Part shown: piece after piece, positions 1 through 55,461 of the stretch
How the letters are laid out: each line of letters begins with the position of its first letter
How positions within the stretch are numbered: the stretch's first letter is position 1
NCBI GenBank assembly: GCA_026706025.1
Contig: JAPOZO010000061.1
Span: 1 to 55,461, forward strand
DNA from: Candidatus Poribacteria bacterium
GTDB lineage: Bacteria > Poribacteria > WGA-4E > WGA-3G
Length of the DNA: 55,461 bases
Direction: 5' to 3'
Notes under the pieces: generated by a model
What the model was told of the DNA's origin: nothing
Databases searched by the model: none
The model's input: the letters and a program-made list of their open reading frames with translations, nothing else
Position numbers and translations under genes: made by a program

Positions 1-127
1 TTCTCAAGGTCACGAAGCAATTCAAAAGCGGTGTCAAGAATTGTCGGTTTCTTTGGGCTATTTCTTAATATGAGCCAAAGTTATAGTACGCCGGCTTGCG
101 GCAACCGGACAAACTGAATAAAACGGG

Positions 128-1069
128 TTATAACTCCGATTTCCCAATCAAAGCATGTACAATCGTATCAATATTATGTCGGATCATCCCGGTGTAGGTG
201 CCTTCAGGTGTCCCCTCGTTTCCCATAGCATCTGTGAAGAGCACACCGCCAATCTTCACATCAAATCCTTTTGACTTCACAGCGGCTTTCACGGCTTCGA
301 GACTCCGTGAAGAGACGGATGACTCTACAAACATAGCAGAGATACGCCGCTCCGCGATAAACGTCGCTAATTCCTGTACATCAGCGATACCGACTTCTGT
401 CGCGGTGCTAATACCTTGCAATCCGCCTACCTCAAACCCGTACGCCCTTCCGAAGTAGTTAAAACAGTCGTGCGCCGTCACAAGGACGCGTTGCTGAGAT
501 GGCACGCGTTCCACTTGCGACTTTACGTATGCGTCGAGTTCTGTGAGTTCCATGAGGTAGCGTTCGGCATTGCTTTGGTACAGGAGAGTATTATCGGCAT
601 CGAATTCACTCAGAGCATCGCGAACCTTTCCGGCCGCTTGCATCCAAAGTTTCACGTCAAACCATAAGTGCGGATCGTAGAGTCCGTCGTATTCTGCGGG
701 TGTTAGCAGTAGCCTCCGATCTACAGCGTCTGTTACAGCGACCGTCGGCGTGTCCTGCGACATCTTCGCAAGGATGTCCACCATTTTTGCTTCAAGGTGC
801 AGCCCGTTATAGAAGATAATGTCAGCTGAACCGAGCCTTTGAACATCTTTAGGCGTTGGGTTGTAAAAGTGTGGGTCTACGCCAGGTTCCACCATCCCGG
901 TCACCTCAACGCGCGTACCGCCGACATTTTTAACAATATCAGTAATCATACCGATCGTCGCAACAATGCGAAGTTTATCGCTTGTAGCAGTATCCGGTTG
1001 TCCCTTCGGATCACAGCCAGACCATACCAGTATACCTATTAAACACAATGAAATATATATATTCTGCAT
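128..1069 (-). CDS. Metal (zinc/manganese-type) ABC transporter substrate-binding lipoprotein
   Basis: A periplasmic binding protein of the ZnuA/TroA cluster, which captures a divalent metal and hands it to an ABC permease. The chosen ATG follows GGAG by 7 bases; a start 9 codons upstream has no such site. The N-terminus is a lipoprotein signal ending in the lipobox VWSGC. Family metal-ligand positions are visible: DPHFYNP and DPHLWFD (His), AHDCF (His), FVESSVSSRS, and TDAMG (Asp) near the C-terminus. The His-rich loop typical of ZnuA is absent, so zinc versus manganese cannot be read directly. It is last in a minus-strand metal locus. The cognate ATPase and permease are not within the window and may lie beyond the left edge; bases 1-127 hold no start codon for one. 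Confidence 0.9.
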   Translation of the reverse strand: MQNIYISLCLIGILVWSGCDPKGQPDTATSDKLRIVATIGMITDIVKNVGGTRVEVTGMVEPGVDPHFYNPTPKDVQRLGSADIIFYNGLHLEAKMVDILAKMSQDTPTVAVTDAVDRRLLLTPAEYDGLYDPHLWFDVKLWMQAAGKVRDALSEFDADNTLLYQSNAERYLMELTELDAYVKSQVERVPSQQRVLVTAHDCFNYFGRAYGFEVGGLQGISTATEVGIADVQELATFIAERRISAMFVESSVSSRSLEAVKAAVKSKGFDVKIGGVLFTDAMGNEGTPEGTYTGMIRHNIDTIVHALIGKSEL

Positions 1070-1088
1070 AATTTTTCTCCGTATAATT

Positions 1089-1511
1089 TTATACATTTTC
1101 CGGCTCGCATGTTAGACAGGTCTTACAGAGGTGCCGATTCACGAGATGCGCCGATGCGAGTAAAACGCCGCCGATACTGTAGAAAACGACTTCAAAAGTG
1201 CCTTCAACGGCTGTCTGAGCGGTAGCGATGAATGCTAACGCCGCTATCAGTACCAAAAACGCTCGCCAGTTTCGGTGGCGTCGAACCCCCCACGCTAAAC
1301 TCCCGATTGCCAGTCCAATTGCACTAGCAATAAGGATAAACTCAACACGCTCATTCGCAAGGAAACTCAACCCAATCAAAGGTAAAACTGTTCCTAAAAG
1401 CGGCATCGCGAGGCAATGGATCGCGCATGCGAAAGGGAGACACGCCGCGCACGCGACAGAGAGACACGCGCCAGTCGTATTCACGAGTTCGGGGTTAAAA
1501 TTTCTTTTCAT
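1089..1511 (-). CDS. MerC-like small membrane protein
   Basis: A 140-residue membrane protein with about four hydrophobic segments and cysteine pairs in the first segments (CAAC, CAIHC) and at the C-terminus (CKTCLTC). This arrangement resembles MerC, an inner-membrane metal-ion transporter first known from mercury resistance. In this locus a role in zinc or another divalent metal is more likely than mercury, because no merA, merR or merP is visible. AAGGAG lies 11 bases before the ATG. It sits between the TonB receptor and the binding-protein gene, on the same strand, with 19 bases to the latter. Family assignment is by motif and topology only. Confidence 0.7.
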   Translation of the reverse strand: MKRNFNPELVNTTGACLSVACAACLPFACAIHCLAMPLLGTVLPLIGLSFLANERVEFILIASAIGLAIGSLAWGVRRHRNWRAFLVLIAALAFIATAQTAVEGTFEVVFYSIGGVLLASAHLVNRHLCKTCLTCEPENV

Positions 1512-1538
1512 TTGGCTTTTATCTCCTTAGAAAATTGA

Positions 1539-1573
1539 GGACGGGGCGGTATAATCAAATTATCGCCCCGTCC
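1539..1573 (-). terminator. Strong hairpin after the TonB receptor gene
   Basis: A perfect 10-bp stem (GGACGGGGCG with CGCCCCGTCC) plus an inner ATAAT/ATTAT stem lies 8 bases beyond the receptor stop and before the MerC-like gene. On the minus strand it is followed by the T-rich TCAATTTTCT. It could terminate or attenuate between the receptor and the two inner genes, or act as a processing or stability element within one transcript. Confidence 0.6.
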
Positions 1574-1580
1574 TACAGTT

Positions 1581-3848
1581 TTAAAAATTAAGTTTATACA
1601 AGAGTTTCACATTCCGTCCGGGTTCCGGCATTGCCGCCTTGATGCGAGACAGATGTTCGCGATACGTTGTATTAAAGAGGTTTTCAATCTCAAAAACGAC
1701 CATGTTCTCAATCTGCCACCACGAAAAATTGAGATAGCTGCCGATATCATAGACGAGATAGCCGTCTGTCGGTTCCTCAAATTCACCGAGCCGGGTCTGG
1801 CTGCCTGAAAAACGGGATGCGACATACAGATGCAACGGGGTAGGCGTGTAGCTGATGACGAATTTACCGTTGAAGGGTGGGACACGCTCCATGGGGTATC
1901 CACTGGTTTGAATCGTTCCGTTGACATAACTCATATTGAGCTGAAGATGGACCTGTGAGAGGATCTCACCCCCTATTTGGATTTCAGCACCATCCATCAC
2001 AACGTCGTGTCCCATGTATTGATAAATCCACAACCAACCTGCTGCGCCGCTGCCCCACTCTTTTTCACCGCTATTCGTCGGAACGAGATAGTTCTGGATA
2101 TGATTCCTGAAAAGGGCAAGATTGAATCTGAACCTGTCGTCTGTGTATTTGACGAAGAGTTCAGTGCCATATCCGTTTTCGGGTCCCAATTCTGCATTGC
2201 CAATTTCGTAGGAATAGACAGCCAAGTGGGGACCATCGCTGAAAAGTTCCTCGATCCCTGGTGCGCGAAACGTTTTCATGAGGGTAGCCCCGGTACTCAG
2301 CCGATCCGTCCAATGGTAAATTCCAGAGGCAGCCCCAGAGAAACCGTTGAAATCGCGGCGTTGGACGGCTCCGGCTCGGACAACTGCCCCCGGTCTAAAC
2401 GGTTCCGAACGCCTAAGGTCGTAGCGGATAGCCCCCTGTAAGGTGAGTTTGTCGAAATTACGCTGGTTTAGATAAAAACCTGCCAACGCGAGCTCACGGG
2501 TGTGCGGGGTCCAGTAAAATCCGTCTGTGGCATGGTCTCGGTATTCCCACCAAACACCTGCAATCGCGTTGTCTAATAGATGCGCCATCGCTGAGACGTT
2601 GTAGGTTAACAGACCGAATTCGACACCAAGTCTCCCGTTGGACTCCCATTCTTGATGCTGATATCGCGTATAGGCAGTCTGGAGTTTTACCTTTTCAAGT
2701 ATTGTTGTATTGAAGCGGTACTCCATCTGTCCTTCATAACGTTGCTTGTCAAGTTCGATGTTGACCCCGTTAATATGTCCCTCTGGTGAGCCGGGAACGC
2801 CGTAATCTGAGCGATAACTGCTTCCAGATGCACCGATGAAACCCCACGGTTTAATCAGCGAAGCACCACCTGAAAAGTTAACATTTGAAAGGGCTGTGTT
2901 TTCGAGGACCCCTACCGGCGTTTGTATGTCAGATGCAAGGCGCCGATTCCATTCTACATTGCCCGCAAAATCACCAATTGGGAACGTAAAACCTGTTGTC
3001 CCGGTCAAACCTGAGTTTACAGATTCACCTTGGAACGTTAGATGCATATCAAGCCGTCTCGGTAGAATTTGCGGTATGTGATTGCTTTTGACATTAATAA
3101 CACCGCCCAACGTGCTTGAACCGTAAATGAGCGCTGCGGGACCGCGCGTAATTTCAACGCCCTCGGCAGTCGTCGGATCAATGGATACGGCATGGTCGGC
3201 ACTGGAGGCGGATTTATCACCTGTACGTTCGCCGTTTTCAAGGATGAGCAGCCTGTCGCCGCCCAATCCACGAATAACCGGGCGCGCAATTGCCCGTCCC
3301 ATCATCCGTTGTGAAATGCCCGTCTCATCTGCCAACGTGTTCGCCAAGGTCATCCCTAACCGTCTTTGGAGTTCCGCTTCATCCAATACTAAGTCGGTTG
3401 TTTCCTCAAACTGTGAAAGCGCGCGATTTGAACTGTGTACCCTGATGGTTTGCATTTGAAAAGACAATGCCTCCAGTTCAATCTTGAGATAAGGCGTGGA
3501 GGCATTGACATCAATTATTTGTTCAAACCGCTGATAACCGACTTTCAGGATCTGCAGCGTCTGCTGTCCTTCTGGCACTGCGTCAAACTTAAACCGACCA
3601 TTCGCATCGGTTCGGACGCGCCTCTCAAGTCCCTTAATCCGGACCGTCACCCCGTTGAGTCGAGTGCTGCTCTGTGTTTCAACAACCTCTCCTTCCAGAG
3701 ACCACGTTGTGTTCGAGGCACTTTCGGAATCCTTGAGATAGCACAATAGACATACTATTATCCCAGACACCAACACGAATAGGTAGGGACGCTTTTTAAG
3801 CATCCCTACCGTGGGAGACCTATGTGAACAAGCACAAGTGCTTAACAT
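1581..3848 (-). CDS. TonB-dependent outer-membrane receptor, likely metal uptake
   Basis: A 755-residue receptor. After a signal-like hydrophobic segment (residues 20-38) comes a carboxypeptidase-regulatory-like beta-sandwich domain (about 50-130). A plug domain follows (about 145-260, with RPVIRGLGGDRLLILENG), then a long beta-barrel ending in phenylalanine. Such receptors import substrates across the outer membrane using TonB energy. The start is supported by AAGGGG six bases upstream, which overlaps the preceding gene's stop. A second ATG at codon 16 would shorten the unusually long N-region but lacks a good site. The architecture matches ZnuD-type zinc receptors, and the neighbours support metal as the substrate. 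The substrate itself is inferred from context. Confidence 0.88.
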   Translation of the reverse strand: MLSTCACSHRSPTVGMLKKRPYLFVLVSGIIVCLLCYLKDSESASNTTWSLEGEVVETQSSTRLNGVTVRIKGLERRVRTDANGRFKFDAVPEGQQTLQILKVGYQRFEQIIDVNASTPYLKIELEALSFQMQTIRVHSSNRALSQFEETTDLVLDEAELQRRLGMTLANTLADETGISQRMMGRAIARPVIRGLGGDRLLILENGERTGDKSASSADHAVSIDPTTAEGVEITRGPAALIYGSSTLGGVINVKSNHIPQILPRRLDMHLTFQGESVNSGLTGTTGFTFPIGDFAGNVEWNRRLASDIQTPVGVLENTALSNVNFSGGASLIKPWGFIGASGSSYRSDYGVPGSPEGHINGVNIELDKQRYEGQMEYRFNTTILEKVKLQTAYTRYQHQEWESNGRLGVEFGLLTYNVSAMAHLLDNAIAGVWWEYRDHATDGFYWTPHTRELALAGFYLNQRNFDKLTLQGAIRYDLRRSEPFRPGAVVRAGAVQRRDFNGFSGAASGIYHWTDRLSTGATLMKTFRAPGIEELFSDGPHLAVYSYEIGNAELGPENGYGTELFVKYTDDRFRFNLALFRNHIQNYLVPTNSGEKEWGSGAAGWLWIYQYMGHDVVMDGAEIQIGGEILSQVHLQLNMSYVNGTIQTSGYPMERVPPFNGKFVISYTPTPLHLYVASRFSGSQTRLGEFEEPTDGYLVYDIGSYLNFSWWQIENMVVFEIENLFNTTYREHLSRIKAAMPEPGRNVKLLYKLNF

Positions 3849-3858
3849 GGGATTCCCC

Positions 3859-4512
3859 TTATTGAACAGTTACCGGTATCAGAAGTGCTCCCGTGAAATC
3901 TGGATGATCCCCGTGAAGGAGTTGAAGTTTGATTTCCGTTTTGCCTGCCTTCAATCCCTCAAGTCCAAACGGTAACTCTTCACCGTGTTCATCGTGGTCG
4001 TCATCGTGGTCGTCATCGTGGTCGTCATCATGGTCGTCATCATGGTCGTCGTCATGGTCGTCATCATGGTCGTCATCATCGTGGTCGTGTTCATCGTGGT
4101 CCAGATGGATCTCGATAATAGCGGAATCGTACCCCGACAAGCCCAAGGCGAATTCTTCCTCATGTCCATGTTCATCCACGGCTTCTACTTCATCGAGGTG
4201 GGCTTCGTGACCGTCTGCATCAAGAAATACGGCATGTACCTCAATCTCTTCACCAACGTTGACGGTGAGGCCGCCGGTATGGGTGCCTTGAAACTGACGA
4301 TAGACCTCCACCTCATTGACTTCCAAAACAAAGCCATCAACATCGGCGTGAAGGGGGGCATCATGGTCGTGTTCGTGGTCGTGATCATCATCAACAATAG
4401 GGTTGTCCTCTTCGCCACAACCGCCCATAAACGGTAGCAGTGCTACCAAACTTATTAACATTAATCGTGAAATAGCGACAGAAAAGTCGCGTCCAAAAAA
4501 GTAACTAAACAT
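3859..4512 (-). CDS. Asp/His-rich metal-binding lipoprotein
   Basis: A 217-residue lipoprotein (signal ending MGGC). It has an HDHEHDHD cluster just after the lipid anchor and a central run of about nine DDHD units (about residues 140-175). These flank two short domains of similar pattern, FALGLSGYDSAIIEIHL and FGLEGLKAGKTEIKLQL. The acid/imidazole density strongly implies binding of zinc or another divalent metal at the cell surface or periplasm. GGAG lies 8 bases before the chosen ATG. A longer reading to 4587 would begin inside a repeat element and is rejected. The stop is 10 bases before the TonB receptor start, so the two are probably co-translated. I know no named family for it. Confidence 0.85.
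   Translation of the reverse strand: MFSYFFGRDFSVAISRLMLISLVALLPFMGGCGEEDNPIVDDDHDHEHDHDAPLHADVDGFVLEVNEVEVYRQFQGTHTGGLTVNVGEEIEVHAVFLDADGHEAHLDEVEAVDEHGHEEEFALGLSGYDSAIIEIHLDHDEHDHDDDDHDDDHDDDHDDDHDDDHDDDHDDDHDEHGEELPFGLEGLKAGKTEIKLQLLHGDHPDFTGALLIPVTVQ
3991..4088. repeat. Tandem 12-bp coding repeat (DDHD units)
   Basis: The plus strand shows near-perfect 12-base units of the form GTCGTCATCRTG, encoding Asp-Asp-His-Asp in the minus-strand lipoprotein. Unit length is a multiple of three, so slippage would change the number of metal-binding units without breaking the frame. Confidence 0.85.
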
Positions 4513-4579
4513 TTGTATTCTCCAATTTTTTAATTTTTTTGATCTGATGGCACACAGTGTGTGCCCATTATTTTTCATA

Positions 4580-4704
4580 GGACTCACGCAATTTTGATTT
4601 TAGCACACACTGTTAAATAGAGTGCTTGGAAAAAACGCGGACGGTCTCTTGGCACAGGAGACCAACAGTTTCCTATGCTACAAAAGAGCAGTATGCGTAA
4701 GTCC
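4580..4704. mobile_element. MITE-A copy, 125 bp
   Basis: The ends are inverted repeats, GGACTCACGCA at the left and TGCGTAAGTCC at the right (10 of 11 matched). The interior is non-coding, with a shorter inverted pair around GGTCTCTTGGCACAGGAGACC. It lies 67 bases upstream of the Asp/His-rich lipoprotein start, so it may carry or disrupt that gene's promoter. The rest of 4513-5101 shows no gene, only one hairpin near 5022. Confidence 0.7.
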
Positions 4705-5021
4705 CTCTAAAATGGAATTACACTTAACAACGAACATGCCACGCGAAAGATATGGAGCACTTGTTGACATGCCGCGAGTATCTCATGCTTTGTTAGGATA
4801 ATAGATACACCTATAAAACGCCTGAACGAGGAACCGTTGGGTACACACAATCAGGTAGTGTCTATCACAGCAACACTACTAACGTGAGTTTGATAAGCAA
4901 GCACACAAATTGTGAAGTTTGTGCTACAGGGTTGTAAGGTGGACCTTCGGAGAAAGCACCTATTATCGAACACACATCATTTATTATTAAACTGGTGTTC
5001 CTATATATTGCAAAGTAGAGA

Positions 5022-5068
5022 TGTACAAAGCGCGGGGCGCGTGCAGATAACCCCGCGGTCTTTGTACA
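5022..5068 (-). terminator. Hairpin after the small Cys/His membrane protein
   Basis: TGTACAAAG plus CGCGGGG pairs with CCCCGCG plus CTTTGTACA across a 13-base loop, with a 2-base bulge. It lies 33 bases past the stop of the 5102-5431 gene. No T-run follows, so a role as an intrinsic terminator is uncertain. Confidence 0.45.
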
Positions 5069-5101
5069 ATAACAGGTATAAAGGAAAAACAAAGGCTGCC
5101 T

Positions 5102-5431
5102 TTAAAAGGCAAAATTTGTAAGTTTTTTGGAGAATACGGGTGGGGCGCGACTGCGCGTGTTCGCGGGAAGTCTTAAAGGAAGAAAAACAGTTTCATAAAG
5201 CGGGAGTGTGGTCGTCAAAAGCAGCGGAAAGACGAATATAAAAGGCTCAATTTCAACGCCAGCGTGCAAGCAGTTGTAGACACAGGCTATACAGGTGTTT
5301 TCAGCACGTGAATGTTCAGTATGATCGTGTGTGAGTTCGATGACCCCGAGCAGCGCGATATAACAGCATAGACTTATTGCAATGCAAATTTTCAAACCAC
5401 GCCCAAATGTTAAAGTCGTGCCGTTTCTCAT
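5102..5431 (-). CDS. Small membrane protein with His/Cys metal motif
   Basis: A 109-residue protein with one N-terminal hydrophobic segment, then HDHTEH and CIACVYNCLHAG, a second hydrophobic stretch, and an Arg/Pro-rich tail. The HxH...CxxC...H layout resembles small DUF2946-like proteins often found beside copper, zinc or cobalt transporters; I cannot assign it more precisely. It is first on the minus strand ahead of the metal locus, about 590 bases before the lipoprotein start, so it could be a separate unit. An AGG lies 12 bases upstream of the ATG. Confidence 0.55.
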   Translation of the reverse strand: MRNGTTLTFGRGLKICIAISLCCYIALLGVIELTHDHTEHSRAENTCIACVYNCLHAGVEIEPFIFVFPLLLTTTLPLYETVFLPLRLPANTRSRAPPVFSKKLTNFAF

Positions 5432-5442
5432 AAACCAGAACC

Positions 5443-5496
5443 TATGATATAATGAAATGAATAAGTGCCAATAAGTTTGCGATAAATTATATCATA
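5443..5496 (-). promoter_or_regulatory. Inverted repeat upstream of the metal locus
   Basis: TATGATATAAT (5443-5453) and ATTATATCATA (5486-5496) are perfect 11-bp inverted copies separated by 32 bases, just upstream of the small metal-motif gene. AT-rich dyads at this place suit a Fur/Zur-type operator or paired sites. The TATAAT core could also be a minus 10 box. The regulator is not visible. Confidence 0.4.
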
Positions 5497-5547
5497 CGGT
5501 TATGGCAATGTCAAATAAAACTTAAAAAGAAGCCAGGTCTATTTGTT

Positions 5548-8505
5548 CTAAGGCTTTGGCAGTCTGTAAACACCGCGTCGCACTTTTACAATTTCACCGA
5601 GTGCCACGAGACGCGTGAGTTCTGTATTTATGGCTTTTGGATGTCCTTGAATCGCCGCCGCGAATTCCGGTGTCTTTTTTTCGCCATCGGCGAGCAGGGC
5701 GAGGATTTGCTCGCGGAAAGTGACACGCGCCCTACCTCTTAGTCTTTGCAACAACCGGTTCGCCTGCCTTAGTGAACATCCGAGAACTCGCTCAACCTCT
5801 TTTCTGCTGGATTCAACCGTCAGATTGTTGCGTTCCTCCTCAAATCGTTCGCGTGTCGCTATCACCTCCGCGAGTGTATCTAACCCACCAGCGACATCGA
5901 AATCTTCCCAGTCAAAAAGGAGTGTTTCGGGTCTATCAGTAATCTCAGGGATTCGCATCCCCGTAATCAACATAACCTTCTTATTTGCGAAACGGTTCAG
6001 CTGCGCCAACTTTATAATCCGTGTTAATATACAGGTGATCTCTTTTTCATAGACGCTCTGGACGCGTTCGTCTTTGTAACGGTAGGCCCCCGGTTCCATT
6101 TCATAAGAGAGGGGTTCCTCGTCGTTTCCAAACAAGATCTGCGTGCGGCTCAAAAGGGCGCGTGCTCCCATTTGCGGCAAGCCAACTATCCAGATGACTT
6201 GCGTCTCTTGAAAAGCGGTTTCCAATCCTTCCACTTCTCGAAAACTCGTCAAGAAACAGACATTCTCATTTTTCGCGATATCCTTCAGGTGTTCAATTGC
6301 CGGAACATGGGTTATAATCCCATGCTTAATGTTTCGATCCCTTTCTATTTCCGCTTGGATTCTGGAAAAAATGTGCTGCCCCGCTTCAGACATCGCCATA
6401 ATGTCCCAAGTGTTGCTGAGGTCTAAAATTGTCTCCCGTGGATAGATACCGGTGCGAACCTGAAAAACGCGGTTTCCGGGAACCCACACCGTCGGTTGCG
6501 TGCGAAGAATCTCGGTTTCTACATCCAAGAATGTCCGCCGTAAATGTTCAGCGTCGAGAGCCTGTATATTGACAAAAAGGTATTGGATGCTCGGATGCAG
6601 CAGGGGCGGCACCCGGAACTGTAGGGTTTCGTTCCACCATTCCATCGGTGCATCAGCGTCCCGTGTGTAATGTGCAAAGAAACGTTTGAGTTGATGCCAA
6701 AACGTCCAACTTGGGTCGGCATAAATCGCTGGGAACGTCTGAATGTTTTCAACCGGCACCGCATCGACGTGGCACATCTGTTGGATGATCTCTTCTTCGA
6801 GCCATTGAAACGTCTGGACGACTGTTCGGAATCGTCTAACGGCGTTTCCATGGGATTTATCTCTGATGTCAACCACATTCAGTAGCGCCAGTGCAAAGTT
6901 GGCTAATGCTTTGCCTTGCCAATTGGCAACCCACGCCTTGAGAGTGGTTCTGGGGAGTTTGCATCTAAGAAACAGTCGCTCCTCACAGTCGGTATTGATG
7001 ATACAGAGGGGTTGTGTTCCCTCGGGCGTTTCGAGAAGTTGTTCCGCTATTTTTGCGTATTCTGGGTCCGAAAACAGTCGCGTACTGGAAATATCTTTCA
7101 CCTGATCCCAGAGATGTATCCGATCCCGCCACTGTGCCACCGAGTTGACATCTCGGCTTTGAAGAAATTGCGATGCTACTGCCGCAAGCTCACCACTCGG
7201 TACCTTTAAACAGATTGCCTTACGCGTACGCAGGACGGATTCTACTTCAGGGTCTTTCTCTGCGTCTATCTCGGCAGTAAATCCAAGGACCCGCACATTC
7301 GTATCGAAAGCACGCTGCACCTGAACACTCATCTCTTCGTGTGTTTCATCAGTATTTTCGGTTGGTTCGGACTTGTGTAATATAGGTTTAGGACGCTTTA
7401 TTGAGAGTGGACTCAGTTTCGCTTCGCGTATGGCGACCACCTTATCGCCTATAGGCAGGCCTGTTGCGGGGGTCGGCGGCAAGATGCCGGTATCGTTCCA
7501 AACATCTGTTATAAGCGTTGCCGCTGTAGGTAGCCCGGTATCGGCTGTAGATGCCCGTAACCACACCCCCGCTTCATCCTCCGACAATGCTATCTCTGCG
7601 TTGTCAATCTCACCCTCTTGCCGGTTCCAATAATGAAATCCATCTGCTTGTCTGGCATAAGAAAACCCGCGCCTAAAAAACGCCTCTTTGGCGAGGTCAA
7701 GTTTGTTGGATCCGAGGGAGTATGGCACGTCAGGGATATTCTCCTTGTGTTGTACATTTTGCGAAACAGGTTCGGGCAGTGCAGCGCGAAGCGCATCAAT
7801 AGCCGCGAAAAAAACCTCTTTAGGAATCAGAGGCGGGTCTAACAGGTTTCCGAGCAGGATTTCATAGCGCGCATCCCAGCAGTTGTGTCCCTTCTCGCCC
7901 AGAATTTCAATATATGCTTTGTGTTGGTGCGGATGCTCTGCCGTCGATGTCTGTTTATTGACGGACAACAAGAGCTGCTCAGTGTTCGGGTGCAGGTACC
8001 CCGGTATCCGGCAAGAAAAACGCAGCCCACCCGACTCTGACAGCGTCAACAACGGGTTCGCAACGGCATCAACAAGTGCTTGAACACACGCAAGAATAGC
8101 CTCAGGTGCAGCACAGATGGCTTGATATGTAAAGTCGATATCATGCCAGGGGGCGTCATCGCGTGCCGAGGGCATACCCGTATACACGTGAATCCCGAAC
8201 GACTCGTGCCATTGGGTGATATCCCAGGCTCCCGCCTTTTGAGGGTTCAAGAACCGTTCGCCTCCAAAATGCCGCGGCGGCCGGTCGGTTCCAGGTGCCT
8301 GCCCGATTGGCATAAAAGAGATGCCAGCTGCCTCCAAGTCTTGAAGCATCACAGGGTATCCGTGAGCACAATAGACTGTGAAATGGTAAGGCAGCCCTTT
8401 GTAAAGCCGAGGGGTTGAGATCGTCTTCCGTTGCTTAAGTGGATTCTCGTGCCGTTGGTGGCAGCGTGAAATAATATCTTGCAAGACATTGGTTGTCATT
8501 GACAC
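5548..8505 (-). CDS. Large primase-helicase-like protein with winged helix, possibly degenerate
   Basis: A 985-residue protein I cannot name. The N-terminal 170 residues follow the layout of archaeo-eukaryotic primase/polymerase domains: a Trp then FGIHVYTG, an acidic pair in HDIDF (about 122-124), and SESGGLRF (about 156-163), where the usual His is Arg. The region around 690-880 resembles a superfamily-2 helicase C-terminal lobe as seen in element-encoded replication proteins: GIITHVPAIEHL, VIWIVGLPQMG, YKDERVQSVYE, KVMLITGMRIPEI. No Walker A motif is present anywhere, so ATP-driven unwinding seems lost. Two helix-turn-helix-like stretches close the protein (SRKEVERVLGCSLRQANRLL, then a winged helix over the last 60 residues), suggesting DNA binding. 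It stands alone with its own promoter. It may be a decayed or repurposed replication protein. Confidence 0.6.
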   Translation of the reverse strand: MSMTTNVLQDIISRCHQRHENPLKQRKTISTPRLYKGLPYHFTVYCAHGYPVMLQDLEAAGISFMPIGQAPGTDRPPRHFGGERFLNPQKAGAWDITQWHESFGIHVYTGMPSARDDAPWHDIDFTYQAICAAPEAILACVQALVDAVANPLLTLSESGGLRFSCRIPGYLHPNTEQLLLSVNKQTSTAEHPHQHKAYIEILGEKGHNCWDARYEILLGNLLDPPLIPKEVFFAAIDALRAALPEPVSQNVQHKENIPDVPYSLGSNKLDLAKEAFFRRGFSYARQADGFHYWNRQEGEIDNAEIALSEDEAGVWLRASTADTGLPTAATLITDVWNDTGILPPTPATGLPIGDKVVAIREAKLSPLSIKRPKPILHKSEPTENTDETHEEMSVQVQRAFDTNVRVLGFTAEIDAEKDPEVESVLRTRKAICLKVPSGELAAVASQFLQSRDVNSVAQWRDRIHLWDQVKDISSTRLFSDPEYAKIAEQLLETPEGTQPLCIINTDCEERLFLRCKLPRTTLKAWVANWQGKALANFALALLNVVDIRDKSHGNAVRRFRTVVQTFQWLEEEIIQQMCHVDAVPVENIQTFPAIYADPSWTFWHQLKRFFAHYTRDADAPMEWWNETLQFRVPPLLHPSIQYLFVNIQALDAEHLRRTFLDVETEILRTQPTVWVPGNRVFQVRTGIYPRETILDLSNTWDIMAMSEAGQHIFSRIQAEIERDRNIKHGIITHVPAIEHLKDIAKNENVCFLTSFREVEGLETAFQETQVIWIVGLPQMGARALLSRTQILFGNDEEPLSYEMEPGAYRYKDERVQSVYEKEITCILTRIIKLAQLNRFANKKVMLITGMRIPEITDRPETLLFDWEDFDVAGGLDTLAEVIATRERFEEERNNLTVESSRKEVERVLGCSLRQANRLLQRLRGRARVTFREQILALLADGEKKTPEFAAAIQGHPKAINTELTRLVALGEIVKVRRGVYRLPKP

Positions 8506-8711
8506 ATTTTCCTATAGTGCGGGCAGGTTCCAAAAAATTCTGTGGCAAACTCACGCTGGAAAATACCCTTTATGAGGTGTTCGCAAACTTCATATCTTCT
8601 TACTTAAAAGCGTAGAAATATATCAGGATTCGTCGGTTTGGACTTTCAAAAAGTTGTTATAAAGAGTGCAATGAACCTCTGCAAATAAGGGGTTTTCATA
8701 CTTATCCGATT

Positions 8712-8756
8712 ATTATATCAGAACTTCTCAGAAAAAAGCAACCCTTTTCCTGAGAA
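8712..8756 (-). promoter_or_regulatory. Promoter and overlapping hairpin for the 985-residue protein
   Basis: Read on the minus strand there is TTGCTT (8741-8736), an 18-base spacer and TATAAT (8717-8712). A dyad of TTCTCAG and CTGAGAA (8725-8756) with A-run/T-run inner pairing covers the minus 35 box. This is a plausible operator for self-control. The transcript would have a leader of about 200 bases. Confidence 0.55.
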
Positions 8757-8812
8757 ATCGGAGCTATTTAATTTCTTAGAACTGAATGACGCTGTGTTTT
8801 GTGGTGAAAACG

Positions 8813-8841
8813 TTGCTTTTTGCCTAAAAATATCGTATAAT
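8813..8841 (+). promoter_or_regulatory. Sigma-70-like promoter upstream of the cadherin protein gene
   Basis: TTGCTT, a 17-base spacer, and TATAAT on the plus strand. It points toward the gene at 9355, leaving a leader of about 500 bases. A 141-codon frame at 8930-9355 overlaps the next start as TGATG but has no recognisable features and unusual composition; I do not call it. I recognise no riboswitch in the leader. Confidence 0.5.
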
Positions 8842-9354
8842 TTTAGTTACATATAGGCATTATCATTTTTTAAGTTGAGAAATAATGAAATATGTCATAT
8901 TATAACCCATAGCGCTTTGGACAAATAAGGTGACACCTATGCGAAACGGACACATCAATATTAACTGCACTCAACGGATTTTACCGATACGCCAGGTCTA
9001 TGGTGTGTGCGTTGCTGCTGTGCACCGCTGCTCTATATGTTTGTTGCTTCCGCGTATCATTAACGCAGCGTTAAACTATGCGAACTATACGATTACCCCC
9101 TCCATCTTCTTAATAAATAATAAGTGCTATGTTTCACAAGATAGTATATATAGACTTCATGGGCGTTCTATCTTTGTCGTGCCCGCGCGCGCCTCGTCGT
9201 TTTCTACGGCGTGTCTCGCCGCGGGCTATTTTATGTTACGGCATTGGAGTGCTTGCAGTGCATATTTCTATTTCTTACGATTTTCGATAGAGTGCGCAAG
9301 TGCGGAGGGGTTAGACAAAATGTTTAGATATTCTATATCAAAAGGAGAATTCTG

Positions 9355-11556
9355 ATGAAGTTTGATAGAACGGCATTGAAAATAACATTTTTTATTTTCA
9401 TTTCTGGATTAATCTTGATGTCTAATGTAGCAAATAGCCAAGCACCATCGGTGACCGGTTGGACACAGTCGACTGCTTATTCAGACCCAGAAACCTATAA
9501 AGAGATTGAATTGGATGATGCCGGAAATGTGACCTTTGGAGTTACACTTACTGGCACACATCTTAATTTAGTAAAAGTCAAGTTTGAATTGGCTGGAGCA
9601 GGTAGCACCGCTGCAACGCTAGATGTGGGCACTGCTGATATTCCTACAGCTACATACGAAGTGACGGCAGCGACTGAATTCAATGCCCGGCATACATACG
9701 TGACCTATAATGGCGAGTGCCATGAGAATGACCTAACCCCGGAACCGGATGAAAACGACCGGTGCACGCGTGAGGGGACTGTTGTTGCTGGCCCTAATAA
9801 ATACACACTGACGGCTACCATTGTTCCTACAGCGACAAACGGTGAAACCGTCAACACCGGGAGTGTTTCTACTAGTTCTAGTTGGAATTTTTGGATTGTT
9901 GACACGCTACCACCAAAAACAACACCACAGTATGTCCAGCCGCCTCGGAATCCACAGCCACAGCCTACGCCACCTTCCGGCGGTGGCACGCCAACGCCAC
10001 CGCCAGTTCAGCAGAATAACGCCCCTGTATTCTCCGATGGCACAGCAACGACACGTTCTATTGCAGAGAATACGGCTTCAGGTGTGAGTATAGGTGCTAC
10101 TGTCTCTGCAACGGATGCGGATAATGACACGCTCACCTATACCCTCGGTGGGACGGATGCAGGATCGTTTAGTATCGACAGCACTACTGGACAACTGCGA
10201 ACCAGCGCGGCGTTAGATTATGAAACCAAGACCTCTTATTCGGTCACGGTTTCCGTTTCCGACGGCAATGGTGGCAGTGATAGCATTACCGTCAGCATTA
10301 ATATTACAGATGTTGTTGAAGGCGGTTCGCAGCCCCCTACGCCACCTCCCGGCGGCGAAGGCACGCAACAGCCAAGCACGCCGCCCGTGCAACCACCGTC
10401 TCAACAACAGCCTGATGCCTCTGTTGAGGAAGACACACAGCCAACTGGGCAACCGCCAACGAACAACCAAGGTTCAGGGGGCGGTGGTAGAGTTATATCT
10501 ACACCAAAGCCTGCTGACCTTGTAAATCATACTATAAAGCCATTTGACTATGATGCGGAAGGTGTCGGTAAAGTGGTCTTTAGTGAATGGATGTTATCAA
10601 AACTCAATGATATGCCGCAGTGGATAGAAGTGTATAATACCACCGATAAAAACATCAACCTTCAAGGCTGGAAGATTGTCGGTAGGTTCAAGGACGGCAA
10701 TGGGAATATTCGTATATTGGAGCCACACACCCTAACCTCTCAAGTCGTAAAAGCAAAAAAGGCGCGTGTGATCGCGGCTTACTCGGCAACGCATTATAGC
10801 GGCTCTTCTTCTAATAATATACAGGGTGAAGTGTATTTATTAGAAGTTTTTAAACGGCTGTGGATCGGAAAAGCGATTGTGTTAGAGTTGCAGGACAGTG
10901 AAGGGACTCCGATAGACCGCATCGGTAACCTCAACGCGCAAGATGAGGTCACTTGGTATATTCCTTACAGAACGCGGGATAGCGTCAATAAAGAGAGACG
11001 GATATCGCTGATTAGACGGTTGAAGTCAGTGGAATCTCGTCAGTATAATCTCCGATTCGGCATGACAGCCTTCGGTTGGTTTCCTGCGAATGACGTTGAG
11101 ACCCTCACGGAAGGTAAGCGGAGTCTGTATTATTACGGTCATCCTACGGACATCGGGACTCCTGGCTATAGGACCGAAGGCGCAGACCCGTTACCGGTTA
11201 CGTTATCTTCGTTTATCCCTCAGATAGCGGAGAGTGGTGAGGTCGTTCTGAATTGGACGACGGCATCGGAGATTGAGAATGCTGGCTTTAATATCTTTCG
11301 GAGTGAAGCTGAACAAGGTGCGTTTGTCAAAATCAACGCGAGTCTGATTCAAGGTGCGGGGACAACGAGCGACCGTAACGCATACACGTGGATAGATACA
11401 ACGGCGAAACCGAATGTTGAGTATTACTACCGTATAGAAGATATGTCTTTTGATGGTATCAGTGAAGTGCTTACGACGCAACGTTTGAAAGGTATCTTTA
11501 CGGCGAAGAACAGAACTCTCACACGTTGGGCGATCGTAAAGAAAGGGACAGAATAA
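9355..11556 (+). CDS. Secreted cadherin-like / lamin-tail-domain protein
   Basis: A 733-residue exported protein: signal peptide (1-29, ending ANSQA), a beta-rich domain with one cysteine pair (about 30-185), and a Pro/Gln-rich linker. A cadherin-type repeat follows (about 222-321; NNAPVF, SIAEN, ATDADNDTLTY, LDYE). A second Pro/Gln linker leads to a lamin-tail-like domain (about 400-560; WIEVYNTTDKNINLQGWKI). The C-terminal module has LPVTLSSF and VLNWTTASEIENAGFNIFRS, a motif common in secreted proteins of Bacteroidetes and related groups. It likely mediates calcium-dependent adhesion or surface scaffolding. AAAGGAG precedes the ATG by 7 bases. No obvious membrane anchor or sorting tail follows. 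Confidence 0.85.
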   Translation: MKFDRTALKITFFIFISGLILMSNVANSQAPSVTGWTQSTAYSDPETYKEIELDDAGNVTFGVTLTGTHLNLVKVKFELAGAGSTAATLDVGTADIPTATYEVTAATEFNARHTYVTYNGECHENDLTPEPDENDRCTREGTVVAGPNKYTLTATIVPTATNGETVNTGSVSTSSSWNFWIVDTLPPKTTPQYVQPPRNPQPQPTPPSGGGTPTPPPVQQNNAPVFSDGTATTRSIAENTASGVSIGATVSATDADNDTLTYTLGGTDAGSFSIDSTTGQLRTSAALDYETKTSYSVTVSVSDGNGGSDSITVSINITDVVEGGSQPPTPPPGGEGTQQPSTPPVQPPSQQQPDASVEEDTQPTGQPPTNNQGSGGGGRVISTPKPADLVNHTIKPFDYDAEGVGKVVFSEWMLSKLNDMPQWIEVYNTTDKNINLQGWKIVGRFKDGNGNIRILEPHTLTSQVVKAKKARVIAAYSATHYSGSSSNNIQGEVYLLEVFKRLWIGKAIVLELQDSEGTPIDRIGNLNAQDEVTWYIPYRTRDSVNKERRISLIRRLKSVESRQYNLRFGMTAFGWFPANDVETLTEGKRSLYYYGHPTDIGTPGYRTEGADPLPVTLSSFIPQIAESGEVVLNWTTASEIENAGFNIFRSEAEQGAFVKINASLIQGAGTTSDRNAYTWIDTTAKPNVEYYYRIEDMSFDGISEVLTTQRLKGIFTAKNRTLTRWAIVKKGTE

Positions 11557-11644
11557 GGCGTTTTGAGATAGAAATCGGGTGATTTTCTCCGATGTCCGGT
11601 GCGGTTAGGAAACCGACCGTCTCGACCCCCAGGCCGGTCGGTTC

Positions 11645-11724
11645 GGAATGTAATACAAGGACTGGAAATGTAATACAAGGAACGGATTTAGTCTAACCCC
11701 AGACTAAATCCAGTCTATTCCCAG
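11645..11724 (+). repeat. 80-bp repeat, inverted partner at 55155-55234
   Basis: Contains two tandem TAATACAAGG units and the dyad TTTAGTCTAACCCCAGACTAAA. The segment matches the reverse complement of 55155-55234 with a single mismatch I can find (GGACTGG versus GGAATGG). It lies in the otherwise gene-free stretch 11557-12014. That stretch also holds a small dyad of AACCGACCG and CGGTCGGTT at about 11608-11642 and the moeA promoter. Confidence 0.85.
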
Positions 11725-11949
11725 CCCCCCCCAACCGAACCATAGGTGTCAATTTAGCGATTTTTCGTGCCATTCTCGTCCTCTTAAGTCTGAACTGTGA
11801 TTGCTGTGATTTTTCTGATTTTTCTGATAAGATTTCTGATAAAAAATAAGGTTCTGATTGTGGTGTTGAAGTTTCTACAGCGGTGGCGTTCCCGGGGAAC
11901 TGATTCGTTGTCAGGCGAAATATTTACACGCCCACGAAAATTAATGCCC

Positions 11950-11978
11950 TTGCACTTATCATCGTGATACTTTATGAT
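11950..11978 (+). promoter_or_regulatory. moeA promoter
   Basis: TTGCAC, a 17-base spacer, and TATGAT on the plus strand, about 30 bases before the moeA leader with AAAGGAG ahead of the ATG at 12015. Confidence 0.6.
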
Positions 11979-12014
11979 ATAGGATATGAGAATATCCAAA
12001 GGAGAGAAATTTAG

Positions 12015-13217
12015 ATGCTAAGTGTTGATGAAGCCCGCCAACGGATGTTAGATACCATTCCGGTTTTATCCTCGGAAAAGCGCGGAATTCTTGCGTGTAC
12101 GGGCTATGTCCTTGCCGAGGCACTGCGTGCTACAGAAAATATCCCGCCATTTGACAATTCAGCGATGGATGGATATGCCGTTCGCGCAGCCGATGTCCGA
12201 AACGCTTCCGAGAAGAATCCTGCCGTGCTTTCAGTTGTAGAGATGATCGCAGCGGGGTATGCCCCAACAAAACAGGTTGCAGCCGGGCAAGCGTCGCGAA
12301 TCATGACGGGCGCGATGATGCCTGACGGTGCCGATGCCGTCGTTATGCAAGAGGTGACGCAGCAAGAAGCCAATGAAGTCAAGATCTTTGAAAGTATTGA
12401 CACAGCTGGAAATGTCCGTTTTACCGGCGAGAGTGTCGCAGAAGGGCAGCAAGTGATGGGAAAGGGGAAGCATCTGCGTCCGCCAGAGGTCTCAATGCTT
12501 GCCTCTCTCAATTGCGCGGAAGCTACAGTCCATCGGAAACCTACCGTTGCGATTGTTTCGACAGGTGATGAACTCACACGGCTTGGTGAACCACTTGAAC
12601 CGGGAAAAATTCGGGACAGCAACCGTTATGGGCTTTATGCGCAAGTTGAAGAAGCAGGCGGTATACCCATTGATATGGGCATCGCACCTGATGATGCAGC
12701 AGAGACGGAGCGAATCTTTCGGGCTGCGCTCGCGAAGGCGGATGCGCTTATTACAAGTGGTGGGGTCTCTGTCGGTGAGCACGACGTGGTGAAAACTGTG
12801 TTGGCAAAGTTAGGTGAGATTAACTTCTGGCGCGTCGCAATGAAACCCGGAAAACCGCAGGCTTACGGGATCGCTGACGGAAGACCTATTTTCGGATTGC
12901 CCGGGAACCCCGTCTCTTCGCTTGTTGTGTTTGAACTCTTTGTCCGACCTGCACTCCTGAAAATGGCGGGACATACACATCTATTGCGTCCAACCTTCAA
13001 AGCCGTCTTAGCGGAATCTGTCACGAATAGAGATGGTCGTGTTAATTATATGCGTGCAATCCTCAAAGTGTCTGACGGAGAAATCACTGCACAAACAACG
13101 GGGCCCCAGGGGTCAGGTATTCTGCATTCGCTTGTGCTGGCAAACGGTTTAATTACGATTCCAACGGCGACAACGCTACAAGCTGGCGAAAAAGTGGATG
13201 CCCAATTTCTGTTCTAA
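12015..13217 (+). CDS. moeA: Molybdopterin molybdenumtransferase MoeA
   Basis: Inserts molybdate into adenylylated molybdopterin, the last common step of molybdenum cofactor synthesis, in the cytoplasm. The 400-residue length is typical. Hallmarks in order are IPPFDNSAMDGYAV, GAMMPDGADAVVMQE, STGDEL, RDSNRYGL, TSGGVSVGEHD, MKPGKPQAYG and GLPGNPVSS, covering MoeA domains I to IV. AAAGGAG stands 9 bases before the ATG. Other cofactor genes are absent from the window, so it appears to be separate from a moa cluster. The next gene starts 22 bases after its stop and may be co-transcribed. Confidence 0.96.
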   Translation: MLSVDEARQRMLDTIPVLSSEKRGILACTGYVLAEALRATENIPPFDNSAMDGYAVRAADVRNASEKNPAVLSVVEMIAAGYAPTKQVAAGQASRIMTGAMMPDGADAVVMQEVTQQEANEVKIFESIDTAGNVRFTGESVAEGQQVMGKGKHLRPPEVSMLASLNCAEATVHRKPTVAIVSTGDELTRLGEPLEPGKIRDSNRYGLYAQVEEAGGIPIDMGIAPDDAAETERIFRAALAKADALITSGGVSVGEHDVVKTVLAKLGEINFWRVAMKPGKPQAYGIADGRPIFGLPGNPVSSLVVFELFVRPALLKMAGHTHLLRPTFKAVLAESVTNRDGRVNYMRAILKVSDGEITAQTTGPQGSGILHSLVLANGLITIPTATTLQAGEKVDAQFLF

Positions 13218-13239
13218 ACACGGCACTAAGGAGCTTGCC

Positions 13240-14085
13240 ATGATTGTAGACACCCATGTACATGTCTGGGAAATCGATCCTCCGAGATACCCTGTCGGTC
13301 CCACAGCACCGAGTTGGAATTCGTATCCTGATGAACCCGGTACCGCTGATGAACTCTTGGCAGAGATGAATACACACGGTGTAGACTGGACGGTGTTGGT
13401 GCAAACGAGTTGGTCGACTTGGGATAACGGTTACATCGCAGATTCGGTAGAACGGTTTCCAGACCGATTCATCGGACACGGATTAATCGATCCACAGGAT
13501 CCGAACAACGCCGAGCAGGTCCGCTATTGGATAAAGGACCGGGGTTTGGTAGGTTTTCGCTTCCATCCGATGTACTATCCTGATGAAAAGATATTGCTAA
13601 CCGAACAGAACGGTCCAATGTGGGAAGAGATTGCGGTTCTGGACGCGATCCTCCAATTTCACCTTCGCGCTGCGTTCGCAGATCAAGTCGCTGTTATTGC
13701 GCAACAGTATCCACATCTGACGCTTATCCTTGATCACATGGGGTACCCACAGATAGATGCCGACGCTGCAGCGTTTCAACCCATCGTGGACCTCGCGCAA
13801 TACGACAATGTCCATTTCAAGTTATCGGATGTGGCTGGACGTTCACATCAAGAGTTTCCATATACAGACGTGCACCCGTTCATCCAAAAATTGCTCTCAG
13901 CTTTCGGTGCAGGACGGACAGTATGGGGAACAGGTTACCCCGGGCATCACAGACAAAAACACGATTGGCCCTCTTTAGAACAGGAGCTCAGGCTCATTGA
14001 GGAAGGACTTCCGTTCCTAACAGATAAGGACAAGGAACAGATTCTCGGTGGAACAGCCGAGAGAATATGGAATCTGGCACCATAA
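13240..14085 (+). CDS. Amidohydrolase-family metal-dependent hydrolase
   Basis: A 281-residue TIM-barrel hydrolase of the amidohydrolase-2 type (lactonases, decarboxylases and similar). It shows DTHVHVW at the N-terminus, GFRFHPMYYP, LILDHMGYP, and VWGTGYPG near the C-terminus. The family's usual GSDYP is here GTGYP, so the catalytic Asp position is Gly; the activity may be altered or supplied by another residue. The start was chosen because AAGGAG lies 7 bases upstream; an upstream frame overlapping moeA by 20 bases lacks one. The substrate cannot be deduced. Confidence 0.85.
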   Translation: MIVDTHVHVWEIDPPRYPVGPTAPSWNSYPDEPGTADELLAEMNTHGVDWTVLVQTSWSTWDNGYIADSVERFPDRFIGHGLIDPQDPNNAEQVRYWIKDRGLVGFRFHPMYYPDEKILLTEQNGPMWEEIAVLDAILQFHLRAAFADQVAVIAQQYPHLTLILDHMGYPQIDADAAAFQPIVDLAQYDNVHFKLSDVAGRSHQEFPYTDVHPFIQKLLSAFGAGRTVWGTGYPGHHRQKHDWPSLEQELRLIEEGLPFLTDKDKEQILGGTAERIWNLAP

Positions 14086-14128
14086 AGTCGTTTTCCTTGG
14101 TGCTATTTCCTATTGGACTCACACAACC

Positions 14129-14887
14129 ATGGTAACAATGACTATGCCGTGGGGAGAGATGGCTTATCATGATTCTGGAAGTCGGATGCCTCCGTTACTT
14201 TTCTTACACGGCACCGGGTGTGACGCGTCAGATTGGATACCGGTGACTAAAAACTTAGCGCGTAACCAGCGTTGCATCGCACTCGATTTTCGTGGGCATG
14301 GACAGAGCAGCGTGCCGACACAACCCCTTACATTAGGTAGCCTTGCTGAAGATGTCGGGCACCTTGCAAATCATTTGGGGTTCCACGAATTAGTGATTGT
14401 TGGGCATAGCCTGGGTGGTATGGTTGCAATGGAAGTTGCGCGGCGTTCATCTTCTGTTGTCGGGCTTGTTTTGCTGGAGGGCTGGAGCAGTCTTTCCTCA
14501 GCGGGAAGTGCGTTTGACGCTGGACGGTTTTATGGTTCGCTATCACAGACAACGATTACGCAAATTCAGCGGAAGGCTGAAGCAACACGAAGCCGCTTCC
14601 AAGCTGAAATCTGGCACGATTTCTGGGAGTCTGTCAAAGATTTTGATGCTTACACCTACCTACAGCGTGCAGGCATCGCTATCTTGGAGGTTTTTGGCGG
14701 TATGGGACGGAATGATTTAACTGAACAGCAGCTGCACATTCCGCCCAATCCGAATATTCAATGGGTATGGGTCCCGAACGCTGGACATTACCTCCCGCAT
14801 GAATGTCCAATTGAAGTTGCCAAAGTAATAGGCGCACTCCGTCGGCATTTTAAACCCCCTAAATCCCCCTTATCAGGGGGACTTTAA
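14129..14887 (+). CDS. Alpha/beta hydrolase
   Basis: A 252-residue alpha/beta-hydrolase fold enzyme: oxyanion-loop HGTGCDASDW, DFRGHGQSS, nucleophile elbow GHSLGGM, a later Asp (about GRNDL) and NAGHYLPHE carrying the catalytic His. Substrate unknown. No strong ribosome binding site exists; the ATG at 14129 is the first good candidate. The last residues (HFKPPKSPLSGGL) and the stop are encoded by a MITE-A core, so the element rewrote the C-terminus. A MITE-A end-like GGACTCACACA (14115-14125) sits just before the start codon. Confidence 0.82.
   Translation: MVTMTMPWGEMAYHDSGSRMPPLLFLHGTGCDASDWIPVTKNLARNQRCIALDFRGHGQSSVPTQPLTLGSLAEDVGHLANHLGFHELVIVGHSLGGMVAMEVARRSSSVVGLVLLEGWSSLSSAGSAFDAGRFYGSLSQTTITQIQRKAEATRSRFQAEIWHDFWESVKDFDAYTYLQRAGIAILEVFGGMGRNDLTEQQLHIPPNPNIQWVWVPNAGHYLPHECPIEVAKVIGALRRHFKPPKSPLSGGL
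14853..14887. repeat. MITE-A core supplying a gene 3' end
   Basis: The palindromic core (CCCCCTTATCAGGGGG with flanking AAACCCCCTAAAT and ACTTTAAG) matches the cores at 27400-27435, 33519-33553, 46771-46806 and 48708-48745. A degenerate right end TGCCGTAACCC follows at 14891-14901. It lies in the convergent junction with the rhodanese gene. Confidence 0.7.
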
Positions 14888-14901
14888 GTGTGCCGTAACC
14901 C

Positions 14902-15738
14902 TTAACCTTCAGGAATCTCGACCGGCAGATCCAGCCGGTCACCCCACTCTTTCCACGAACCTATGTAGTTACTGACTTTCGGGTATCCCAAAAGTCGCAA
15001 CGCCAAATAGGTTTGCGAAGAGCGGTATCCGCCCTGTCAGTAGCACATGACTTGCTTTTCGGGGGTAATACCCACTGCCGCATACATCTCTCGGAGTTCA
15101 TCAGCAGTTTTGAAAGCCCCGGCTTCATCAAGATTATTCAGCCACTCGATGTGAATAGAACCCGGAATCGCACCTGCTCGTTCTGCGCGAGCCACCCTGC
15201 CGTAATGTTCATCGTCCGTTCGAGTGTCAAGCGGCACAAAATCTTCTCGGTTTAAGAGGACATGAATCACATCGGCATCCATGTGCGTGTCGCGCTGTGC
15301 ATTTATCTCGAAAGGCAGCACCTCTGGTGGTTCAGCCCCCTCCGTACTAATCGGTCCTTCTGCGGCGAGCCATGCTCTGAAACCGCCATCGAGTAAACGG
15401 GTATCGGAATGTCCGAGGTACTCACAGAACCAAAGTCCACGTGATGCCCTTGTCCCAGAAATGTCTTCATACCATACAATCGGCTTTGTCGGGTCAAGCC
15501 CGCGTTGCTGAAACAGGTACGCCATCATCCACATAAAGGCATCAAAGGTCTCTTTGCGAGTATCGATGAGGCTCAAACCGAACAGATCTAAATGAAGTGC
15601 ACCGGGAATATGTCCGCGAATATATTCATAAGTCGGCCGCGTATCGACGATGCAGAATTTTCCATCATTGAGTGTCCGTTTCAATTCATCAGCAGAGATC
15701 ACCAGGTGTGGGTTTTCGTAGCCTTTATAGGCTTCCAT
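14902..15738 (-). CDS. Tandem-rhodanese sulfurtransferase with in-frame TGA at the catalytic cysteine (candidate selenoprotein)
   Basis: A thiosulfate/3-mercaptopyruvate-type sulfurtransferase with two rhodanese domains. A plain reading stops at TGA (15037-15039) after 233 residues ending VMCY. Reading through gives [18 protein letters not shown], a GSWKEWGD motif and a TAA at 14902, for 278 residues, the usual family length. The TGA is exactly where the family has its active-site Cys (as in HCQTHHRS of Azotobacter RhdA), so selenocysteine at residue 234 is the simplest explanation. A loss-of-function Cys-to-stop change is the alternative. The post-TGA part is intact, with conserved Arg and no other stops. 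GAAGGAG lies 10 bases before the ATG. The N-terminal domain carries [16 protein letters not shown]. Confidence 0.82.
14996..15036 (-). promoter_or_regulatory. Possible bacterial SECIS hairpin(s) after the TGA
   Basis: Immediately after the TGA an AGGGCGG/CCGCTCT stem (one G-U pair) closes an ATA loop (15035-15019). A second stem CGCAA/TTGCG (15017-15013 with 15000-14996) encloses a 12-base loop whose G residues are about 30 bases from the TGA. Bacterial SECIS elements lie in this place, but the match to a loop-G consensus is not convincing by eye. Confidence 0.35.
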
Positions 15739-15765
15739 TGTCTGTCAACTCCTTCTAAATTTGTC

Positions 15766-15847
15766 AGGACTCACACAAATGCTTTTGCTGGGGAGCGGCT
15801 TGAAACCCGTAGTACGTAGGCGTTCACGGGAAGATTGCGTAATTCCT
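15766..15847. mobile_element. Degenerate MITE-A copy, 82 bp
   Basis: Left end AGGACTCACACA and right end TGCGTAATTCCT are imperfect inverted copies of the MITE-A ends. The interior is unlike the CCCCC/GGGGG core of other copies. It fills the gap between the rhodanese start and the MATE stop. Confidence 0.5.
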
Positions 15848-15870
15848 ATTTGTTATCAAGGACTGCTTTC

Positions 15871-17244
15871 TTACACTGTTTTCGGCTTCTTTTTAATTAA
15901 CTTGATTGTCTTCCACTTTCCAATACGATACCAAAACCACATAGCGATCCCTTGGACGACATTTGAGAGAGCGATCCCTAACCAAACGCCGTTCAGTCCG
16001 ATGAAGTGCGAAAGTAGAATTACAAGTCCGAGACCGACACCGACCTGTGCGGCAAGCGTAATTACCATCGGGGAGAAGGTATCCCCAGCCCCATTGAGTG
16101 CTCGCCCTAAAATGAGTGAAAATGCGATAAATCCGAATGTCGGAGACAGGAACCGCAGATAGACGATACCGGTTTCAATCACATCTGTCTCGGCTGTGAA
16201 AATCCGAATGAAAATTTGCGGGAAAGCGAGAAAAACGGCCCCGATCACCGCCATAATTACGGCACCTAACAGGTTCGCAACACGTGTCGATTTTTCAGCG
16301 CGTTCTATCTGGTTCGCCCCTAAATTTTGTCCGACTAAGGGAACGACTGCGTTCGCAATGCCGAAGCCGGGGTTCATTACCAGAATCCGAAGTCGCATAC
16401 AAATCGTATATGCGGCAACGACAGTTTTGCCATAAGGTCCGATGACCCATAGGAAACCGAGTCGCGAAATGTGTCGCCAAAACCCTTGCATAGAACTATA
16501 AACGCCGAGCCGTAAAATGTCAAGCATTTCTACGAGGTCTACCTGATACTGAACGCGCCGGAGCGAAACAGGGGCCCGTCCACTCCAACAGAGATAGAGT
16601 AGGATCACTACACCCGCGCCGCGTCCGATAAGTGTTGCATACGCCGAACCTGCTACCCCCAATTTTGGGAATCCCCATAAGCCGAAAATTAACAACGGGT
16701 CGAGTGTGATGTTAATCAGTGTTGAGAAGATGAGAACAACCATCGGGGTGATGGTATCACCACCAGCCCGGAAGATAGAGCCGAGGGTCATTGACACGAA
16801 CATTGTACTAATACCGACGAGAATGATATGCATGTAAGTGGTGCCGAGCCTTAATACCTCTGGATCTGTCATTCTCACAGCAAGCAATCCTTGTTCCGCC
16901 AACGGATAACCGACGAGCGTGACACCGATGGAAAAGAGAACCGCTAACAGGATTGACTGCATCGTGATATGCTCGGCTTGGGCGAGGTTTCTTGCACCTA
17001 AATACTGTGCGACCATAATCCCTGCACCTGTTGAAATTCCGAGCGAGAAGACCCCGATTAACCGGATTAAGTTCCCACTTACGCCAACAGCCGCTATCGC
17101 ACCTGCTCCAAGTCTTCCAACAAAGATCATATCAACGATGTTAAACGCTTCTTGGAGAATGTAACTGAGTATTATGGGTCCTGCAAGCCGTAGTAAATGC
17201 CCCAGAAGACTCCCTCGGGTTAGGTCGCCCCGTGCTTTTTTCAT
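15871..17244 (-). CDS. MATE-family efflux transporter
   Basis: A 457-residue inner-membrane protein with about 12 hydrophobic segments in two repeated halves. Features typical of MATE (multidrug and toxic compound extrusion) exporters include GPIILSYILQEAFNIVDMIFVGRLG at the start of half one (first helix with the conserved Pro) and VVPLVGQNLGANQ in half two. It expels organic cations or similar compounds by Na+ or H+ exchange. No clear ribosome binding site precedes the ATG. The C-terminal tail is Lys-rich. The substrate is unknown. Confidence 0.9.
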   Translation of the reverse strand: MKKARGDLTRGSLLGHLLRLAGPIILSYILQEAFNIVDMIFVGRLGAGAIAAVGVSGNLIRLIGVFSLGISTGAGIMVAQYLGARNLAQAEHITMQSILLAVLFSIGVTLVGYPLAEQGLLAVRMTDPEVLRLGTTYMHIILVGISTMFVSMTLGSIFRAGGDTITPMVVLIFSTLINITLDPLLIFGLWGFPKLGVAGSAYATLIGRGAGVVILLYLCWSGRAPVSLRRVQYQVDLVEMLDILRLGVYSSMQGFWRHISRLGFLWVIGPYGKTVVAAYTICMRLRILVMNPGFGIANAVVPLVGQNLGANQIERAEKSTRVANLLGAVIMAVIGAVFLAFPQIFIRIFTAETDVIETGIVYLRFLSPTFGFIAFSLILGRALNGAGDTFSPMVITLAAQVGVGLGLVILLSHFIGLNGVWLGIALSNVVQGIAMWFWYRIGKWKTIKLIKKKPKTV

Positions 17245-17456
17245 ATTTTCGTGTTGTTGCTTTTATGTTTTGTCGTTTATTTCCTTTTTAGACGGCTCTC
17301 TCTATCGAATTGTGAGTTTGCCAAGGGGTTGATGGTGCTTGGGTATTGACGCAAGTCTTGGACATATTAGCAGTATTTTATCTGGGTGTCAAGATAAAAA
17401 TCTGGGACTTGCGTTTAAAGTATAAAAACCAGAAGCAGGTATTTATACCGATTTTT

Positions 17457-17486
17457 TTGACAGTGCTACCCGAAACCTGTTATAAT
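17457..17486 (+). promoter_or_regulatory. Consensus sigma-70 promoter
   Basis: TTGACA, an 18-base spacer, and TATAAT, both boxes perfect. It predicts transcription from about 17493, which places the next gene's start at 17541 rather than at an upstream ATG at 17346. Confidence 0.75.
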
Positions 17487-17540
17487 ATCTTATATTTTTT
17501 AACTAATTTGGTTTACATCTGCTGCATATCGGTGAAAAAA

Positions 17541-19361
17541 ATGTTTTGGGATGAAATAAAAAAACACTACGATGCAGGTTCTGCCCACCAATTTCTGCTC
17601 CATTTTAATGTCAATGACTTGCTATATGACGATGTTTACGGTTATTTGCCTGTTGCCGATTATCTCATGGAGCAGCTGAATATATTGGGCTGCGATCTTG
17701 TCCTTGGCTATAACCCATCACAAGGCATTAATCTGCCGCGTGTTGGACGGTGGCGAAACACACAGAGAATGCTACAACTTCTTCCGCGAGAAGAAAAAGA
17801 GGCAGAGAAGCAGAATGAGCGTCGCGGAATTAATTCCAGCGTGGCATTCGATGAAGTTCATAAAGATCCGTTCCTGAAAATAGACCCTTCGCCCTCCAAA
17901 GAGTTACGCGACAAGTTAAATAATCTCCTCGGACAAGGCAGAACAAAAATTGGATTGGTTATCAATTTTCTCGAGCAGCTCACGCCGAACGATCCTTCGT
18001 TGAATAGTGTTGCCAGAGATGAATCACAACTCTTGTTTAATCGGATCCAAAATTGGGCATCCGATCTTAATATCCGAAGGCATAAACACGTTGTCCTGCT
18101 CATGACGCATAACACGTTTGACATACACCCGAATTTCACTGTGAATCCAGAGATTCCTATGATAGAAATCCCATTTCCAGACTATGCCGAACGCCTGAAG
18201 TTTATTGAACATCTACACGACATTTCAGATGATTCTTCGCAGATGCGTAAAACCGTCGGAAATAATCAAGAGAGAGAGGCATTGGCACGGGAAACGGTAG
18301 GGTTGAATTTATTCGGTATCCACGATGTTGTGCAACAAGCAGAATCTGCGCAACAGAAAGCAGGCGGTGAACCGTTACTTAGATACAGGCGCGAGAGTAT
18401 CAAGACCTTCAGCCACGGAGTGCTTGAACTTGGTGAAACTCACAGAAACACTTCTGATGATGGTTGGTATGTAACGCGGACGATTCGGGATATCGCAGAT
18501 GGTATGAAAAATCGAGATCTGCGCCGTGTCCCACGCGGGATGCTTCTGCTTGGGCCTCCTGGAACCAGCAAGGCTTACGCCGCAAGAGTACTCGCCGGTG
18601 AAGCGAATATGACGCTGGTCCAACTCCGCTATGCTAATCAGGTAGGTGAAGTCACAATAAACATCAATGAAAATGGGAACACTTATGAACGGAACCTAAA
18701 TGCAGGTCTCAATTTTATCCGTGGCATCGCACCGACGGTTGTCTTTATGGATGAAATTGAGCAGGCATCCCCGCATACGACGATGAATCCGGAGGAGCAC
18801 GATCAGACCTTCCCGCGAGCCCTCGTGAATGCTATAAATGATACGTCATTGCATGGCAGCGTAATATGGGTGGGGACATCGCAACGCCCAGACCTAATGC
18901 CGCCAATCTTCCGGCGTTACGGCGTTTTCGACACCAAGTTAATCATGCTACCGCCCACCAGTGGCGGCAGAGTGGAAATCTTAAAAATATTTTGTCGCGG
19001 GCAGACATCAGGTAACATCAACTTCCAAGCACTCGTCGGCGGTTCAGAAACGGACGGGTTGACTTGGCGAGATCTGTTTCTGATCGTCCAACGTGCGAAT
19101 AACGTCGCAAAACGTGAGGGGCGTGATACCTTCACGGAAACCGAGCTCCGTCAAACACTCAACGACTTCATTCCGGATTATTCACGGGAGATGCAAACAT
19201 TCATGGGATTATTGGCGTTGCGAGAAGCAAATTCTCGTATAATGGTTCCAGACGGTTTGCTGCCGGAATACCAAGAATTTGTTGAAGGCAATCGGATTGA
19301 CAAGACAGGAATTAATAGGCGTTTGATGGAGTTGAGTAATCAACTCGGTTTGGACGATTGA
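17541..19361 (+). CDS. AAA-family ATPase with altered Walker A
   Basis: A 606-residue protein. The N-terminal half (about 1-250) looks like a degenerate AAA module ending in IEIPFPDYAERLKFIEHL, reminiscent of Ycf46-type proteins. The C-terminal half is a fuller AAA domain: Walker A GPPGTSKA (about 338-345), Walker B VVFMDEIE (about 404), and a sensor region GTSQRPDLMPPIFRRYGVFD. In the usual GPPGTGKT the second Gly is Ser and the final Thr is Ala, which would weaken magnesium binding; the Lys is kept. No protease or transmembrane domain is visible. The start follows the perfect promoter; GTG at 17532 is possible. Function unknown; it may be a remodelling chaperone. Confidence 0.7.
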   Translation: MFWDEIKKHYDAGSAHQFLLHFNVNDLLYDDVYGYLPVADYLMEQLNILGCDLVLGYNPSQGINLPRVGRWRNTQRMLQLLPREEKEAEKQNERRGINSSVAFDEVHKDPFLKIDPSPSKELRDKLNNLLGQGRTKIGLVINFLEQLTPNDPSLNSVARDESQLLFNRIQNWASDLNIRRHKHVVLLMTHNTFDIHPNFTVNPEIPMIEIPFPDYAERLKFIEHLHDISDDSSQMRKTVGNNQEREALARETVGLNLFGIHDVVQQAESAQQKAGGEPLLRYRRESIKTFSHGVLELGETHRNTSDDGWYVTRTIRDIADGMKNRDLRRVPRGMLLLGPPGTSKAYAARVLAGEANMTLVQLRYANQVGEVTININENGNTYERNLNAGLNFIRGIAPTVVFMDEIEQASPHTTMNPEEHDQTFPRALVNAINDTSLHGSVIWVGTSQRPDLMPPIFRRYGVFDTKLIMLPPTSGGRVEILKIFCRGQTSGNINFQALVGGSETDGLTWRDLFLIVQRANNVAKREGRDTFTETELRQTLNDFIPDYSREMQTFMGLLALREANSRIMVPDGLLPEYQEFVEGNRIDKTGINRRLMELSNQLGLDD

Positions 19362-19660
19362 TGTATTGAGGTAAAATCGTTAATAAGACCTAACGGGACC
19401 TATTAAACAAACTTTTTTCTTGACAGGTGTTTGCGCCTTTGTTAGAGTATCTGAGTTGTAAGTCTTGTCTTAACTATTTTGCGGGATTATTGACGCGGTT
19501 TGTTTCTGGAATCACGCCCTGGATGCGGATGAGATCAATACGTTCATGGAATAAAGAGTGGAGGCACTCGCTGTTGAGACAACTGGAAAAATTTCGACGA
19601 TTTGGGGCCGCCTTAAAGCAAATTTACAGTAGCACCCATAATTGAACATAATCTTTTGTT

Positions 19661-19687
19661 GGCGAGGTTTCTAACCTCGCCTATTTT
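19661..19687 (+). terminator. Intrinsic terminator before accD
   Basis: GGCGAGGTT pairs perfectly with AACCTCGCC across a 3-base loop, followed by TATTTT. The rest of 19362-19728 shows no convincing gene; a 72-codon frame at 19427-19645 has no recognisable features. Confidence 0.7.
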
Positions 19688-19728
19688 CAGAGGGTGCTTT
19701 TCGATCACACCCTACCCATTAGGAAAAA

Positions 19729-20502
19729 ATGTCCGAGACTTCAAAAACAATTTCATGTAGGAATTGCGGCACACAGATACCCGCAGAGACATTCGCCGAT
19801 AATCTGAAGGTGTGTCCGCACTGTGACTACCACCACTATATGAGTGCTTATGAGCGACTCAATCTTATTGTCGATGCGGACAGTTTTGAGGAATACGATG
19901 CACACCTCTACTCTATTGATTCGCTGGAATTCCCCGAATATCCAGAGAAACTCGAAAGGGATGTCGCAAAAACAGGACTCAAATCTGAAATGCTTTCTGG
20001 TATCGCTGAAATTGGCGGTTATCCGACTGCCATCGCGATTGGTGATGTCGGATTTATAGGTGGAACGTGCGGTTCTGTGATTGGCGAGAAAGTCACCCGA
20101 TGTATTGAACGCTCCCTTGAAAACAAGTTGCCATTAGTCATTGTTTCTGTGAGTGGTGGTATGCGGATGCAGGAAGGCACGCTCGCCTTAATGCAGATGG
20201 CAAAAACCGCTGCCGCTTGTGCTGAATATGCTAAAGCGGGGGTCTTTTATATCTCTGTTGTCACCGATCCAACATTTGGTGGTGCCACTGCGAGTTATAC
20301 ATCGCTTGGAGATGTAATTATCGCTGAACCCGGTGCGAGAATCGGCTTCGCGGGTCCGTTAGCCGTTGCGAGCCTCCGCGAAGAATTGCCTGAAAACTTT
20401 CAAAAAGCAGAATCGTTATTAGAAAATGGGTTCATTGACGCTATTGTTCACCGCACTGATATGAGACAAATGCTTACCGACTTAATCGCTTTTGCGGTTT
20501 GA
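19729..20502 (+). CDS. accD: Acetyl-CoA carboxylase carboxyltransferase beta subunit
   Basis: Transfers the carboxyl group from biotin carrier protein to acetyl-CoA, the first committed step of fatty acid synthesis, together with AccA. The N-terminus carries the four-Cys zinc ribbon (CRNCGT...CPHCDY) seen in bacterial AccD. The crotonase-like body shows GDVGFIGGTCGSVIGEK, SVSGGMRMQEG, DPTFGGATASY and GARIGFAGP. At 257 residues it is slightly short of the usual 280-300. AGGA lies 7 bases before the ATG. The alpha subunit is not in the window. Confidence 0.95.
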   Translation: MSETSKTISCRNCGTQIPAETFADNLKVCPHCDYHHYMSAYERLNLIVDADSFEEYDAHLYSIDSLEFPEYPEKLERDVAKTGLKSEMLSGIAEIGGYPTAIAIGDVGFIGGTCGSVIGEKVTRCIERSLENKLPLVIVSVSGGMRMQEGTLALMQMAKTAAACAEYAKAGVFYISVVTDPTFGGATASYTSLGDVIIAEPGARIGFAGPLAVASLREELPENFQKAESLLENGFIDAIVHRTDMRQMLTDLIAFAV

Positions 20503-20770
20503 TGAGTGAAATTATCTTTTCCGAGTCTCCAAAATTAAATTCGGGTTTACCCAACATAGACAGGGTCACAAGTTAGGTATGAAACCTTTATCAACATTAG
20601 TCGTTAATAAAAATGTGTAGTTATTGCATAATTGCGCACTGTTAAAAGGATTCGCATCAGTGTAGCCAGTTCCACATTTTTTATCTTCCTTCGCAAAACT
20701 GCTGATACTAAATCGAAAACCGATATCCATTTCATCGGGGCAATTATCAATCCAAATATAGGAATAAAAC

Positions 20771-23059
20771 ATGCCGAAGTCACTCGTCGTTGTTGAATCG
20801 CCGGCGAAAGCGAAAACTATCAAAAAGATTTTAGGTAAGGATTACATTGTCGAATCCTCCGTCGGGCATATCCGAGATCTGCCGAAGGGAGAACTCGGGG
20901 TTGATATTGAAAACGCTTTTACGCCGAAATATGTCCTGATTCGCGGGAAAGGCAAGGTTGTAAAATCTCTGCAGACCGAAGCCCGTAAAGTTGACAACAT
21001 CTATCTTGCTGCGGATCCCGACCGAGAAGGTGAAGCTATCTGTTGGCACCTTGCTGAAGAACTCAAGAAGGCAAAGAAACCTATCTATCGGATCACCTAC
21101 AATGAAGTCACCAAAAGTGCTATTTTAGATGCCATCGAAGCACCGGGTGAAATCAATATGGCACTTGTAGATGCACAACAGGCGCGACGCGTTTTGGACC
21201 GACTCATCGGATATAAAATTAGTCCTATTTTGTGGAGTAGCGTCAAACCTGAGCTAAGCGCGGGGCGAGTCCAGTCCGTTGCAGTCCGGCTTATCTGTGA
21301 ACGGGAAGAAGAGATTGAGGCGTTTAAACCCGAAGAATACTGGACACTCACCGCTACCCTTACACCCGTTGCACTTGAACACCCGTTCCTCGCCAAGTTA
21401 CATAAAATTGGCAGCAAGAAAGGTGAGATTAATAATTATGGATTCCGTATAGACGAGGCGCGGGCAAAAGAACTCGCTGCAGACGCAAAGACGCACGAAT
21501 ATATCGTCGAAAAGGTCCAAAAACGGGAGCGAAAGCAGCGACCTGTCCCTCCGTTTATCACAAGCACCTTACAACAGGAAGCGTCTCGAAAACTCCGGTT
21601 TACTGCCAAAAAGACGATGCTTGTTGCACAACAACTCTATGAAGGGTTGGATATCGGCAACGAAGGTTCAATCGGGCTTATCACTTACATGCGAACCGAT
21701 TCAACCCGTGTTGCCCAAGAGGCACTTCACGCAGCGCGAGACTACATCAAGACGACGTATGGCGCAGAATACCTGCCGGGGCGAGCCGTTAATTATCGTG
21801 GCAAAAAGGGAGCACAAGACGCGCATGAAGCAATCCGTCCGACTGTCCCCTTACGCCTCCCAGCAGAATTGAAGCCGCATTTGAACAGTGATCAATATCG
21901 CCTCTATGAGCTTATCTGGATGCGGTTCATCGCGAGCCAAATGAATCCCGCGATCTTTGATGCGACAACGATTGATGTAAAAGCGGGTACCTATCTTTTC
22001 CGAGCCACCGGTTCAGTTATCAAATTTGATGGATTCCGGCGTATCTACATGGAAGGTAAAGATGATACCGCTATTAATGAAAACGACTCAAGTGAAGAGA
22101 ATGTCAATTTGCCCGTTCTTAAAGAGGGAGACACGCTTAATCTTCGCAAATTACAACCGAAGCAGCATTTTACGCAGCCACCACCACGCTACAACGAAGC
22201 GACCCTCGTCAAAATGCTGGAGGCGCAAGAGATTGGGCGGCCCAGTACCTATGCCTCTATTCTTTCCACAATTCAGGATCGTGGGTATGTGAACAAAGAG
22301 CGCGGGCGGCTCTCACCTACTGATGTGGGTAGACTCGTCAACCATCTCCTAATTCATGGATTTCCCAATATCGTTGATGTTGAATTCACAGCAAAGATGG
22401 AGGAGCAGCTTGATAGCATCGCTGATGGTAAAGTTGCGTGGGTGCAGACCTTAGGACAGTTCTATCCACCGTTCCAAATTGCTCTCAAAGAAGCCCCCGA
22501 TAAGATGTATGCAGCCCGAAAAGCGATGGAACAGGTGTCCGACGAGAAGTGTGAAAAATGTGGCGGAAACATGATCGTCAAATGGGGGAGATATGGACGA
22601 TTTCTCGGATGCGCGAACTATCCAGACTGTAAGAGTATTAAACCCTTAAGTACAGACGATACGCCTGCTCCAGAACCAGAACCGACAGAGATACCCTGTG
22701 ACAAGTGCGGTGAACTGATGATTATCAGGGTAAGCCGTGCCGGAAGTAAGTTTTTGTCGTGTAGTGCATATCCGAAATGCAAAAATGCCAAGCCGATTCC
22801 AATGGGTATTGACTGTCCTGAACTGGATTGTGGCGGCTACCTCGGTGAGCGTCGCAGCCGACGTGGGAAAGTCTTTTACGGATGCAGCAACTATCCGAAG
22901 TGTGAATTTTCTACATGGGATAAACCTGTGCCTGAAACTTGTCCAAAATGTAATGCCCCATTTCTCGTTGAAAAAACCAGAAAGCCGAGAGGCAGTGAGA
23001 CTGTAACCGTGTCACTGAGTTGTCGCAAACCGGATTGTGATTATACAAAAAATAAATGA
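20771..23059 (+). CDS. topA: DNA topoisomerase I
   Basis: A type IA topoisomerase that relaxes negative supercoils. The 762 residues comprise an N-terminal TOPRIM domain (SLVVVESPAKAKTIKKIL, DPDREGEA), the catalytic core with GLITYMRTDSTR (active-site Tyr at about 306), and ARPST-like EIGRPSTYA. Four C-terminal four-Cys zinc modules follow (CEKCGGNM, CDKCGELM, CPELDCGG and CPKCNAPF, each with a second Cys pair). AGGA lies 8 bases before the ATG. Its TGA stop overlaps the ftsE start as ATGA. The preceding 268 bases contain no gene I can support. Confidence 0.97.
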   Translation: MPKSLVVVESPAKAKTIKKILGKDYIVESSVGHIRDLPKGELGVDIENAFTPKYVLIRGKGKVVKSLQTEARKVDNIYLAADPDREGEAICWHLAEELKKAKKPIYRITYNEVTKSAILDAIEAPGEINMALVDAQQARRVLDRLIGYKISPILWSSVKPELSAGRVQSVAVRLICEREEEIEAFKPEEYWTLTATLTPVALEHPFLAKLHKIGSKKGEINNYGFRIDEARAKELAADAKTHEYIVEKVQKRERKQRPVPPFITSTLQQEASRKLRFTAKKTMLVAQQLYEGLDIGNEGSIGLITYMRTDSTRVAQEALHAARDYIKTTYGAEYLPGRAVNYRGKKGAQDAHEAIRPTVPLRLPAELKPHLNSDQYRLYELIWMRFIASQMNPAIFDATTIDVKAGTYLFRATGSVIKFDGFRRIYMEGKDDTAINENDSSEENVNLPVLKEGDTLNLRKLQPKQHFTQPPPRYNEATLVKMLEAQEIGRPSTYASILSTIQDRGYVNKERGRLSPTDVGRLVNHLLIHGFPNIVDVEFTAKMEEQLDSIADGKVAWVQTLGQFYPPFQIALKEAPDKMYAARKAMEQVSDEKCEKCGGNMIVKWGRYGRFLGCANYPDCKSIKPLSTDDTPAPEPEPTEIPCDKCGELMIIRVSRAGSKFLSCSAYPKCKNAKPIPMGIDCPELDCGGYLGERRSRRGKVFYGCSNYPKCEFSTWDKPVPETCPKCNAPFLVEKTRKPRGSETVTVSLSCRKPDCDYTKNK

Positions 23060-23703
23060 TACAGGTCCACCAAGTCAGCTTCAGTTATGATGAACTTAGC
23101 GTGCTTGAAAAAGTCAGCTTTCGCGTGGAGCGCGGCGAGTTCGTATTTCTTGTAGGCCCCAGCGGTTCTGGGAAGACAACGCTCTTACGGTTACTATACG
23201 CCGATTTGATACCCGTGGCAGGGGACCTGAGTGTGATTGGACAAAAACTTGCTACCTTGGACAAGGTGAGTCTTCCTTACTTTCGACAGAAAATAGGACT
23301 TGTCTTTCAAGATTTCAAATTCTTGGTGGATAAGACGATCCAGGAGAATCTTGCCCTGCCACAGAGACTGGTAGGCATGGCACCACGGGTAGCGAAAGAG
23401 AACGTCAACAAACTTCTGCATCAAATAGGTTTGAGCCATCACCGACATGCCCTACCCACTGAGATATCCAGCAACGAACGGCGACGATTAGCTATAGCCA
23501 GAGCGGTTATCAACAATCCAGTATTGCTGCTTGCTGATGCGCCTACAGAAGGCTTAGATGCGCGACTTTCGCTTGAGATTATGGCACTTCTCGATGCCCT
23601 TAATTTTCAAGGTATGACTATCTTTGTAGCAACCTCAGACCGAAAACTCGCTGAGAAATGTAATAAGCGTATTATTGAATTGCGAGATGGCGGTATCCAT
23701 TGA
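23056..23703 (+). CDS. ftsE: FtsE-like ABC ATPase with altered hydrolysis motifs
   Basis: The ATP-binding partner of FtsX, which links the divisome to periplasmic murein hydrolases. It is 215 residues long. Walker A GPSGSGKT (34-41), the Q-loop (VFQDFKFL) and a D-loop GLD are intact. The ABC signature LSGGE is ISSNE (137-141). The catalytic Glu after Walker B is Ala (LLLADAPTEGLD, A162). The switch His (ATHD) is Ser (S194). All three changes affect hydrolysis, so the protein may bind but hardly hydrolyse ATP. The start overlaps the topA stop, so translation is coupled. Identity as FtsE rests on length and on ftsX next door. Confidence 0.85.
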   Translation: MIQVHQVSFSYDELSVLEKVSFRVERGEFVFLVGPSGSGKTTLLRLLYADLIPVAGDLSVIGQKLATLDKVSLPYFRQKIGLVFQDFKFLVDKTIQENLALPQRLVGMAPRVAKENVNKLLHQIGLSHHRHALPTEISSNERRRLAIARAVINNPVLLLADAPTEGLDARLSLEIMALLDALNFQGMTIFVATSDRKLAEKCNKRIIELRDGGIH

Positions 23704-23834
23704 GATAGGAGGAGTTATCAGTTACCAGTTATAGGTCATCAGTTACAAGAGGATTCTGCTTGTTCAATATTTTTTTAACCGTTGACGCTTGAAAAAGTAA
23801 AGGTTTGAAAGAGCATGTTTGTGCCTCAAAAGCC

Positions 23835-23873
23835 AAAACTGAAAACTGAAAACTGAAACTGAAAACTGAAAAT
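23835..23873 (+). repeat. Heptamer tandem repeat before ftsX
   Basis: Five or six AAAACTG units (one of six bases) run directly into the ftsX start codon, whose GAAAATG is itself a variant unit. A looser set of ATCAGTTAC-like units lies at 23715-23750. No Shine-Dalgarno sequence is visible, so repeat length may affect initiation. Confidence 0.75.
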
Positions 23874-24732
23874 GCGCTATCATCTTAAAAATGCCATATC
23901 TCATATTGCACGTGCTGGCACTTCCAGTCTGATAGGTATTGTGGGCATCGGATTCATCACGACCTTACTCGCCACCTTGCTATTAAACCACTTTTTCATT
24001 TTGCGACAGTCTGAATTTAAAATGCATGCCCCTACCCTCGTCGCGTTCCTAAAAGACACCGTGGACGAGTCAATGGGACGCACATTGGTTAGTCGCTTAG
24101 AAAAGAATGGACAGATCCTCGCGGTAAATTATGCTTCAAAGGCTGAGAAACTCGCAAACGGCGAGACCGAGTTCCAGGATTTGGGTGTCCTGATTAAGGA
24201 GGCGTTTTCAGAAACTCGCGGTGTAAACCCATTCCCAGCATCCCTCAACGTCTATGTGGACGAAGAATTAATAACCCGTAAAACGTTAGAGCACATTGCG
24301 TTAGAGATTAAAGCACACGACGAAATTGAGGACATCTTGCTAACCGGACACGGACAACTGAGAGATCGGCTGCGCGACTCAGAACGGACAACTCTCGTCG
24401 CCATCGGTGTGACACTCGTTGTCGTCTGGTTCATTATCGGTTCGGTTATCAAGAAAACAGCAATTGCCCGCACCGATGAGTTTCACCTCATGAAACTTCT
24501 CGGTATGTTTCGACGCTATCTTCTCGCGCCTTTCATTGTTCATGGGCTCTTCCTCGGTGGACTTGGTGCTTTGTCTGGACTTGGCTGCTTCTACGGCGTG
24601 CTGCATATCTTCAGATCTCAATTAGGAGGTCTTCACTTCCTTACTATTTATCAAATTATTTCGGTTATTGTGGCTGAGATGCTAATCGGACTCATCGTCG
24701 GTTTTGCTACATATCGGAAATTCGCGTCGTAG
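23872..24732 (+). CDS. ftsX: Cell division protein FtsX (ABC permease-type)
   Basis: A 286-residue membrane protein with one N-terminal helix, a periplasmic domain of about 130 residues (residues 45-175), and three C-terminal helices: the FtsX topology. Conserved hints are the N-terminal LKNAISHIARAGTSSL, LNVYVDEE in the periplasmic domain and DEFHLMKLLGMFRRYLLAPF in the loop that contacts FtsE. Unlike most genomes, 168 bases separate it from ftsE. Other starts were considered, but the ATG at 23872 begins the family-like N-terminus. Confidence 0.85.
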   Translation: MRYHLKNAISHIARAGTSSLIGIVGIGFITTLLATLLLNHFFILRQSEFKMHAPTLVAFLKDTVDESMGRTLVSRLEKNGQILAVNYASKAEKLANGETEFQDLGVLIKEAFSETRGVNPFPASLNVYVDEELITRKTLEHIALEIKAHDEIEDILLTGHGQLRDRLRDSERTTLVAIGVTLVVVWFIIGSVIKKTAIARTDEFHLMKLLGMFRRYLLAPFIVHGLFLGGLGALSGLGCFYGVLHIFRSQLGGLHFLTIYQIISVIVAEMLIGLIVGFATYRKFAS

Positions 24733-24781
24733 GTCCTACCTGACGGGCCCCGATCATTACTGCGAATGGAGATCGTTAAAT

Positions 24782-26635
24782 ATGACAAATCGTGAGATTA
24801 GTGATGTGTTCCGCGCTATCGGATCCCTCCTCCAAATCCGAGGGGACGATGCATTTCGCGCGAGAATTTATGCGCGCGCAGCTGATATAATTGCAGACTT
24901 TCCCTCTGAACTGGAAACCTCCGAATCCTCCGAGCCAGATGCATCCGATTACAATAAGAAAGCAGTTGAACAACTCCGAGCAACACCCGGCATCGGGAAA
25001 GCTATCCAAGACAAAACGGTTGAGATGCTGGAAACCGGACGTTGCAAATACTATGACGACCTCACAGCGGAAATGGGGACGGGGATACTTGAAGTGCTTG
25101 AACTCCGAGGTGTCGGTGTCAAGACTGTCGGTAGATTCTATCAGGAACTCGGTGTACGGAACCTTGAGGACCTCCGAGTGTTGCTGGAGAGCGGAAAGAT
25201 GAGAGGTATGAAGGGGATCGGGAAGAAGACCCTTCAGATGATATCCGAGAGTTTGGAGTTTCGCACGCAGCTACAAAAAGCACGTCCATTGCGGGATGTT
25301 TTGCCAATCGCACAGCGGATCTCCGAGAACTTAGCACAATTAACAAGCGATGGATGGACAAAACGGAAACCCGAATTCACAGGACATCTACGGCGGTCCG
25401 AAGAGATCTGTCGAGGTATAGAATTAATTGTTGAGTGTCAAGACGAAACGGCATTTCGATTTGAAAATGGTGTTGTCCCCGCGCCGCTGCAAGCCTTTCT
25501 TGAACCCTTCTCGCAAACGCAAATCATTTTCAAAACAGATGATCAAACCCAGCACGTGTATGACAGCAACAGGGCATCTCTCACGGAAAAAAGTCAAAAC
25601 GAACCGACAGATGATGTCCGCGATACACTCCCCGTAATTCAATTCTACATTGACCAAGATTTTCCAGTCTCTATCTATCTCTGCACCGCTGCCACGTACG
25701 AACTAACCCTATTTTTAACGACATCAGCAGATGCCCACTTTGACGCACTCCCTGATTGTCCTGCCCCACAAACGGCTAAACACGGTATCACAGAATCAGA
25801 AATTTACGAAGAACTCGGACTCTCCTATATTCCACCTGAGCTTCGACAAGATAGCACCTCAGTCGCAGCGGCTAAAGACAATACCTTACCGGATCTCGTT
25901 GAATTTGCCGACTTGCGAGGCGACTTACATGCACATACTGACTCAAGTGACGGACGGAATACACTTCAGGAGATAGTGGCGGCAGCGAAAGCGGAAGGTC
26001 TTGAATACTTTGCGATTACCGACCATTCGGTCTCTTCCACTGTCGCAAACGGTTTGGATCAGAAACGACTCCTTGAACAAGTGAAGCAAGTCCGTGAATT
26101 AGATGCGGAGGTCGAGGGTATCACAGTCCTTGCGGGTTCTGAAGTAGATATTCGGCGGTCCGGCACTCTGGATTTTCCGGATGAGATTTTAGCGCAACTT
26201 GATATTGTTGTCGCAAGCGTCCATAGTCATTTCAACCTCACCGAAGCAGAAATGACAAAACGCATCGTCCGCGCAATTGAGCACCCGTTTGTCAATATCA
26301 TCGGACATCCCACAGGCCGGATGCTCGGGTACAGACCTGGCTATCCGCTGAATCTTGAGGAAGTCATTGCAGCCGCTGCAGAAAATAACACGGTTTTGGA
26401 GATTAACGGATCACCGAGTCGATTGGATTTGGACCCTCGGTTTGTACGGATGGCAAAAGACGCGGGCGTTTTGTTAGCAGTCAATACCGATGCACATGCT
26501 ATTCGACAACTAACACACCGACGATCCGGCTTGAATGTCGCCCGTCGCGGATGGCTCACAAAAGCCGAAGTCATCAATACCTATACGCTTGAAGCGTTAC
26601 GCGAGAAATGTGGCATCGGCGAGCGTTTAGAGTGA
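24782..26635 (+). CDS. PolX/PHP-type protein with degenerate polymerase palm
   Basis: A 617-residue relative of bacterial DNA polymerase X. The N-terminal helix-hairpin-helix region is intact (LRATPGIGKAIQDK, LRGVGVKTVG, MKGIGKKTL). The nucleotidyltransferase motif, usually GSxRR then DxD, reads GHLRRSEEICRGIEL (about 200-214), so both catalytic Asp residues are missing. The C-terminal PHP phosphoesterase domain is complete: GDLHAHTDSSDG, ITDHS, GSEVDI, ASVHSHF, IIGHPTGR and NTDAHA. It is therefore likely a PHP nuclease or phosphatase with DNA-binding domains rather than a polymerase. GGAG lies 11 bases upstream of the ATG, chosen over one 26 codons earlier inside ftsX. Confidence 0.82.
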   Translation: MTNREISDVFRAIGSLLQIRGDDAFRARIYARAADIIADFPSELETSESSEPDASDYNKKAVEQLRATPGIGKAIQDKTVEMLETGRCKYYDDLTAEMGTGILEVLELRGVGVKTVGRFYQELGVRNLEDLRVLLESGKMRGMKGIGKKTLQMISESLEFRTQLQKARPLRDVLPIAQRISENLAQLTSDGWTKRKPEFTGHLRRSEEICRGIELIVECQDETAFRFENGVVPAPLQAFLEPFSQTQIIFKTDDQTQHVYDSNRASLTEKSQNEPTDDVRDTLPVIQFYIDQDFPVSIYLCTAATYELTLFLTTSADAHFDALPDCPAPQTAKHGITESEIYEELGLSYIPPELRQDSTSVAAAKDNTLPDLVEFADLRGDLHAHTDSSDGRNTLQEIVAAAKAEGLEYFAITDHSVSSTVANGLDQKRLLEQVKQVRELDAEVEGITVLAGSEVDIRRSGTLDFPDEILAQLDIVVASVHSHFNLTEAEMTKRIVRAIEHPFVNIIGHPTGRMLGYRPGYPLNLEEVIAAAAENNTVLEINGSPSRLDLDPRFVRMAKDAGVLLAVNTDAHAIRQLTHRRSGLNVARRGWLTKAEVINTYTLEALREKCGIGERLE

Positions 26636-26918
26636 ATCGCGGCTTTCTGAGAACTTGAATAGTGTCCTTTTAATGAATATCAAGCCAAGTGATGGTTATG
26701 TCATGCTGCTTGCATGGTGGCAGATCGTTGTCTCTTATGAAATGACCAAGTATTCCCCCTCCTTCAACAAACGTTAAATATCTTCATGCCGTTTCCGGTG
26801 CGTCTTTCTATGAAATACCGGGCAATTTACACAAATATTTCCCGTTCCATGCAAATCAATAAACTCTCTCAGCACCCTACACCGCATGGTTGCTCAGAGG
26901 GTGTTTCTATTTTACTGC

Positions 26919-27015
26919 CTTTCAATCCTACCGTGCCCACAGCAACACTCAAATGACATTTGGCAGGCGATTAGAAACTGTTTCGCTTTCCATTCTACCA
27001 TGCACACAGCAACAC
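26919..27015. CRISPR. Two-unit CRISPR-like remnant
   Basis: Two 30-base units begin CTTTC and end CACAGCAACAC (26919-26948 and 26986-27015). They match at 26 of 30 positions and are separated by 37 bases. Unit and gap lengths fit a CRISPR array, and the sequence begins like many type I/III repeats. No third unit, leader or cas gene is visible. It may be a decayed array or an ordinary duplication. It sits in the 26636-27563 stretch, which otherwise holds one MITE-B, one MITE-A, a weak CACCCT/AGGGTG hairpin near 26874-26902, and no gene. Confidence 0.4.
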
Positions 27016-27093
27016 CCTGGTACTATTTTCACACTCAATGCCGTGCCAAATCGCTTTAACGATGTCATTTGCGAGTTGTCCGCATTTTTACCC

Positions 27094-27200
27094 TTTATAG
27101 TAAAATCCGAAAATAAGTTTACACTTGTCGCTCGTAGGGATTGGGTAACCCAACCTCTACGGTTCCCATGTGTGCAAATAATTACGGGCTCTACTATAAA
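27094..27200. mobile_element. MITE-B copy, 107 bp
   Basis: Ends are inverted repeats: TTTATAGTAAAATCCGAAAA at left and, read inward from the right, TTTATAGTAGAGCCCGTAAT. The interior has GTAGGGATTGGG and no coding capacity. Both ends match the copy at 55091-55304, and the left end matches 46952-46980. Confidence 0.75.
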
Positions 27201-27358
27201 AAAAATGTGTTTGTTGGATGACCAAAAATCAGTCAACAAAAACACACAATTTACCTATTATCATGTCTAATATCTATTTTATGCAACCTTTCGTCCTGAC
27301 ATACGCGTTACAGTAATATGAAGCCTCTATTTTTGTTTTGCATTACATGAAAGACAAT

Positions 27359-27453
27359 AGGGCTTACGCAAACTTAGTACAAGATAATAGATTTTGACTT
27401 TTATCCCTTTATCAGCGGGGTAGAGGGACTTTAAGAGGAAATGCGTAAGTCCT
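27359..27453. mobile_element. MITE-A copy, 95 bp
   Basis: Left end AGGGCTTACGCA and right end TGCGTAAGTCCT are near-perfect inverted repeats. The interior includes the family core TTTATCAGCGGGG...GGGACTTTAAGAGGAAA. It lies 110 bases upstream of the broken sigma-54 activator. Confidence 0.75.
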
Positions 27454-27478
27454 AAGACAATTTATTGGAGATTAGCCG

Positions 27479-27500
27479 CATTGTAAAGATGATTACAATG
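27479..27500. promoter_or_regulatory. Palindrome upstream of the sigma-54 activator remnant
   Basis: CATTGTAA and TTACAATG form a perfect 8-bp dyad around a 6-base centre, 64 bases before the activator start. It is a possible operator. Confidence 0.4.
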
Positions 27501-27563
27501 TCTATTATAGAGAAGGTATTAGATAATAGCGTCATTCAGTTTTGAGTTACGGATTTAAAAGAA

Positions 27564-28654
27564 ATGTTAGATAAATGGGATACCTTCAAGACTTACGCAA
27601 CCGCCCCATGGGCAGAAGAGGTGGCACCGTCCGAAATGCTGTTATCAAGAGAAAAGTTGCATGGGAATTACAAGGACCTTATCGGTGAGAGTCCAAGGCA
27701 TCTTGAAGTGCTGAAAAGTATTGACATGTTTGCAAAATCTTCTAAAGTCGTGCTTATTTCTGGCAAGACTGGAATAGGTAAAGAACTGGTCGCGCGTGCT
27801 TTGCACGCAGAGAGCCTTTATGCAATGCACCCCATAGTCATCGTGAACTGTGCGGGAATTGCGAAGAACCTGATAGAAAGCGAACTCTTTGGACATGAGA
27901 AGGGCGCGTTTACCGGTGCAGATAATCAACACATTGGACTGTTTGAAACCGCATCGGGGGGCACTCTGTTTCTCGACGAAATCGGGGAACTTCCGATGTC
28001 CCTACAATCGAAACTGTTGCGGGTCCTTCAGGAAAACGAGATTCGTCGCGTGGGAGGGCAAAACAGATTCCAGTGGCAGTACGCGTTCTTGCAGCGACGA
28101 ATATCGACCTTATACAAGCGGTTGAAGCAGATAGGTTTCGCCGAGATCTCTATGAGCGATTAAAATCCCTTCATATCGAGCTGCCGGCGTTACGGGAGCG
28201 GCGGGAAGACATTCCCCTGTTGGCAAAACATTTTTTGACAAAGGAAACCGACCTTTCCGATCAAAAAGTAGTCGACATAAATCCAGAAGTCCTCTCGTTA
28301 TTTGATGCCTACAGTTGGCCCGGCAATATCCGGGAATTGGAAGGCATCATCGGTCGCGCGGTAGTTTTAGCGGAAGGCGGTGACATCTTACCGCACCACC
28401 TACCGCCAGATTTACGGATGCCTCAAATCCACCCATAGTCGTTGGCGGATACCCCAGTCTCAACAAACCCTAACGCTCCAGAATTTCTCGTGCTGCCCTT
28501 TCCGATCAGTACAACCCTTAAGGAGATAGAGAAATCAGCGATTTTGACGACTTTGGCACGAGAGAATGGAAATAGGTCAAAAACGGCAGCAGTTTTGGGG
28601 ATTAGCCGAACCACTTTGCGCGCCAAGTTACACACCTATGAGCAAGAGGCATAG
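27564..28654 (+). pseudogene. Sigma-54-dependent transcription activator, disrupted
   Basis: An AAA+ enhancer-binding protein without a receiver domain. The first part (27564 to about 28065) has Walker A-like GKTGIGKE, the sigma-54 contact motif GAFTGA and [13 protein letters not shown]. After RRVGGQN the frame shifts by one missing base; the next frame continues [31 protein letters not shown] and WPGNIRELEG. An in-frame TAG at 28436 then interrupts it. Beyond the TAG, the same frame holds a Fis-type helix-turn-helix (NRSKTAAVLGISRTTLRAKL) to 28654. Two separate lesions argue for a true pseudogene rather than a single sequencing error. Confidence 0.8.
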
Positions 28655-28851
28655 GACATTAGAAACTTTTGTGTAAGCGCGCCTACAGCGGAAATGTTTG
28701 CTTGACCCATGACATCCCTTCATTTTTCTCAGGAAACTGGGTCTTATGATGCTCAGTATTCCATCTAGAATGACGCGCTTGGTGTATCAACTGGACAGAT
28801 TCTTTCCAGTGGAAAAGTGGTGAGATCCTGTCACAGTGCGGTTTCTCATAT

Positions 28852-28867
28852 TGGCATGATACTTGCT
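28852..28867 (+). promoter_or_regulatory. Sigma-54 (minus 24/minus 12) promoter
   Basis: TGGCATG, four bases, TTGCT: the GG and GC dinucleotides are 10 bases apart, as the RpoN consensus requires. Upstream, the dyad ACTGGA...TCCAGT (about 28789-28810) could be an enhancer site. It points to the proline-rich protein gene at 29318, across a leader in which I see no gene; a short hairpin GCGAGC...GCTCGC lies near 29092. Confidence 0.65.
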
Positions 28868-29184
28868 ATTATAAAAAACGTGAGCTCGACTGAAGCACTT
28901 GAATGCACCAATGGTGCAACCAAAGATGAGTTAGTTAAGGGTGTGTAAATATTTTGTTAAAGGTGGTTTTCCTCACGCTCGGAAATCGTCGCTATCGGAC
29001 GAAAACTTTACATACCGCGAGTGCAGGACTATTTAGTTTTCGGTCCCGATTTCGATTTTCGTTTATAGATGCTAACGTTTTTTCGCAATATCGCGAGCAC
29101 AGCTCGCTCCTACAGGGGAATTATATTCACACAGATAAAGTGAATATTTAAAACTAAATGGTTCTGCCGCGAGTGTGATTATAG

Positions 29185-29214
29185 TTGACAAGAATACAGG
29201 AGACGCGTTATCAT
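29185..29214 (+). promoter_or_regulatory. Sigma-70-like promoter and small hairpin
   Basis: TTGACA, an 18-base spacer, and TATCAT, about 100 bases before the TTG start at 29318. A GGAGACGCG/CGTGTCTCC hairpin (29199-29227) overlaps the minus 10 box and could be an operator. Confidence 0.45.
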
Positions 29215-29317
29215 AAACCGTGTCTCCTATGAATAATCAAAGAGAAGACGCGAAAGTGTGTTTTCTCTTCTATTCACTCCGATTTTTCTTTCGAGGAAAT
29301 CGGAAAGGAGAAATAAA

Positions 29318-29752
29318 TTGAGACACACATTAACTTGCTGTTTCAAACCCACCAAACGTTCTATGACCATTATCTGTCCACTTCTTTTGTTTTTTGCATT
29401 TTTCTTACTCGGCTATGCTCACGAGGGGGAACCAGTTAGGATAATAGTTAAGCCAGATGGTACAGTCATATATGAAATTCCGCCGGAACATGTTGCAGAG
29501 GTTGTTCCTCATCTACCTATTCCTGGCAATTCTAGTGGTAACAATAGTAGCGGTTGTAATAGTACTCCGCCAGAGGACCCTGATCCACCGGAGCCGGTAC
29601 CAAAGCCAGCACCGAAGCCCCCGGGCGAGGATCTATTTATTCCTCCGACACCCCCTCATCTTGAGCCACGTCCAATAGACCCGAACCTGCCGACGGATCC
29701 CAGGGATTTGTTGCCGCCTAAGCCGCCGGTGCCACGTCCTCAGATGGCATAA
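29318..29752 (+). CDS. Short proline-rich exported protein
   Basis: A 144-residue protein using TTG as start, chosen because AAAGGAG lies 8 bases upstream. It has a hydrophobic signal (about residues 16-34, ending LLGYA). A short domain with RIIVKPDGTVIYEIPPEHV follows, then an Asn/Ser stretch with one Cys, and a long Pro-rich tail (PEPVPKPAPKPP and similar). It is probably a periplasmic or surface spacer protein. I know no family. It precedes the anchored protein and the oligosaccharyltransferase on the same strand. Confidence 0.6.
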   Translation: MRHTLTCCFKPTKRSMTIICPLLLFFAFFLLGYAHEGEPVRIIVKPDGTVIYEIPPEHVAEVVPHLPIPGNSSGNNSSGCNSTPPEDPDPPEPVPKPAPKPPGEDLFIPPTPPHLEPRPIDPNLPTDPRDLLPPKPPVPRPQMA

Positions 29753-29950
29753 GGATAAACTTAAGGAGGGTATCGCCTAGCTAATGATGGAGTCTAACCT
29801 TTGGGGTTGAGAACCTATGCCTGTAGTAGGTTTATCCGCATCATTTTTTGGCAATATTGTTATTTGAGCAGTACCCTCCAAAAACGATGTTATATCCCCC
29901 TGTATCCCAGACATCACTCTGAGGTACAAACAGAAGGAGTAACACAACAC

Positions 29951-30739
29951 ATGTTCACTATGCGCACTTTGATAATTGTAGGCATTTTCTGTGTGCTCTG
30001 CTGCGCGAGTTGGTTTTTCTACCTTCAATATGACACGCGGAAATTTATTGAAAATTTGCCGGAGATTTCAACGCAGCACGTCGGTAAAGAAAATGTCGCT
30101 GAAAAAAATAAAACGCCAATGCCTTTACCTTCAAAAGAAACATCGCAAGCCACAGACACTGGTATTCCCAACAGCAATGAAACGGAGCAGGCAGTCCCTC
30201 CAAATGTGGGAATCAACGGATCTACACCAGAATCTGAAGCCAAAATCCAATACGAAACTATAGAAGAAAGGTCTCTGTCTCTGGAGGAGATTCACCAGAT
30301 TATCGAGCAAGCGTTTTCTTTTGAGTTTACGGATTTAGACGAGATGTACACCCAACTTGAAGAAGCTCTTATCGCGCACTTCAAAGATGACGAAAGAATC
30401 CCGCGGTTCCTTACCCTATGGGAAAAAGCTTATGCTATCTCTGAAGCATTAAATGATTTAAACGGTAAGGGAGATGCACAAGCATTCCTTGATTTGTCAC
30501 CCGAAAAGAATATTACCGAATTCGCGGAACTCGGAATTGATTTGTTTAATCAAAATGCCGAGCAGACAGCTCACATCCGTGAATCGCTAGACAAACTCAG
30601 ATCGGATTTTAGCCTAATTTCGATTATCCATGCCGTAAAGCCGATAATTGAAGAGGAAATACGCAGTGGAAACATGACACCAGAAGAAGCAGCAGATATC
30701 TTGCGAGAGATGACAGGTGCTGAGGTCATCGTTGAATAG
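29951..30739 (+). CDS. Membrane-anchored protein of unknown function
   Basis: A 262-residue protein with an N-terminal anchor (TLIIVGIFCVLCCASWFFYL), a low-complexity hydrophilic linker (about 40-95) and an acidic helical domain (about 100-260; EEIHQIIEQAFSFEFTDLDE, PEEAADILREMTG). AAGGAG stands 10 bases before the ATG; longer readings to 29801 lack one. It ends 11 bases before the oligosaccharyltransferase start and is probably co-transcribed with it. No family recognised. Confidence 0.65.
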   Translation: MFTMRTLIIVGIFCVLCCASWFFYLQYDTRKFIENLPEISTQHVGKENVAEKNKTPMPLPSKETSQATDTGIPNSNETEQAVPPNVGINGSTPESEAKIQYETIEERSLSLEEIHQIIEQAFSFEFTDLDEMYTQLEEALIAHFKDDERIPRFLTLWEKAYAISEALNDLNGKGDAQAFLDLSPEKNITEFAELGIDLFNQNAEQTAHIRESLDKLRSDFSLISIIHAVKPIIEEEIRSGNMTPEEAADILREMTGAEVIVE

Positions 30740-30750
30740 GGGATTGTGAG

Positions 30751-32810
30751 ATGGCTCTGCAATTTAAAAGACTTTGGAAATCCATCGGCACGTACCTGGT
30801 TTTAGGCTGTATTTTGTTCCTCACCTTCTGGATCCGCATCCAAGGCGTAGAAAACATTCCGCCAGGACAGTTCACCGAAAACGATGCCTTTCTCTATGCA
30901 TCGCAGGTTTCAGAAATCCTCAAGCGAAGGGTACTCCCGCCAAAGGATATGCATCGCTGGCTACCCTTCGGCAGAGACAACCAACAACTTCTCTCCCTTT
31001 ATTCCTACGCTATTGCTTACATACACAGATTGGTCGGGGGGGGGTTCCCAAACTCACGCCTTACTACATCCAAATCTACGCGCCCCCTGTCAGCTTTACA
31101 CTGGGGCTTGGGTTCCTGTTTATCTTCTTGAAAAGGGTCTATGGAACCCTCTTCGCATCCGTTGTCGGCATACTTCTGGCAACGCTACCCGGCAGCATAG
31201 AGCGTAGTGCTGCTGGATTTGGCGATAGGGATGCATGGTGTTGGATGATAGGGACGCTTGCTGTCACAAGTTACTTGTGGAAAGAACAGATGGAACCCGG
31301 ATGGCATAGGTACCTCGCAACTACATTGGCAGGATTCATTGTTTTCCTCGGAGGCATGAGTTGGGAAGGTTTTGGTTTCTTCCCCCTAATAATACTCACA
31401 GCAGAACTCTGGAGGTTCTGTACTACAGACAAAGAACAACACCTAAAAGAGTACCTTCTCTGGATACTCATGTTCGCCCCGTGGCTTTATCTAATAAGTC
31501 CGGCCTATCGGAGCGGGTACGGGTTTTCAACGCATATAACAGCATTGATGCTTCTCCCACCCCTTGTGATTTTCGCGATACGTGGGCTGAGATATCTGCT
31601 CTTTCGTTTCTCGCGACACCTAAGACCCCATGCCCGAAAACTAGCATGGGGTTTAACGCTGCTTGCTATTGCAAGCGGACTCTGCTACATTTTTCTTCAA
31701 GCCGACACCTTTCAGACAACTGCCTTCACGTTTCACGAAAGCGCGTTAATGCAGTCTATTGGGGAGTTAGCTGATCCGGATTTTGGATATTGGAAGGATC
31801 AATACGGATCAGTGTTTGTTTTCGGAAGCATTGGATTGATAACTATCAGTATCCGCCTCTGGAAATGGAAAGGACTTCCTCTCGCTCTCTCACTTTTTTT
31901 CTTCACTCTCACAACTTTCTTTCGCACTCAGATAAACGGATGGATAGGCGAAGACAGATGCAACATGCTCTTTTTTATTTTATTGGGCTTAACAGTCTTA
32001 TCTCTCGGTATCGGGTGTTTGCGAAAAGAGGCTGTGAGAAATGAGTTTGTAACGCTCGTTCTGCTTGCATGGTTTCTCTTGTGGGTGGGGCTTTCACGCG
32101 GCGGTAAACGCCATGACTTCTTTATTGGCGTGCCTCTTGTGTTCTTTACGGCATCGTTCCTGCATTTCCTATCAAACATATTGAGTCACAAACTAAGGAA
32201 TTCTGGTTACACAACGGATAAATTTCGGAAGGTTTTTCAACATGCCCACCTAAAAACAGGCTTTGCCTCCGTTATGCTTGTTCTCCTTTTGTTCTGGTCG
32301 CCTATTGGTGGACACGCACACCGCTCACTTCATGCTGCCACAAAGATGCGCAACGCAATCCCTGGGTACAGCCAGGTCAACGCTGCATTTCTATGGATGA
32401 AGATATTCCTCCTCAAACAAGTTGAGGATCCATACAACGTCGTCGTTGCTTCTCACTGGGATTATGGTAGTCAACTCAATGTCATCGCAGGGGTCAAAAC
32501 TATTACCGATCAAGATCATTATCTACCACACTGGATTCATCTCTATAACCAGCATGTCCACTTTGCCAAATCTGAACGTGAGGTCTTAACCTTCCTAAGA
32601 ACCCACAACGTCACACATCTCTTGCTGAGCCGAAAAGACCCAAAAAAGACGTTTCTAAACGGGGACCTGAGCAGTGCGTTCGTACCACTCTTTCCCGAAA
32701 AAAACTTTGCTGCCGCAAACGTCAAAGTCTGGGCGATCCACTATCCACCCGATATCAAGACAGATGACAAATATCTCGCAACCGAACCGGAGGCGAGCGA
32801 TGAAAAATGA
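30751..32810 (+). CDS. STT3/PglB-type oligosaccharyltransferase, out of frame at a G9 tract
   Basis: A GT66-family membrane enzyme that moves a lipid-linked glycan onto Asn of proteins. It has about 11-13 hydrophobic segments. The N-terminal loop has an acidic END motif (GQFTENDAFLYASQ); a second acidic site is in SAAGFGDRDAW; SHWDYG matches the STT3 hallmark WWDYG near the C-terminus. The reading frame from 30751 breaks at nine G residues (31036-31044). The downstream frame (to 32810) continues the family sequence as PKLTPYYIQIYAPP. One extra G would give an intact protein of about 687 residues. This is either a sequencing error or a phase-variable OFF state. The GT2 gene overlaps its end by 11 bases. 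Confidence 0.8.
31036..31044 (+). repeat. G9 homopolymer at the frameshift
   Basis: Nine consecutive G residues encode the Gly-Gly-Gly of the oligosaccharyltransferase and mark the point where the frame is lost. Gain of one G (ten) or loss of two (seven) restores it. Confidence 0.9.
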
Positions 32811-33501
32811 ACCAATAGAAGTCTCCGTTGTCATGCCGTGTCTCAACGAACAGGAAACACTCGGTGCGTGCATTAGAAAAGCACAACGAACCTTGGAGGC
32901 TCTCGGAGTTTCAGGTGAGGTAGTTGTTGCGGATAACGGTTCCACTGACGATTCTATTGGAATTGCGGAACACCTCGGGGCCCACGTCGTGCATCAACCC
33001 ATCCGCGGCTATGGTGCCGCCTATCAGGCCGGCTTTGCTGCGGCACGGGGTCAGTTTATCGTCATGGGGGACTCCGACGATACTTACGACTTCACAGACC
33101 TGAAACGGTTCATTACGCCTTTACGCGAAGGGTATGATTTGGTCATAGGAAATCGGTTCAAAGGCGATATCATGCCGGGAGCAATGCCTTGGGCGCGTCG
33201 TTATATCGGTAACCCTATCCTATCCGGCATTCTGCGTTGGCTTTTCGGCACCGCCATCTCCGATTCGCACTGCGGGATGCGGTCATTCACTGCGGAGGCA
33301 TACAAACGCATGGTATTGAAAACAACAGGTATGGAATTCGCGTCTGAAATGGTTGTTAAGGCATTAGCCGTGAATCTGAACATCCTTGAAATTCCTATCA
33401 CCTACTATCCACGTGCTGGTGAGTCAAAACTCAACGCTGTAAGGGATGCAGTGCGCCACCTCCGTTTTATGCTGAAGTATAAAATATCCGACAAGATTTA
33501 A
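32800..33501 (+). CDS. GT2 glycosyltransferase, polyprenyl-phosphate sugar synthase-like
   Basis: A 233-residue family-2 glycosyltransferase resembling dolichyl/undecaprenyl-phosphate mannose or glucose synthases: VVMPCLNEQETL, VVADNGSTDDS, the metal motif MGDSDDTYD, and DSHCGMRSF with the acceptor helix. It lacks the C-terminal membrane helices of some relatives. The ATG lies within the last codons of the oligosaccharyltransferase (GCGATGAAAA), so translation is coupled. Together they suggest a protein glycosylation pathway in which this enzyme charges a lipid carrier with a sugar. Confidence 0.85.
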   Translation: MKNEPIEVSVVMPCLNEQETLGACIRKAQRTLEALGVSGEVVVADNGSTDDSIGIAEHLGAHVVHQPIRGYGAAYQAGFAAARGQFIVMGDSDDTYDFTDLKRFITPLREGYDLVIGNRFKGDIMPGAMPWARRYIGNPILSGILRWLFGTAISDSHCGMRSFTAEAYKRMVLKTTGMEFASEMVVKALAVNLNILEIPITYYPRAGESKLNAVRDAVRHLRFMLKYKISDKI

Positions 33502-33507
33502 TCAGCA

Positions 33508-33569
33508 TTTACGCAAATAAACCCCTAAATCCCCTTATCATGGGGACTTTAAGGTAGAATGCGTAAGTC
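33508..33569. mobile_element. MITE-A copy at a convergent gene junction
   Basis: Ends TTTACGCA and TGCGTAAGTC are inverted repeats around the family core ACCCCTAAATCCCCTTATCA. It lies between the GT2 stop and the opposing phosphatase-type gene stop and may act as a two-way terminator. Confidence 0.7.
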
Positions 33570-33573
33570 AAGA

Positions 33574-35535
33574 CTACTCTAAATCTGTGAGTGCTGTCAG
33601 ATGCCAATTCGGATCTTCTAACGCCTCGTAAACGACACCACCCTCTACCTTATCAGGCATCGGAATTCCAAGCAGATAGCAGAGCGTCGGTGCGACATCT
33701 ACGACGCGAACCTGCCGCTCCAATGCAATGCCTTGCCGAACCCCAGCCCCCGATAAAATAAATGTAGAGTGCTGTCCGCCGATACCGAAACTCACTGAAG
33801 GCAACTGCTTACCGTGCGCGCCATCAAATTCAGGACGCAGCGCATAGACCACATCACCGACTAATTCTCCCTGTAGGTTAAACATCTCAGCATCTGCACG
33901 CGTGACGGCTAAAGTGAACGGATGCCGTCCGGTTTTCTCATCTTTGTAAGTATGCAATGCTGCGATAAGTTCGCGTTGTGTTGCTTCATAGGCCTCGGGA
34001 GCGACGATGCCACCGGGTTCACGTCCGGCTAAGTTGATGAAGATATGCACCAAACCGACGTTGACAGCCCGTGTTTTTGTCCAATCTATCTCACCGTTTG
34101 TATCTTTGACAATAAACCCTGTCTCTTCCAAGACCGATTCAATATCCACGGCACGGAATTGGTTCGGGGTCCCGCCGTGGTCGGCACAGACGAGGACAAC
34201 TGTATCGTCATCGGCACATTCTACGACACGTCCAATCATCCGATCAACAGATTCATAAGTGCGTCGTAACCCCTCACGGCACCGATGGATTGTTTCCGGT
34301 GGTGCGCCGCTAATTTCATCCGCTTGACTGAGGAAGAAATGGCTGGCGTAGTCCGGCGCGTGGCTCTCCACCATCAGGACATCCCAATCGTTGTTTGCTG
34401 CGAGATGCGTCGCGACATCCGCAAGACGTTGGTGGTGGTAATCCAAGACTTCAAAATAGGTGTCGTCGTCCATTTGGCCGAGTGCGTCGCGAGCCGGGTT
34501 TTGCAGGAACGAACCGATTTCCGTATCAATCGTGGTGGCGACTGTATCGGGGACGGTATATCCGACTCTCGGCCAGATTTGTGGCACAAAGAGTTCAAAA
34601 GCATCAGCTGTCGATGTGAGCGTCACAAGTTTCATTCGGACGTAACCCTCTGCCTTGTTACCGTCAATTTCAAAACTATCTAACCACCAGTCGCTCCATT
34701 CGCCGACACCGAGATCGGCAACAGCATCGTCCCCAGAACGACTTCGGCAGATTCGTATCCGATCATAACCGTCATTACCAGAAGCGTAAATCAGCCCATA
34801 AAACGGTTTTGGAACCCGTGTTTCGTCAGATGCTTCGCCTTGGGAATAGACCGATGGCATCACATCTTCTCTACCGCGCGCCAAAGGTCGGATAGTGAGT
34901 TCGACTGCTTGCACCGGTTCAGCAGAATCCGGCAAGGCACTCCATTCTTCATTATCAACGGGGTCAATAGTAACAGGATCAATATGTCGAACTTTCTGTA
35001 ATGCACTCGGATCGAGTGTCTCTGGGTCGCGCTGTCCGCCAATAGGACGCGGTGCCCATTTTCCTGCCACAAAGAGATGATACCCTGCAATCTGATGATG
35101 GTTGGAGACGCCAGGGCCTGTTCCTTCCACTTGGATACCAGTTTTAACAGTAGGGGGCCAAGACATTTCCCATTTCACTAAAATCGGTTTTCCGCCCGCA
35201 CGTTCTACGAGATTCCATAAGTATTCGGATTGGCACAACCCAGTGTTGATACCCCACACTGTTTCGTCAAGTTGTTTCCCGACGGCCCGAATATTAAAGT
35301 CCATCACCTGATGTGTACCGGGCCATGAACCTGTCGAGAGTGCTGTCCATCCGGGGGGTGTCAATGTCGGGAATACGCCGATCATGGGACGGTAAACTCC
35401 TGTCTGGAGCAGCTTCGCCATGTTCGGGGCATGTCCCCAGTCAATCATATTCTTAACCAGTTCCATACTTGCCCCATCCATGCCGACGATGATTGCCCGT
35501 TTTGCGGGGGCACGTTGTGTGCGCTTAGTTTGCAT
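33574..35535 (-). CDS. Alkaline-phosphatase-superfamily phosphodiesterase
   Basis: A 653-residue enzyme of the type I phosphodiesterase/nucleotide pyrophosphatase group. IVGMDGASMELV provides the first metal Asp. FPTLTPPGWTALSTG places the nucleophile Thr. ESHAPDYASHFF, VCADHGG and GGQHSTFILSG supply further metal ligands. No signal peptide is visible, so it is probably cytoplasmic, acting on a nucleotide-sugar or phosphonate-like diester; the exact substrate is unknown. AGAGGAAACTT precedes the ATG. It is the last of a minus-strand run that begins with heptose genes, after a 99-base gap. Confidence 0.85.
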   Translation of the reverse strand: MQTKRTQRAPAKRAIIVGMDGASMELVKNMIDWGHAPNMAKLLQTGVYRPMIGVFPTLTPPGWTALSTGSWPGTHQVMDFNIRAVGKQLDETVWGINTGLCQSEYLWNLVERAGGKPILVKWEMSWPPTVKTGIQVEGTGPGVSNHHQIAGYHLFVAGKWAPRPIGGQRDPETLDPSALQKVRHIDPVTIDPVDNEEWSALPDSAEPVQAVELTIRPLARGREDVMPSVYSQGEASDETRVPKPFYGLIYASGNDGYDRIRICRSRSGDDAVADLGVGEWSDWWLDSFEIDGNKAEGYVRMKLVTLTSTADAFELFVPQIWPRVGYTVPDTVATTIDTEIGSFLQNPARDALGQMDDDTYFEVLDYHHQRLADVATHLAANNDWDVLMVESHAPDYASHFFLSQADEISGAPPETIHRCREGLRRTYESVDRMIGRVVECADDDTVVLVCADHGGTPNQFRAVDIESVLEETGFIVKDTNGEIDWTKTRAVNVGLVHIFINLAGREPGGIVAPEAYEATQRELIAALHTYKDEKTGRHPFTLAVTRADAEMFNLQGELVGDVVYALRPEFDGAHGKQLPSVSFGIGGQHSTFILSGAGVRQGIALERQVRVVDVAPTLCYLLGIPMPDKVEGGVVYEALEDPNWHLTALTDLE

Positions 35536-35634
35536 AAAGTTTCCTCTTGGTATTGGCTATCAGCCATTGAAACGGTCAACTTTCAATATGAGGGTTCTGA
35601 GTCCATTAGATTTCTCTGCTACTGACTGCTCTTT

Positions 35635-37161
35635 TTATGGAATGCGTTCGATGTAGATGTCTTCATCTGAACCGCGGGCATCACCCCAGACGACAATTGC
35701 AGCATTAAGACTTGCAGCGATGGCTTTCGGCGTAATTTGTGCTTTCGGTGCACTACAGACAGGAATACCGTTAATTTCCCACAGAGGCTTCCCATCAGCA
35801 TCAAGCCGTTGTGCGTAGATCGCATCCTCGGTTGAATCCCCGAAATCTTCTCGATAATCGAGCCAATAGACAATCGCTCCGGCTTCGTCCGTAGGAACGA
35901 GTTGTGGCAGACGTTGAACGCCTGCCTCGGTACAAACAGGGGTGCCATCCTTTTGGAACTGTGAATTTTCGTCGTGCCACAACGCATTACCGTTTGCGTT
36001 AATACGTTGTGCATAGATATCCGCGAAAACGTCTCGTTCATCCCACCACGCCACGATAAAACCACCGCTGCCATCGGGGATACAGTCAGGTTGTTGCTGA
36101 TTGACCCGCAGTTCGCAGACAGGGATGCCGTCCTTTTCCCACAAAGCATCTCCTTTGGCAGTTATGTGCTGAGCATATAACTGCGCACTCGTATAAAAGT
36201 TCGGATCGTTCCGGTAATCTGACCAAACGAAGAATACACCGCCTTTTTCATCGCTCACCGCAACCGGCGCGCCTTGGTTACCTGTCGCGACACAGACTGG
36301 AATGGGAGTGCCTTCTGCACTATCAACCGGATTCCAAAGAGGTTTCCCTTCAGCAGACAGGCGTTGCGCGAAAATATTCCAATCGGGCGTGCTGATGTCC
36401 CACCATGCGAAGATAGCACCGCCCTCTCCATCTGCGATCAGAACCGGATCATACTGGTCGCCATCGCCACTATAGACTGGCACACCATTCGCTTCCCATA
36501 AGGGTTTCCCCGTACTATCAATCCTCTGGGCATAGATATCTTGGTTTCCGTTTCGCCAATCCTCCCATACGACAATAACGCCGCCTTTTTCATCTGCAAT
36601 AGCGTTCAAATCGTCTTGCAACGTTGGATGTGTACAAACAGGAACACCCTCGGCGTGCCATAGTTTATTACCGTTTGCATCGATGCGTTGGGCATAACTA
36701 TCTTGATTACCGTGCCGCGTATCTCCCCAAACGAGGATCGCGCCGCCCATCGTGTCGCTGGCAATCAGGGGCCAGCTTTGCGATGAAGGTAGATCGCAGA
36801 TCGGGATCCCGTTCTCGTTCCAGTGCATATCGCCTGTTGCACTGACGCGCTGTGCGAAGATATCGCGATTCGCGTGTCTTGCATCGCTCCACGCGACGAT
36901 AGCACCGCCTTGCCCATCAGCAATGAGAACAGGAAAGCGTTGTTCATTTTCTGCTGTGCATAATGGAAGGTTTTGTGTCGCTGAAGATGACCATTCTGCC
37001 CTTGATACGTCTATTACAATAAGCACAGAAAGGATTGTGAGCGCGAGGCATATCCGGGATTGCAGAGAAGGACCGTCGGTTAAAATGACATTGGAACGCC
37101 GCACGCGCATTCCAACTTTACCACCAGCATCCCGTATACGCTGAAGAAGGTAGTTCATCAT
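35635..37161 (-). CDS. Exported repeat protein, probable beta-propeller
   Basis: A 508-residue protein with a hydrophobic signal at about 33-54 and then about eight repeats of 50-60 residues. Each repeat carries a version of ADGQGGAIVAWSD, IYAQRIDANG, LW and GIPVC. The spacing and the recurring GGAIVAW strand pattern suggest a beta-propeller or similar solenoid outside the cytoplasm. The repeated Cys in PVC could form disulfides. No family name is certain. The start at 37161 has no clear ribosome binding site; one at codon 18 (37110) is an alternative. It follows the NYN protein by 31 bases. Confidence 0.75.
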   Translation of the reverse strand: MMNYLLQRIRDAGGKVGMRVRRSNVILTDGPSLQSRICLALTILSVLIVIDVSRAEWSSSATQNLPLCTAENEQRFPVLIADGQGGAIVAWSDARHANRDIFAQRVSATGDMHWNENGIPICDLPSSQSWPLIASDTMGGAILVWGDTRHGNQDSYAQRIDANGNKLWHAEGVPVCTHPTLQDDLNAIADEKGGVIVVWEDWRNGNQDIYAQRIDSTGKPLWEANGVPVYSGDGDQYDPVLIADGEGGAIFAWWDISTPDWNIFAQRLSAEGKPLWNPVDSAEGTPIPVCVATGNQGAPVAVSDEKGGVFFVWSDYRNDPNFYTSAQLYAQHITAKGDALWEKDGIPVCELRVNQQQPDCIPDGSGGFIVAWWDERDVFADIYAQRINANGNALWHDENSQFQKDGTPVCTEAGVQRLPQLVPTDEAGAIVYWLDYREDFGDSTEDAIYAQRLDADGKPLWEINGIPVCSAPKAQITPKAIAASLNAAIVVWGDARGSDEDIYIERIP

Positions 37162-37192
37162 GTAGGCGCGAGCTTATGCTCGCTGCAATGCT

Positions 37193-38821
37193 TTAGGAAA
37201 TAAGTAGTTCGTCCCCTATGGGGAAGAACTGGTCTGCGATTTGTTGTAAATCCATGGAGGTATTGTGTTCAAAAGCGACGACCTCCACCCGTTTATTTTG
37301 TTGTTTGATGAGTTCGGCGAGCGGACAGAAATCACCGTCTCCACTTGCCAAAATGACGACATCCAATGAACCGAGCATTGAGACGACATCCACAGCAATT
37401 CCGACATCCCAGTCCCCCTTTGCAGACCCGTCTCCGCGCAAGCGTAAATCCTTACTCTTAATCGTGTAGCCGTTGTGTTCAAGGAGTGACAGGAAACTGG
37501 ATTGATTGATTTCTGGGATCTGGACGACATAAGCGTACGCTACCATCAAGTACCGCGGTCCGACGATCAGATCGAGAAGTTTGATGTAATCGACTCTCCT
37601 TCCAAATCGGTCTTTGGCAGCGTAAAACATATTTTGGACGTCCACAAAAACGCCGACGCGCGGTTGTTCTGGTGTTATACCGTAGTGAGCGTCTCCATCG
37701 TTGATCTGTTGGGTGTCCAGATAAGTTAGCGTTTGGCGAATCTGGTTTAGGGCACCACGCGCGGCTTGATGGCAACTTTCCAAGGTATCGAAATGGCTGT
37801 CTAAACTCGTCTGAAAATCTTCAAGCCCTTGGTGCCCTCTGTAAATCGCCTCCTCAACTAATTTGAGGTCAGTGGTGAAGGTTTCTTTGGCTGACTTAAT
37901 CTGTTCATATTCTCTCAACTGGTCTGCCAACCGTTCTTTTTCTGCGAGAAGGACTTCGCGTTCATTAGCGAGTTGTTGTAACGCCGCAGTGTCTTCCGTA
38001 TATCGCGTGACCCGTTCACGGAGGACACTATTTTCTTGTTCAAGTTCTTTCAAGCGTTTCTCATTTTCGTGTTGGGTTTCCGTTTTGGTTTTCAGCCCTT
38101 TATTTTCCTCTAAGAGAAAAGCACGCTGTTGGTCCAACCGGCTGTGTTTCTTTTCAAGCGAGAGGTAGTCCGCTTTTGCGCCTGCTAATTGTTGTTCAAG
38201 TTGCTCAATTTCTTGGACCGGACGTCCCGATTGTTGATCTTCGGCTTCTAAATTGTCGGCAGCCTCAACCCTAATTTCTTCCAGCTGCTCGTTACTTATG
38301 GGCGGTTCGTACCCGTTTGTGTATGCTACGTTTATAGATTCGTAGGTTGTATTAAGAAGTTTATAACCGTGTTCGACGACTGCAGTACGCTGATCAGTGA
38401 GGAGTGCCCAGACGACTTCGCCGAAGTCGCCTGCTTCAATGAGAACATCAGACGTTTTGAAAAACGTTTCGATTTCGGATACTTCCATATAGCCAATTCG
38501 TGAAATTGCGGCTTGCGCCTTCTCGCTGAGGAACTGGCTGGCTAATGCTTCGATTGAGACATCCCCGTTGTTTATTCCAGGTTTCGGGGTGTGAGCGTCA
38601 CTATTTTCAACAGTAGGTTCCGGGCTGCCAACTACACCCAAAAACGCATCGGTTAGATTTACCAATAATTCTCGCCTTGATAAGGCATAGAGCTTATCCA
38701 CATCAGGAACGATGCCAGTAGAGGCACTCAGCTGGAAAATCTCTCTTTCGTCTAAAAGCAAGTCCAGAAACCAAGTGAGCTGGTCCCGATGTATCTGCAA
38801 TTTTAAATTTCGGTATGACAT
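37193..38821 (-). CDS. NYN-domain protein with coiled coil
   Basis: A 542-residue cytoplasmic protein: an N-terminal helical region (about 1-200), a long coiled coil rich in Glu, Gln, Leu and Lys (about 215-355), and a C-terminal NYN (LabA-like, PIN-fold nuclease) domain. The NYN motifs are GVFVDVQNMFYAA, GDWDVGIAVD, VVILASGDGDFCPL and the closing QQIADQFFPIGDELL. NYN proteins bind or cut RNA. CGGAG 8 bases upstream supports the ATG at 38821. It follows the nucleotide-sugar dehydrogenase by 28 bases, an unusual partner for LPS genes. Confidence 0.85.
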   Translation of the reverse strand: MSYRNLKLQIHRDQLTWFLDLLLDEREIFQLSASTGIVPDVDKLYALSRRELLVNLTDAFLGVVGSPEPTVENSDAHTPKPGINNGDVSIEALASQFLSEKAQAAISRIGYMEVSEIETFFKTSDVLIEAGDFGEVVWALLTDQRTAVVEHGYKLLNTTYESINVAYTNGYEPPISNEQLEEIRVEAADNLEAEDQQSGRPVQEIEQLEQQLAGAKADYLSLEKKHSRLDQQRAFLLEENKGLKTKTETQHENEKRLKELEQENSVLRERVTRYTEDTAALQQLANEREVLLAEKERLADQLREYEQIKSAKETFTTDLKLVEEAIYRGHQGLEDFQTSLDSHFDTLESCHQAARGALNQIRQTLTYLDTQQINDGDAHYGITPEQPRVGVFVDVQNMFYAAKDRFGRRVDYIKLLDLIVGPRYLMVAYAYVVQIPEINQSSFLSLLEHNGYTIKSKDLRLRGDGSAKGDWDVGIAVDVVSMLGSLDVVILASGDGDFCPLAELIKQQNKRVEVVAFEHNTSMDLQQIADQFFPIGDELLIS

Positions 38822-38849
38822 TATTATGCTCCGAAGAATATGATAAGAA

Positions 38850-40175
38850 TTAAATTTTAATAATTTTCTCCTGTCCCTTCTGCACGCCGTGTGTCGCGTT
38901 GCGCGTATCAACAATTAATTGGGCATGTTCAACGAGCCAATTGTAGTCTATAGCACCGTGATCTGTCAGAATTACAACGCAATCGGCACTTTGAACCAAA
39001 TTGGCTGTCAGGGGTTCTGAATGATAGGTTTCTCTGCTATTGAGAGACAGATTTTCTACATACGGGTCATGATATACAAATTCTGCTTTTTTGTCAAGAA
39101 TTAAACGAATTACCTCAAGCGCAGGCGATTCACGTGTATCGCCGATGTCCTTTTTATAGGCAACCCCTAAAATTAATAGTTTTGATCCATTAAGCGGTTT
39201 ACGCTGGAGATTCAAGGCGTGGCTTATTTTCTCTACCACGTATTTCGGCATTTCGCTGTTGATTTCGCTGGCAAGTTCAATGAACCGAGCATGATATTGA
39301 TACTTCTGTGCCTTCCAAGAAAGGTAATGCGGATCGACGGGGATACAGTGCCCCCCGAGTCCGGGACCTGGATAGAAAGGCATAAATCCGAACGGTTTCG
39401 TAGCAGCGGCATCAACGATCTCCCATACATCCAAATCCATCCGGTCGCAAATCAGGGCGACCTCGTTGATTAACCCGATATTGACGCTCCGAAACGTGTT
39501 TTCCAGCAACTTCACCATCTCAGCTGTCCGAGATGAAGAGACCGTATGTGTTTTATTGATAAATTGGGAATAAAAAGTTTGGGCAACTTGCGTACAGCAC
39601 TGTGTAACCCCTCCGATAATCTTAGGGGTATTTGTCATGTAGTAGGTACTGTTTCCAGGCTCAATGCGTTCTGGGGAGAAAGCGAGATAGAAATCGCGCC
39701 CTACTTCTGGGGTTTGAGTGGATGCGTTCTTGTTGAAATGGGTGGTGAGCATTGGTAGCACAAATTCTTCGGTTGTGCCGGGGTAGGTGGTACTCTCAAG
39801 GACAATCAACTGTTCAGAATGGAGATACTGAGCGACCTGTTCCACTGCAGCAAGAATAAACTGCATATCAGGTGTCCGGTTTTCACGTAGAGGCGTCGGT
39901 ACGCAGATGTTGACTGTGTCCAATTCCTGAAGCGCACTGAAGTCTGTCGTTACCTGAATCTGTCGAGACGTAATCAAGGGCGCGAGGGCTGTATTGGCGA
40001 CATCGGGTACATCTGATATACCCTGCTTCAACCGTTCAATTTTTTCCGTACAAATATCAATACCTGTAACTCGGAAGCCCGCACTCGCAATCGCAACCAT
40101 AAGGGGTAGCCCAACATAGCCAAGCCCGATGACACCCGCGTGAGCAGTCCGGGTTTCTATTTTTTCAAGTATCAT
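38850..40175 (-). CDS. UDP-sugar 6-dehydrogenase (WbpA/WecC type)
   Basis: Oxidises a UDP-N-acetylhexosamine (or UDP-glucose) to the uronic acid with NAD+, feeding envelope polysaccharides. Evidence: an N-terminal Rossmann motif GVIGLGYVGLPL, CVPTPL, ESTTYPGTTEE, and the catalytic Cys in GPGLGGHCIPVDP. The C-terminal domain has LGVAYKKDIGDTRESPAL. The 441-residue length fits. Its start overlaps the end of the heptose phosphatase gene by 11 bases. The exact substrate cannot be set by motif. Confidence 0.92.
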   Translation of the reverse strand: MILEKIETRTAHAGVIGLGYVGLPLMVAIASAGFRVTGIDICTEKIERLKQGISDVPDVANTALAPLITSRQIQVTTDFSALQELDTVNICVPTPLRENRTPDMQFILAAVEQVAQYLHSEQLIVLESTTYPGTTEEFVLPMLTTHFNKNASTQTPEVGRDFYLAFSPERIEPGNSTYYMTNTPKIIGGVTQCCTQVAQTFYSQFINKTHTVSSSRTAEMVKLLENTFRSVNIGLINEVALICDRMDLDVWEIVDAAATKPFGFMPFYPGPGLGGHCIPVDPHYLSWKAQKYQYHARFIELASEINSEMPKYVVEKISHALNLQRKPLNGSKLLILGVAYKKDIGDTRESPALEVIRLILDKKAEFVYHDPYVENLSLNSRETYHSEPLTANLVQSADCVVILTDHGAIDYNWLVEHAQLIVDTRNATHGVQKGQEKIIKI

Positions 40176-40746
40176 TTTTTAGTAGCCAGCGCGTCGCTGT
40201 ATAGAGGTCAGCGAAAATTTTTCCGGGGCGGTGTCGGTTTTTATCAACCCACCTACAAGGTTTGGTATTAATGTAGTGGTAATAACTCTCCTGTCCAAGT
40301 CCCGTTAAAACGAGCAATGTTTTGGTTCCAACACACCGTCCCGCCTGAATATCTGTTGTTGAATCGCCAATTAGATATGCACTTGATAGTTCAATATTAT
40401 GCTCACGTACTGCGCGTATTAACATACCGGGTTTTGGCTTTCGACACTCGCATCCTGCCTTGGGATGGTGTGGACAGTAATAAACCGCATCAATTCTACC
40501 CCCTGTTTCCGCAATTTTGGAAACCATTCGGGAGTGGATATCCTTCAAATCCTCTTCCGAGAACAGTCCTCTCCCAATCCCTGCTTGATTGGTTACGACA
40601 ATGATACGATAACCACTTTGCGTCAGTTCTCGAATCGCTTTCCGTGAGTTTGGAATGAAAGAGAATTCTGACCATCTTCGGACATAGCCCATGTTCGGTG
40701 GATTTCGGTTGATAACGCCATCTCGATCCAGGAAGACTGTTTTCAT
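40165..40746 (-). CDS. gmhB: D,D-heptose 1,7-bisphosphate phosphatase
   Basis: A 193-residue HAD-family phosphatase that removes the 7-phosphate in ADP-heptose synthesis for the LPS core. Motifs: FLDRDGVIN (HAD I), VVTNQAGIGRG (II), the zinc loop CPHHPKAGCECRKPKPG, and IGDSTTDIQAG. ACGGAGG 7 bases upstream supports the ATG at 40746; it overlaps the kinase stop by 4 bases (ATGA). Confidence 0.92.
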   Translation of the reverse strand: MKTVFLDRDGVINRNPPNMGYVRRWSEFSFIPNSRKAIRELTQSGYRIIVVTNQAGIGRGLFSEEDLKDIHSRMVSKIAETGGRIDAVYYCPHHPKAGCECRKPKPGMLIRAVREHNIELSSAYLIGDSTTDIQAGRCVGTKTLLVLTGLGQESYYHYINTKPCRWVDKNRHRPGKIFADLYTATRWLLKNDT

Positions 40747-41798
40747 TGCGAAGCCTCCGTGCATTCCTGAGATAGACGTTCTGTTCCTATAGCGTTCAGC
40801 AGCTCCTTTGGCGTAACGGTCGCACACCCCATTTTTTCAACGGCAATCCCACCAGCGAGGCTCGACAATACCGCGGCACTGTGAAAATCGGCGTTTGCAG
40901 CCAGGGCAAGTGTGAAAACTGCAACGGCAGTGTCACCCGCACCTGTCACATCTGTTACAATGCTTGAGCGCGATGGTAGGTGTTCTACTCGCAGGCTGCC
41001 ATCAGACTTACGTTCAAACAGCGACATGCCTTTCGCCTCGCGTGTGATTAACAATGCTTTGAGTGATAACTGGTTTATAATTTCTTCACCGACCCTGAGA
41101 AGCTGCTCGATATCCGTGACCGCAGCGTTCACTGCGGATCCAGCCTCTTTGTGATTTGGCGTAACAGCGGTTACGCCTTTATAATGCCAGAAGTTATCTC
41201 GTTTCGGATCGACAATAATCGGTATATCGTAAGGCCGGGCATGTTTCATGACATCCCTAATGAGTTGCGCGTTGATCACGCCTTTGTCGTAATCAGCAAA
41301 GATGATCGCATCACTCGCTGGCAGCTGAGAAACCACACTGTTCAATAGATGCTCCTGCATACCTATAGAGACTTCCTGTTTGGATTCTCTATCAATGCGG
41401 AGTAGATGATGTCCTGAATCACGCTCGTGTCCGGCAAAAGTGGTGGTATCAGCACGTGCAATCACACGTGTTTTGGTGCTTGTGGGTCGCCCGGAATCTA
41501 TACTGATCCCAGTGGTGGCAAGATTCATTTCGGTTAGCATCTGGACTAACTTTTCGCCTTCCGTATCCTTCCCGATGACCCCGACCAGGATCGCGTCGCC
41601 ACCCAAGCTGACGACATTCTGTGCGACATTTGCCGCGCCTCCGCATCCGGTCTTTTCTGCCTCGATTTCAAATACGGGTACAGGGGCTTCAGGCGAAATT
41701 CGGTTTACATCCCCCCAGATATACGCGTCCACGATGATATCACCGATAATCATTACCCGTTTGCCTTGGAGTTGTGCAAAAATAGTTTTTAAGTTCAC
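40743..41798 (-). CDS. hldA: D-beta-D-heptose 7-phosphate kinase
   Basis: A 351-residue PfkB-family kinase, equal to the first domain of HldE/RfaE, that makes heptose 1,7-bisphosphate for the LPS core. It shows GCGGAANVAQNVVSLGG, VDPKRDNFWHYKG, TPNHKEA and the catalytic DVTGAGDTA. The adenylyltransferase domain of fused HldE is absent, so another gene must supply it. The start is GTG, without a strong ribosome binding site. It leads the minus-strand run kinase, phosphatase, dehydrogenase, NYN. Confidence 0.92.
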   Translation of the reverse strand: MNLKTIFAQLQGKRVMIIGDIIVDAYIWGDVNRISPEAPVPVFEIEAEKTGCGGAANVAQNVVSLGGDAILVGVIGKDTEGEKLVQMLTEMNLATTGISIDSGRPTSTKTRVIARADTTTFAGHERDSGHHLLRIDRESKQEVSIGMQEHLLNSVVSQLPASDAIIFADYDKGVINAQLIRDVMKHARPYDIPIIVDPKRDNFWHYKGVTAVTPNHKEAGSAVNAAVTDIEQLLRVGEEIINQLSLKALLITREAKGMSLFERKSDGSLRVEHLPSRSSIVTDVTGAGDTAVAVFTLALAANADFHSAAVLSSLAGGIAVEKMGCATVTPKELLNAIGTERLSQECTEASQ

Positions 41799-41912
41799 AA
41801 CACTATATTAGCATAAATCCATAGGTTAAAGCAACAACCATTATTTTTTGAAGGGAAACAAAACGATTTACAACGAACCTAATATAACGTGGGTCCGGCT
41901 TAAGCATGTAGA

Positions 41913-41927
41913 TTCGGTTGAACCGAA
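41913..41927. promoter_or_regulatory. Palindrome between divergent genes
   Basis: TTCGGTT-G-AACCGAA is a perfect 15-base dyad in the 229-base gap between hldA and the divergent 42028 gene, placed where it could control either. Confidence 0.35.
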
Positions 41928-42027
41928 ATTTACTGAGAATTGCACAGAGCAGACGACTTTCAAACCTCCAGGAACTTGAAATCGTCAAAACACGAGTGAA
42001 GTCCAACGTGTCCTCTAAGGAGGTGTT

Positions 42028-42855
42028 ATGGCAGTGAAAACGAACGTTAAAATAATCATCGGTATCGTTGGTGTCCTTGCGGTCGGATTCATTGGATTTC
42101 AAGTGCTAAAGCCCCAATCGCCTGATATAGAAGAGGCGCGACTGGTAATCAAAGTCGTTAAACCAGAGGACAGACAAATCACTATGCCTCCGTTTGTTGC
42201 GCACACTTCTGAAACAGGAACGAAAACACACCAAGACGATGCAAACATCAAACCTCCTGAGATAGGAACGCTACCTGTACCAGAAAAGGTGCCTACGGCT
42301 CAGAGCGGCGATGCTGAAATTAGGGAATTTCAAGCATGGCTTTCTTCAGTCCTTGAGCAGGAAGCTGAGGATCCTGTTGCGGAAACAGAACAACTGGATC
42401 TCAATGCTGAAGATGATGAAATTGATTACGATTTAGAGATATCTGCAATCAAATCCGTTATCCATGATCAGTGGAGGAATAGTCTCGAAGCTTACGATAT
42501 TCAAGGATATATGTCCGCGATATGGGAAGACAACTTCTTTTATGCCAGTGACATGGGCACCCCCGATAATCCAGATGATGATATGATATTTCGCGGTGGG
42601 CAACAGGAGCGCGAAGGGACGTTGAAAATGTTCGATGTAACTCAGAATATCGAACTGAACCTCTATAAGAATGGAGATATCGAATTCTTGAGCGACACCC
42701 TTGCTATGGCTGACTACGATTACGATCTCAGACTTGGCTTAGCACATGAGGGTCAATCCAATCCTTCAGGACGTATGGTTTTTATTTTGGAACTTCGTGA
42801 AAATGGGGAATGGCGCATTCTTGAATGGTATGACTATGCAACGCCGGATCCGTAA
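42028..42855 (+). CDS. Membrane-anchored protein with NTF2/SnoaL-like domain
   Basis: A 275-residue protein with an N-terminal anchor (IIIGIVGVLAVGFIGFQVL), a Pro/Thr linker, and an acidic stretch (about 110-135). A C-terminal domain of about 130 residues follows (IKSVIHDQWRNSLEAYDIQG, then beta strands ending GEWRILEWYDYA), like SnoaL/NTF2 cone folds. Such domains bind small ligands or serve as scaffolds; no catalytic set is obvious. CTAAGGAGG 5 bases before the ATG is a very good site. It lies upstream of the capsule export genes. Confidence 0.7.
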   Translation: MAVKTNVKIIIGIVGVLAVGFIGFQVLKPQSPDIEEARLVIKVVKPEDRQITMPPFVAHTSETGTKTHQDDANIKPPEIGTLPVPEKVPTAQSGDAEIREFQAWLSSVLEQEAEDPVAETEQLDLNAEDDEIDYDLEISAIKSVIHDQWRNSLEAYDIQGYMSAIWEDNFFYASDMGTPDNPDDDMIFRGGQQEREGTLKMFDVTQNIELNLYKNGDIEFLSDTLAMADYDYDLRLGLAHEGQSNPSGRMVFILELRENGEWRILEWYDYATPDP

Positions 42856-42938
42856 AATCCGCTACGGCTGCAATCGGTTTACAAGCAGATACTCGGTCGA
42901 GTCCCGAACGGTACCCGACAGATGAAAGTGGTTTTCAC

Positions 42939-42967
42939 TTGCGTTATTGGCAAATATCTGTTAAAAT
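42939..42967 (+). promoter_or_regulatory. Promoter for the polysaccharide export pair
   Basis: TTGCGT, a 17-base spacer, and TAAAAT, about 90 bases before the export protein start at 43058. Confidence 0.5.
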
Positions 42968-43057
42968 ATTTCAGCAATCTGAAGAAATGCCGAAGAACTC
43001 AAGGTTGGAAATCAACAAAGAAACCAAATCTTCTGAAAAGGTTAATAGTGATTTTTC

Positions 43058-44302
43058 ATGAACATATTTTCTCCACGCCGACAATTCTTTAAAGGCATAC
43101 GCTGTAATCCAAAACTTCCCATTAAAATATCTCTAATATCTCTACTCACTTTGGTATACCTCAGTTTTTCTGTCCTCACTTTCGCCGCAGACACTGCTGC
43201 CGAAAATCCGCCGGTTGGTGCGGAAGTTCCCTTGAAAGTCGCAAAGGCACCGGAATTGTCTACATATAAGTTGGAAGTGGGCGATAGTTTTGTTGTCACT
43301 GTTGATGGATATCCTGAATATAGCAAAGATCGCATTCCAGTGCCGGTTCAACAAGATGGCTATGTCTCTTATCCGCTTATCGGACTCATCAAGGTCACCG
43401 GTCTCACGGTTTCTGAACTGCAGTCAAAGATGCAGTCCGCTTTTTCAAAACACCTCCCGACAGCCCGTGTGTTTGTAACGCTCATGCAACCGAAACGAAC
43501 GATTCTTGTATTCGGTGCGATTGAACCGCGAGCGCGTGGCAATTTACACGTTTTTGAAATTGGACAGGTTTATCTTCTTCAAGCACTTGCCTCCGCCTCC
43601 ATCAACTATGAACGTGCGGATCTCACGGATATTTCTATCTGGCGCGATGGACAATTGTTCAAAAGAATTGATTATATTGATCTCATCAACACGGGGGGCC
43701 CCGATGTTCTCTTGAAAAATTATGATACTATATTCGTTCCTTCTGTTTTTCAACAGCGACCCGTGCGTGTTATAGGCGCGGTTGTTGCCCCCGGTGCTTA
43801 TCCGATAACCGAACCGCAAGTGCCAGCGACACAAGCGTTGAAACTTGCCGGTGGGTCGAGAACAGATTTCGCGGATTTGCACAAATCGGAAATTATCACG
43901 AGCGAAGAACGGACTGTAGTCAATCTCGCTGCGGAAGAGGTTGATGCTATGTTAGGACCAGGCGATACATTGTATGTGCCGTTGGCGGAAGCAAAAATAA
44001 GCGTTACAGGTGCAGTCGAAAAGCCGGGACAATACGTGATTACCGAACCTGTTCTTTTGGGACAAGCCATTGCGATGGCAGGCGGTTTCAACGAGGAAAG
44101 GGCAAATCCGAAAAAATGTCTCCTGACGCGTGCTGATGGAACAGAGACAGAATTGGATTTCGATCAGGTCCACTCAGAAGTTTATTTGAACCCGAAAGAT
44201 CAACTCCGTGTCCGTGAACGGACGCGTTTAGATTGGCGGGTGATTACCTTCGCAACATCGTTTGTGAACCTACTTGTCACCGTCCTCATCAGATACAACT
44301 AA
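43058..44302 (+). CDS. Polysaccharide export protein (Wza-like, SLBB domains)
   Basis: A 414-residue exported protein of the outer-membrane polysaccharide secretin family. A signal-like segment (about 25-46) is followed by a poly-export domain (YKLEVGDSFVVTVDGYPEYS, VSYPLIGLIKVTGLT). Two or three SLBB domains follow (VRVIGAVVAPGAYPI, ISVTGAVEKPGQYVI), and a C-terminal hydrophobic segment. No lipobox is evident, and the C-terminal helix resembles those that span the outer membrane in Wza. It forms the exit channel used with the Wzc-type protein downstream, 63 bases away. Confidence 0.9.
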   Translation: MNIFSPRRQFFKGIRCNPKLPIKISLISLLTLVYLSFSVLTFAADTAAENPPVGAEVPLKVAKAPELSTYKLEVGDSFVVTVDGYPEYSKDRIPVPVQQDGYVSYPLIGLIKVTGLTVSELQSKMQSAFSKHLPTARVFVTLMQPKRTILVFGAIEPRARGNLHVFEIGQVYLLQALASASINYERADLTDISIWRDGQLFKRIDYIDLINTGGPDVLLKNYDTIFVPSVFQQRPVRVIGAVVAPGAYPITEPQVPATQALKLAGGSRTDFADLHKSEIITSEERTVVNLAAEEVDAMLGPGDTLYVPLAEAKISVTGAVEKPGQYVITEPVLLGQAIAMAGGFNEERANPKKCLLTRADGTETELDFDQVHSEVYLNPKDQLRVRERTRLDWRVITFATSFVNLLVTVLIRYN

Positions 44303-44365
44303 TTGCGGATATACACCTGGGAGATACACCTATTAAGGCAGTAAGGAAATAGAACGAGGTTACAG

Positions 44366-46747
44366 ATGCCAGAGACAGTTGATAGGCACCTTGAAGAAGT
44401 TAGAGAAATTCGATTGTTAGACTATTTTTGGATACTCTTTCGGAATAAGTGGAGTGTCCTTCTCATTTTTTTACTTTCCGTTTTCGTGGCGTTTCTCATA
44501 ACGGATCTGACGCCACCGGTTTTTCAATCCGAAACCACGATTCGTGTTTTAGATGGTCAATCCGCTTCCTCTCTACTCTCACAGTTACCGATATCCGGGT
44601 TAATTGGGGGGACATCCGTAAGTGCTTTCGCCGCGCAGCTACAGTCCCGGGACCTTGTGATTACACCGGCAGTACGTCAACTCAGAGATGAGGGACTTCT
44701 TGACCCACTGCCCGTTCATCGCGGGCGGATTGCCGTCTGGCTTGCAGATGTGTTAAATATTGCCCTCAATCAAGATGCTACAGAGCAGGGAGAACTCACA
44801 GATACCGAGTGGGAAGATTTCTTCATCAAAACCCTTATTGACGAGCAGTTAAAGGTTGAAGAATCACCGGATGGAAAAGTGATTACGATTACTGTGCAGC
44901 AGCGGGGTGCACGGGCTGTGCAGCAGCGCGTATCGGAACGGGCACAGCATCTGGCCAATAGGATCGCTGCTGTATTTCAGACCGTCGTTGAAGCCGAAAC
45001 GGTTGAGAGAATGGAGTGGTGGCAGAAACCTCTTCCCCAAGAGATGCTGAATCAAACACAAAAAAATCTCGCAAATGCCGAAAAAGAACTCTTTGCCTTT
45101 CAGGAAAAGCACCCGAAACTTACCTTAAATGCAGAAGGTGGAACGCAAGCACAGATCATTCTCGCACTCCAAGTCAGGGAAAATGAATTGATCAACCAAT
45201 TGGTGGGTGCTGAATTGAGACGCGCTACCTATCGTGAAGAATTGGAAGGTCTATCAGAAGAACTCATATCGGAAACTATTGCACGAAATCCGTCACACTC
45301 CAAACTCCAAGATAATTTAAACCAATACGAAATCGATAAGGCGGAGCTTCTTGGCAAGTATGATGAAACGCATCCTGAAGTGACTGCTATTGATAAGAAG
45401 ATTGCAGAAACGGAGGCACGTCTTGCTAAAGAGGAGAAAGAGATAAAAAGTACGACATCTTCCTATAATCCGCTCCACCAAGTACTCACAGAAAAAGTCA
45501 ATGAGGCAGAGGCAGCCGCTATTAGTTTTAAGAAGCAAAAGGATGAAGTTACTGCCCAAATTAACGCACACTTTGCTGAACTCCGTGAATGGTCTCCTGA
45601 CCAATTAGAATTCTATCGCCTCAAGCGAGACGTTGAGATTTACAACGCGCAGGTCATTGCTTTAGAAACGAAAATGCGAGAGGCAGAGATTTTTGCCCAA
45701 GCGCGCTCGGAGAGTATCAAGGTGATGGACAAAGCACGCGCCCCTGAAGAGCCCTTGAAACCACGGCTAAAATTGAATCTCGTTTTGGGAGCTTTTGTCG
45801 GCATGCTCCTCGGCGTGACGTTCGCTGTCGCCAAAAATTATTTTAAAGATACCTATCTCCGCTTAGAGGAAGCTGTCCGACAATTGGATGCACTCCCTGA
45901 ATCTCCGAGTTTCCTTGGTGTACTCCCGTCTATCAAAAGGCGGAGCTCCTATCGGCTTCCGCTGATGGTTCACGACGCGCCCACTTCAAGGACTGCTGAG
46001 GCGTTTCGTGTGCTACAAACTAAACTGCCGTTCCTGAACCCGGGTGCCTCTGTGAAAACGATTCTCGTCACAAGCGCGACTCGCGGCGAGGGCAAAAGTA
46101 CGATCTCATCGAATCTTGCCGTTACACTTGCACAGAGAGGCAATAGGGTTTTGCTAATAGATGCCGATATGCGGAGACCTTCGCAACACAATACCTTTCC
46201 GAGAGAACAACTCCTTCAAGTAGAGGGCGCGTCTGATACAACTGCGTCTGAATTGCCTGTACCTCACACTGACCCACGCAAACCCGGATTAAGTGAAGCC
46301 CTCATCCATCTAAACTCAGAAAACGGGTATGATGTCCTGCGTGCGACAGTCAAGCAGACCGGCATTCCTGATTTATTCTTAGTCCCAAGCGGAACTGTAC
46401 CGCCGAATCCGATTGAACTTCTCAACTCAGAGATGATGACGGAATGGTTGGAACTCGCAAAAACCGAGTATGATGTTATTGTAATTGACTCACCCCCTGT
46501 CCGTGCTGTCGCCGATCCGATGATTTTGGCAAACATTGTTGATGCGATTGTTTACGTCTTTGACATCACGAAAACCCGACGGTTTGACATTCTCACAGGG
46601 ATACGGCATTTGACAGAAGCCTTTCCTACTAAGGGGATCGGTGTGCTTTGTAATATGATCAATCCGAAACACGCCAAATCTTACGGCTACTACAGTCGCC
46701 ACGGTAGTTACTATGGGCTTGTGGATGAAGACAGCGAAACAGAATAA
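44366..46747 (+). CDS. Wzc-type chain-length regulator and tyrosine kinase
   Basis: A 793-residue inner-membrane protein controlling capsular or exopolysaccharide polymerisation. A Wzz domain begins with helix WSVLLIFLLSVFVAFLIT (about 29-46), followed by a long periplasmic coiled coil (about 200-440) and a second helix (about 470-490). A C-terminal BY-kinase follows: Walker A SATRGEGKS (about 573), Walker A' LLIDADMRRPSQ, Walker B VIVIDSPP. The tail has several Tyr (YGYYSRHGSYYGLVDED), likely autophosphorylation sites. It follows the export protein on the same strand. A MITE-A lies 5 bases after its stop. Confidence 0.93.
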   Translation: MPETVDRHLEEVREIRLLDYFWILFRNKWSVLLIFLLSVFVAFLITDLTPPVFQSETTIRVLDGQSASSLLSQLPISGLIGGTSVSAFAAQLQSRDLVITPAVRQLRDEGLLDPLPVHRGRIAVWLADVLNIALNQDATEQGELTDTEWEDFFIKTLIDEQLKVEESPDGKVITITVQQRGARAVQQRVSERAQHLANRIAAVFQTVVEAETVERMEWWQKPLPQEMLNQTQKNLANAEKELFAFQEKHPKLTLNAEGGTQAQIILALQVRENELINQLVGAELRRATYREELEGLSEELISETIARNPSHSKLQDNLNQYEIDKAELLGKYDETHPEVTAIDKKIAETEARLAKEEKEIKSTTSSYNPLHQVLTEKVNEAEAAAISFKKQKDEVTAQINAHFAELREWSPDQLEFYRLKRDVEIYNAQVIALETKMREAEIFAQARSESIKVMDKARAPEEPLKPRLKLNLVLGAFVGMLLGVTFAVAKNYFKDTYLRLEEAVRQLDALPESPSFLGVLPSIKRRSSYRLPLMVHDAPTSRTAEAFRVLQTKLPFLNPGASVKTILVTSATRGEGKSTISSNLAVTLAQRGNRVLLIDADMRRPSQHNTFPREQLLQVEGASDTTASELPVPHTDPRKPGLSEALIHLNSENGYDVLRATVKQTGIPDLFLVPSGTVPPNPIELLNSEMMTEWLELAKTEYDVIVIDSPPVRAVADPMILANIVDAIVYVFDITKTRRFDILTGIRHLTEAFPTKGIGVLCNMINPKHAKSYGYYSRHGSYYGLVDEDSETE

Positions 46748-46752
46748 TATAT

Positions 46753-46806
46753 AGGACTTACGCATTTCCTCTTAAAGTTCCCTGATAAGGCGGATTTAGG
46801 GGGTTA
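46753..46806. mobile_element. MITE-A partial copy after the kinase gene
   Basis: Left end AGGACTTACGCA followed by TTTCCTCTTAAAG and the core to GGGGGTTA; no right inverted end. It begins 5 bases after the Wzc-type stop. Confidence 0.65.
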
Positions 46807-46951
46807 GCTCACTAAAAATTACCTCTTTTTGGGTGACTATACTGCTTCTTTGTGTAATTTTGCGTCCGCTTTGGCTTCTAATACTTTTTTCAAATTGGCG
46901 TTATGTAAATGAGGGTGTTTCATAAATGGTTATTTTTCATCGAAAACAGGT

Positions 46952-46984
46952 TTTATAGTAGGTCCCGAAAATAAGTTTACATTT
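46952..46984. repeat. MITE-B solitary end
   Basis: TTTATAGTAGGTCCCGAAAA and the following AATAAGTTTACA match the left arm of the MITE-B copy at 27094 and, inverted, the end of the one at 55304. No partner end is seen within the next kilobase. Confidence 0.6.
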
Positions 46985-47030
46985 CCTGAGATTTATGTTA
47001 CCGTTTACGATTATGACACATTCAACAGAT

Positions 47031-47240
47031 TTACGCAAACGCGTCCTTGATTTCATTGATAACGTCTGATGCCAGACGGGGCCCCGCGGCTTTGAACAGG
47101 CTTTTATCTTCATAAACGACTTCTTGCGGGAAGCCTCCACCATTGCTGATGCTCCATGTTGTGACGTATTCGCCGAAGTATGGAACCACCGAAAGAACCG
47201 ACAAACACAACTATACCTGCGAGTGTAGTTTTCAATACCA
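47031..47240 (-). pseudogene. Decayed protein fragment of unknown origin
   Basis: On the minus strand a frame from about 47209 to the TAA at 47031 reads VPYFGEYVTTWSISNGGG, VVYEDKSLFKAAGPR and VINEIKDAFA, with protein-like composition. A neighbouring frame just upstream gives TLAGIVVFVGSFGG, which looks like the missing hydrophobic start. A frameshift seems to separate them. No family recognised. It may be a chance pattern. The rest of 46748-47470 holds only the two repeat pieces listed. Confidence 0.3.
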
Positions 47241-47470
47241 CCGTAACGGTGTAGGTAAAGTATCTCGAGCATCTCTGTGTCCGTGTAGTAGGGGTCTCGC
47301 GCTGCCTTTAGGTTTGTATACAGAGACCTCTGTTGACCATGTTTAAACCACGGGAATGTTCCTACGAGAAATAAAGAACCCACTGATTCAACTGTGTGAG
47401 TATGTCAATGATAGTAAAATTTGATAGATAATTTTCCATAAGTGCACCTACAAAAAATAAGGGAAAATAC

Positions 47471-48361
47471 ATGCGTAATACAATTACATACAGACATTGG
47501 CAACCCGGCGACGATGACGCAGTTTTGGAACTGTTGTTACCCACTGAACAATGTAGTGAAGACTATTATCGAAAGAAGTTTGAAAGTTCATGGTGTGAAC
47601 CTGAAGGCGTACAGTTGGCTTTTGCAAATGACAGAGTTGTTGGACATGTATTTGGCACATGGACTTTACTTTTTTTAGAGGACAAGGCTCAAGATTTTGG
47701 ATACGTGACACTTGTATACGTTGATCCAGACATGCGTCGTCAAGGTATTGCAACCCGTCTGATGCAAGAACTGAATGCGTACTATAAGAGTAGAAATTAT
47801 CGCGGGGTTCTGCTTGATACAGATACAGAAGCAGCCTATCAATTATATCGGAAAATCGGCTATCAAGAGGTTACCAGAGAGTTAGAAACGCAAACCTCAC
47901 CACGTCAAAATCCCTCTCGACTTATATGGACAAAGGTGACCGCTGAAGATTTCGATATTCTACATCAGATCAAAAACAAATGGGCAAGTCAGAATTTTCC
48001 TGTTTTTTGGAATCCCCAGCATCCAGAAGTGCATCTGTCTAATATGAAGCAGTACCGTGTTGTGCGTCGCGAATATAACATCGTTGGCTATGCGAAATGG
48101 GATGAGCCTTCAAAGCATCTTCCACACGGATTAATTCGGGACCCGGTGGTTCCAGATGAAGACCCGGTGGAGGTAATTACATCTTTACAGGTGGCTTTTC
48201 CTGCACCGCGTCCATGGCAAACAGCCGTGGGAAGCAGATATGAAAATCCGCTCCGTTCCCTCGGTTACACGCTCAAACCGACAGGATGGGTAGAGATGAT
48301 ATTGTCCTTTGACCTCCAAATAGATTGGTCCAGACTTGCGCGAACACGACCTTTTTGGTAG
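47471..48361 (+). CDS. GNAT-family N-acetyltransferase
   Basis: A 296-residue protein. The first 150 residues are a GNAT domain with acetyl-CoA-binding motif A in VTLVYVDPDMRRQGIATRLM and motif B around AYQLYRKIGYQEV. The second half (about 155-296) looks like a second, degenerate GNAT or partner domain (WTKVTAEDFDILHQIKNKW). It acetylates an amine on an unknown substrate. AAGGGA lies 7 bases before the ATG. It stands alone among repeats and remnants. Confidence 0.85.
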   Translation: MRNTITYRHWQPGDDDAVLELLLPTEQCSEDYYRKKFESSWCEPEGVQLAFANDRVVGHVFGTWTLLFLEDKAQDFGYVTLVYVDPDMRRQGIATRLMQELNAYYKSRNYRGVLLDTDTEAAYQLYRKIGYQEVTRELETQTSPRQNPSRLIWTKVTAEDFDILHQIKNKWASQNFPVFWNPQHPEVHLSNMKQYRVVRREYNIVGYAKWDEPSKHLPHGLIRDPVVPDEDPVEVITSLQVAFPAPRPWQTAVGSRYENPLRSLGYTLKPTGWVEMILSFDLQIDWSRLARTRPFW

Positions 48362-48442
48362 TTAAATACATTGAATCTCTAAAACAGAGGGGATTGGCAT
48401 GAAAGACGAACCAATATCATCCGTTCAACACAGGCAACATAG

Positions 48443-48685
48443 GAATTAAGACCAGAGCCGACGGCAAAGCTGGTCGAGAAGTCGTTTGTCGAGAACATTA
48501 TCCGTAATCGTAGGCGGGCGTTGCAGAAGTTTGACGAATGGCTCCAGGGGCGACAGATCACAGACAGGCTGCTCGCTGAATATATCACAGACCTGTTCGA
48601 CCAGGGCAAAGCTCCAAGAACAATAAGCATTGTGGGATCCGCTGTAAAACGTCCTTCAAGCTCACCTACTGCCCGTATAGAATAA
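48443..48685 (+). pseudogene. Phage-type integrase fragment
   Basis: An 80-codon frame with no ATG encodes a piece like the N-terminal core-binding domain of tyrosine recombinases (RRRALQKFDEWLQGR, ITDRLLAEYITDLFDQGKAP, RTISIVGSAVK). It ends where the catalytic domain should begin, and a MITE-A starts 3 bases later. No Arg/His/Tyr catalytic region is nearby. It is a remnant of a past integrated element. Confidence 0.6.
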
Positions 48686-48687
48686 TC

Positions 48688-48745
48688 AGGACTTAGGTAT
48701 TTCCTCTTAAAGTCTCCTGATAAAGGGAATTTAGGGAGTTTAAAA
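48688..48745. mobile_element. MITE-A partial copy
   Basis: Left end AGGACTTAGGTA and the core TCCTCTTAAAGTCTCCTGAT to GGGAGTT; the right end is absent. It abuts the stop codon of the opposing permease gene at 48747. Confidence 0.6.
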
Positions 48746-48746
48746 C

Positions 48747-49589
48747 CTACGACTTCATCTTCCCCAAACTTGCAGGCGGACGCGATGTCCCTACAAACCC
48801 GATGAGCACGACCATTGTTAAAATATAGGGCAGACTATGCAGCAGTTGGCCCGGAATGTTCCATCGGTTTGCGAGTTCTAAGGCAGTGGCGAATCCAAAA
48901 AGGAAGCATGCCGAGACACCGCTTAACGGTCGCCAGTTCCCGAAGATAACGGCTGCAAGCGCAAGGTAACCCCGTCCGGCCGTCATCCCTTTTGTGAAGT
49001 AATGGACTTCGGATGCCAGAAAACATCCACCCGTTCCTGCTAAGAGTCCACTTAACAGTATCCCAAGATATTGCCATTTTGCGCGGCTTAGACTCAGTGC
49101 CGCAAGTGCTTCCGTCGATTCGCCTGCCGCCCGCAATCGCAAACCCCACGGTGTTTTAAACAGAAGAATATGGCTTGCCACCATCAATACTGGTAGTAAA
49201 TAGACTATGAAACTATATGAACCAATAAGTGGCAGCTGCCAGTGCGGAAGTCCACCTACCTGTTTAGAAGCAGGTAAAAGATATTCTGTAATCCCTAACG
49301 CCAAAATGTTAATACCTATTCCGGTGACAACCTGCTCCGCGTGAAATGTAACCGTTGCGATAGCATGTACCAAAGAGAGTGCCACGCCAAAACCTATACC
49401 GATAAGCAATCCAACCCACGTCGATCCAAAACCCTGCGTTCCAACAACGTAACCAAAAGCTCCAATCAGCATCATCCCTTCTAAGGCGAGGTTAATGACC
49501 CCAGAGCGTTCGGAATAAATACCGCCGAGTGCAGCAAATCCCAACGGTGTCGCCATTCGCAATGTACTTGGAATCAATTCAAGAATCAT
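48747..49589 (-). CDS. ABC transporter permease, nucleoside/simple-sugar type (NupQ-like)
   Basis: A 280-residue membrane protein of the BmpA-type branched permease family. It shows GVINLALEGMMLIGAFGY, VVTGIGINILALGITEYL, and TPWGLRLRAAGESTEALAALSLS in the coupling-helix region. It imports nucleosides or similar with its partner. Its start overlaps the partner's end by 11 bases. The ATPase and binding protein are not in the window. Confidence 0.88.
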   Translation of the reverse strand: MILELIPSTLRMATPLGFAALGGIYSERSGVINLALEGMMLIGAFGYVVGTQGFGSTWVGLLIGIGFGVALSLVHAIATVTFHAEQVVTGIGINILALGITEYLLPASKQVGGLPHWQLPLIGSYSFIVYLLPVLMVASHILLFKTPWGLRLRAAGESTEALAALSLSRAKWQYLGILLSGLLAGTGGCFLASEVHYFTKGMTAGRGYLALAAVIFGNWRPLSGVSACFLFGFATALELANRWNIPGQLLHSLPYILTMVVLIGFVGTSRPPASLGKMKS

Positions 49590-50670
49590 TCTTTTTCCTG
49601 GATATACCTTCTATGCAAACTAACCAAATAATCAGCATACCTTGGCCCGCGAGAAATAGACCGCGCGGGATCCCCAGCAAAATGTCGATGTCCAAAGCAA
49701 CTTTGTTCAATAATCCGAATAGGACAGCTGCAGCCAAGATACCAAAAGGATTATTTCTCCCTAAGAGCGCGACCGCTATGCCAGTGAACCCCCAACCCGA
49801 AGAAAAGTTATCCAAATATCGATAACGGTATCCCATCACCTCAGCAACACCGGCTAATCCGGCAACTGCACCACTGAGTGCCATTACCCATACAGTCACA
49901 GTGCGCGGGTTGATCCCGCCATAAGAGGCGACATCGCGAGCGTTTCCTACCAAACGGAGTTCGTATCCCCAACGCGTATACGTTAAGAAGATATAACAGA
50001 GCAGAACAGACCCACAGGCAATTAGGAAACTCGCGTTTAATGGGTTACTCTGCGGGAGGAATGGGACTAAAAATGCCAATCGTGGGATTCGCGCTGTTTC
50101 ATGAATTTGTGGCGTCTGTGGAATCATCTGTCCGGGTTCTTGGTAGACTGAGGTGACGAGGTAGTTCATGAGGGCGAAAGCGATGAAGTTCATCATAATT
50201 GTATTGATAACTTCATGGGCACCATATCTCGCCTTTAAAAAACCGGGGACAGCCCCCCACCCGGCACCAGCAATCATCGCTGCCGCGATACAGAGCGGAA
50301 TCAGTAGGAAAGCAGGTAGGTTTAAGTGCATACCTATCCACGCCGCAGCGAACGCGGCGACGTAGAGTTGCCCCTCACAACCGATATTAAACAGACCACT
50401 CCTATAGCCGATAGCAACAGCGAGTCCTGTAAAAACTAAAGGGGTCGCGTTGAATAGGACATATCCGACTTCATCAAAATTCGCGAACCCGCTGAAAAAA
50501 ATAATCTTATAGAACTCCAATGCGTCTTGCCCTCGGATATGGACCACGATCCCACACGAGAGAAAAAAAACAAGGATAGCGAGCAGCGGCGGTATACAAC
50601 TTAGGAAAAACTTTCTGGATTGGGAGGTTCTATCTCCAACCAGCGAGACAAACAATTTTCGGATGTTCAA
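49579..50670 (-). CDS. ABC transporter permease, nucleoside/simple-sugar type (NupP-like)
   Basis: The larger of the permease pair, 363 residues with about nine hydrophobic segments. Landmarks are NIGCEGQLYVAAFAAAW, YGAHEVINTIMMNFIAF, TRWGYELRLVGNARDVASYGG, and GFTGIAVALLGRNNPFGI. It forms a heterodimeric channel with the downstream gene. The start is TTG with a weak GAGA upstream; a later start is possible. Confidence 0.88.
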   Translation of the reverse strand: MNIRKLFVSLVGDRTSQSRKFFLSCIPPLLAILVFFLSCGIVVHIRGQDALEFYKIIFFSGFANFDEVGYVLFNATPLVFTGLAVAIGYRSGLFNIGCEGQLYVAAFAAAWIGMHLNLPAFLLIPLCIAAAMIAGAGWGAVPGFLKARYGAHEVINTIMMNFIAFALMNYLVTSVYQEPGQMIPQTPQIHETARIPRLAFLVPFLPQSNPLNASFLIACGSVLLCYIFLTYTRWGYELRLVGNARDVASYGGINPRTVTVWVMALSGAVAGLAGVAEVMGYRYRYLDNFSSGWGFTGIAVALLGRNNPFGILAAAVLFGLLNKVALDIDILLGIPRGLFLAGQGMLIIWLVCIEGISRKKNDS

Positions 50671-50694
50671 GAGTTCTCAGTCTCTCTGCTAAAC

Positions 50695-50724
50695 TTGACA
50701 AAAGTTTTTAGAACATGTTATTAT
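50695..50724 (+). promoter_or_regulatory. Promoter for the aminotransferase/glpD/nuclease run
   Basis: TTGACA, an 18-base spacer, and TATTAT on the plus strand, about 95 bases before the ATG at 50821. Confidence 0.65.
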
Positions 50725-50820
50725 GTATGGTGTTATTATCTGCGACATACTTGTTAGTATAGCACAGACATCGGATTAAAACAAACCGCTGATTATTCAG
50801 AGGGTAGCGAGGAGAGCACT

Positions 50821-52230
50821 ATGGAGAGAAACAGAAGCGAATCATCTCATCATGAGAATCCCTCAACAGATCTGCCTGCTATTTTGGGTGGAACGCCAGT
50901 CTTTGAAATAACACCTGACGCGCCCTATCCAAAACTTGACCAGTGGCAGCAAATCACTGAAGAAGAAGCACAGGTCGTTTATGAGATGACGCTTCGGAAT
51001 GAACTCTCCGGTACTTCTACGACTGTTCAAGAATTTGAGAGTATCTGGTGTGAACGCCATCAAACCGAATTTGCTTTGAGTCTGACCAACGGTACGGCAG
51101 CTTTACATAGCGCAATGTTTGGACTCGGTGTTGGTCCTGGTGATGAGGTTATCTGTCCGACTTATACATGGATGGGGTCAATCACGCCAGCACTCACCTT
51201 GATGGCAACACCCGTTTTCTGCGAGGTGGATCCGAGGACATTACTTATTGACGTAGAGGATGTTCGGCAGCGTATTACGCCGCAAACCAAGGCAATCGTG
51301 GCAGTGCATCTGTGGGGTAATGTCTGCGATATGGATGCGCTCATGGCTCTTAGTGATGAAACAGGTATACCCGTCATAGAGGATTGCTCGCACGCACACG
51401 GTGCCTCTTATAAAGGTCTGCCGTGCGGAAGCATCGGACAGGTAGGGGCTTGGAGTTTGCAAGGCAACAAACCGATTAGCGGCGGCGAAGGCGGTATGCT
51501 TGCGACCAACGATGTATCAGTTTTTGAGCGGGCATGTCTGCTCGGTCAAGTTAATCGTTCTCCTAACGTCAAAGGCGAAGCAGCCGAATCACTCCAATAC
51601 ACCCATCTTCCACCGATGGGACTCGGCGTTAAATTTCGTGCCCATCCACTCTCGATTGGTATCGCTTCGGTACAACTGAAAAAACTTGATGAACTCAATG
51701 CAAACCGTCGCGCTTATATACAAGAAATCTCTGATGGATTACAGGATATTCCGGGCGTTTCTCCTATTGAGACTCATGAAGGGACTGAGTCAGCAGGGTT
51801 TTACGGTTTTCCTATTCACTATTATAAAGAAGATATGAATGGACTGCCTGCACCACTGTTTGCGGAAGCACTCCGAAAAGAGGGTGTTCTGGCAAATAAT
51901 AATCCTTATCCACTCCTTGTTGGGGATGGTGTGCCGCTTTTTTCAGGGAGTCTACCCACTAATAGCAATCCGTATCCGCTCCTACATACTTTGCCGCTCT
52001 TTATGCAAGGACTTGATATCTACATGAACGGTCGTGGTTCTCTCTGCCCGGTTGATGCGGGTGGAACGTTTAAAGGATATACCCCATCAGATTTTCCCGT
52101 GACTGAGAAAGCTTGTTCGCAGCTTATATTTTTGCCGCTATTAACGAAGCCGGTAGCAGGTGCTGCCTCGGGAATCTTGGCTGCTATTCGTAAAGCCGCT
52201 TTACAGAGTCGTTTGATAGCTGCTGGATAA
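50821..52230 (+). CDS. DegT/DnrJ/EryC1/StrS-family aminotransferase
   Basis: A 469-residue PLP enzyme that usually aminates a nucleotide-linked keto-sugar. Landmarks: SLTNGTAALHSAM, GDEVICPTYTWMGSI, VAVHLWGNVCDMDAL, VIEDCSHAHGASYKG, and LQGNKPISGGEGGML with the likely PLP Lys. It is longer than the 370-400 residue norm. GAGGAG lies 7 bases before the ATG. It is followed after 10 bases by glpD, an unusual pairing that may hint at a role outside surface sugars. Confidence 0.9.
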   Translation: MERNRSESSHHENPSTDLPAILGGTPVFEITPDAPYPKLDQWQQITEEEAQVVYEMTLRNELSGTSTTVQEFESIWCERHQTEFALSLTNGTAALHSAMFGLGVGPGDEVICPTYTWMGSITPALTLMATPVFCEVDPRTLLIDVEDVRQRITPQTKAIVAVHLWGNVCDMDALMALSDETGIPVIEDCSHAHGASYKGLPCGSIGQVGAWSLQGNKPISGGEGGMLATNDVSVFERACLLGQVNRSPNVKGEAAESLQYTHLPPMGLGVKFRAHPLSIGIASVQLKKLDELNANRRAYIQEISDGLQDIPGVSPIETHEGTESAGFYGFPIHYYKEDMNGLPAPLFAEALRKEGVLANNNPYPLLVGDGVPLFSGSLPTNSNPYPLLHTLPLFMQGLDIYMNGRGSLCPVDAGGTFKGYTPSDFPVTEKACSQLIFLPLLTKPVAGAASGILAAIRKAALQSRLIAAG

Positions 52231-52240
52231 GTAAACAAAA

Positions 52241-53932
52241 ATGTCAACAGAATTTTCAGCCCGAACTCGGGGAAATAATATTAAAATACTCAAGACTGAA
52301 CCTTTGGATGTCTTGGTTATTGGCGGTGGTATTGTCGGCGCGGGTTTAATCCGCGATCTTGCCCTTAATGGAGGTATCAAAGCAGGATTAATTGAACAGG
52401 GCGATTTTGCAAGTGGAACGAGCAGTGCTACCTCGCAGCTTGTTCACGGTGGATTTCGCTACCTTAAACACGATAGAGCACTCGTTAAAATGTCGCGTAA
52501 AGAACGCGAGATCCTTCAGCGCATTGCCCCGAATCTTGTCAAACCGCTTCCTTTAGCTATTCTCTTCTACAAAGGCGATCCGTACCCATTAGCAGGCATA
52601 CAAGCCGCTGCGTACTACTACAATTACCTTTCTAAAATAGACAAGACAGAGAAATCGAAAACGATTCGCGATCCTCAAAAGATTCAACACTTACTCGGCC
52701 CCATTGCCACGGATACCCTAAAAGGTTGTGTTGTTATATGGGACAGCACTACTGACGACGCGAGATTAACCCTCGCAACACTCAAAGATGCCCATCGACA
52801 TGGTGCTGTTGTAACCAACTATGTCCGATTTCTCGATTTTGTCAATCAACCAGATACGACTGATAGTGGAAACCGGATATACAGAATAACTGCTGAAGAT
52901 ATTATCTCTCGACAACGTTTTGAAATCTCCGCGCGAAAAATTGTATCAGCGACGGGGCCTTGGAGCGACTCTGTGTGGTGCAAGGACCCAAGTTACGACG
53001 GAATGCCGCGCCTGATAATGAAAAATGCGCAAGGCACTCATATCGTTTTACCACGGTGTGGAAGAGAACATGCATCGGAAGCGTACGGTTTAGTAATCTC
53101 TACACAGTCAGAAAGACAACAGGGTGGCAAATCCCGCGGCATTTTTATTTTACCCGGTCCTCACAATACCTCTATCGTGGGGACCACTGAAACAACTCCA
53201 GCGGAAGATTTATCATCGGTGCGGCCATCAGCTGATGAAGCGGCGTATCTACTTTCAGAAACGCAGCAAATCTTTCCAGAAAAGACGCTCAATAATGATA
53301 CTATCATTGCTGCCTATGCCGGGACCCGACCACTCATAGCGGCGAACTGGTCCTCAAGCGAATTCACAAAGACGGGTTTTGTGTCAAGGGATCACTTAAT
53401 CACAGAGAGTCCGAGCGGTGTAATGTATCTTTATGGTGGCAAACTTACCACACACCGCCAGATGGCAGAGGAGACAGTGGACCACCTGGCAACTTTTCTG
53501 AATGTCCCGCGCCGCTGTAAAACGGATACCGTTCCGTTGTCCAATGTGTCAGCGGAGACACCGAATGGAAACGCGAATCATGCTTCGCAGTCGAATATTG
53601 ATACGGAACGCCTCATTAAACGCTATGGAGACGGATATCAGACAATTCTTAAGTTTATCAATGACGATGCAACACTTGCTGAGCCGATAACCCCGTCTCT
53701 GTCCTTCACGAAAGCTGAACTGCTTTACGCCTATTGGGGCGAGATGGCGATCACGCTGACCGACCTTCTCTGGCGACGTACGCGTATCGGTTGGACACCG
53801 GGCCAAGGGCTTGACCTTGCGCCCCAAATCGCACAATTCTTAAGTAAAAAAAACAATTGGGATCAAGCGAGAATCACGGCAGAGGTTGAGGTGTATCGTG
53901 AACACATCCGATGGCTGAACTTTTATCTTTAA
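52241..53932 (+). CDS. glpD: Glycerol-3-phosphate dehydrogenase (FAD)
   Basis: Oxidises sn-glycerol 3-phosphate to dihydroxyacetone phosphate, passing electrons to quinone at the inner membrane. Evidence: the N-terminal FAD motif DVLVIGGGIVGAGLIRDLAL, EQGDFASGTSSATSQLVHGG, the YLKHDRALV helix, VVIWDSTTDDARLTL, FILPGPHNTSIVGTTE and YAGTRPLI. 563 residues is normal. It follows the aminotransferase with a 10-base gap and no strong ribosome binding site, so it is probably co-translated. Confidence 0.92.
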   Translation: MSTEFSARTRGNNIKILKTEPLDVLVIGGGIVGAGLIRDLALNGGIKAGLIEQGDFASGTSSATSQLVHGGFRYLKHDRALVKMSRKEREILQRIAPNLVKPLPLAILFYKGDPYPLAGIQAAAYYYNYLSKIDKTEKSKTIRDPQKIQHLLGPIATDTLKGCVVIWDSTTDDARLTLATLKDAHRHGAVVTNYVRFLDFVNQPDTTDSGNRIYRITAEDIISRQRFEISARKIVSATGPWSDSVWCKDPSYDGMPRLIMKNAQGTHIVLPRCGREHASEAYGLVISTQSERQQGGKSRGIFILPGPHNTSIVGTTETTPAEDLSSVRPSADEAAYLLSETQQIFPEKTLNNDTIIAAYAGTRPLIAANWSSSEFTKTGFVSRDHLITESPSGVMYLYGGKLTTHRQMAEETVDHLATFLNVPRRCKTDTVPLSNVSAETPNGNANHASQSNIDTERLIKRYGDGYQTILKFINDDATLAEPITPSLSFTKAELLYAYWGEMAITLTDLLWRRTRIGWTPGQGLDLAPQIAQFLSKKNNWDQARITAEVEVYREHIRWLNFYL

Positions 53933-53942
53933 GGTATAAACT

Positions 53943-54932
53943 ATGGAAGTTTACCGCTGGGAAGACCGGAAATTTGGCAAACTTGAACCGCTGCGCTTTG
54001 GCGCAGAGCGCGACTTTGAGGACCTCCTTGAAAAGGATGCGACACTCATCCTTGGTGAACCTCTCTGTGTTATCAGTAGGCAACCCCCCCTGAGTACATC
54101 AAAGCAAAAAATTGACCTACTCGCACTTGACCGGCAGGGCAATTCCGTGATTATTGAACTTAAGCGTGGAAAACCTTCGAGGACAGCGATCACGCAAATT
54201 TTGGAGTATGCTGCTGGGGTTTCACAACTTTCTTTCATAGAATTAGAACAGCTCGCTTACCGATGGTGCCTACAGCACGGAAAAGAGTTCTCTACACTCA
54301 CTGCACTGCACAGCGAATTTTTTGGATATGAACCCGGTGATATCCGCAAATCGGCGTTCAACCAACGGCAGCGATTAGTGCTTATTTCGGAGGGCGTGGA
54401 CACGCGTGTTTTAGAGGTTGCTGAATATCTGCGGGCATTGGGACTCGATCTCACTTATATATCCTATTTTTCTTATCACGCGCCTGATGAAATTTTGGTC
54501 GCTACCGAGACAGTCTTAGGTGGAACAGTCGTCAAGGAAGAAGAACGGAGTTATGGCAGCACCACACAGCAATTTATGACGCTCGCGTCGTTTATTGAGA
54601 CGCTACAGGTGAACGAGGAACTCCTACAAATCGCCAACGAATTTTTAGCGTATGTTGACACATGCGGGGCAACACTGCGACCGCGTATCGCGAAACTCCG
54701 GATGACCATCGGTGGATGTTGGTGGCTTGATACGTACCCTTCAAGAAGAGCCACCCATTTCAGAGTAGATGTCCACGGCGACTTTACGCCGCTGCACATC
54801 GTTGAGTGCAGAGCCAACTTGCCGAACGTGACAGTCAAGAATTTCGGTATCTCTTTCAACATCTCAACCAAAGCACATCTGGACTATGCGATTGAGATTT
54901 TTGAACGTGTTCGTAACGCTATCCTTTTCTAA
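53943..54932 (+). CDS. NucS/DUF91-like PD-(D/E)XK endonuclease family protein
   Basis: A 329-residue protein. Its N-terminal 120 residues match the endonuclease NucS C-terminal fold: FEDLLEKDATLILG, KIDLLALDRQG with the catalytic Asp, VIIELKRGKPSRTAITQIL with the E-x-K pair, and QILEYAAGVSQL. The remaining 200 residues are not recognised. NucS-type enzymes act on mismatched or branched DNA; related proteins are also found beside defence genes. It lies 10 bases downstream of glpD on the same strand. Confidence 0.8.
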   Translation: MEVYRWEDRKFGKLEPLRFGAERDFEDLLEKDATLILGEPLCVISRQPPLSTSKQKIDLLALDRQGNSVIIELKRGKPSRTAITQILEYAAGVSQLSFIELEQLAYRWCLQHGKEFSTLTALHSEFFGYEPGDIRKSAFNQRQRLVLISEGVDTRVLEVAEYLRALGLDLTYISYFSYHAPDEILVATETVLGGTVVKEEERSYGSTTQQFMTLASFIETLQVNEELLQIANEFLAYVDTCGATLRPRIAKLRMTIGGCWWLDTYPSRRATHFRVDVHGDFTPLHIVECRANLPNVTVKNFGISFNISTKAHLDYAIEIFERVRNAILF

Positions 54933-55090
54933 TGGGCATTGACCCCTGAGTTGTAGCACAAGTGGCACATACGGTGCAAACTAACAGTTTACCCTACAAG
55001 TGAAACGTTCTATCAAACTCAGGTCTTGTAGCAGCCTTCCTTATGAATTTGTCTCGACTTTACCAAAAAGTTGACGAACAAGAACACACA

Positions 55091-55304
55091 ATTATAGTAA
55101 ATCCCATAATTATTTGCACACGCGGGCGGGATCGTAGGGACTGGGGAATTTAGTCTGGGAATAGACTGGATTTAGTCTGGGGTTAGACTAAATCCGTTCC
55201 TTGTATTACATTTCCATTCCTTGTATTACATTCCCAGTCCCTACGAAGGTGTAATGTAGGGTACTACGGCGAAGTGTAAACATATTTTCGGATTCTACTA
55301 TAAA
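55091..55304. mobile_element. MITE-B copy carrying an inner repeat, about 214 bp
   Basis: Left end TTATAGTAAATCCCATAATT and right end, read inward, TTTATAGTAGAATCCGAAAA are inverted arms matching the copy at 27094. Within it, flanked by inverted GTAGGGACTGGG, lies the 80-bp unit (55155-55234) that is inverted relative to 11645-11724. The surrounding 54933-55413 has no gene; a CCGTTTTT/AAAAACGG hairpin lies at 55343-55367. Confidence 0.75.
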
Positions 55305-55413
55305 CCATTATAATATCTAACAGCGTTATTTTCGTCGGAAACCCGTTTTTGACCTCGGAAAAAACGGCGCGAAAACCGAATAATTAAAAAACGAAAACCT
55401 AAAAATTAAAAAT

Positions 55414-55461
55414 ATGGACTGGCTCCGTTTTGGCAATCCCGAATATCTCCATCTTCTATGG
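55414..55461 (+). CDS. Start of a BatA/von Willebrand factor-type protein, cut by the window edge
   Basis: The last 16 codons read MDWLRFGNPEYLHLLW, matching the N-terminal signature of BatA-like aerotolerance proteins (short hydrophobic start with NPEYL). The rest of the gene lies beyond the window. Confidence 0.55.
   Translation, partial: MDWLRFGNPEYLHLLW

Follow-up and report, generated by a model that had tools for sequence, protein, structure and literature searches.

A rhodanese gene of Candidatus Poribacteria with UGA at the catalytic cysteine codon and a candidate SECIS hairpin about 100 nt downstream

Described rhodanese selenoproteins and the gene under study

Rhodanese selenoproteins of COG2897 have been catalogued since 2005, with Sargasso Sea and GOS data among the sources (PMC1088965, PMC2398784), and bSECIS predictions for representatives of the group were included in the 2005 paper (PMC1088965). 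In a 2026 review, the COG2897/cd01449 rhodanese-related sulfurtransferases are listed as 'form 4', with the motif UxxG (PMC13188914). According to the bacterial SECIS model outlined there, the loop lies 16–37 nt after the UGA and carries a G at position one or two, the stem is 4–16 bp and the loop 3–9 nt long, and the free energy is ≤ −7.5 kcal/mol (PMC13188914). The 16–37 nt spacing rule is the basis of bacterial SECIS prediction. Reviews mention selenoprotein genes that fail the SECIS model and do not state how their signal is built (PMC13188914); bSECISearch misses 13% of known genes (PMC12013277). Our literature search retrieved no account of a bacterial SECIS that is distal or bridged by a helix.

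The gene described here lies in a 55,461-nt stretch of DNA, referred to as the window, from a sponge-associated Candidatus Poribacteria genome (6.27 Mb, 103 contigs), which was also searched. Its coordinates (14902–15738) had been placed correctly in the preliminary description (Table 1). Read directly from the sequence, the gene consists of ATG, 233 codons, TGA, 44 sense codons, and TAA, and a Shine-Dalgarno-like AGAAGGAG is found upstream of the ATG. Two stretches of the read-through protein matched PF00581 (Rhodanese, 124 bits) in Pfam, showing that tandem rhodanese domains are present. When aligned to solved rhodaneses, the read-through protein was collinear with Azotobacter RhdA (1e0c) over 11–275, and the TGA at codon 234 fell on the second-domain loop Cys of 1e0c ('THCQTHHRSG'), 1uar, and 3aax, which is the catalytic Cys of rhodaneses. 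This alignment agrees with the preliminary description, in which a single in-frame TGA had been assigned to the catalytic Cys of the second rhodanese domain.

Table 1. Window positions of the rhodanese gene and of the features assigned to its proposed RNA element
Feature	Position	Strand	Details
Rhodanese CDS	15738..14902	minus	two-domain sulfurtransferase (putative function), 278 sense codons, one TGA very probably read as Sec
In-frame TGA, codon 234	15039..15037	minus	catalytic Cys column, motif MCY-U-QGGYRSS
TAA stop of the rhodanese gene	14904..14902	minus	
Helix A and the 82-nt domain closed by it	14944..15025	minus	all alignment cells paired in helix A (100%)
Hairpin B, proposed SelB-binding SECIS	14920..14940	minus	nt 100–106/114–120, GAYCGGC-UGGAUYU-GCCGRUY
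Whole proposed SECIS element	14917..15039	minus	covariance model R1

The protein shares with RhdA (1e0c) and 1uar two rhodanese domains, collinearity over nearly the full length, and a catalytic residue in the same loop, but that residue is Cys in the solved enzymes, and their active loop reads CQTHHR or CRIAER versus UQGGYR here. The latter differs from both CGSGVT and the classic CRKGVT, and the sulfurtransferase function is putative. With the COG2897/cd01449 selenoproteins, it shares Sec in place of Cys in a rhodanese-related sulfurtransferase, and U-Q-G-G fits UxxG; the comparison is by description only, and neither Poribacteria nor a distal element is mentioned in the available parts of those papers. 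The enzyme is a further member of this already known rhodanese selenoprotein group.

A MATE efflux gene (15871–17244, minus strand) lies upstream of the rhodanese gene on the same strand, and alpha/beta-hydrolase, amidohydrolase-like, and moeA genes (12015–14887, plus strand) flank it at the opposite end. In many relatives, homologues of these genes are located near the rhodanese copy. The same genome also contains a Cys-type two-domain rhodanese paralogue (YCRIGERSSHTW; L211, G000:C95:127481-128308), which is 31% identical and was found in most relatives.

Conservation of the TGA codon and the selenocysteine machinery

A rhodanese orthologue (E < 1e-60) was detected in 70 of the 85 genomes of the phylum. 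Exactly one internal stop, TGA, always in the context Y-TGA-QGG, was present in all 67 orthologues of full length in the Sec clade, which represent 67 genomes of several genera and 66 distinct sequences; one more TGA copy is a contig-end fragment (G046). Since the same sole TGA is found in all 67 full-length orthologues, it is not due to chance, as had been argued in the preliminary description against a random nonsense mutation. One in-frame stop could suggest a nonsense mutation, a pseudogene, or a sequencing error, but this reading is already refuted and keeps practically no probability: the same TGA is shared by 67 genomes of several genera, none has a second stop, and the downstream protein is constrained. 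Downstream of the TGA, the amino acids hardly vary, but the codons of L249, G251, V255, G260, and S261 are free at synonymous sites, so the tail is translated. The tail had been described earlier as intact, which held, and as 45 codons long, which did not, the number of sense codons after the TGA being 44.

At the column of the TGA, TGC or TGT was found in three Poribacteria of the sister family f3 (L062, L063, L064), and Cys was encoded in relatives from Deltaproteobacteria/Binatia and Vicinamibacteria (~50% identity) and from Nitrosocaldales archaea (35–38% identity). The column comprised 67 TGA and 4 TGC/TGT codons in one set and 58 TGA and 22 TGC/TGT codons in the named collection; the alternation of Cys and TGA considered in the preliminary description is thus present among the homologues. 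On a FastTree phylogeny, parsimony placed Cys at the root and gave one change, from Cys to TGA. The three f3 genomes retain selA and a TGA-containing selD, and tRNA-Sec was also seen in two of them; having kept Sec machinery genes together with a Cys rhodanese, they offer a natural Sec/Cys comparison. A special CxU redox pair with the Cys at position −2 was considered and rejected, as much of f4 has Ser at this position and Cys homologues also have Cys there.

All components of the Sec machinery named in the preliminary description are encoded in the genome. The profile search of the genome yielded selA (604 bits) and selB (353 bits, with SelB winged-helix domains); tRNA-Sec (78 bits, anticodon TCA (UCA)) directly adjoins selB, and selD (360 bits) has its own in-frame TGA at the active site (Sec-type). 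Among 60 relatives, selA was above the curated cut-off in 51 and tRNA-Sec in 52. The selA of one relative (G052:C45:3723-5078) contains one in-frame TAA and is a pseudogene or an assembly error. Poribacteria selD is a selenoprotein gene (CAG-U-ASKL and variants), in which stems and loops differ between families. One in-frame TGA was also found in fdhA of the genome studied (formate dehydrogenase alpha subunit; L213, G000:C56:206372-208372, minus strand).

Stop-codon readthrough can be stimulated by downstream RNA structures, and UGA with C next is a leaky context. Both points would suit a UGA that is read by a near-cognate tRNA, or reassigned, with the aid of the downstream structure and with no Sec inserted. 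Such an explanation is very improbable, as the UGA stands exactly at the catalytic Cys with Cys as the sole alternative seen, and the complete Sec pathway is accompanied by two further TGA selenoprotein genes (selD and fdhA). UGA is, moreover, a genuine terminator in 6 of the rhodanese orthologues, so it has not been reassigned wholesale.

Sec is by far the best reading of codon 234, because the TGA column is conserved, Sec and Cys are exchanged at it, UGA is not reassigned wholesale, and the tail is translated; on these sequence comparisons, the reading is strongly supported. The preliminary description went too far in calling Sec the only possible reading without the corresponding tests, but its conclusion stands: a Sec-containing rhodanese is supported by the machinery, by the Cys/TGA alternation, and by an RNA structure that goes with the UGA form.

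Canonical SECIS search and the distal RNA element

RNA positions were numbered with the U of the UGA as nt 1, so that nt n corresponds to window position 15040 − n. No hairpin with 16–37 nt spacing and within the energy limit of the model was found in any of the 67 TGA sequences, and ensemble sampling with bulges allowed likewise yielded zero SECIS hairpins at 16–37 nt in them. As positive controls, the Poribacteria selD hairpins and the fdhA hairpin of this genome were recovered by the same search. The fdhA SECIS is canonical (CGUUGCC-GGUCU-GGCAGCG, 18 nt from the TGA), as is the selD hairpin of the same genome (17-nt spacing); Poribacteria selD hairpins (L098, L180-L209) mostly have a spacing of 16–17 nt, and several miss the energy limit. 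A SECIS had been expected at 14990–15040 in the preliminary description; none is present there, and the conserved structure is larger, with a SECIS-like loop 103 nt from the UGA. Rfam gave no match in the window. The tandem hairpins in a 70-nt fold of the window sequence (z −3.95) were rejected, as they are not common to relatives.

In the conserved structure, nt 15–23 (15025..15017) pair with nt 87–96 (14953..14944) as helix A, with A88 bulged, and nt 39–43 pair with nt 68–72 as an inner helix C (91% paired). The loop of hairpin B, UGGAUYU, is located 103 nt after the UGA in 66/67 sequences; one sequence (L094) has a mismatch in the hairpin B stem. Helix A and hairpin B are common to all 66 distinct TGA sequences. 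In the sequences displayed, hairpin B has a free energy between roughly −10 and −14 kcal/mol, and the hairpin follows the bSECIS rules for stem, loop, G position, and energy in 66/67 and departs from the spacing rule. It is absent from every Cys orthologue. Across the 6.27-Mb genome, covariance model R1 matched only the rhodanese gene strongly. Two other exact matches to the hairpin B core in the genome, one of them within a ribosomal protein gene, look like chance. A kissing interaction of the loop UGGAU with AUCCA in the rod was also dismissed, being broken in many members of the alignment as judged by eye.

Like canonical bSECIS elements, hairpin B carries a G at loop position one or two and has a free energy below −7.5 kcal/mol in 66/67 sequences. 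The fdhA loop of the same genome, GGUCU, is similar to the hairpin B loop, (U)GGAUYU, and forms part of AGGUCU in E. coli fdhF. Unlike the canonical elements (E. coli fdhF, and selD and fdhA of this genome), hairpin B lies 103 nt rather than 16–37 nt from the UGA, with a long-range helix between.

Sec could also be inserted with the help of the 82-nt rod, or of a short hairpin directly after the UGA, acting as the SECIS, hairpin B then serving pausing or mRNA stability. The rod starts 11 nt past the UGA and pairing in helix A is fully preserved, and a hairpin of nt 2–23, which includes the UGA, was the first choice of the RNAalifold consensus. This hairpin was rejected, however, since its mean probability was 0.03 in the fold of the full region and its variable pair 9–17 was unpaired in 14% of the sequences (pair fraction 0.86). 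No hairpin at 16–37 nt with a G at loop position one or two was seen within the energy limit in any of the 67 sequences, and the hairpin B loop is almost invariant in TGA forms and lost in Cys forms. An SECIS of this kind is unlikely.

Several measures argue for helix A and hairpin B as RNA structures. Within the gene, synonymous diversity is lowest in codons 261–277 and 238–248; these two regions pair with each other as helix A, and codons 261–277 also make hairpin B. In TGA forms, the codons of S240 (TCT), K263 (AAA), L269 (CTG), and P272 (CCG) are invariant, and R268 is CGG wherever it is Arg (66 sequences). Against synonymous shuffles in which the protein and its codon usage were preserved, the folding z-score of nt 15–120 was on average −4.95 in TGA forms (below −2 in 66/67) and +0.31 in the 22 Cys forms. 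When nt 1–13 were held open to mimic mRNA within the ribosome, the mean probability of helix A and hairpin B was 0.999, each exceeding 0.5 in 66/66 TGA sequences; under the same constraint, the probability in Cys forms was 0.00 in 22/22 for hairpin B and 0–0.36 for helix A. Among 720 synonymous shuffles, helix A formed in 69, hairpin B in 18, and both in 5.

Pair 18–93, both positions of which are synonymous third positions, is C-G in 50 sequences, U-A in 13, and U-G in 4, with no mismatches, and covaries (Fisher p 9e-11, with no correction for shared descent); on the tree, it has changed at least 5 times on the 5′ side and at least 6 times on the 3′ side. Pair 102–118 is C-G in 57 and U-A in 9 of the 66 distinct sequences, which reflects one event on the tree. 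The observed pairing or covariation score was reached by none of 500 shuffles in the structure count, and slid registers gave far less pairing than the actual one. The measures counting pairs and pair types were not above shuffles, because so few pairs vary: as most of the helix sequence is invariant, covariation can rest on three or four pairs only, with relatedness controlled only in part.

In Sec forms, residue 269 (window 14932–14934) is without exception Leu, encoded by CTG. Cys forms from Poribacteria and from other bacteria (L156-L170) have His, Thr, Asp, Glu, Ala, or Leu there, and the choice of amino acid in Sec forms may be set by the RNA hairpin.

Proposed mechanism and significance

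We propose that the catalytic Cys of a two-domain thiosulfate-sulfurtransferase-like rhodanese has been replaced by UGA-encoded Sec, and that SelB loaded with Sec-tRNA would bind the UGGAUYU loop of hairpin B near the 3′ end of the gene. We infer this binding from the likeness of the loop to the fdhA and fdhF hairpins and from its absence in Cys forms. Helix A, which begins 11 nt past the UGA, about at the ribosomal mRNA entry, would fold out the intervening 82 nt, so that the hairpin B loop would lie 11 + 3 + 7 = 21 nt from the UGA. Because helix A removes 82 nt from the strand path, the loop would fall within the normal 16–37 nt range. SelB would then deliver Sec at the UGA, and the selenol would presumably serve as the nucleophile that carries the sulfur, as in a thiosulfate sulfurtransferase, as suggested by the family. 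Judged from the sequences compared, the gene likely encodes a Sec rhodanese selenoprotein whose UGA is served by distal hairpin B via helix A, with the hairpin as the predicted SelB target. It is also probable that the element represents a new bSECIS architecture, in which a putative SelB hairpin stands about 100 nt downstream and a long-range helix folds out 82 nt of the coding region and brings the hairpin within working range, fixed throughout one poribacterial clade and gained with the Cys-to-Sec switch.

In a sponge metagenome, SelA and SelB co-occurred in most symbiont bins and were missing from most close reference genomes (PMC5649159). Their distribution in sponge symbionts agrees with Sec having a function in sponges. 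If the proposed architecture is true, a distal hairpin with a fold-out helix would be one concrete answer for the genes that fail the SECIS model, and would give a search rule for missed selenoproteins. It would also test which distance matters to SelB, that along the strand or that in space. It would moreover mean a coding sequence dictated by RNA, as for L269 (CTG), which is fixed in Sec forms and free in Cys forms.
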